From assembly GCA_025055335.1 (NCBI GenBank), contig JANWXJ010000229.1, forward strand, positions 1 to 37,565: a DNA stretch of 37,565 nt, written 5' to 3'. The DNA is from Acetobacteraceae bacterium (GTDB taxonomy: Bacteria > Pseudomonadota > Alphaproteobacteria > Acetobacterales > Acetobacteraceae). The first letter of the stretch is position 1. Each line of letters opens with the position of its first letter. The position numbers and the translations under genes were made by a program. The notes beneath the pieces were generated by a model. The model made no database searches. It saw only the letters and a list, made by a program, of their open reading frames with translations, and had not been told where the DNA came from. Below are positions 1-37,565 of this stretch, in pieces.

Positions 1-1
1 T

Positions 2-421
2 CCGACCGGCGCCGCCGAACGCGCGGTGCTCGAACAGCTCCGCGCCCGCCGCGCCGAGCTCGACGTGCGGGAAGGCGCGCTCGCCGCCCGCGAACAGATG
101 CTCGCCGCCGCCGAGGCGCGGCTTGCCCGCCGCGCCGAGGAGCTCGAGGCGCTGCGCGCCCGCCTCGCCGCGATCGAGGCGCGGCGCGGCGAGCGGGAGG
201 AGCAGGGCTGGCGCGGCCTCGTCCGCGTCTACGAGCAGATGCGCCCGCGGGAGGCCGCGGCGATCCTCGAATCGCTCGAGATGGAGGTGCTGCTCGAACT
301 CGTGGACCGCATGGGCGAGCGACGCGCCGCCCCGATCCTCGCCGCCATGCGCCCCGAGCGGGCGCGCGAGGTGACGACCGAACTTGCCCGCCACCGCGCC
401 CGCCGCCCGGGCGAGGGCTGA
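2..421 (+). CDS. MotE-like flagellar motor chaperone / MgtE-N-like coiled-coil protein (5' end cut by window edge)
   Basis: The reading frame is open to the left edge, so the true start probably lies upstream; the first internal start-like codon is a GTG at 26. The visible N-terminal half is a strongly charged Ala/Arg/Glu heptad-rich coiled coil (LRARRAELDVREGALAAREQ and onward). The C-terminal half (from about 228) carries the helical MgtE-N-like pattern YEQMRPREAAAILESL...LVDRMGERRAAPILAAMRPERA. This is the layout of MotE/FlgP-type periplasmic proteins that assist MotC or the motor in alphaproteobacteria; an N-terminal membrane anchor would be expected upstream but cannot be seen. cheY follows 29 bases later on the same strand, which supports a motility role. 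The family assignment is good; the specific MotE role is inferred from domain type and context. Confidence 0.72.
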   Translation, partial: PTGAAERAVLEQLRARRAELDVREGALAAREQMLAAAEARLARRAEELEALRARLAAIEARRGEREEQGWRGLVRVYEQMRPREAAAILESLEMEVLLELVDRMGERRAAPILAAMRPERAREVTTELARHRARRPGEG

Positions 422-450
422 GACCCGCCGCAACCGAAGGACCGCGAACC

Positions 451-837
451 ATGCCGATCGACAAGTCCATGAACGTCCTGATCGTGGACGACTACAAGAC
501 GATGCTGCGCATCATCCGCAACCTGCTGAAGCAGCTCGATTTCGACAATGTGGACGAGGCGACGGACGGCGCCGAGGCGCTGGCCAAGCTGCGCGCGGGC
601 AATTTCGGCCTTGTCATCAGCGACTGGAACATGGAGCCGATGACGGGCCTCGACCTGCTGAAGGAGGTCCGCGCCGACCCGCGCCTCAAGGACACGCCCT
701 TCATCATGGTGACCGCCGAGAGCAAGACGGAGAACGTCGTCGCCGCCAAGCAGGCGGGGGTCTCCAACTACATCGTCAAGCCGTTCAACGCCGAGACGCT
801 GCGCGACAAGATCGAGAAGGTGCTCGCCCATGGCTGA
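451..837 (+). CDS. cheY: Chemotaxis response regulator CheY
   Basis: Single receiver domain, 128 residues, the standard size of CheY. The acidic pocket is Asp13/Asp14 (IVDD), the phosphoacceptor is Asp58 (VISDWNMEPMTG), the switch Thr is Thr88 (MVTAES), the aromatic switch is Tyr107 and the conserved Lys is Lys110 (YIVKPF). There is no output domain, so it acts by docking onto a target, classically FliM at the flagellar switch, after phosphorylation by CheA. The WNMEP signature after the phosphoacceptor is typical of true CheY rather than of a general regulator. The last 8 bases overlap the start of cheZ, which suggests translational coupling of the regulator with its phosphatase. No cheA is visible in the window. 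Confidence 0.95.
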   Translation: MPIDKSMNVLIVDDYKTMLRIIRNLLKQLDFDNVDEATDGAEALAKLRAGNFGLVISDWNMEPMTGLDLLKEVRADPRLKDTPFIMVTAESKTENVVAAKQAGVSNYIVKPFNAETLRDKIEKVLAHG

Positions 838-1393
838 GCCCGACCAGGAAGACCGGATCGAGCAGGCGGTGCGCGCGGTGCTCGGGTCCCTGTCCGGGGA
901 TCTCACGCTGCGCGAGGCGGCGCTGCTCGCCGAGCTGCACGAGCTCGGGCGGACCGTCGCCCGCGCCAAGGCCGAGATCGCGGCGCTGCAGGTGGACGAC
1001 ATCACCGGCTGCCACATCCCGGCGGCGACGGACGAGCTCGACGCCATCGTCGGCCACACCGCCGAGGCGACGCACATCATCCTCGACGCCTGCGAGCGGA
1101 TCGAGGCGCTGCAGCCGAGGATCGGCAAGCGGGCGGCGGCGGTGCTCGGCGCCGAGGTGACGCGGATCTACGAGGCCTGCTCGTTCCAGGACATCACCGG
1201 CCAGCGCATCGCCAAGGTGGTGGCGGCGCTGAAGGCGATCGAACAGCGCATCGCCGCCGCGACGGAGGGCCGGGCGCCCACACCCGACGCGCCTGCCGAG
1301 ACCGAGGGACGGCGCCTCGCGGAAGGCCCGCAGCTTCCGGGGGCGGCGGTATCGCAGGAGGAGATCGACCGCCTGCTCGCCGGTCTCGCCTGA
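830..1393 (+). CDS. cheZ: Protein phosphatase CheZ
   Basis: 187-residue helical protein of the CheZ family, which removes phosphate from CheY-P. The catalytic segment is SFQDITGQRI, with Asp121 and Gln125 at the spacing of the E. coli CheZ pair Asp143/Gln147; an earlier DDITGCHI lies around residue 56. The body is shorter than the enterobacterial protein. The extreme C-terminus, VSQEEIDRLLAGL (residues 174-186), is the CheY-binding tail and looks very much like the N-terminal CheY-docking peptide of FliM (see findings). The ATG lies inside the end of cheY (8-base overlap) and its stop codon shares a base with the next start (TGATG), so the three genes are probably translated as a unit. Confidence 0.93.
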   Translation: MAEPDQEDRIEQAVRAVLGSLSGDLTLREAALLAELHELGRTVARAKAEIAALQVDDITGCHIPAATDELDAIVGHTAEATHIILDACERIEALQPRIGKRAAAVLGAEVTRIYEACSFQDITGQRIAKVVAALKAIEQRIAAATEGRAPTPDAPAETEGRRLAEGPQLPGAAVSQEEIDRLLAGLA

Positions 1394-4314
1394 TGCGGCG
1401 CGCGGCGTTCGGCGCCCTGCTGCTGCTCGTCCACCCGGCGCTGGCGGAGGCGCCGGCGGAAGCGCCGCGCATCCCGGTGCGCACCGGCGATCATCCCGGC
1501 CATGGCCGCATCGTGTTCGACTGGCCGGCCATCGTCCCCTACCAGGTGATCGAAGGCGACGGCACCGTGCGCCTCTCCTTCTCGGCGCCTGGTGTGCCGG
1601 ACCTCTCCCGGCTCGGCCGCCCGCCGCGCAACGTGGCGGCGATCGCAGGCAGCGGCGGGCAGGTCGAGATCCGGCTGGCCGAGGGCGCGCGGCTGCGGCA
1701 CTACCGCCTCGGGACGCGCATCGTCCTCGACATCTCCGATCCGCAGGCGCCGCCCTCCGGGGTCACCCCGCAGCGCCAGGCGGCCCTGCCTCTCCCGCCG
1801 CCGGCGCCGCCGGAGCGAACCGCGCCCCTCGAGGCGCCGGCCCGTTCGGCGGCCCCGCCGCCAATGCGCCCGCAGGCCGAGGCGCCTGCCGCGCAGCCCG
1901 CCGCTCCTGAACCGGAGGCCGCGCGGCACGGCGGCGTGGATTCGCCAGGACATCCGGTTCCCGCCCGGGACGGTACCGCTGCGCCCGCCTCCGTCCCCCC
2001 GCAGCCGGCTTCGCCTTCGCCGCCCCCATCACTGACGGATCCGGCCGCAACGCCCGTCCGCATCCTCGCCCCGGCGGGCGGGGCACGGGCACTTGCCCTC
2101 GTGCTGCCCGAGGGCACCGCCGCCGCGGCCTTTCGGCGGGGGGATTGGCTGTTCGCCGTGTTCGATTCGGAACGTCGGCTCGACCTCTCGGCGCTGCGGG
2201 GGGATGCGGTATTCGGCCACGCCGAGGCAGTGCCGCATCCCGGCGCCACCGTCCTCCGTTTGCCGCTCGCGCCGCCGGCCGTTCTGGTCCTCAGCCGCCA
2301 GGGGACGGAGTGGCGGATCGAGCCGCGTCGGGAGGCGCCGCCCGCGCGCTCCGTCGTGATCGAGGCCGATCCCGGACCGCCGGCGCAGCTCGCCCTGCGG
2401 GCCGCGGCGCCGGGCCGGGTGGTGCCCCTCACCGATCCGGAGACCGGCCTGCCGCTGCTGGTTGCGACGGTTGCCGAACCCGGCCAGGCGATGGCGGCCG
2501 GGCGCCGCCTGCCGCAGCTGGACCTGCTTCCGACAACGCTCGGGGCCGCCGCCCTGGCGCGGGACGACCGGCTTCGTCTGGTGCGCGGGCAGGACCGCTT
2601 CCGCCTGACCGCCGAGGGCTCGCCGGAGGGCGTCCGGATCGGCGGCGCCGGCGCCGGGGCGCTGGCCGACGCCGCCGCGATGACGCGCCTGTTCGACCTG
2701 CCGCACGCCTCGCCCGCCGATTTGCAGGCCCGGGCACGGGAACAACAGGCCGCCGTCGCGGCCGCGCCGCCGCTGCAGCGCGCGCCGCTCCGCCGCGCCC
2801 TCGCGCAGACGCTGCTCGCGCTCGGGCTCCCGCAGGAGGCGCAGGCGGTTCTTGGGCTCGCCATGCAGGAGGATCCGCGGGCCGCGGCCGATGCGACGAC
2901 GGGCGCCCTGGCCGCCGCCGCCGCCGCCCTGGCCGACCGGCCGGAGGAGGCCGGGGCCCTGGCAGATCCGCGCCTTGCGCCCTCTGACGAGCTGGCGCTG
3001 TGGCAGGCCGTGCTGGCGGCGCGGCGTGGCGATCCCGCCGCCGGCGCCGGCTTCGCCGCAAGCCTGCCGCTTCTGCTCGCCTATCCCGATGCGCTGCGCG
3101 CCCGGCTGCTGCCGATCGCCGCCCTGGCGCTGGCGGAGGCCGGCGAGGCCGCGGCGCTGCAGCGGCTGCTCGCCGCCGCCCCCGGGGGGCCGGTGTTCGA
3201 CCTGGCGCGCGGACGCCTTGCCGAGGCCGAGGGGCGCATCTCCGATGCGCTTGCGGCCTACGACGCCGCCGCAGCCGGTCGCGACCGGCGGGCCCGCGCC
3301 CAGGCGCTGCGGCGCGGCATCGAACTCCGGCTGGCCCAGGGCCTGCTGGATGCCGCCGGCGCCGCCAACGCTCTGGAGGCGGCCCTGTTCGCCTGGCGGG
3401 GCGAGGCGGAGGAGCTGGCCACGCGCCTTCGGGTCGCGGAACTCCGCAGGGAGGCCGGGGCCCACCGCGCCGCCTTCGACCTGCTGCGCGAGACAGAGGC
3501 GTTGTTCCCCGCGGATGCCCCGCGCATCCGCGCCGCAGCGTCCGAGGCCCTCGTGGCGGCGCTGGAGCGCGAACCGCCGCTTGCCGCCGTCGCGCTGCAC
3601 GACGCGAACAGGGCGCTGCTCGCGGGCCAGCCGCGCGAGGCGGAGGTGGCGCTGCTTCTCGCCGAGCGGCTCATTGCGCTGGATCTGCCGCGCCGCGCCG
3701 AAGCGGTGCTGCGCGATGCGCTTGCCGCGGCCGAAGGCGCCGCGCGGGGCCGGGTCGGGCTGCGGCTGGCGGAGGTGCGGCTGTCCGAGGGCGACGCGGC
3801 AGGCGCGCTTGCTGCGCTCGGCGCCAGCGACGCCGCAGGCCTCGATGCGGCGCTGCGCGAACGCCGTGCGCTCCTTGGCGCCGAGGCGCTCGCCCGCAGC
3901 GGGGCGCGGGCGGAGGCGATCGCCGCGCTGGAGGCGCTCGGTCCCGCCGGCCATGCGGCCCGCGCCCGCCTGCTGGCGGAGGATGGCCGCTGGGCCGAGG
4001 CGGCCGATGCGCTGGCCGCGCATCTTTCCGCTGCCCCGGCGGAAGGCCGTCTGCCCGAGGCCTTCGCCCGCGATGCCGTCCGGCTTGCGGCCTTCGCGGC
4101 GCTTGCCGGGCAGGAACGCCGGCTTGCGGAGCTGCGCGCGGGTGTCGCGCCGCGTCTGCCGCCCGGGCGGCTGGCCGACGCCTTCGCAGCCCTGGCCGCC
4201 GACCCGGTGCGCGGCACGGCGGACCTGCCGCGGGTGGCGCGCGAACTGGAATTCCTGCGGGACCTGCCGCGGCTTCTGGAGCCGTTGCGGGCGGATGCGG
4301 CCGCGGCGCGGTAA
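1393..4314 (+). CDS. Large exported tetratricopeptide-repeat protein with AMIN-like N-terminal region, function unknown
   Basis: 973 residues. It begins with a Sec signal peptide: MRR, a hydrophobic core AAFGALLLLVHP, and a likely cleavage after ALA at residue 18. Residues about 27-120 form a beta-rich segment (GRIVFDWP..., RLRHYRLGTRIVLDISD) that resembles AMIN-type cell-envelope domains. Residues about 120-220 are a Pro/Ala-rich linker. After a further beta-rich part (about 224-440), residues about 445-965 are almost entirely helical Ala/Leu/Glu repeats of the TPR/Sel1-like kind. The start ATG overlaps the cheZ stop (TGATG), so it is coupled to the chemotaxis genes. I infer a periplasmic scaffold linked to the flagellar motor or cell wall. 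I do not recognise a named gene, and codon use matches the neighbours. Confidence 0.75.
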   Translation: MRRAAFGALLLLVHPALAEAPAEAPRIPVRTGDHPGHGRIVFDWPAIVPYQVIEGDGTVRLSFSAPGVPDLSRLGRPPRNVAAIAGSGGQVEIRLAEGARLRHYRLGTRIVLDISDPQAPPSGVTPQRQAALPLPPPAPPERTAPLEAPARSAAPPPMRPQAEAPAAQPAAPEPEAARHGGVDSPGHPVPARDGTAAPASVPPQPASPSPPPSLTDPAATPVRILAPAGGARALALVLPEGTAAAAFRRGDWLFAVFDSERRLDLSALRGDAVFGHAEAVPHPGATVLRLPLAPPAVLVLSRQGTEWRIEPRREAPPARSVVIEADPGPPAQLALRAAAPGRVVPLTDPETGLPLLVATVAEPGQAMAAGRRLPQLDLLPTTLGAAALARDDRLRLVRGQDRFRLTAEGSPEGVRIGGAGAGALADAAAMTRLFDLPHASPADLQARAREQQAAVAAAPPLQRAPLRRALAQTLLALGLPQEAQAVLGLAMQEDPRAAADATTGALAAAAAALADRPEEAGALADPRLAPSDELALWQAVLAARRGDPAAGAGFAASLPLLLAYPDALRARLLPIAALALAEAGEAAALQRLLAAAPGGPVFDLARGRLAEAEGRISDALAAYDAAAAGRDRRARAQALRRGIELRLAQGLLDAAGAANALEAALFAWRGEAEELATRLRVAELRREAGAHRAAFDLLRETEALFPADAPRIRAAASEALVAALEREPPLAAVALHDANRALLAGQPREAEVALLLAERLIALDLPRRAEAVLRDALAAAEGAARGRVGLRLAEVRLSEGDAAGALAALGASDAAGLDAALRERRALLGAEALARSGARAEAIAALEALGPAGHAARARLLAEDGRWAEAADALAAHLSAAPAEGRLPEAFARDAVRLAAFAALAGQERRLAELRAGVAPRLPPGRLADAFAALAADPVRGTADLPRVARELEFLRDLPRLLEPLRADAAAAR

Positions 4315-4326
4315 GTCCCGCGTCGG

Positions 4327-4361
4327 CCGGGGGGTAGGTCCGCGTTTTTTTCGGCCCCCGG
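4327..4361 (+). terminator. Possible terminator or hairpin after the TPR gene
   Basis: CCGGGGG (4327-4333) and CCCCCGG (4355-4361) can pair, and a run of seven T (4345-4351), rare in this GC-rich DNA, lies between them. A second small stem (CGCGG 4307-4311 with CCGCG 4318-4322) spans the stop codon. The T run is in the loop rather than after the stem, so this is not a textbook intrinsic terminator. It is placed where transcription of the cheYZ unit could end before speD. Confidence 0.3.
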
Positions 4362-4478
4362 GGTCGGATTTCGCTTGCATCGCGGCCCCCCCTGCCCCAT
4401 ACCCCCGCGCCATTGACCTGATCCGGGATTGGCTCGGATCGGCTTGGGTCGCTGCTGGTGTGAGGAGGGGGATCCGCG

Positions 4479-4919
4479 ATGGACGGTCTCGCGACACTGG
4501 GGACGGTCTCGGGCCTGCCGAGCGAAACCGCGACGCATGAGGGGGCGAAGGACTACTTCGTCGAGCGCGACGGCGTGAAGTTCGCCGGCACGCACCTCAT
4601 CATCGACCTGTGGGGCGCCAAGCGCCTGGACGACCCCGCGCATATCGACGAGGTGCTGCGCGAGGCGGCGGTGGCCACCGGCGCCACCATCCTGCACGGG
4701 CATTTCCACCACTTCTCGCCGAACGGCGGGGTGTCGGGCGTGCTGGTGCTGGCGGAGAGCCACGTCTCCATCCACACGTGGCCGGAACGGGATTTCGCCG
4801 CCCTCGACATCTTCGTCTGTGGCGCCTGCAACCCGTACAACGCCCTGCCGGTGCTGAAGCGCGGCTTCTCGGCCGAGCGGGTGCAACTTTCGGAGAACAA
4901 GCGCGGCCTGATCGGCTGA
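4479..4919 (+). CDS. speD: S-adenosylmethionine decarboxylase proenzyme
   Basis: 146 residues, class 1 bacterial SpeD with a short N-terminal extension. It makes decarboxylated SAM, the aminopropyl donor for spermidine. The self-cleavage site is Glu93-Ser94 in LAESHVSIHTWPE; Ser94 would become the pyruvoyl group. His99 and Cys114 (IFVCGAC) fall at the same distances from it (5 and 20 residues) as Ser63/His68/Cys83 in the Thermotoga enzyme. The ATG is preceded by a good ribosome site (GAGGAGGGGG). A TTGACC element at 4413-4418 could be a -35 box, but no clear -10 follows. speE is 71 bases downstream, so the two genes form one pathway unit placed between flagellar gene groups. Confidence 0.95.
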   Translation: MDGLATLGTVSGLPSETATHEGAKDYFVERDGVKFAGTHLIIDLWGAKRLDDPAHIDEVLREAAVATGATILHGHFHHFSPNGGVSGVLVLAESHVSIHTWPERDFAALDIFVCGACNPYNALPVLKRGFSAERVQLSENKRGLIG

Positions 4920-4990
4920 CGCGCCGCTTCACGAGATGACCCGGGGGGCGGGCCGCAGGGTCCGCCCCTTCGCATGACAGGGGACCGACC

Positions 4991-5860
4991 ATGGCGACCG
5001 ACGTTTGGGTGAACGAGACGCTCTACGCCGAATGGGGGCAGCGCTTCCGGGTGAAGCGCGAACTGGCCCGCGTGCAGAGCCGTTTCCAGGACATCATGAT
5101 CTTCGAGAGCTACACCCATGGCCGGGTGATGCTGCTCGACGGCGTGGTGCAGATCGCCGAGATGGACGAGTTCGTCTACCAGGAGATGATCGCCCACGTC
5201 CCGCTGATCGCCCACGGCAGCGCGCGGGACGTGCTGATCATCGGCGCCGGAGACGGCGGCGTGCTGCGGCGGGTGCTGCAGCACAAGGGTGTCGAGCGCG
5301 CGGTGATGGTCGAGATCGACGGCGAGGTGATCCGCCTGGCGAAGGAGTTCCTGCCGAACATCGGCGGGAACGCCTGGAGCGACCCGCGCGCCGAGGTGAT
5401 CGTCGGCGACGGCATAGACCACGTCCGCACCGCGCCGGACGGGTCGTTCGACGCGATCATCGTGGACAGCACGGACCCGATCGGGGTTGGCGAGGTGCTG
5501 TTCACCGACGAGTTCTACCAGAACGCCGCCCGCATCCTCCGCGGCGACGGCGTGATCGTGAACCAGTGCGGCGTGCCGGCGATGCAGGCGGATGAGCTGC
5601 GCGACACCTCGGCGCGACGGGCGAAGTTCTTCCCCGACGTGTCGGCCTATGTGGCGGCCGTGCCGACCTATGTCGGCGGCTTCATGACGCTCGGCTGGGC
5701 GGGGCGGAACCCGGGGCAGCGCGCGCTCGACGTCGGGACGCTGCGGGCGCGGGCCGAGGCCGCCGGCATCCTCGGCACCACCCGCTACTGGACGCCCGAG
5801 GTGCACTGGGGCGCGATGCAGCTTCCGCCCTACATCGCGGAGCACCTTCCGAAGCGCTGA
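4991..5860 (+). CDS. speE: Spermidine synthase (polyamine aminopropyltransferase)
   Basis: 289 residues, the normal length. It transfers the aminopropyl group from decarboxylated SAM to putrescine. The N-terminal beta domain carries LYAEWGQRF and the gatekeeping stretch around YQEMIAHVPL. The Rossmann fold has GAGDGG at residues 85-90, the ribose-binding acidic residue in VMVEID, and catalytic Asp159 in IIVDSTDP, matching Asp158 of E. coli. The C-terminal YVGGFMTLGWA motif is also typical. A CAGGGGACC ribosome site precedes the ATG. It ends convergently towards the minus-strand fliP group, with a palindromic GCCGCGCGCGGC at 5871-5882 in the short gap. Confidence 0.96.
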   Translation: MATDVWVNETLYAEWGQRFRVKRELARVQSRFQDIMIFESYTHGRVMLLDGVVQIAEMDEFVYQEMIAHVPLIAHGSARDVLIIGAGDGGVLRRVLQHKGVERAVMVEIDGEVIRLAKEFLPNIGGNAWSDPRAEVIVGDGIDHVRTAPDGSFDAIIVDSTDPIGVGEVLFTDEFYQNAARILRGDGVIVNQCGVPAMQADELRDTSARRAKFFPDVSAYVAAVPTYVGGFMTLGWAGRNPGQRALDVGTLRARAEAAGILGTTRYWTPEVHWGAMQLPPYIAEHLPKR

Positions 5861-5884
5861 TCGGGCCGGCGCCGCGCGCGGCGG

Positions 5885-6058
5885 TCAGGCGGGCTGCAGC
5901 CGGTCCGCCGTGCCGCTCGCGCCCACCATCGGCATGCCGTTTTTGGCGCCGGTCGCCCTGTAGTCGATGTCGATGCCAAGCACGGTGTCGGCGAACACGA
6001 CGCCGAGATAGGCCTCGACCTCGCGGCCCTGGGTCGTGGAGGTGGTGACGAGGATCGT
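5885..6058 (-). pseudogene. Decayed YbjQ/UPF0145 (heavy-metal-binding domain) gene: start codon lost and middle deleted
   Basis: On the minus strand the frame reads ILVTTSTTQGREVEAYLGVV, then shortly GIDIDYRATG and MPMVGASGTADRL. These are the N-terminal strand and the C-terminal strands of the YbjQ/UPF0145 family, which is normally about 105-110 residues. The central roughly 50 residues (the usual helical block ending in ALGADAV) are missing with the frame kept, leaving about 57 residues. The codon where ATG should be is ACG at 6058-6056, behind a good ribosome site (AGGGAG), and no ATG, GTG or TTG is available upstream before the fliP stop. It lies 29 bases after fliP on the same strand. 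I infer a relic; a tiny gene using a non-standard start is the alternative. Confidence 0.65.
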
Positions 6059-6087
6059 GGCGCGCTCTCCCTGTTGCGCGGCCGATC

Positions 6088-6813
6088 CTAGCCGCCCGCG
6101 AATCCCTGCACGAGGCTTCCCGACACCAGCGTCCAGCCGTCCACCAGCACGAAGAAGATCAGCTTGAAGGGCAGCGACACGACGGACGGCGGCAGCATCA
6201 TCATGCCGAGGGACATCAGCAGAGACGCCACCACGAGGTCTATCACCAGGAAGGGCAGGAACAGCAGGAAGCCGATCTCGAAGGCGCGCCTCAGTTCGCC
6301 GACCATGAAGGCCGGCACCAGCGCCCGCCAGGGCGCCTGGTCGGGGGAGGCGGGCGGGTCGAGCCGGGCGAGATCGAGGAACAGGGCGAGATCCTGGTCC
6401 CGCACATTGGCCGCCATGAAGGCACGGAACGGCTCGGCGGCGGCGGCGAGCCCGTCGAGCTCGCCGATCCGGCCCTCCGTCATCGGCTGGATGCCGGCGG
6501 CCCAGGAGGCTTCCAGCACCGGCTGCATGACGCAGAAGGTGAGGAACAGCGCCAGCCCGATCAGCACCTGGTTCGGCGGGATGCCGGGCGCGCCGATGGC
6601 GCTGCGCAGAAGCGCCAGCACGATGACGATCCGCGCGAAGGCCGTCGCCATCACCAGCAGCGAGGGCGCGAGCGAGAGCAGCCCGATCAGCGCCGCGAGC
6701 TGCACGAGGCGGGCGGTGTTCCCCGCCCCGCCGCCGCCGAGATCGAGCGAGACCGACTGCGCCGCCGCCGGCCCCGCGGCCAGGAGCAGCCCGAGGAGGA
6801 GAGCCGCGCGCAT
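6088..6813 (-). CDS. fliP: Flagellar export gate protein FliP
   Basis: 241 residues. FliP forms the pore of the flagellar type III export gate in the inner membrane. The ATG at 6813 gives a signal peptide (MRAALLLGLLLAAGPAAAQS), as is normal for FliP. Family motifs follow: LLSLAPSLLVMATAF, RIVIVLALLR, GIPPNQVLIGLALFLTFCVM, a periplasmic segment with low conservation, then AFMVGELRRAFEIGFLLFLP and DLVVASLLMSLGMMMLPP, ending in SLPFKLIFFVLVDGW. The start overlaps the fliO stop by one base (TGATG). A GTG three or more codons upstream is possible but adds nothing. The gene is oriented away from fliQ/fliR, which is a split of the usual fliOPQR order. Confidence 0.96.
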   Translation of the reverse strand: MRAALLLGLLLAAGPAAAQSVSLDLGGGGAGNTARLVQLAALIGLLSLAPSLLVMATAFARIVIVLALLRSAIGAPGIPPNQVLIGLALFLTFCVMQPVLEASWAAGIQPMTEGRIGELDGLAAAAEPFRAFMAANVRDQDLALFLDLARLDPPASPDQAPWRALVPAFMVGELRRAFEIGFLLFLPFLVIDLVVASLLMSLGMMMLPPSVVSLPFKLIFFVLVDGWTLVSGSLVQGFAGG

Positions 6814-7058
6814 CACAGCCACCCCACCACGACATCCTGCGGGCCGCCGGTGAGCAACAAGGCCTCCCGCCCGTCGCAGCGGACGATGAGGAGGCGGCGG
6901 CGCGAATCGAGCGGCAGCACCTCCTCGACCTTGAGTCTTCGCCCGGCGGCGGGCGCGAGGCCGAAGCGCCGGGCGCCGCGCGCGAGCAGCAGCAGAAGCG
7001 CCACGATGCCGGCGAGCAGCGCGGCGGCCAGAAGCCAGGTTCCTGTCGGGATCGTCAT
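6813..7058 (-). CDS. fliO: Flagellar biosynthesis protein FliO
   Basis: 81 residues, small as is typical of alphaproteobacterial FliO. One transmembrane helix (residues about 8-26, LLAAALLAGIVALLLLLARG) is followed by a basic cytoplasmic part with the family pattern RLKVEEVLPLDSRRRLLIVRCDGREALLLTGG-type strands (quoted in pieces: VEEVLPLDSRR, LLIVRCDG, EALLLTGG). FliO helps assemble the FliP ring. It overlaps fliP by one base, so the pair is probably translated together. A purine-rich AAAAGG lies upstream of the ATG. It is divergent from flgB across the 200-bp gap. Confidence 0.9.
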   Translation of the reverse strand: MTIPTGTWLLAAALLAGIVALLLLLARGARRFGLAPAAGRRLKVEEVLPLDSRRRLLIVRCDGREALLLTGGPQDVVVGWL

Positions 7059-7219
7059 CGGGCGGCCTTTTGCCGTCAGGGGTGGGGCGCGAAGGGATCA
7101 GCCGTGGCGCGACGCCTCCCCGGCCGGGTCGGCGATCCCTGGATCCGGGGCGGAGCGCGGCGGGGCGGTCATGAAGGCAGGGTGCCGTGCGAGCGGTTAC
7201 CGCCCCGTTGCCGCCGCGG

Positions 7220-7234
7220 TTAACCCTTCCTTCG
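7220..7234 (+). promoter_or_regulatory. Weak CtrA-like site in the fliO/flgB divergent gap
   Basis: TTAA at 7220-7223, seven bases, then TTCG: one perfect and one half-matching arm of the TTAA-N7-TTAA site of CtrA, the regulator controlled by CckA. TTAA is rare in this GC-rich DNA. It lies 25 bases before the flgB ATG. The rest of the gap (7059-7219) shows no clear sigma-54, sigma-28 or housekeeping promoter to my eye. This is suggestive only. Confidence 0.25.
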
Positions 7235-7258
7235 CCGGCGGGGCGCAGGATCCTGGCC

Positions 7259-7651
7259 ATGGACCCGTCGCGCACCGACCCGATCGCGCTCGCCGAAGCC
7301 CGGCTTCGTTGGCTGGAACGCCGGCAGCAGGTGCTGGCGCGCAACATCGCGCATGCCGACACGCCCGGCTTCGTGCCTTCGGATGTCCTGCCCTTCGCGA
7401 AGCATCTGGCCCGCGCCGGCGGCGGGGTGGGGCTGGCCGCCACCTCGCCGAGGCACATCCGCCCCGAGCCTTCGGCCGTCGCCGCGCGACCGGAGCGGCG
7501 GGTGGCCGAGGCGGCACCGAACGGCAACGCCGTCTCGCTGGAGGAGCAGGCGATCCGGGTCGCCGAGACGGACACCGCCCACGCCCTCGCCCTCTCGCTG
7601 CGACGGCGCTTCATGGACATGTTCCGCACCGCCCTTGGGCGGCCGGGCTGA
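7259..7651 (+). CDS. flgB: Flagellar proximal rod protein FlgB
   Basis: 130 residues from the ATG at 7259 (MDPSRTDPIAL), chosen because AGGA precedes it and because flagellar rod proteins start with this kind of short helix; the frame stays open upstream to 7187 but that part is arginine/proline-rich and unlike FlgB. The conserved rod motif is LARNIAHADTPGF near residue 30, with SLEEQAIRVAETD and the C-terminal helix LRRRFMDMFRTALG. FlgB joins FlgC and FliE to build the base of the rod next to the export gate. It opens the operon flgB-flgC-fliE-fliQ-fliR-flhB. Confidence 0.94.
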   Translation: MDPSRTDPIALAEARLRWLERRQQVLARNIAHADTPGFVPSDVLPFAKHLARAGGGVGLAATSPRHIRPEPSAVAARPERRVAEAAPNGNAVSLEEQAIRVAETDTAHALALSLRRRFMDMFRTALGRPG

Positions 7652-7662
7652 AAGGACCCGCG

Positions 7663-8070
7663 ATGGATCTTGACCGCGCCCTCTCGATCTCCGCTTCCGG
7701 CATGCGCGCGCAGGCGACGCGGCTTCGCGTGGTGGCGGAGAACCTCGCCAACCGGGACTCGACCGGCCAGACGCCTGGCGCCGATCCCTATCGCCGCCGC
7801 ATCGTCACCTTCGCCGAGCGGCTGGATCGTGCGGCCGGCGTCCGCACCGTGCAGGTCGTGCGCGTGGGGACCGACCAGCGCGAATTCCCTCTCCGCTTCG
7901 ATCCCGGTCACCCGGCGGCGGATGCGCGGGGCTATGTCCGGCTGCCGAACGTGGACAGCCTCGTGGAGATGATGGACATGCAGGAGGCGCAGCGGAGCTA
8001 CAACGCCAATCTCGGCGTGCTTGAGGCCACCCGCGGCATGCTGACGCGCACGATCGAGGCGCTGCGCTGA
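7663..8070 (+). CDS. flgC: Flagellar proximal rod protein FlgC
   Basis: 135 residues, full family length. The N-terminal rod motif is ISASGMRAQATRLRVVAENL followed by AN and the pattern DSTGQTPGADPYRR; the C-terminal part has YVRLPNVDSLVEMMDMQEA and RSYNANLGVLEATRGM, all hallmarks of FlgC. AAAGGA upstream of the ATG is the ribosome site. It is 11 bases after flgB, and its stop overlaps the fliE start (TGATG). Confidence 0.96.
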   Translation: MDLDRALSISASGMRAQATRLRVVAENLANRDSTGQTPGADPYRRRIVTFAERLDRAAGVRTVQVVRVGTDQREFPLRFDPGHPAADARGYVRLPNVDSLVEMMDMQEAQRSYNANLGVLEATRGMLTRTIEALR

Positions 8071-8363
8071 TGCCCGCGGTCCAGCCCAACGCGCTTTCCG
8101 CCGCCGCTGCCTACCGCGCCGCGACGTCCCCTTCCCCGTCCGCCGGCGCGGAGTTCGGCGCCGTGCTCGCGCGCGCGATGGAACAGGCCGTGGAGCTCGG
8201 CCACAGCGCCGATGCCGCGGCAACGGCTGCCCTGACCGGCCAGGGCAGCGTGACCGACGTCGTGCTTGCCGTCAGCCGTGCGGAACTCGCGCTGCAGACG
8301 GCGGTGGCGGTGCGCGACAGGGTCGTGGGCGCCTACCAGGAGATCATGCGGATGCCGATTTGA
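8070..8363 (+). CDS. fliE: Flagellar hook-basal body complex protein FliE
   Basis: 97 residues. FliE is the adaptor between the MS ring/export gate and the rod. An Ala/Ser/Pro-rich, poorly conserved N-terminus is followed by the FliE core: FGAVLARAMEQAVELGHSAD, then LTGQGSVTDVVLAVSRAELA, LQTAVAVRDRVVGAYQEIMR and a terminal MPI, as in almost all FliE proteins. It starts within the flgC stop codon, so coupling is likely, and fliQ follows 28 bases later. Confidence 0.95.
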   Translation: MPAVQPNALSAAAAYRAATSPSPSAGAEFGAVLARAMEQAVELGHSADAAATAALTGQGSVTDVVLAVSRAELALQTAVAVRDRVVGAYQEIMRMPI

Positions 8364-8391
8364 CGGCGCCGCTCGGCAAGGGAACACCGCC

Positions 8392-8667
8392 ATGGCGCAG
8401 GATGCGCTCGCCGCCTCGGTGCGCGAGGCGATGCTGATGTTCCTCCAGATCGGCGGGCCGCCGCTCGTCGCGCTGCTCGTCGTCGGCCTCACGATCTCGG
8501 TGCTGCAGGCGCTGACGCAGGTGCAGGAAGCAACCCTCGCCTTCATTCCGAAGATCTTCGCCGCAGGCGTGGTCCTGCTGCTGGCCGGACCGTTCATGGT
8601 GGGCGCGTTGCACGGCTACGCGCGCGCCTTGTTCGACCGCATGGTGACGCTCGGCGCCGCCCCGTGA
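8392..8667 (+). CDS. fliQ: Flagellar export gate protein FliQ
   Basis: 91 residues with two transmembrane helices (residues about 17-38 and 53-76), the standard FliQ fold. Motifs: EAMLMFLQIGGPPLVALLVV, GLTISVLQALTQVQEATLAF and IPKIFAAG. It forms the outer part of the FliPQR export channel. AAGGGA precedes the ATG at 8392; the frame is open further upstream but that stretch overlaps fliE. The fliR start (GTG) overlaps the fliQ stop by four bases. Confidence 0.96.
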   Translation: MAQDALAASVREAMLMFLQIGGPPLVALLVVGLTISVLQALTQVQEATLAFIPKIFAAGVVLLLAGPFMVGALHGYARALFDRMVTLGAAP

Positions 8668-9446
8668 CGAGCGGGGAGGCCGCGCTGCTCGGCGCGCTCG
8701 CGCCTTTCGCCTTCCACGCCCTGCTGCTGTTCGCGCGCGTCGGGGCGGCGGCGATGCTCCTCCCGGGCCTCGGCGAGGCGGAGGTGCCGGCCACGATACG
8801 GCTTGCCGTCGCGCTTGCCCTCACGCTTCTTCTGCTCCCCGTGGTTTCGCCAAGCCTGCCCCCGGTGCCGGGGCAGCCCGCGGAGCTCCTGCGGCTGATC
8901 CTGCTTGAGACCCTGGTCGGTCTCTGGCTCGGCGGGCTCGCGCGGCTGCTCGTGCTGGCGCTCGCCGTCGCCGGCCAGGCGGTGGCGCTCATGCTCGGCC
9001 TTGCCTCGGTGCTGGTGCAGGATCCGGGGCTTGGCCAGGGGGGCACGGCGCTCTCCCGGCTTTCGGGCCTTGCTGCCGCGGTGCTCGTGCTCTCGAGCGG
9101 CCTCTATGCCCTGCCGGTTGCGGCCCTCGCCGGTTCCTACGCCGTGTTTCCGGCCGGGGATCCGCTGCCGCCGGGGCTTGCCGCCGAATCCCTGGCGGCC
9201 GCCGGAACCGAGAGCCTGGCGCTCGCCCTCCGGCTTGCCGCGCCCTTTGTGCTGGCTGCGGTGCTGTTCAACCTGGCGCTCGGCCTGCTCGCGCGGCTCG
9301 CGCCGCAGGTGCAGGTGTATTTCGTCGCGGTGCCGGCCCAGATCCTAGGCGGACTTGCCCTGCTCGGCCTCGTCGCCGCGCCTCTGCTCGCGCTGTTCGC
9401 CGCCGCGCTGGCCGAGGGGTTCGCGCGGCTGCCGGGCCACCCCTAG
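8664..9446 (+). CDS. fliR: Flagellar export gate protein FliR
   Basis: 260 residues, the normal FliR length, very hydrophobic with about six membrane-inserted helices. Recognisable blocks are LLLFARVGAAAMLLPGLGE, VPATIRLAVALALTLLLLP, ETLVGLWLGGLARL, VAGQAVALMLGLASVLVQDP, and ARLAPQVQVYFVAVPAQILG near the end. It starts with GTG at 8664, four bases inside fliQ (GTGA), pointing to coupled translation. The stop is followed three bases later by flhB. Confidence 0.95.
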   Translation: MTSGEAALLGALAPFAFHALLLFARVGAAAMLLPGLGEAEVPATIRLAVALALTLLLLPVVSPSLPPVPGQPAELLRLILLETLVGLWLGGLARLLVLALAVAGQAVALMLGLASVLVQDPGLGQGGTALSRLSGLAAAVLVLSSGLYALPVAALAGSYAVFPAGDPLPPGLAAESLAAAGTESLALALRLAAPFVLAAVLFNLALGLLARLAPQVQVYFVAVPAQILGGLALLGLVAAPLLALFAAALAEGFARLPGHP

Positions 9447-9449
9447 GCG

Positions 9450-10514
9450 ATGTCCGACGACGCGCCCGACCGCGATGACGCGACGGAGGAGCCGACTCCG
9501 AAGCGGCTCGACAAGGCGCGGGAGGAAGGGCACGTCGCCGTCTCTCGCGAGGCGACGTCGCTTGCCGTGCTGGTCGCCGCGATGCTCGCCGCCTTCCTGA
9601 GCCTGCCGGCGACGGGTGCGCCGCTTCTTGCCGCGCTGCGCGGGCTGCTGGCGCAGGCGCATGCGCGCAGCCCGTCCTCGGCTCTGGCCGAGGTCGCGTG
9701 GCTCGGGCTTCTCGCCCTGCTGCCGGTGGCCGGGGCGGTTGCGGTGGCGGCGGTCGGGGCGACGCTGCTGCAGAGCGGGGGCGCGGTATCGGCCAAGGGA
9801 ATGGTGCCGCGGCTGTCGAAGCTGTCGCCGCTTGCCGGGCTCAAGCGGATCTTCGGCAAGGAAGGCGTGTTCGAACTCGGGCGCACGCTGGTCAAGCTCG
9901 GGGTGGTCGGGCTGGCGCTGTGGTTCTCCTTCGGCGCGCCGGAACTGCTGCAGAGCATGCTGCACCGGCCGCCGGCCGCGCTGCTCGAGGTGGCGCGCGG
10001 GCAGGCCGCCGCGCTGGTCGGCGCGGCGGTCGGCGCCTTCGCGCTGCTGGCGGCCGCCGACCTGTTCTGGGTGCGGCTGCAGCATCGCCGCCAGCTCCGG
10101 ATGACGCGGCAGGAACTGCGGGAGGAACTGAAGGAGAGCGAGGGCGACCCGCACCGCAAGGGCCAGATGCGCAAGCTGCGCGACGCGCTGCGCCGCGGCC
10201 GGATGCTGGCGCAGGTGCCCAAGGCGGCGGTGGTGATCACAAACCCGACGCATTACGCGGTGGCGCTGGCCTATCGGGAAGGCTCCCAGGCGGCGCCGAA
10301 GGTGGTGGCGAAGGGGGTGGACGAGGTCGCCGCCCGCATCCGGGAGGCGGCGAAGGCCGCCGGCGTGCCGCTGGTGTCCAACCCCCCCCTGGCCCGGGCG
10401 CTGCACCGGCTGGACCTCGACGCCGAGATCCCGCCCGAGCATTTCCAGGCGGTGGCCGAGATCATCGCCTTCGTCTGGCGGGCGCGGCGGCGCGTGCTCG
10501 GGCCCGAGGCCTGA
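9450..10514 (+). CDS. flhB: Flagellar export switch protein FlhB
   Basis: 354 residues. The N-terminus has the FlhB signature DATEEPTPKRLDKAREEG. Four transmembrane helices lie between about residues 35 and 210, and RMTRQELREELKESEGDP marks the start of the cytoplasmic part. The autocleavage site is Asn265-Pro266-Thr267-His268 (VVITNPTHYAVAL), which changes export specificity from rod/hook to filament. The C-terminus (LVSNPPLARAL, EIPPEHFQAVAEIIAFV) is complete. It is the last gene of the flg/fli/flh operon before a strong hairpin and the CckA-like kinase. Confidence 0.97.
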   Translation: MSDDAPDRDDATEEPTPKRLDKAREEGHVAVSREATSLAVLVAAMLAAFLSLPATGAPLLAALRGLLAQAHARSPSSALAEVAWLGLLALLPVAGAVAVAAVGATLLQSGGAVSAKGMVPRLSKLSPLAGLKRIFGKEGVFELGRTLVKLGVVGLALWFSFGAPELLQSMLHRPPAALLEVARGQAAALVGAAVGAFALLAAADLFWVRLQHRRQLRMTRQELREELKESEGDPHRKGQMRKLRDALRRGRMLAQVPKAAVVITNPTHYAVALAYREGSQAAPKVVAKGVDEVAARIREAAKAAGVPLVSNPPLARALHRLDLDAEIPPEHFQAVAEIIAFVWRARRRVLGPEA

Positions 10515-10535
10515 CGGCCGGGCTTTGCCCGGCCG
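10515..10535 (+). terminator. Perfect 9-bp hairpin between flhB and the CckA-like kinase
   Basis: CGGCCGGGC (10515-10523), loop TTT, GCCCGGCCG (10527-10535), starting on the base after the flhB stop. No T run follows, so it is not a classical intrinsic terminator. It could attenuate transcription, protect the 3' end of the flagellar mRNA, or act in factor-dependent termination. Confidence 0.45.
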
Positions 10536-10559
10536 CGGGAGCGGCGTATCGGATCGGGA

Positions 10560-12071
10560 ATGGCGGCGCGACGGGTTCTCGGGAGGCTGATCGGCGGCGA
10601 AGGCGGCACGCTGCGCGAGGCTATCGCCGCCCTGCCGGACGCCCTGCTGGTCGTGGATGCGCGGGGCCGGCTGGTCGCCGCCGGGGGCGGCGCCGGACGG
10701 ATGCTGGGCCCGGAACCGCTTCCTGCGGAAGGGGAGGATGCTCTCTCGCTGTTCGCGGCGGAGCATCGCGCGGCGCTGCTCGCCGCCCTCGCCGCTCCGC
10801 CTCGGGAACCGCTGCGGCTGTTGCTCGCCTCGACCGACCTTGGTCCGCCGCGCTGGGCGGCGGTGGGGGTAACGGGTCTCCCGGGCGGTGGCGCGGTGCT
10901 CCGGCTGTCGGCGGACGCCGCCGAGGCCGAGCAGGCGGCGGCGCGGGAGTCCGAGCGCCTCGCCTCTCTCGGCCGGCTTGCCGGCGGCATCGCGCACGAC
11001 GTCAACAACCTGCTGACGGCGGTGATGGGCGGGGCGGAAGCGGTTCTCGCGCGCGGCGTCGGGCCCGAACAGGCGGAGGATCTGCGCACCGTTCTCGCCG
11101 CCGCGCAGCGCGGGGCGGACCTCGTGCGGCGGCTTCTCGCCTTCGCGCGGCGCCAGCAACTCGCACCGCGCGTCGTCGCGCTGAACGACGCGGTCGCGGC
11201 TCTCGCGCCGCTGCTGCGCCGCACGCTGGGGCGCTCGATAAGCCTCCGGCTCGACCTCGAGGAGCCGGGCCGCTGCGTCCGGGTGGATCCGTCCCAGCTC
11301 GACCAGGTGGTGGTGAACCTCGCGGTGAATGCGGCACAGGCGATGCCGGGCGGCGGGCGGATCACGATCTCGACCGGGCACCGCACCGTCCTGGCCCCGG
11401 AACCGGCCGGGCGCACCACCATCCCGCCCGGGCGCTGGGTGACGCTCGACGTGGCGGACACCGGGCCGGGCATACCGCCCGAGGTGCTGCCGCGCCTGTT
11501 CGAGCCCTTCTTCACGACGCGGCGGGAACAGGGCGGAACCGGGCTCGGGCTGGCGACCGTGCTTGGCATCCTGCGGCAGTCGGGCGGCGAGATCACGGTG
11601 GAGAGCGCCCCGGGCGAGGGTGCCCGCTTCCGGGTCTGGCTTCCGCGCCATCCGGGCCCGCCCGATCCCGTCGAAACGCCGCCGGAAAGCGCGGCCAAGC
11701 CGCACCCCGGCGCGCGCATCCTGCTCGTCGAGGACGAGGCACCCCTGCGCCGGCTGGCGGAACGGGCCCTCCTGCGCGCCGGCTATGTGGTGGACAGCGC
11801 CGCCGACGCCGAGGAGGCGTCGGACCGTCTCGACGGGCCGCCGCCGGGGCTGCTGGTGTCGGATGTGTCGCTGCCCGGCCGGGACGGGCTCGCGCTGGCC
11901 CGCGCCGCCCGCGCGGCCTGGCCCGACCTGCCCGTGCTGCTGATGAGCGGCTATGCCGAGGCCGCGCTCGGCACCGATCTTGCGGCCGAAGGGATCGCCT
12001 TTCTCGGCAAACCCTTCACCCCTGCGGAGTTGCTGGCGGCGGTCGGGCGGGCGTTGGCGCCTCCGGGCTGA
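10560..12071 (+). CDS. CckA-like hybrid histidine kinase (PAS-like, HisKA, HATPase, receiver), no membrane segment
   Basis: 503 residues. Residues about 18-110 form a degenerate PAS-like domain (AIAALPDALLVVDARGRLVA). The dimerisation domain carries phospho-His146 in LAGGIAHDVNNLLTAVMGG, the CckA-type H box. The ATP-binding domain has the N box LAVNAAQAMPGGGRI, the G1 box DTGPGIPPEVL, the F box LFEPFF and the G2 box GGTGLGLATV. After a linker, the receiver domain (386-500) has the acidic pair ED391-392, Asp435 and Lys484. The order and H box match CckA, which phosphorylates CtrA and CpdR through ChpT in alphaproteobacteria; CckA beside flhB is a known arrangement in Rhodospirillales. Unlike Caulobacter CckA it is short and shows no transmembrane helices. 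Calling it CckA itself is inference. Confidence 0.8.
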   Translation: MAARRVLGRLIGGEGGTLREAIAALPDALLVVDARGRLVAAGGGAGRMLGPEPLPAEGEDALSLFAAEHRAALLAALAAPPREPLRLLLASTDLGPPRWAAVGVTGLPGGGAVLRLSADAAEAEQAAARESERLASLGRLAGGIAHDVNNLLTAVMGGAEAVLARGVGPEQAEDLRTVLAAAQRGADLVRRLLAFARRQQLAPRVVALNDAVAALAPLLRRTLGRSISLRLDLEEPGRCVRVDPSQLDQVVVNLAVNAAQAMPGGGRITISTGHRTVLAPEPAGRTTIPPGRWVTLDVADTGPGIPPEVLPRLFEPFFTTRREQGGTGLGLATVLGILRQSGGEITVESAPGEGARFRVWLPRHPGPPDPVETPPESAAKPHPGARILLVEDEAPLRRLAERALLRAGYVVDSAADAEEASDRLDGPPPGLLVSDVSLPGRDGLALARAARAAWPDLPVLLMSGYAEAALGTDLAAEGIAFLGKPFTPAELLAAVGRALAPPG

Positions 12072-12087
12072 TGTTTTTCTTCCGTTC

Positions 12088-12116
12088 TTGTGCCGGGCGG
12101 GTCGTGGCACGATAGG
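12088..12116 (+). promoter_or_regulatory. Candidate recA promoter
   Basis: TTGTGC (12088-12093), 17 bases, GATAGG (12111-12116), lying 120 bases before the recA ATG. The -35 keeps TTG and the -10 keeps ATA. The gap from 12072 to 12235 shows neither the GTTC-N7-GTTC nor the GAAC-N7-GAAC LexA site used in alphaproteobacteria. Confidence 0.3.
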
Positions 12117-12235
12117 ATGCCGCGCCGCATGCGAGTCGCGAGGCCTTCCCCCCTGGGCAGGCGAGGCCGCAACGCAATACATAGCAAGAGAAGGTCGCGC
12201 TGCGGTTGCAGGCGCGCGGCGCGAGGGGACCGAGG

Positions 12236-13270
12236 ATGGAAAAGACCAAGGCGCTGGATGCCGCGCTGAGCCAGATCGAACGGGCCTTCGGCAAGGGCTC
12301 GATCATGCGGCTCGGCACCCAGAAGGTGCAGCCGGAGATCGAGGTGGTGTCCACGGGCTCGCTCGGGCTCGACATCGCGCTCGGCATCGGGGGCCTGCCG
12401 AAGGGCCGCATCGTCGAGATCTACGGGCCGGAATCCTCGGGCAAGACCACGCTTGCGCTCCATGCCATCGCGGAAGCGCAGAAGAAGGGCGGCGTGTGCG
12501 CCTTCATCGACGCCGAGCACGCGCTCGACCCGGGCTATGCCCGCAAGCTTGGCGTGGATGTGGACAACCTGCTGATCAGCCAGCCGGACGCGGGCGAACA
12601 GGCGCTCGAGATCGCGGACACGCTGGTCCGCTCGGGCGCGATAGACGTTCTGGTGGTGGATTCCGTCGCCGCGCTGGTGCCGAAGGCCGAACTCGAGGGC
12701 GAGATGGGCGACAGCCATGTCGGCCTGCACGCCCGGCTGATGAGCCAGGCGCTGCGCAAACTGACGGGCAGCGTCGCCAAATCCAACACGCTGCTGATCT
12801 TCCTGAACCAGATACGCCTCAAGATCGGCGTGATGTTCGGCAACCCGGAGACGACGACGGGCGGCAACGCGCTCAAGTTCTACGCTTCGATCCGCATGGA
12901 GATCCGCCGCATCGGCGCGATCAAGGACCGCGACCAGGTGGTCGGCAACCAGACGCGCGTGAAGGTGGTGAAGAACAAGCTCGCGCCTCCGTTCCGCGAG
13001 GTGGAGTTCGACATCATGTACGGCGAGGGCATCAGCAAGGTGGGCGAGCTGATCGACCTCGGCGTGAAGGCGGGGGTGGTGGAGAAATCCGGCGCCTGGT
13101 TCTCCTGCGACAGCCAGCGGATCGGACAGGGTCGGGAGAACGCCAAGCAGTTCCTGCGCGACCATCCGGACCTCGCGGCCGCCATCGAGCAGCGCATCCG
13201 CGCCCAGGCCGGGGTCGTCGCCAACGCCATGCTGGCGGGCGACAGTGGCAGCGTCGCCGACGACGAGTGA
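12236..13270 (+). CDS. recA: Recombinase RecA
   Basis: 344 residues from the ATG at 12236 ([20 protein letters not shown]), chosen for family fit and the preceding GAGGGGACCGAGG; the longer frame from 12206 adds only basic residues. RecA coats single-stranded DNA, catalyses strand exchange and triggers LexA cleavage. Walker A is GPESSGKT at residues 64-71, Walker B is [13 protein letters not shown], the L1 region carries [15 protein letters not shown], and L2 carries [10 protein letters not shown]. The C-terminus ends in an acidic tail (SVADDE), as usual. It stands alone with its own leader; two small PepSY genes follow. Confidence 0.98.
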
Positions 13271-13366
13271 ACCGTGGCGAGGGCGGGGCAGCACTCGCCC
13301 TTCGCCTGCCACAGCGGGGTGGAAGGAAGGCAGCGTCGCAACGCCTCCCCCGGAGCCTCCACCCTC

Positions 13367-13621
13367 ATGAGCGCAACCCGCCGTTCCCTCTTCCGCCTCG
13401 GAAGCCGGGCGGGGCTTGGCCAAGGGGCGGACGGCCCGCCGCCGATCACCCTCGGCCGCGCCGTCGAGATCGCGCGCACGCAGGGCCTCGTCCGCGCCAC
13501 CGAGGCCGTATGCGACGAACGCGCCTGGGACATCGAGGGCTTCGACGCCTCCGGCCGGGAGATCGAGGTGGAGATCGACCCGCGGAGCGGCCGGGTGCTG
13601 CGGGTGGCGCGGGGCGGCTGA
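13367..13621 (+). CDS. Small PepSY-domain protein, copy A
   Basis: 84 residues from the ATG at 13367 (MSATRRSLFRLG). One PepSY-like domain: LGRAVEIARTQGLVRATE, WDIEGFDASGREIEVEID, PRSGRVLRV. The same frame is open back to 13274, but that part overlaps the recA trailer hairpins and is unlike the family. The N-terminus has a twin-arginine-like start (TRRSLF) but no real hydrophobic core, so export is uncertain. PepSY domains often act as small periplasmic inhibitors or regulators; the job here is unknown. It is a clear paralogue of the next gene, sharing EVEIDPRSGRVL exactly, and a perfect stem of 7 bp follows 10 bases after its stop. Confidence 0.72.
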   Translation: MSATRRSLFRLGSRAGLGQGADGPPPITLGRAVEIARTQGLVRATEAVCDERAWDIEGFDASGREIEVEIDPRSGRVLRVARGG

Positions 13622-13631
13622 CCGGCCGGCC

Positions 13632-13650
13632 GCTCCGCTTGGCGCGGAGC
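13632..13650 (+). terminator. Hairpin after PepSY copy A
   Basis: GCTCCGC (13632-13638), loop TTGGC, GCGGAGC (13644-13650), followed by the pyrimidine-rich CCGCATCGTTCCTCTTCC. Position and shape suit a weak intrinsic or factor-aided terminator. Confidence 0.4.
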
Positions 13651-13740
13651 CCGCATCGTTCCTCTTCCATGCCTTTGTGGTTGCGGATGTTCCGGCTGGC
13701 CCGATCTGGAAGGCGGCACCACAGGGAAATGCGGATCCGC

Positions 13741-14016
13741 ATGACCACCCTCCGACGCCGCGCCGCGCTGGCCGCAGCACTTGTGCTGCCGGCCTCGGGC
13801 CTCGCCCGCCCCGCCGCCGAGGCGGACCGCTGCCTCGGCCCCGTCGCCGCCGAACGCGCTATCGCGATCGCCCGTGGAGTAGGCCTCATGCAGGTCACCT
13901 CCGTCGAATGCGACGGTGGCAGGTGGGAGGTGGAGGGCCGTGACGCCGACGGACGGAAGCTTGAGGTCGAGATCGACCCGCGCAGCGGCCGCGTCCTCGG
14001 CATCGAGCGCGACTGA
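13741..14016 (+). CDS. Small exported PepSY-domain protein, copy B
   Basis: 91 residues from the ATG at 13741; an in-frame ATG at 13729 would add four residues. This copy has a convincing signal peptide: MTTLRRRAALAAALVLPASG, with likely cleavage after GLA (residue 22). The mature part has ERAIAIARGVGLMQVTSVEC, WEVEGRDADGRKLEVEID and PRSGRVLGI, i.e. one PepSY domain with a Cys pair (DRCLG and VECDG) that could form a disulfide. It aligns over its length with copy A, so the two are a tandem duplication. A 9-bp hairpin begins two bases after the stop. Function unknown; a periplasmic regulator or inhibitor is plausible from the family. Confidence 0.78.
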   Translation: MTTLRRRAALAAALVLPASGLARPAAEADRCLGPVAAERAIAIARGVGLMQVTSVECDGGRWEVEGRDADGRKLEVEIDPRSGRVLGIERD

Positions 14017-14017
14017 C

Positions 14018-14042
14018 GGCGCCGCGCTACGCTCGCGGCGCC
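14018..14042 (+). terminator. Perfect 9-bp hairpin after PepSY copy B
   Basis: GGCGCCGCG (14018-14026), loop CTACGCT, CGCGGCGCC (14034-14042), then CCGTCCCTTCTTCC. It separates the PepSY gene from the alaS leader. There is only a weak T-rich tail. Confidence 0.5.
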
Positions 14043-14111
14043 CCGTCCCTTCTTCCGCCCGGCCCCGTTCTGCCTTAGGGCTTACGCCCCTTGAGCGTCC
14101 GGGCCGAGAGC

Positions 14112-16760
<2,649 letters not shown>

Positions 16761-16772
16761 GGCGTCGGGAGC

Positions 16773-17486
16773 GTGGCGGAATCCCTCCTCGTTGCGGCCA
16801 TCATGGCCGTGGCGGGGGTGGTGAAGGGCGTCGTCGGGCTCGGGCTGCCGACGGTCGCGATCGGCTTCCTCGGCATGATGATGCCGCTGTCGAACGCGAT
16901 CGCGCTGCTGCTGTTGCCCACCCTTGCCACCAACGCGGCGCAGGCCTTCGGGCGTCCGCCCTGGGCGGTGCTCAGGCGCATCTGGCCGATGCTGGCGGGG
17001 GTGGTCGCGGGCACCTTCGCGGGCTCGGGCTTCCTCGGCGCGCCCTGGGCGCCGAGGGTGCTGGGCGGCGTGCTGGTGGCCTACGCGGTGCTCGGCCTTG
17101 CCGGGGTCAATCCGCGCCTGTCGCCGCGGGCGGAACGCTGGACGGCCTTTCCGGCCGGGCTGGCCTCCGGCCTCATCGCCGCGGCGACGGGGGTGTTCGT
17201 GCTGCCGGTGGCGCCCTGGCTGCAGGCGATCCGCATGCCGCGGGACGAGCTGATCCAGTCGCTCGGGCTGTTCTTCACGGTCGGTCTCGTGTCGCTCGGG
17301 GCGCTGCTCGCGGCCTCGGGCGCGCTGTGGGAGGTGCCGCTCATCAACACCGCGGCCGCCTTGGCCGGCGCCTTCGCCGGGCTGTGGGCGGGCACGCGCA
17401 TCCGCCACCGGCTGTCGCAGGCGGCCTTCGTGCGGGTGCTGTTCGCCGCGCTCGGCGCGCTCGGGGCGTGGCTCATCCTGTCGTGA
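16773..17486 (+). CDS. TauE/SafE-family membrane permease
   Basis: 237 residues starting with GTG (read MAESLLVAAIMAVAG). It has about seven to eight hydrophobic helices and the repeated TauE/SafE pattern: VVKGVVGLGLPTVAIGFLG near the N-terminus and the second-half counterpart ASGLIAAATGVFVLPVAPWL. The family exports small organic or sulfur anions such as sulfite, sulfoacetate or taurine-derived compounds; the substrate cannot be told here, and no sulfur-metabolism gene is nearby. It lies 12 bases after alaS, so it may be co-transcribed with it without a functional link. Confidence 0.82.
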   Translation: MAESLLVAAIMAVAGVVKGVVGLGLPTVAIGFLGMMMPLSNAIALLLLPTLATNAAQAFGRPPWAVLRRIWPMLAGVVAGTFAGSGFLGAPWAPRVLGGVLVAYAVLGLAGVNPRLSPRAERWTAFPAGLASGLIAAATGVFVLPVAPWLQAIRMPRDELIQSLGLFFTVGLVSLGALLAASGALWEVPLINTAAALAGAFAGLWAGTRIRHRLSQAAFVRVLFAALGALGAWLILS

Positions 17487-17555
17487 GGCGGTTCACGCCC
17501 GCTTAAGGGCCCCCGGCGCATACTCCCCCACCATCGTCCACCGCCCGGGGGCCCG

Positions 17556-19889
17556 ATGCGCGCCCTGATCCGCCCGTTCCTGAACCTCTCCGTCGGCTGG
17601 AAGCTCGGCCTTTCGGCCGCCCTTTCGCTCGGCCTGATGGCCGCGCTCGTGCTGCTGCTGCGCAGTGACCTCGCGAGCCTCGCCGACGCGAAAGACGCCG
17701 AGGCGCGGACGCTGTCCGCTCTCGCCACGCTGGTGGACGGCGCCGGTCGTGGGCGGGAGGCGGTGGCCTCCACTGTCAGCATCGGTACCGCGCAGGCGAT
17801 CGAGGCGGTGGACCAGGCCCTCGCCGCGACGATCGCCAGCGCGCGCGAGGCCGAGCGCCAGGTTCGGGCGGCCGCCGCCGAGGCGCGGGGGGAACCTGCC
17901 CGCGCCGCCGCCGCCGCGCTGGCCGAACCGCTCGCCGGCATGGTGCGCGACGCGGAGCGGCTGGCCGAGATCCGCCGCGCGGTGATCCAGGCGCGCGACA
18001 ACGACTTCCTCCCCGCGAGCCAGGACTACGACCAGGCCTTCGAGGCCGCCGCGGCGGGGCTTGAGTTCGAGATCGAAGGCACGGAGGCGCGGGAGGAGGT
18101 GCGCCACCGGCTGATGTCCTTCCACCAGGCGATGAACGAGCTCCGGGTCGGCACGCTTCGCTACCTCGCGACCGGCGATGCCCAGGCGGCGCGTCGGCTG
18201 CGCGGGGCGATGGCGCAGGCCCGCATCCATCTGCGCGCCGCCGCCTCGGCGGGGAGCGAGCGGCACCGCGCCGATGTCGCCCGGCTCGGGCAGGTGTCGG
18301 AGCGGATCGCGGCCGCGACGGTCGCGATCCTCGACGGCATGGCGGCGGCCCGGCTGGTGACGGACCAGAGCCTGCTGCCGCTGCTGCGGCAGATCGGCAC
18401 GCTGATGCAGGAGGCTGAGCAAGCCTTCCTGGCCGAGCGCGAGGCGGAAGCCGCACGCGCCGCGGCCGAGGTGGCGCGCGCGGACCAGACGCTGCTCGGG
18501 CTTGGCGCGGGGCTTGCCGTGCTGCTGCTGCTGTCCGCGGTCGCCGTCTCGGCCAGCGTCGCCACCCCGCTCCGGCGCATCGCCGCGCGGATCGTGGCGC
18601 TGGAGGCGGGCGATGCGGCGGCGCCGGTGCCCGACACCGGCCGCCGCGACGAGATCGGCGCCATCGCCGGCGCGCTCGAGGGCCTGCGCGGCCGGGTGGC
18701 GGAAGCCTTCGAGCGCCAGCAGATGATCGAGCAGCTTCCGACCGGCATCATGACCGCCGACCCGTCCGACGGCTTCCGCATCCGCTACGTGAACCCGGCG
18801 GCGCGCGAGCTGATCCGCACCGTCGAGGCAAGCCTGCCGGTGCGGGCCGACGAGGTGGTCGGCCAGCCGATCGCGCTGTTCCACCGCGACGGTGGTCGCC
18901 ATCACGAGGCGATCCTGTCCGACCCGGCGCGGCTGCCGCACCGCGCCCGCATCCGCATCGGGGGCGAGGTGATGGACCTGATGGTTTCGGCGCTGCGGGG
19001 GCCGGACGGCCGCTATCTCGGGCCGATGGTCGCCTGGTCTCGCGTCACCGCCCAGGCGCGGCTGGCCGATCGCTTCGAGAGCGAGGTCGGCGCGGTGATC
19101 GAGGGGCTGGCCGCGGAGGCCTCCCGGGTGGAGGCCGCGGCGCGCCGCCTGTCCGCCGCCGCCGCCGAGTCGGGGCGCGAGGCGGCGACGGTGGCCGAGG
19201 CGGCGCAGGGGGCCTCGGCGGAGGTGCAGGCGGTTGCCGCCGCGGCGGAAGAGATGGCGGCCTCGGTCGCCGAGATCTCCCGCCGGGTCGCGGAGGCCGC
19301 CGCGGTCGCGGGCCGTGCCGTCGAGGAGGCGCGGAGCACCGACGGCACGGTGCAGGGCCTCGCCGAGGAGGCAGGGCGCATCGGGGATGTGGTCCGGCTG
19401 ATCGGCGACATCGCCGGCCAGACCAACCTGCTGGCGCTGAACGCGACGATCGAGGCGGCGCGGGCCGGGGATGCCGGCAAGGGCTTCGCCGTGGTGGCGA
19501 GCGAGGTCAAGAGCCTCGCCGCCCAGACCGCGAAGGCGACGGAGGAGATCGCCGCCCGCATCGCCGGCATGCAGGACCGCACGCAGCAGGCGGTGGAGGC
19601 GATCCGCGCGATCGGCGCGACCATCCAGCAGACGAGCGAGATCGCGACGGCGATCGCCGCCGCGGTGGAGCAACAGGGCGCCGTCACGCGGGACATCGCC
19701 CGCAGCGCCGGCCAGGTTGCGCAGGGAACCGATACGGTCAGCCGGCGGATCGGCGGCATCCGCCAGGGCGCGGCCGATACCGGCGAGGCGGCGGTCGGGC
19801 TGCTGACCGCCTCCGAGGGCCTGAGCCGCGGCGCCGAGACGCTGCGCGCCCAGGCGGGCAGCTTCCTGGCCGCGGTCCGGTCGGCCTAG
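17556..19889 (+). CDS. Methyl-accepting chemotaxis protein with HAMP and cytoplasmic PAS domain
   Basis: 777 residues. Transmembrane helix 1 is at about 19-37 and helix 2 at about 312-334; between them is a roughly 275-residue helical periplasmic sensor domain rich in Ala/Arg. A HAMP domain follows (about 335-388, [17 protein letters not shown]), then a PAS domain (about 389-500: [32 protein letters not shown]). The signalling domain fills the C-terminal 260 residues, with the tip sequence [20 protein letters not shown] and [12 protein letters not shown], which binds CheA/CheW. There is no receptor tail pentapeptide for CheR. The ligand is unknown. Two sensing inputs (periplasmic and PAS) are possible. 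It presumably acts through the CheY/CheZ encoded at the left end. Confidence 0.92.
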
Positions 19890-19902
19890 TGCGATCGTCG
19901 GG

Positions 19903-19939
19903 TTGCGCCGGCCGCAGCCCGGGGCTGCGTCCGGCGCAA
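19903..19939 (+). terminator. Long GC hairpin between the chemoreceptor gene and asd
   Basis: TTGCGCCGG (19903-19911) pairs with CCGGCGCAA (19931-19939); after one C/T mismatch, CGCAGCCC (19913-19920) pairs with GGGCTGCG (19922-19929). The stem is about 17 bp long, 13 bases after the stop codon. There is no T run on the plus strand. A strong 3' end or factor-dependent terminator is likely. Confidence 0.5.
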
Positions 19940-20036
19940 TGGTCGCCTCTGCCGCAGCGCAGCAGCCGCCTTGCGCCGGGTGCCGCATCGCGCGAAAACG
20001 CCCCGCCAGTTCGCTTCGGGACAAGGACACAAAGCC

Positions 20037-21071
20037 ATGGGCTTTCGCGTAGCAGTCGTCGGCGCCACCGGGGCCGTCGGGCGCGAGATCCTGAAAACCC
20101 TGGCCGAGCGGGATTTCCCGGCGGACGAGGTGATCGCGCTGGCCTCCGGCCGCTCCGCCGGGCTCGAGGTGTCCTACGGCGAGAAGCGGGTGCTGAAGGT
20201 CCAGGCGCTGGAATCCTTCGATTTCGCCGGAGTTGATTTCGGCCTGTTCAGCCCGGGCGCCAAGGTGTCGGCGGTGCATGCGCCGCGCGCGGCGGCGGCC
20301 GGCTGCGTGGTGATCGACAACACCAGCCACTTCCGGATGGAGCCGGACGTGCCGCTGATCGTTCCCGAGGTGAACGGCCACGCGCTCGGCCAGTTCAGGA
20401 AGCGGAACATCATCGCCAACCCGAACTGCTCCACCATCCAGATGGTGGTGGCGCTGAAGCCGCTGCACGACATCGCCCGCGTCACGCGCGTCTCGGTGGC
20501 CACCTACCAGTCGGTGTCCGGCGCGGGAAAGGAGGCGATGGACGAGCTGTTCAACCAGACCCGCGGCGTGTTCGTGAACGAGACGGTGGCGCCCGAGCAG
20601 TTCACCAAGCCGATCGCCTTCAACTGCATCCCGCACATCGACGTCTTCCTCGAGGACGGCTCGACCAAGGAGGAGTGGAAGATGGCGGTCGAGACCCGGA
20701 AGATCCTCGATCCCGACATCAAGGTGATCGCCACCTGCGTCCGCGTGCCGGTGTTCATCGGCCATGCCGAGGCGGTGCATGTCGAGTTCGCGAGGCCGAT
20801 CGGCGTGGAGCAGGCGCGCGCCGCGCTGCGCAAGGCCCCGGGCGTGGTGGTGCTGGACCGGCGCGAGGACGGGGGCTACGCCACCCAGGCCGAGATCGCC
20901 GGGGAGGATCCGGTCTATGTCTCCCGCCTGCGCAAGGACCCGACGGTGGAGCACGGCCTCGCCTTCTGGTGCGTGGCCGACAACCTGCGCAAGGGCGCGG
21001 CGCTGAACGCGGTGCAGATCGCCGAGGCGCTGATCCGCGAAGGGCATGTCGCCCCGCGCGTCGCGGCGTGA
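20037..21071 (+). CDS. asd: Aspartate-semialdehyde dehydrogenase
   Basis: 344 residues from the ATG at 20037 (MGFRVAVVGATGAVGREIL); the frame is open back to 19971, but the upstream part is not Asd-like, and ACAAGGA precedes the chosen start. It reduces aspartyl phosphate to the semialdehyde on the way to lysine/diaminopimelate, threonine and methionine. The NADP-binding motif is GATGAVG, the catalytic Cys is Cys131 in NPNCSTIQ, and the substrate-binding part has YQSVSGAGK and the PVFIGHAEAVHVEF segment with the general-base His. It is only 10 bases upstream of sdhC, so read-through into the succinate dehydrogenase genes is possible. Confidence 0.97.
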   Translation: MGFRVAVVGATGAVGREILKTLAERDFPADEVIALASGRSAGLEVSYGEKRVLKVQALESFDFAGVDFGLFSPGAKVSAVHAPRAAAAGCVVIDNTSHFRMEPDVPLIVPEVNGHALGQFRKRNIIANPNCSTIQMVVALKPLHDIARVTRVSVATYQSVSGAGKEAMDELFNQTRGVFVNETVAPEQFTKPIAFNCIPHIDVFLEDGSTKEEWKMAVETRKILDPDIKVIATCVRVPVFIGHAEAVHVEFARPIGVEQARAALRKAPGVVVLDRREDGGYATQAEIAGEDPVYVSRLRKDPTVEHGLAFWCVADNLRKGAALNAVQIAEALIREGHVAPRVAA

Positions 21072-21081
21072 GGAACGTGGC

Positions 21082-21525
21082 ATGAGCAACGACAGCCGGG
21101 AGGCCCTGATGGTCGGGCGGCGGAGCGACGGCTCCGTCGTGCGCCGGCCGCTTTCGCCGCATCTGCAGGCCTATGACATGCTGCAGATGTCGAGCCTGCT
21201 CTCGATCCTGCACCGCGCGAGCGGGGTTGCGCTCACTGCGGGCGTGCTGCTGCTGGTATGGTGGCTGGTGGCGCTCGCCTCCGGCCCGGCCGCCTTCGCG
21301 GCGGTGCAATGGTTCCTCGGGTCCTTCCTCGGCCTTCTGGTGCTGTTCGGCGTGACGGTCGCGGGGTGGTACCACACGCTGGCCGGCATCAGGCATCTGG
21401 CCTGGGATGCGGGCTACGGCTTCCGGATCGAGCAGATGTACCGCAGCGGCCGCCTGGTGGTGATCGGCACCGCCGTGCTGACGCTGCTCACCTGGGTGTT
21501 GGCAATCGTCGCGTGGGTGTCCTGA
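21082..21525 (+). CDS. sdhC: Succinate dehydrogenase cytochrome b556 subunit
   Basis: 147 residues from the ATG at 21082 (MSNDSREALMVG), with GAGGAACG upstream. Three transmembrane helices. Family marks are RPLSPHLQAYDM, the quinone-site SILHRASGVAL (His44, Arg45), and the haem-binding stretch GWYHTLAGIRHLAWDAG with His98 and His105. It anchors the SdhAB catalytic part of complex II in the inner membrane. Its stop overlaps the sdhD start (TGATG). Confidence 0.95.
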   Translation: MSNDSREALMVGRRSDGSVVRRPLSPHLQAYDMLQMSSLLSILHRASGVALTAGVLLLVWWLVALASGPAAFAAVQWFLGSFLGLLVLFGVTVAGWYHTLAGIRHLAWDAGYGFRIEQMYRSGRLVVIGTAVLTLLTWVLAIVAWVS

Positions 21526-21914
21526 TGGCAGAGGGCGTGAAGCGGCTTCAGACGCCGCTCGGGCGCGTCCGCGGGCTGGGTTCGGCCCGCAGCGGCACGC
21601 ATCACTGGTGGATGCAGCGGGTCACCTCCATCGCGCTGGTCCCGCTCGTGGTGTGGTTCGCAGCCGCGGCGATCGGCCTCGCCGGCGCCGGCTACGAGGC
21701 GAGCGCGGCCTTCGTCGCCGATCCGGTGAACGCGGTGCTGCTGCTGCTCCTGGTCGGCGTGACGCTGCATCACCTCGCGGCCGGGCTGCAGGTGGTGATC
21801 GAGGACTATGTGCGCGCGGAAGGCGTGCGGCTCGCCGCGGTCTGGGGCGTGAAGGCGGCCTGCCTCGTGCTCGGGCTGTTCGCCGCCGTCGCCATCCTGC
21901 GCATCGCGGTCTGA
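21525..21914 (+). CDS. sdhD: Succinate dehydrogenase membrane anchor subunit
   Basis: 129 residues with three transmembrane helices. The N-terminal GLGSARSGTHHWWMQRVTSI and the HHLAAGLQVVIEDYV segment (haem-ligand His and the quinone-site Asp-Tyr) identify alphaproteobacterial SdhD. It pairs with SdhC to bind haem b and ubiquinone. The ATG shares a base with the sdhC stop. A 78-base gap with no evident hairpin precedes sdhA. Confidence 0.94.
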   Translation: MAEGVKRLQTPLGRVRGLGSARSGTHHWWMQRVTSIALVPLVVWFAAAAIGLAGAGYEASAAFVADPVNAVLLLLLVGVTLHHLAAGLQVVIEDYVRAEGVRLAAVWGVKAACLVLGLFAAVAILRIAV

Positions 21915-21992
21915 GGCCTTGCGGAGCGGCGGGGCGCGCACAGGTCAGGAACAGGCGCGGGACGCCCGCGCGAGAGGCACGGGACAACAAGA

Positions 21993-23804
21993 ATGAACGC
22001 CATCACCATGCCGTCCAACGGCGCCTATCGCATCGTGGACCACACCTATGACGTGGTGGTCGTCGGTGCCGGGGGCGCCGGCTTGCGCGCCGCCTTCGGC
22101 ATGGCGGCGGCGGGGCTGAAGACCGCCTGCATCACCAAGGTGTTCCCGACGCGCAGCCACACCGTCGCCGCCCAGGGCGGGGTGGGCGCAGCACTCGGCA
22201 ACATGGGAGAGGACGACTGGCGCTGGCACATGTACGACACCGTGAAGGGGTCGGACTGGCTCGGCGACCAGGACGCGATCGAGTACATGTGCCGGGAAGC
22301 GATCCCGGCCGTGATCGAGCTCGAGCACTACGGCGTGCCGTTCAGCCGCACCGAGGACGGGCGCATCTACCAGCGCCCCTTCGGCGGCCACATGAAGCAC
22401 TACGGCAAGGAGCCGGCGATGCGCGCCTGCGCCGCCGCCGACCGCACGGGGCACGCCATCCTGCACACGCTCTACCAGCAGTCGCTGAAGCACAACACCG
22501 AGTTCTTCGTCGAGTATTTCGCCCTCGACCTCATCATGGACGAGGAGGGCGCCTGCCGCGGGGTGGTGGCGTGGTGCCTCGAGGACGGGACGATCCACCG
22601 CTTCCGCGCGCAGCTCACGGTGCTGGCCACCGGCGGCTACGGGCGGGCGTGGTTCTCCTGCACCTCCGCCCACACCTGCACGGGCGACGGCAACGGCATG
22701 GTGTTGCGCGCCGGGCTGCCGCTGCAGGACCAGGAGTTCGTGCAGTTCCACCCCACGGGGATCTACGGCGCCGGCTGCCTCATCACCGAGGGCGCGCGCG
22801 GCGAGGGCGGGTATCTCACGAACTCGGAGGGCGAGCGCTTCATGGAGCGCTACGCGCCGACGGCGAAGGACCTCGCCAGCCGCGACGTCGTCTCCCGCGC
22901 CATGGCGATCGAGATCCGAGAGGGGCGCGGGGTCGGGCCGCTCAAGGACCACATCCACCTGCACCTCGAGCACCTCGGCGCCGACATCCTGCACGAACGC
23001 CTTCCCGGCATCAGCGAGACCGCCAAGATCTTCGCCGGGGTGGACGTGACGAAGGAGCCGATCCCGATCCTGCCGACCGTGCACTACAACATGGGCGGCA
23101 TCCCGACGAACATCCACACCGAGGTCCTGAACCCGACGAAGGACGACCAGGACCGCGTGGTGCCCGGGCTGATGGCCGTGGGCGAGGCGGCCTGCGTGTC
23201 CGTCCACGGCGCGAATAGGCTCGGGACCAACTCGCTGCTCGATCTTGTCGTGTTCGGGCGGGCGGCTGCGCACCGCGCGGCCGAGGTGGTGAAGCCCGGC
23301 GCGACCCAGCCGCCGCTGCCGCCGCGCGCCGGGGAGGCCGCGCTCGATCGCCTCGACCGCCGCCGCCACGCCAAGGGCGGCACGCCGACGGCCGAACTGC
23401 GGCTTGCCATGCAGCGGACCATGCAGACCCACGCCGCGGTGTTCCGCACGAGCGAGCTGCTGGCCGAGGGCGTCGAGAAGCTGCGCAAGGTCTGGGCGGG
23501 CCTGGGCGACCTTCGCGTCTCCGACCGCTCGCTGATCTGGAATACCGATCTCGTGGAGGCGCTCGAGCTCGACAACCTGCTCGGCAACGCGATGACGACG
23601 ATCGTCAGCGCCGAGGCGCGCAAGGAGAGCCGCGGCGCCCACGCGCATGAGGACTATCCCGAGCGCGACGACGTCAACTGGATGAAGCACACGCTCGCCT
23701 GGTGCGACGAGGCGGGCAACGTCCGGCTCGACTACCGCGACGTGAAGATGCGCACCTTGACCAACGAGGTGCAGGTGTTCCCCCCGAAGGCACGGGTGTA
23801 CTGA
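21993..23804 (+). CDS. sdhA: Succinate dehydrogenase flavoprotein subunit
   Basis: 603 residues, full length. It oxidises succinate to fumarate with covalently bound FAD. The FAD-binding Rossmann motif is [14 protein letters not shown] (residues 21-34), the flavinylation His is His56 in [11 protein letters not shown], and active-site segments include [34 protein letters not shown] and [13 protein letters not shown]. The C-terminal helical domain ([29 protein letters not shown]) is complete. sdhB follows after 3 bases. Confidence 0.98.
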
Positions 23805-23807
23805 GAC

Positions 23808-24590
23808 ATGGCGACCTTCACCCTTCCGGCGAACAGCCGCCTCACCCAGGGCAAGACCTACAGGGCGCCCGCGGGGGCGAAGAACGTCCGCGCCTTCAGG
23901 ATCTACCGCTGGGACCCGGACAGCGGCGAGAACCCGCGCACCGACACCTACGAGATCGACCTCGACCAGTGCGGCCCGATGGTGCTGGACGCGCTGATCA
24001 AGATCAAGAACGAGGTGGATTCCACCCTCACCTTCCGCCGCTCCTGCCGAGAGGGCATCTGCGGCTCCTGCGCGATGAACATCGACGGCCTCAACACTCT
24101 GGCCTGCCTGAAGCCGATCGAGGAGGTGAAGGGCGAGGTGCGGATCATGCCGCTGCCGCACATGCCGGTGGTGAAGGACCTCGTGCCGGATCTCTCGCAG
24201 GTCTATGCGCAGTACCGCTCGATCGAGCCGTGGCTCAAGGCCGACACGGCGCCCCCGCCGGATGCCGAGCGCCGCCAGTCCAAGGAGGAACGCGCGAAGC
24301 TCGACGGGCTGTGGGAGTGCATCCTGTGCTTCTGCTGCTCCACCTCCTGTCCCTCCTACTGGTGGAACGGCGACCGTTACCTCGGCCCCGCCATCCTGCT
24401 GCAGGCCTACCGCTGGATCGCCGATTCCCGCGACGAGGCGACGGGCGAGCGGCTCGACAACCTGGAAGACCCGTTCCGGCTGTACCGCTGCCACACCATC
24501 ATGAACTGCACGCGCACCTGCCCGAAGGGCCTCAATCCGGCGGAAGCCATCGGCAAGATCAAGCAGCTCATGGTGCAGCGCCAGGGCTGA
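23808..24590 (+). CDS. sdhB: Succinate dehydrogenase iron-sulfur subunit
   Basis: 260 residues. It carries electrons from SdhA to quinone through three clusters, all of whose ligands are visible: the [2Fe-2S] motif [16 protein letters not shown] plus TLAC, the [4Fe-4S] motif [16 protein letters not shown], and the [3Fe-4S] motif [17 protein letters not shown]. The length and ending ([11 protein letters not shown]) are normal. It completes the sdhCDAB operon, and zapE follows 22 bases later. Confidence 0.98.
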
Positions 24591-24612
24591 AGGGCCCGGC
24601 AGGCCGCGCGCG

Positions 24613-25779
24613 ATGGACGGCCCGACCCCGCCAGCCACCGACGCAGATCCGCGCGGCCCCGTCTTCGCCTACCGCGCGCGCGTCGCCTCCGGCGCGCTCT
24701 CGCACGATCCGGCGCAGGCCGCCGCCGCCGAGGCGCTGCAGGCGCTGTGGGTGCGGCTGCGCGGCTACGAACCGCGCACGCAGCAGCAAGTCGCCCCCGG
24801 CCTCTTCGCCCGCCTCCTCCGCCGCATCCCCGGCCGAGAGGCGCCGGAGCCGATCCGCGGCCTCTATCTCGTCGGCGAGGTCGGGCGCGGCAAGTCCATG
24901 CTGATGGACATGTTCTTCGGCACCGCCGAGGTGCCGCGCAAGCAGCGCCTCCACTTCCACGAGTTCATGGAGCGCTGCCACAAGCGCATCCATGCCTGGA
25001 AGCAGGCGCATGGCAACACCGCGGACCCGATCCCGCCGCTCGCCGACAGCATCGCCGCGGATGCCGCGCTGCTCTGCTTCGACGAGTTCCAGGTGCATGA
25101 CGTGGCGGACGCGATGATCCTCGGCCGCCTGTTCCAGGCGCTGTTCGCGCGCGGCACCGTCGTCGTCGCCACCTCCAACACCGCGCCGGACGACCTGTTC
25201 AAGGGCCGCCCCGGGCGCGACGCCTTCCTGCCCTTCATCGCCGTCCTCAAGGACAACCTCGAGGTGCTGACGCTGGCCGCCGCCCGCGACTACCGGCGCG
25301 AGCGCGCCGCCGTGGGCAGCGTCTGGCACGTGCCGGCGGATGGCCGGGCCGAGCGCGCGCTCGACGCGGCGTTCCGCGCCCTCTCGGGACAGGACCGCGG
25401 CGCGCCGCTCACGCTCACGGTGTTCGGGCGCGAGGTGAGGCTGCCGGAGGAGGCCAACGGCGTCGTCCGCGCCGGCTTCGAGGACCTGTGCGGCGCGCCG
25501 CTCGGCGCATCGGACTACCTCGCGCTCGCCAGCCACGCCCGCGCGCTGGTGCTGGACGGCATCCCCCGCTTCACCGCCGACAACCGCGACAAGGCGCGTC
25601 GCTTCGTCCTGCTGGTGGATGCGCTCTACGAGCACCGCGTGCGGCTGGTCGCCTCCGCCGCCGCCGAACCCGACGCGCTCTGCCCCGAGGGCGACGAGGC
25701 GGCGATCTTCGCCCGCACCGCGAGCCGGCTCGAGGAGATGCGGAGCGCGTCGTACCAGGCGCGCGAGCATCTCACGTGA
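24613..25779 (+). CDS. zapE: AFG1-like ATPase ZapE
   Basis: 388 residues, the ordinary length of the AFG1/LACE1/ZapE family. Walker A is GEVGRGKS (residues 88-95) in LYLVGEVGRGKSMLMDMFF, Walker B is LLCFDEFQVHDVADA (Asp157, Glu158), and a sensor region VVATSNTAPDDLFKG follows. In E. coli ZapE associates with the Z ring; the mitochondrial relative works in respiratory-complex protein quality control. Its position directly after sdhB, as in many alphaproteobacteria, fits the second role at least as well. Its last 8 bases overlap the end of the convergent glycosyltransferase gene. Confidence 0.93.
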   Translation: MDGPTPPATDADPRGPVFAYRARVASGALSHDPAQAAAAEALQALWVRLRGYEPRTQQQVAPGLFARLLRRIPGREAPEPIRGLYLVGEVGRGKSMLMDMFFGTAEVPRKQRLHFHEFMERCHKRIHAWKQAHGNTADPIPPLADSIAADAALLCFDEFQVHDVADAMILGRLFQALFARGTVVVATSNTAPDDLFKGRPGRDAFLPFIAVLKDNLEVLTLAAARDYRRERAAVGSVWHVPADGRAERALDAAFRALSGQDRGAPLTLTVFGREVRLPEEANGVVRAGFEDLCGAPLGASDYLALASHARALVLDGIPRFTADNRDKARRFVLLVDALYEHRVRLVASAAAEPDALCPEGDEAAIFARTASRLEEMRSASYQAREHLT

Positions 25780-27331
25780 GCGGCGCGTCGGGATCCCCGG
25801 CCAGGCGGACGATCAGGGGCAGCACCTCCTCGATCCGGAGCGACCAGGATTGGCCGACCGGCTCCGCCGGTTCGAGCCAGAGCACGTGCCGGTGTCCGAC
25901 GGCACGCGAGATGCGCGCCATGTTGAAGCGCGCCCCGGCGTAGATCACCGCCGGCATCAGCTCGACGACGGTGATGCCCGGGCGCGCGAAGGCGAGATGC
26001 GCGAGGCCGGCGCCGTGCGGCGAGACGATCAGCCGCGCAGCCCGGACGATGCGCACCTGTTCCAGGAAGCCCCGCCCGCCGAAGCAGACGGGGACGAAGC
26101 CGAGCTCCGCGAGGCGCTGCTCGAACTCGGCCTCGTTGCGGAGCGGCCGGCGCCGCGAATCGCGCCGGGAGAGGTAGAGCAGCGGCCCGCTCGACCCTGC
26201 GGGCGGCGGCTCCGACTCCGCCAGCGCGACGATCGGGTCGAGCATGCGCGCGCAGGCCGCGCGGTTCCCGATGGCGAGCACGGGCTGGCTCGACAGGGTC
26301 AGTCGGCGCACGCGCAATACCGGATCCACCACGCGCATCGGCCATGGCCGGCCACCCTGCGCCGCGGCAAGCGACTCGGAGATGAAGGCCGGCGCCCCCG
26401 GCCCCACCAGCAACGGGGGCGGCCCGTCCGGCCGATCGGCCGCGGCGCCGAGCGCGAACAGCCGGTTCAGACACCAGTGGTAGAAGTTGCGGTCGGAACC
26501 GCGGGCCGCGAGTTCGCCTTCGGCGATCTCGGGCGCCCTCGCCATGGCCGCCAGATCCTCGGCCGGAACCGGGCGCCGCAGGCCGGGCGCGAGCCCCTGC
26601 CAGACCTGCCGGCCATCCGGCCGCCAGACCTGCCCATTCGCGTTGACGAAGACGTCCTCGACAAGTGTCTGCGCCGGCCCAGGCGCGCCTCGCGCGGCCT
26701 CCTCCTCGAGGGCGTCCGCAAGGGCGCGGAACTCCGCCACAGCCTCGGCGCCGGCGGCGGAGGAGGCGCGTATCTCGATCGGGCGGCGCCGCGGCGGCGG
26801 CGGACCCCCGGGGGCGAGCGGCACCGCGCGGCGTCCGCGCCCGGGCCGCTCGCTCGGGCCGAGGCAGGCCTGCCCGACCGCCTGGGCGGCCATGCGCAGG
26901 AGCGGTTCGTCGGAGCGGGCGAAGGCGACGAGCGTCGTGGCCAGCGGATCGGATGCCTCCGGCGCGGTGAACAGCGTCGGATCGGCGGAGAGGACAAGCC
27001 ATGCCTCGAACGGCGCGCCGGCCAGCAGCACGAGTCGGGCGACGCGGGCCCGCACCCCGTGCGGCAGGGCGGCTGGGATCGCGGCCTCGGCCGCCTTCCG
27101 CGCCGCCGGCAGCGATCCGGCATTGGCCGCCGCCTCTGCCAGGGCAAGGATCGCCCCCGGGGTGAAGCGGCCGGCCGGCACCCTCGATCCCGCCTCGCAG
27201 GCGGCCGCCCAGCGGCGCCGGGCGGCAAGCCTCGCCACGCGGCGCAGGACCGGCGGCTCGTCGGCATCGGATGTTGGCCCGAGTGCGGCCGGGTCGGCAG
27301 TACGGCGAGGGGTGTCGGGACTGGCGCTCAT
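25772..27331 (-). CDS. Family 61 glycosyltransferase (DUF563) with helical N-terminal repeat region
   Basis: 519 residues from the ATG at 27331 (MSASPDTPRR); a GTG at 27358 in the same frame would add nine. Residues about 40-170 are Ala-rich paired helices of TPR-like kind (LALAEAAANAGSLPAARKAA). The C-terminal half is a GT61 catalytic domain: NFYHWCLNRLFALG, LYLSRRDSRRRPLRNE, then VRIVRAARLIVSPHGAGLAH with the family SPHGAGL motif, and GITVVELMP. No signal peptide or membrane segment is visible, so it should act in the cytosol, probably on a surface polysaccharide or glycan (possibly flagellin-linked, by general context only). It is the only minus-strand gene in the right half of the window. 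Its stop lies within the zapE end. Confidence 0.85.
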   Translation of the reverse strand: MSASPDTPRRTADPAALGPTSDADEPPVLRRVARLAARRRWAAACEAGSRVPAGRFTPGAILALAEAAANAGSLPAARKAAEAAIPAALPHGVRARVARLVLLAGAPFEAWLVLSADPTLFTAPEASDPLATTLVAFARSDEPLLRMAAQAVGQACLGPSERPGRGRRAVPLAPGGPPPPRRRPIEIRASSAAGAEAVAEFRALADALEEEAARGAPGPAQTLVEDVFVNANGQVWRPDGRQVWQGLAPGLRRPVPAEDLAAMARAPEIAEGELAARGSDRNFYHWCLNRLFALGAAADRPDGPPPLLVGPGAPAFISESLAAAQGGRPWPMRVVDPVLRVRRLTLSSQPVLAIGNRAACARMLDPIVALAESEPPPAGSSGPLLYLSRRDSRRRPLRNEAEFEQRLAELGFVPVCFGGRGFLEQVRIVRAARLIVSPHGAGLAHLAFARPGITVVELMPAVIYAGARFNMARISRAVGHRHVLWLEPAEPVGQSWSLRIEEVLPLIVRLAGDPDAPLT

Positions 27332-27346
27332 CGCCCCGACGTAGCA

Positions 27347-27357
27347 TGCCGTCGGCA
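27347..27357. promoter_or_regulatory. Short palindrome in the divergent gap between the GT61 gene and the small exported protein
   Basis: TGCCG-T-CGGCA, an 11-base inverted repeat 16 bases before the GT61 ATG. It could be a repressor half-pair or chance. The rest of the 155-bp divergent gap shows no convincing promoter to my eye. Confidence 0.18.
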
Positions 27358-27486
27358 CGCCGGGAGCGCTGCCCGATTTCTGCCATCTTCGGCCGATCTT
27401 TGGGGGTCATGCCGCTCTGGAGGGGGCCGCGGGCTCTGCATGGCTCGACGGCCCTGGAGCGGCGGCAACGACACGAAGGGGGCAAG

Positions 27487-29116
<1,630 letters not shown>

Positions 29117-29132
29117 GCCGGGGGGCCGGGGC

Positions 29133-30329
<1,197 letters not shown>

Positions 30330-30330
30330 G

Positions 30331-31221
30331 ATGGCCATCCTGGTCGATGCCAACACCCGGGTGATGACGCAGGGCTTCACCGGCGCCCAGGGCACCTTCC
30401 ACGCCGAACAGGGGATCGCCTACGGCTCCACCTATGTGGGCGGCGTCACGCCGGGCAAGGGCGGCACCACGCACCTCAACCTCCCGGTATTCGACACGGT
30501 CGCCGAATGCGCGAAGGCGACGGGGGCGAACGCGTCGGTCATCTACGTGCCGCCGCCCTTCGCGGCGGATGCGATCCTCGAGGCGATCGACGCCGAGATC
30601 CCGCTCATCGTCTGCATCACCGAGGGCATCCCGGTGCTCGACATGGTGAAGGTGAAGCGGGTGCTCGGCTCCTCCAGGTCGCGGCTCGTCGGGCCGAACT
30701 GCCCGGGGGTGATCACCCCGGATGCGTGCAAGATTGGCATCATGCCGGGGCACATCCACCGGCGCGGGTCGGTCGGGATCGTCTCCCGTTCCGGCACCCT
30801 GACCTACGAGGCGGTGGCGCAGACCTCGGCCGCCGGCCTCGGGCAGTCGACCTGTGTCGGCATCGGCGGGGATCCGGTGAAGGGCATGGACTTCATCGAC
30901 GTGCTGGAGCTGTTCCTGCAGGACGACGAGACCAAGTCCATCATCATGATCGGCGAGATCGGCGGGCAGAGCGAGATCGAGGCGGCCGAGTTCCTGCGGC
31001 GCGAGAACTTCGCCCCCGGCAAGCCGAACAAGCCCGTGGTCGGCTTCATCGCCGGCGCCACCGCCCCGCCCGGGCGTCGCATGGGCCACGCGGGCGCCGT
31101 GATCTCCGGCGGCAACGACACCGCGGCTGCGAAGATGGAGGCGATGCGCGCGGCCGGGATCCATGTGGCCGACAGCCCGGCGGCGTTGGGTTCGACGATG
31201 GTGCGCGCGCTGGCGGGCTGA
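30331..31221 (+). CDS. sucD: Succinyl-CoA synthetase alpha subunit
   Basis: 296 residues. The CoA-binding N-terminus has [14 protein letters not shown] and [14 protein letters not shown]. The phosphorylated His is His253 in [18 protein letters not shown], and the dimer motif [20 protein letters not shown] is present. The enzyme is complete. A hairpin built from two GGCGCGCC octamers lies just downstream, before sucA, and may set the ratio between the synthetase and the dehydrogenase messages. Confidence 0.98.
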
Positions 31222-31229
31222 TCTTCCTT

Positions 31230-31253
31230 GGCGCGCCGGCACCCGGGCGCGCC
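31230..31253 (+). repeat. Two GGCGCGCC octamers forming a hairpin between sucD and sucA
   Basis: GGCGCGCC at 31230-31237 and again at 31246-31253, separated by 8 bases. Because the octamer is its own reverse complement, the pair is both a direct and an inverted repeat and can fold into an 8-bp stem. It begins 8 bases after the sucD stop; no T run follows. Confidence 0.5.
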
Positions 31254-31305
31254 GCAGGCTGTGCAGGACAGGCGGCGCGACCGGACCGCGCCGCGGGAGG
31301 AACCG

Positions 31306-34188
31306 ATGGCAGGCGTTGACATCCTGGCAAGCGCGATGACGGGGGCGAATGCCGCCTTCCTCGCCGACCTCTACGCGCGCTGGGTCGAGCAGCCGGACAG
31401 CGTGGACCCCTCGTTCCAGGAGCTGTTCGCGGCATTGAACGACGATGCGCGGGCGGTGCTGACGGATGCGGCCGGCGCCTCCTGGGCGCCGCGTCCGCGC
31501 GGCGGCTTCTCGCCCGAGCCCGAGGCGCCGCCCTCCCCGAGGAAGCCCGCCAAGCCCTCGGCGGCGATGGAGGACGCGCCGCGTCCGCAACGGCAGGAGG
31601 TGCTCGATTCCATCCGCGCGCTGATGCTGATCCGCGCCTACCGCGTGCGCGGCCATCTCGAGGCGAAGCTCGATCCGCTCGGGCTGCAGGGCCAGAAGCA
31701 GCACCCGGAGCTCGACTACCGGACCTACGGCTTCACCGACGCCGACCTCGACCGGCCGATCTTCATCAACATGGTGCTCGGGCGCGAGACGGCCACCTTG
31801 CGCGAGATCATCGCGATCTGCCGCGCCTCCTACTGCGGCCATGTCGGCGTCGAGTTCATGCACATCCAGGATCCGGAGCAGAAATCCTGGATCCAGCAGC
31901 GCATCGAGGGCGCCCCCTGGCTCTCGGCCTTCGATGCCGAGGCCAAGCGCACGATCCTGCGGCAGCTGACGGAGGCCGAGGGCTTCGAGGCGTTCTGCGC
32001 GAGGAAATACGTCGGCACCAAGCGCTTCGGGCTCGAGGGCGGCGAAGCCACCATCCCCGCCGTCCAGGCCGTGATCGAGACGGTGGCCCGGATGGGGGTG
32101 AACGAGATCTGCATCGGCATGGCCCACCGCGGGCGCCTGAACATGCTGGTGAACGTGGTGAAGAAGCCGTTCACCCAGGTGTTCGCCGAGTTCAAGGGCG
32201 TCTCCTCCGCGCCGGACGACGTGCAGGGCTCGGGCGACGTGAAGTACCACCTCGGCACCTCGACCGACATCGAGATCGGCGGGCGCATGGTGCACATCTC
32301 GCTGCAGCCGAACCCCTCGCACCTCGAGGCGGTGGATCCGGTGGTGATGGGCAAGGTTCGGGCGCGGCAGGACATGGCGGGAGACACGAAGTCCCGCCGG
32401 TCCGTCATGGGCATCCTGCTGCACGGCGATGCCGCCTTCGCCGGCCAGGGCGTGGTGTACGAGACGCTGGCGATGAGCCAGCTCATCGGCTACCGCACCG
32501 GCGGCACCGTCCATATCGTGACGAACAACCAGATCGGCTTCACCACCGTGCCGGCGCACGCCTTCTCGGGCCTGTACTGCACGGACGTGGCGAAGAGCAT
32601 CCAGGCGCCGATCCTGCACGTGAACGGCGACGATCCGGAGGCGGTGGTGTTCTGCGCCCGCCTCGCCGCCGAGTTCCGCATGACCTTCGGCTGCGACGTG
32701 GTGCTCGACATCGTCTGCTACCGCCGCCACGGCCACAACGAAGGCGACGAGCCCGCCTTCACCCAGCCGCTGATGTACGCCCGCATCAAGGAGATGACCC
32801 CGGTGCGCGGCTTCTACGCCGAGCGCCTGGCGCGGGAGGGCGTGGTCCCGGCCGAGGAGTCCCAGGCGATGCTCGACGCCTTCAACGCCAAGCTCGAGGA
32901 GGCGTTCCAGGCGGCCCAGACCTTCAAGCCGAACAAGGCCGACTGGCTGGAGGGGCACTGGTCCGGGCTGCGGCCGGTCGGCAGCCAGGAGGAGGTGGAG
33001 CGCCTGCACGAGACGGCGGTGCCGCTTGAGACGCTGCGCGAGGTCGGGCACGCCCTGTGCCGCGTGCCCGACGGCTTCAACCTGCACCCCAAGATCCTCC
33101 GCCAGCTCGAGGCCAAGAAGCAGGCGATCGAAACCGGCGAGGGCATAGACTGGGCGACGGCCGAGGCGCTCGCCTTCGGCACGCTGCTGCTCGAGGGCCA
33201 TCGCGTGCGGCTGTCGGGAGAGGACGTGCAGCGCGGCACCTTCAGCCAGCGCCACGCCTACCTGATCGACCAGAAGACGCAGGCGGAATACGTCCCGCTC
33301 AACAACATCCGCGAGGGCCAGCCGAAGTTCGAGGCGTTCAACTCGCTGCTCGCCGAGTTCGGCGTGCTCGGCTTCGACTACGGCTACAGCCTGGCCGATC
33401 CGCACACCCTGGTGCTGTGGGAGGCGCAGTTCGGCGATTTCGCCAACGGCGCGCAGGTGATGATCGACCAGTTCATCGCCTCGGCCGAGACGAAGTGGCT
33501 GCGCATGTCCGGCCTCGTGATGCTGTTGCCGCACGGCTACGAGGGGGCGGGGCCGGAGCATTCCTCCGCCCGGCTCGAGCGCTACCTGCAGCTCTGCGCC
33601 GAGCGGAACATGCGGGTGTGCAACTTCTCCACCCCGGCGAACTACTTCCACGCGCTGCGCCGGCAGCTCAAGGCCAACTACCGCAAGCCGCTCGTCGCGA
33701 TGACGCCGAAGAGCCTGCTGCGGCACAAGCTCTGCGTCTCCTCTCTCGCCGAGTTCGGACCGGGCTCCGGCTTCCGCTACGTGATCCCCGAGACCGAGGC
33801 GCTGCTGCCCGAGGAGCGGATCAAGCGCGTCGTGCTCTGCTCGGGCAAGGTGTATTACGACCTGATCGAGCACCGCGCCGCCGAGGGGATCCGCGATGTC
33901 GCCATCCTCCGGCTCGAGCAGTTCTACCCCTTCCCGGCCAACAGCCTGGCGCGCGCCCTCTCGCCCTATGTGAACGCCGAGGTGGTGTGGTGCCAGGAGG
34001 AGCCGGAGAACATGGGCGCCTGGACCTTCCTCGACCGCCGCATCGAGAAGGTGCTCGCCGGCCTCGAACACCGCGCCCGCCGGCCGCGCTACATCGGCCG
34101 CCCCGAGGCGGCGAGCCCGGCGACCGGCCTCGCCCGCGTCCACCAGGCGCAGCAGGAGGCGCTGGTGCGCGCCGCGCTCGCCACCTGA
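31306..34188 (+). CDS. sucA: 2-oxoglutarate dehydrogenase E1 component
   Basis: 960 residues from the ATG at 31306 ([20 protein letters not shown]), which has a strong GGGAGGAA ribosome site; the frame is open back to 31228 but that part is the hairpin region. It decarboxylates 2-oxoglutarate with thiamine diphosphate and passes the succinyl group to SucB. Seen in order: the N-terminal E2-binding [54 protein letters not shown], the ThDP region with [14 protein letters not shown] and [23 protein letters not shown], and the C-terminal [20 protein letters not shown]. Full length. Confidence 0.98.
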
Positions 34189-34216
34189 CACAGCACAGCG
34201 AACCGGAACGACGACG

Positions 34217-35446
34217 ATGACCGACATCCTGGTGCCGACCCTGGGCGAGAGCGTCACCTCCGCCACCGTGGCCCGCTGGCTGAAGAAGGCGGGCGAGCCG
34301 GTCGCCGCCGACGAGCCGCTGGTCGAGCTCGAGACCGACAAGGTGACGGTCGAGGTGAACGCACCGACCGCAGGCGTGCTCGCCAGCATCGCCGCGGCCG
34401 AGGGCACCGAGGTCGCGGTCGGCGCAGTGCTCGGCTCGGTCGTGCCGGGCCACGCCGCCACGCCGCAGCCGCCGCAGCCGGTGCCGGCGCAGCCCGCCCA
34501 GCCGAAGGTGGAGCCGCCGAAGCCCGCGATCGGCCCGGTGGCGCGCCCCGGCGGGGGCCCGGCCGCCTTGCCGGCGGCGGCGAAGCTGCTGCGCGAGGCC
34601 GGCGCCGAAGCGGCCGACATCGGCGAGGGCAGCGGCAAGGGCGGCCGCATCACCAAGGGCGACGTGCTCGCCTATCTCGACCGCATCGCCGCCCAGCCTG
34701 CCAAGCCCGCCGCAGCACCGGCCGCGAAGCCCGCGCGCGCTCTCGAGGAGGGCGAAGAGCGCGTGAAGATGACGCGCCTGCGCGCCACCATCGCCCGGCG
34801 GCTGAAGGAGGCGCAGAACACCGCCGCCATGCTCACCACCTTCAACGAGGTGGACATGAGCGCGGTGATGGCCGCGCGCGCCGATTTCCGCGACAGCTTC
34901 GAGAAGAAGCACGGCGTGCGGCTCGGCTTCATGTCCTTCTTCGCCAAGGCGTGCGTCGCGGCGCTGAAGGAGTTCCCCGCCGTCAACGCCGAGATCGACG
35001 GCGAGGACATCATCTACAAGCACTTCGTGCATCTCGGCATCGCGGTCGGCGGGCCGAACGGCCTTGTGGTGCCGGTGCTGCGGCACGCCGACCGAATGTC
35101 CTTCGCCGAGATCGAGAAGCGCATCGCCGATTTCGGCAAGCGCGCCCGGGAGGGCACGCTGAAGCTCGAGGAACTGGCGGGCGGCAGCTTCACCATCACC
35201 AACGGCGGCATCTACGGCAGCCTGATGTCCACCCCCATCCTCAACCCCCCACAGTCCGGCATCCTCGGCATGCACAAGATCCAAGAGCGGCCGGTGGTGG
35301 TGAACGGCAAGGTGGAGGTGCGGCCGATGATGTATCTTGCCCTCTCCTACGATCATCGCATCGTGGACGGGAAGGAGGCGGTCTCCTTCCTCGTCCGCGT
35401 CAAGGAGGCGCTCGAGGATCCGCGCCGCCTGCTGCTCGACCTGTGA
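34217..35446 (+). CDS. sucB: Dihydrolipoamide succinyltransferase (2-oxoglutarate dehydrogenase E2)
   Basis: 409 residues. The single lipoyl domain (1-75) carries the lipoyl-lysine Lys42 in [15 protein letters not shown] Pro/Ala/Gln-rich hinge (about 80-112) leads to the E1/E3-binding domain (about 115-153, [14 protein letters not shown]) and the catalytic domain with [39 protein letters not shown] and the active-site His380/Asp384 in [12 protein letters not shown]. It forms the core of the complex with SucA. The E3 gene lpd, often next, is absent here; a CoA-transferase gene begins at or just after the stop. Confidence 0.98.
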
Positions 35447-35451
35447 CGCGG

Positions 35452-36627
35452 ATGCCGCCCCTGCCCCTCACCGGCCTCAAGGTCGTCGAGCTCGGCCACT
35501 ACATCGCCGGGCCCTTCGCGACCCGGCTGCTCGCCGATCTCGGGGCCGAGGTGATCAAGGTGGAACCCCCGGGCGGCGACCCGATCCGCGGCTGGGGCTA
35601 CCGGCACAACGGCTGGCCGGTGTGGTTCTCCATCCACGGGCGGAACAAGCTCTCCGTGACGCTCGATCTCAAGAACCCCGCCGACCGGGAGAAGGTGCTG
35701 AAGCTCGCCGCCCGTGCCGACGCGCTGGTCGAGAACTACCGCCCGGGCTACCTCGAACGCATCGGGCTCGGCCCCGATGTGCTGCGGGAGAGGAACAAGG
35801 GCCTCGTGATCGCCCGCGTCTCCGGCTACGGGCAGGACGGCCCCTACCGCGACAAGCCCTCCTTCGGCGCGATCGGCGAGGCGATGGGAGGCCTCCGCCA
35901 TCTCACCGCCCACCCGGGCCAGACCGACCTGCCGCCGCCGCGCTGCGGCATCTCGATCGCCGACGATGTCGCCGGCATGTACGCCGCCATGGCGATCCTC
36001 GCCGCCTGCTGGGGGCGGGACGCCGGCGCCTCGCGCGGCGAGGGGCGGACGATCGACGTCGACCTCGTCTCCTCCATGTTCAGCCTGATGGAGGGAATGC
36101 TGCCGGAATACGGCCTCACGGGCCGGATACGCCAGCCGGCCGGCGCGGCCATCCCGACCGCCTCGCCGACCAACACCTATCTCTGCGCCGACGGCAAGTG
36201 GCTCTGCATCGCCGGCAACTCGGATGCGATCTTCCAGCGGCTGATGGCGCTGATCGGCCGCCCCGACCTCGCCGCCGACCCGCGCATGGCCACCAACGCC
36301 GGCCGCTGCGAGCACCGCGAGGAGCTCGACCGGGCGATCTCGGAGTGGACCCGCACCCTGCCGGCGAAGGAGGCGGAAGCGCTGCTCGAGCAGGCGGAGG
36401 TGCCGGCCTCCCGGCTCTACGACATCGCCGACTGCGCCAACGACCCCCACTTCCGCGCCCGCGAGTGGGTGATGGAGATCGAGGATCCCCAGATCGGCCG
36501 CATCCTCCACCCCGCCGCGCCCTTCCGCTTCGAGGGCATCGCCCCGCGGGAGATGATCCGCTGGACAGGCAAGCCCGCCGGCGCCGACAATGACCTCGTG
36601 TTCCGCGAGCTGCTCGGAGACGGCTGA
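35452..36627 (+). CDS. Class III (CaiB/BaiF) CoA-transferase
   Basis: 391 residues from the ATG at 35452; a GTG at 35443, overlapping the sucB stop as GTGA, is an equal alternative and would couple translation. The family opening is LTGLKVVELGHYIAGPFATR, with LLADLGAEVIKVEPPGGDP. The catalytic Asp, to which the CoA ester forms, is Asp171 in CGISIADDVAGMYA, matching Asp169 of formyl-CoA transferase. The second domain (DLVSSMFSLMEGMLPEYG, PTASPTNTYLCADGKWL) is complete. The family moves CoA between carboxylic acids. With an HMG-CoA-lyase-type gene next and succinyl-CoA enzymes before, a succinyl-CoA-dependent dicarboxylate or hydroxymethylglutarate CoA-transferase (like human SUGCT) is a reasonable inference. 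The substrate is not shown. Confidence 0.85.
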   Translation: MPPLPLTGLKVVELGHYIAGPFATRLLADLGAEVIKVEPPGGDPIRGWGYRHNGWPVWFSIHGRNKLSVTLDLKNPADREKVLKLAARADALVENYRPGYLERIGLGPDVLRERNKGLVIARVSGYGQDGPYRDKPSFGAIGEAMGGLRHLTAHPGQTDLPPPRCGISIADDVAGMYAAMAILAACWGRDAGASRGEGRTIDVDLVSSMFSLMEGMLPEYGLTGRIRQPAGAAIPTASPTNTYLCADGKWLCIAGNSDAIFQRLMALIGRPDLAADPRMATNAGRCEHREELDRAISEWTRTLPAKEAEALLEQAEVPASRLYDIADCANDPHFRAREWVMEIEDPQIGRILHPAAPFRFEGIAPREMIRWTGKPAGADNDLVFRELLGDG

Positions 36628-36630
36628 GCG

Positions 36631-37530
36631 ATGGAGCGCGTGACGATCAGCGAGGTCTCCCCGCGCGACGGCATCCAGGCCATCCCCGGCCCCATGGTGC
36701 CGACGGAGACCAAGATCGCCCTCATCCGGGCGCTGTATGATGCCGGGGTGCGGCGGATGGAGGCGGGCTCCTTCGTCTCGCCGCGCGCCGTGCCGCAGAT
36801 GGCGGACGCCGCCGAGGTGCTGGCCTTCGCCAGATCCCTCCCCGGCCTCGAGCCCACCATGCTGGTGCCGAACCGCAAGGGCTTCGAGGCGGCGATGGCC
36901 GCCGGCGCGCCCGCGATCGGCCTGTTCATGAGCGTGACGGACAGCCACAACAAGGCCAACGTCAACCGCACCACCGCCGAGAGCTTCGCCGAACTCGCCG
37001 CCATCGTGCGCGACACGCCGGCGCATGTGGCGATCCGCTTCAACGTCTCCTGCGCCTTCCACTGCCCCTTCGAGGGCGTGGTGCCGGAGGCGCACACGCT
37101 CGACTGGATCGAGCGCGTCGCCGCACTCGACCCCAGGATCGAGATCGGGATCGCCGACACCACCGGCAACGCCGCACCCGACCAGGTGAAGCGGGTGTTC
37201 AGCCACGTCATCCGCTCCTGGACCGGCCGCGTGGCGTTCCACGGCCACGACACCTACGGCATGGGTGTGGCCAACGCCGCCGCCGCCTTCGAGGCCGGCT
37301 GCCGCGTGTTCGACGGTGCTGCCGGCGGCATCGGCGGCTGCCCCTTCGCCCCCGGCGCCTCGGGCAACACCGCGACGGAGGATCTCGTCTGGATGTTCCG
37401 CCGCATGGGGGTGGAGACGGGGCTCGAGTGGCAGAAGCTGCTGCTTGCCGCCGACATGGCCGCCGGCATCCCGGGTGCCGTGCCCGGCGGGCGGCTGCGG
37501 GGCGTTCCGGCGGCGCGCCGGGCGGCATGA
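36631..37530 (+). CDS. Hydroxymethylglutaryl-CoA lyase family protein
   Basis: 299 residues, the usual length, a TIM-barrel lyase of the HMGL-like family. The first-strand motif is ISEVSPRDGIQ (Arg and Asp that bind metal and substrate), then MEAGSFVSPRAVPQMAD, VAFHGHDTYGMGVANA with the metal-binding His-x-His, and GGIGGCPFAPGASGNTATED with the catalytic-loop Cys. HMG-CoA lyase yields acetyl-CoA and acetoacetate, the last step of leucine breakdown; close relatives cleave citramalyl-CoA or similar esters. In place of the usual EATSFV it has EAGSFV, so exact substrate is open. It is 3 bases after the CoA-transferase, and its stop overlaps the next start (ATGA). Confidence 0.88.
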   Translation: MERVTISEVSPRDGIQAIPGPMVPTETKIALIRALYDAGVRRMEAGSFVSPRAVPQMADAAEVLAFARSLPGLEPTMLVPNRKGFEAAMAAGAPAIGLFMSVTDSHNKANVNRTTAESFAELAAIVRDTPAHVAIRFNVSCAFHCPFEGVVPEAHTLDWIERVAALDPRIEIGIADTTGNAAPDQVKRVFSHVIRSWTGRVAFHGHDTYGMGVANAAAAFEAGCRVFDGAAGGIGGCPFAPGASGNTATEDLVWMFRRMGVETGLEWQKLLLAADMAAGIPGAVPGGRLRGVPAARRAA

Positions 37531-37565
37531 GGCGCTGGGCCGCGCTGCTGCTCGCCCTCTGGCTC
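37527..37565 (+). CDS. Start of a probable exported protein, cut by the right edge
   Basis: Only 13 codons are visible: MRRWAALLLALWL, a typical beginning of a signal peptide (two Arg then a Leu/Ala core). The ATG overlaps the lyase stop as ATGA, so it probably belongs to the same operon. Nothing can be said about function. Confidence 0.5.
   Translation, partial: MRRWAALLLALWL

Follow-up and report, generated by a model that had tools for sequence, protein, structure and literature searches.

A pseudogene of ybjQ, formerly an intact gene in the space from fliP to speE, very probably occupies positions 5885-6058 on the minus strand of the window (the whole 37,565-nucleotide stretch analysed here, contig C56 of a 2.92 Mb assembly of 256 contigs that is 84% complete). 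It looks like ordinary gene loss and not like a new mini-protein, and many relatives lack a ybjQ in this slot. The features concerned are the following:

4991-5860, plus strand: spermidine synthase gene (called speE), convergent neighbour, complete (PF01564, E 2.3e-55)
5885-6058, minus strand: ybjQ/UPF0145 (PF01906) remnant of 57 codons, beginning with ACG and closed by TGA (profile matches, codon alignment)
5975-5992, minus strand: putative deletion scar GCC GAC ACC GTG CTT GGC, codons 23-28, one merged repeat copy (alignment, repeat comparison)
6056-6058, minus strand: ACG at the aligned start (alignment to 22 intact relatives)
6065-6072, minus strand: Shine-Dalgarno-like AGGGAGAG, retained (by-eye comparison with relatives L032 and L033)
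6088-6816, minus strand: fliP (PF00813), upstream neighbour, complete, stop TAG at 6088-6090 (profile E 9e-75)

The frame runs on the minus strand from ACG (6056-6058) to TGA (5885-5887), and its 57 codons translate to TILVTTSTTQGREVEAYLGVVFADTVLGIDIDYRATGAKNGMPMVGASGTADRLQPA, followed by the stop. A first-pass annotation had proposed that it keeps both ends of a YbjQ-family protein, and this was borne out by a match to Pfam PF01906 (YbjQ_1) in two colinear stretches, with an E-value of 2.1e-6 and a score of 28.7 bits, above the family cut-off of 23 bits. Using a profile of 22 intact relatives the score rose to 64.9 bits, again in colinear pieces (profile positions 2-29 and 74-107), and the top score among 1000 residue shuffles of the fragment was 9.4 bits with the same profile. 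When the whole window was scanned in six frames with this profile, the sole further match up to E 10 had an E-value of 0.37. The family similarity is not a product of chance. The frame falls short of the full-length domain (about 103 positions), profile positions 30-73 of the relatives being unmatched. Compared with the UPF0145/YbjQ_1 family, which includes the solved members 1y2i, 2gtc, and 1vr4, the remnant has both conserved domain ends in the same order, but it differs by the absence of 51 central codons, the lack of a standard start codon, and altered conserved residues. The intact relative from Rubritepida was matched over residues 1-105 in all three solved sequences. Structure predictions were of low confidence, with a mean pLDDT of 48.9 for an intact relative (two-row alignment) and 50.6 for the fragment alone, and were set aside.

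The genomic position of the fragment was compared with that of intact genes. The intact Rubritepida protein was searched against 397 genomes of the family to which the window belongs, 75 of which contained some PF01906 match, and the best 20 loci were examined. The gene fliP lay in reach upstream in 10 of these, a convergent speE lay behind in eight, and both were present in five; in a further five loci none of the neighbours fliP, speE, fau, and ymdB was in reach. The gene order fliP, ybjQ, and convergent speE is thus shared by these five intact loci and the window, in agreement with the first-pass placement of the gene behind fliP. Since the intact gene occupies the same place in relatives, the fragment sits in the ancestral place, as a remnant in situ. 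Whole-domain PF01906 matches in the family search scored about 93 to 134 bits. In two genomes (G286:C59:1587-2522 and G405:C147:340-1278) three consecutive partial PF01906 matches share a single open frame, of 389 and 501 residues respectively, and these frames may encode tandem-repeat proteins related to the family.

The slot between fliP and speE is vacant in many relatives. Among the best 29 related fliP loci by score (that of the window excluded), nine had no speE in the fetched stretch; of the 20 with a convergent speE in reach, 18 lacked ybjQ in between and two had it (L087 and L092). Taking together 24 distinct fliP/speE slots, the window included, five contained an intact ybjQ, one the remnant, and 18 no trace of the gene, in a sample that mixes loci found via ybjQ with loci found via fliP and so does not represent a frequency. 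A protein-profile search of the other empty slots revealed no remnants, the best gene-less slot having an E-value of 1.4. When the sequence following each of 49 fliP loci (several of them one genome represented twice) was searched with a DNA profile, over at most 700 bases, only intact genes and the present remnant were detected, and the remaining five matches were on the opposite strand with E-values of 0.066 or worse. Several deep nodes of the FliP+SpeE tree had weak support (28-57), too weak for a count of independent losses. Elsewhere in the family, a PF01906 gene at G167:C48:18263-18567 has an internal TAG and its end is matched in another phase; it is possibly a second decayed copy.

A different location of the gene was observed in three relatives. 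In L010, L011, and L047, fau and ymdB immediately follow an intact ybjQ, which is not behind fliP in these genomes (in L011 it is behind ispE), an arrangement that suggests relocation of the gene. This location was found in two of the best 20 loci, plus the Roseococcus locus. Among the matches listed in a contig scan, the close intact relatives were Rubritepida flocculans and a metagenome-assembled genome labelled Roseococcus, both Roseomonadaceae within Acetobacterales (NCBI taxonomy), in whose genomes fliP and speE are on separate contigs. Decay of the fliP-side copy could have followed release from selection by a second, intact ybjQ before fau, a special case of the pseudogene reading that we consider unlikely. 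It would fit the pattern of Rubritepida and the Roseococcus genome; moreover, the contig carrying fau in the present genome (G000:C119:1-520, L105) begins inside that gene and the place that ybjQ occupies in Rubritepida falls outside the assembly, so that a copy before fau is possible. Against it, a PF01906 search of the whole assembly at E 0.001 found no match, which answers a check suggested in the first-pass annotation within the limits of an 84%-complete assembly. Given the scores of whole-domain matches, an intact copy within the assembly should have been detected; even the remnant went unreported at this threshold, and other fragments would likewise be missed. Also against it, ispE in this genome is followed by a tRNA-Gln gene, with no significant ybjQ match behind ispE.

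The 5' end of the remnant was then considered. The codon aligned with the first codon of the frame is ATG in 21 of the 22 intact relatives and GTG in the remaining one, and it is ACG in the remnant. Neither ATG, GTG, nor TTG occurs in the remnant frame between the fliP stop and this ACG, and the earliest such codon inside the frame is codon 21. ACG is a poor start codon in bacteria. A Shine-Dalgarno-like sequence, AGGGAGAG, is present at 6065-6072, six bases 5' of the ACG, and by eye the start region of relative L032 is similar (GCGCAGGGAGAGCACGCC-ATG). The change from ATG to ACG next to a preserved ribosome-site-like sequence, as first described, was thus confirmed. A measurement over 64 codons as start codons is among the work referenced in PMC11497404. 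Relative to intact orthologues, the remnant carries two disabling changes, the replacement of the standard start by ACG and the absence of 51 codons.

These 51 codons (153 bp) are missing in comparison with relative L010 and lie just before IDIDY, in line with the roughly 50 middle residues estimated initially. In intact relatives the lost segment is preceded by GDAVLG-like codons and followed by ADAVLG-like codons in equal codon phase, so that an imperfect, direct, in-phase repeat, (G/A)-D-A-V-L-G, flanks it. The two copies are alike at 10 to 16 of 18 bases (median 13.5 of 18 in the 22 relatives). As a reference, the similarity of all other window pairs in phase and separated by at least 30 codons was computed. 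L039 is the relative that differs least from the fragment in nonsynonymous terms (54 codons); its repeat agrees at 16 of 18 bases with an exact run of 12, and none of 2627 other pairs was as good; in several relatives it is weak (10-11 of 18 bases), with up to 6.6% of other pairs as good, the weakest being L051 (10 of 18 bases, 6.6% equal or better). Codon 23 of the fragment encodes Ala, whereas the left repeat copy has Gly at this position in 22 of 22 relatives and the right one Ala in 21 of 22; the residue fits the right-hand copy and not the left. From these comparisons we infer that the copies before and after the middle mispaired, by replication slippage or short-homology recombination, which would have removed the 51 codons and left the frame unchanged. 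A single transition would have turned the start ATG into ACG and substitutions would have accumulated, in an order of events that is likewise conjectural, and the locus would presumably no longer yield a product. The repeat is seen in the intact relatives and is presumed for the ancestral sequence of this lineage.

Deletion between short direct repeats is a general route to bacterial pseudogenes. The remnant resembles this class in its putative short-repeat deletion, its start loss, and perhaps also in the hints of relaxed constraint in its C-terminal half, and it differs from it in that the repeat is in codon phase and the frame survived. When the repeats that bound a deletion share the codon phase, the reading frame is bound to survive, and its openness here does not argue that a short protein was selected. 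Loss of a segment in frame can thus come about without selection for a shorter product; in this case the in-phase repeat is formed by conserved motifs at the two borders of the lost segment.

Substitutions in the remaining codons were examined for evidence of relaxed selection. Three near-invariant columns are changed in the remnant. Two of the changes fall in the last conserved stretch of the domain: L94P, at a column that is L in 21 of 22 intact relatives, and V103D, at a column that is V in all 22. The third, G23A, is probably the deletion scar and not separate decay. Nine of the 54 compared residues, A23 among them, are absent from all 22 relatives, and leave-one-out counts for the relatives ranged from 0 to 5, the one exception being L003, a member of a different family of the class, with 11. 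The fragment was not extreme in substitutions with negative BLOSUM scores (five, against six in L026 and L028 and seven in L003). Nonsynonymous differences were compared over 54 codons with 18 near relatives, four more distant ones being omitted. In the C half, the median for the fragment (0.262) was higher than that of each of the relatives (at most 0.228), with single pairs of intact genes reaching 0.299; in the N half its value of 0.187 was inside their range (0.118-0.224). This suggests, on 54 codons, relaxed selection in the C-terminal half only.

The initial annotation had left the choice between decay and a retained mini-protein, in which the middle would be dispensable and a 57-residue form would be translated from ACG. 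Three features speak for the latter and against a pseudogene: the frame is open with a normal stop, the ribosome-site-like sequence is retained, and the N half has not diverged beyond intact copies. On the other side stand the poor start codon, the proline and aspartate in place of conserved L and V, and the in-phase repeat, which explains the kept frame. In addition, a query with the deletion junction against 60 genomes (its own included) retrieved only the window itself and G036, where an intact gene gave a two-piece match; none of the 59 other genomes, all of other genera, showed a junction-spanning match. A contig scan for the same short form recovered only the two intact relatives among the matches listed. 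The decay part of the first reading stood, on the family match, the start loss, the in-frame loss of the middle, and the ancestral place, and the mini-protein part found no support. We regard a retained, translated short form as very improbable, and a UPF0145 mini-protein that lacks the domain middle and still performs a function of the two conserved ends as slightly more improbable again.

Equally hard to credit is an assembly or consensus artefact, in which an intact gene would have lost its middle during assembly: the assembly is fragmented and incomplete, but the repeat of about 18 bases is below the length that assembly collapse usually needs, and one would also have to take the altered start and the substitutions, which are independent of the deletion, for errors.

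For the pseudogene reading favoured here, the consequence of the remnant goes little beyond annotation. A 316-residue open frame (5885-6835, minus strand), with an ATG near the fliP start and in another phase than fliP, spans the remnant. The possibility that fliP and the fragment are fused through this frame was rejected, since fliP stops at the TAG at 6088-6090 in another phase. Automatic gene callers could misannotate this open frame.
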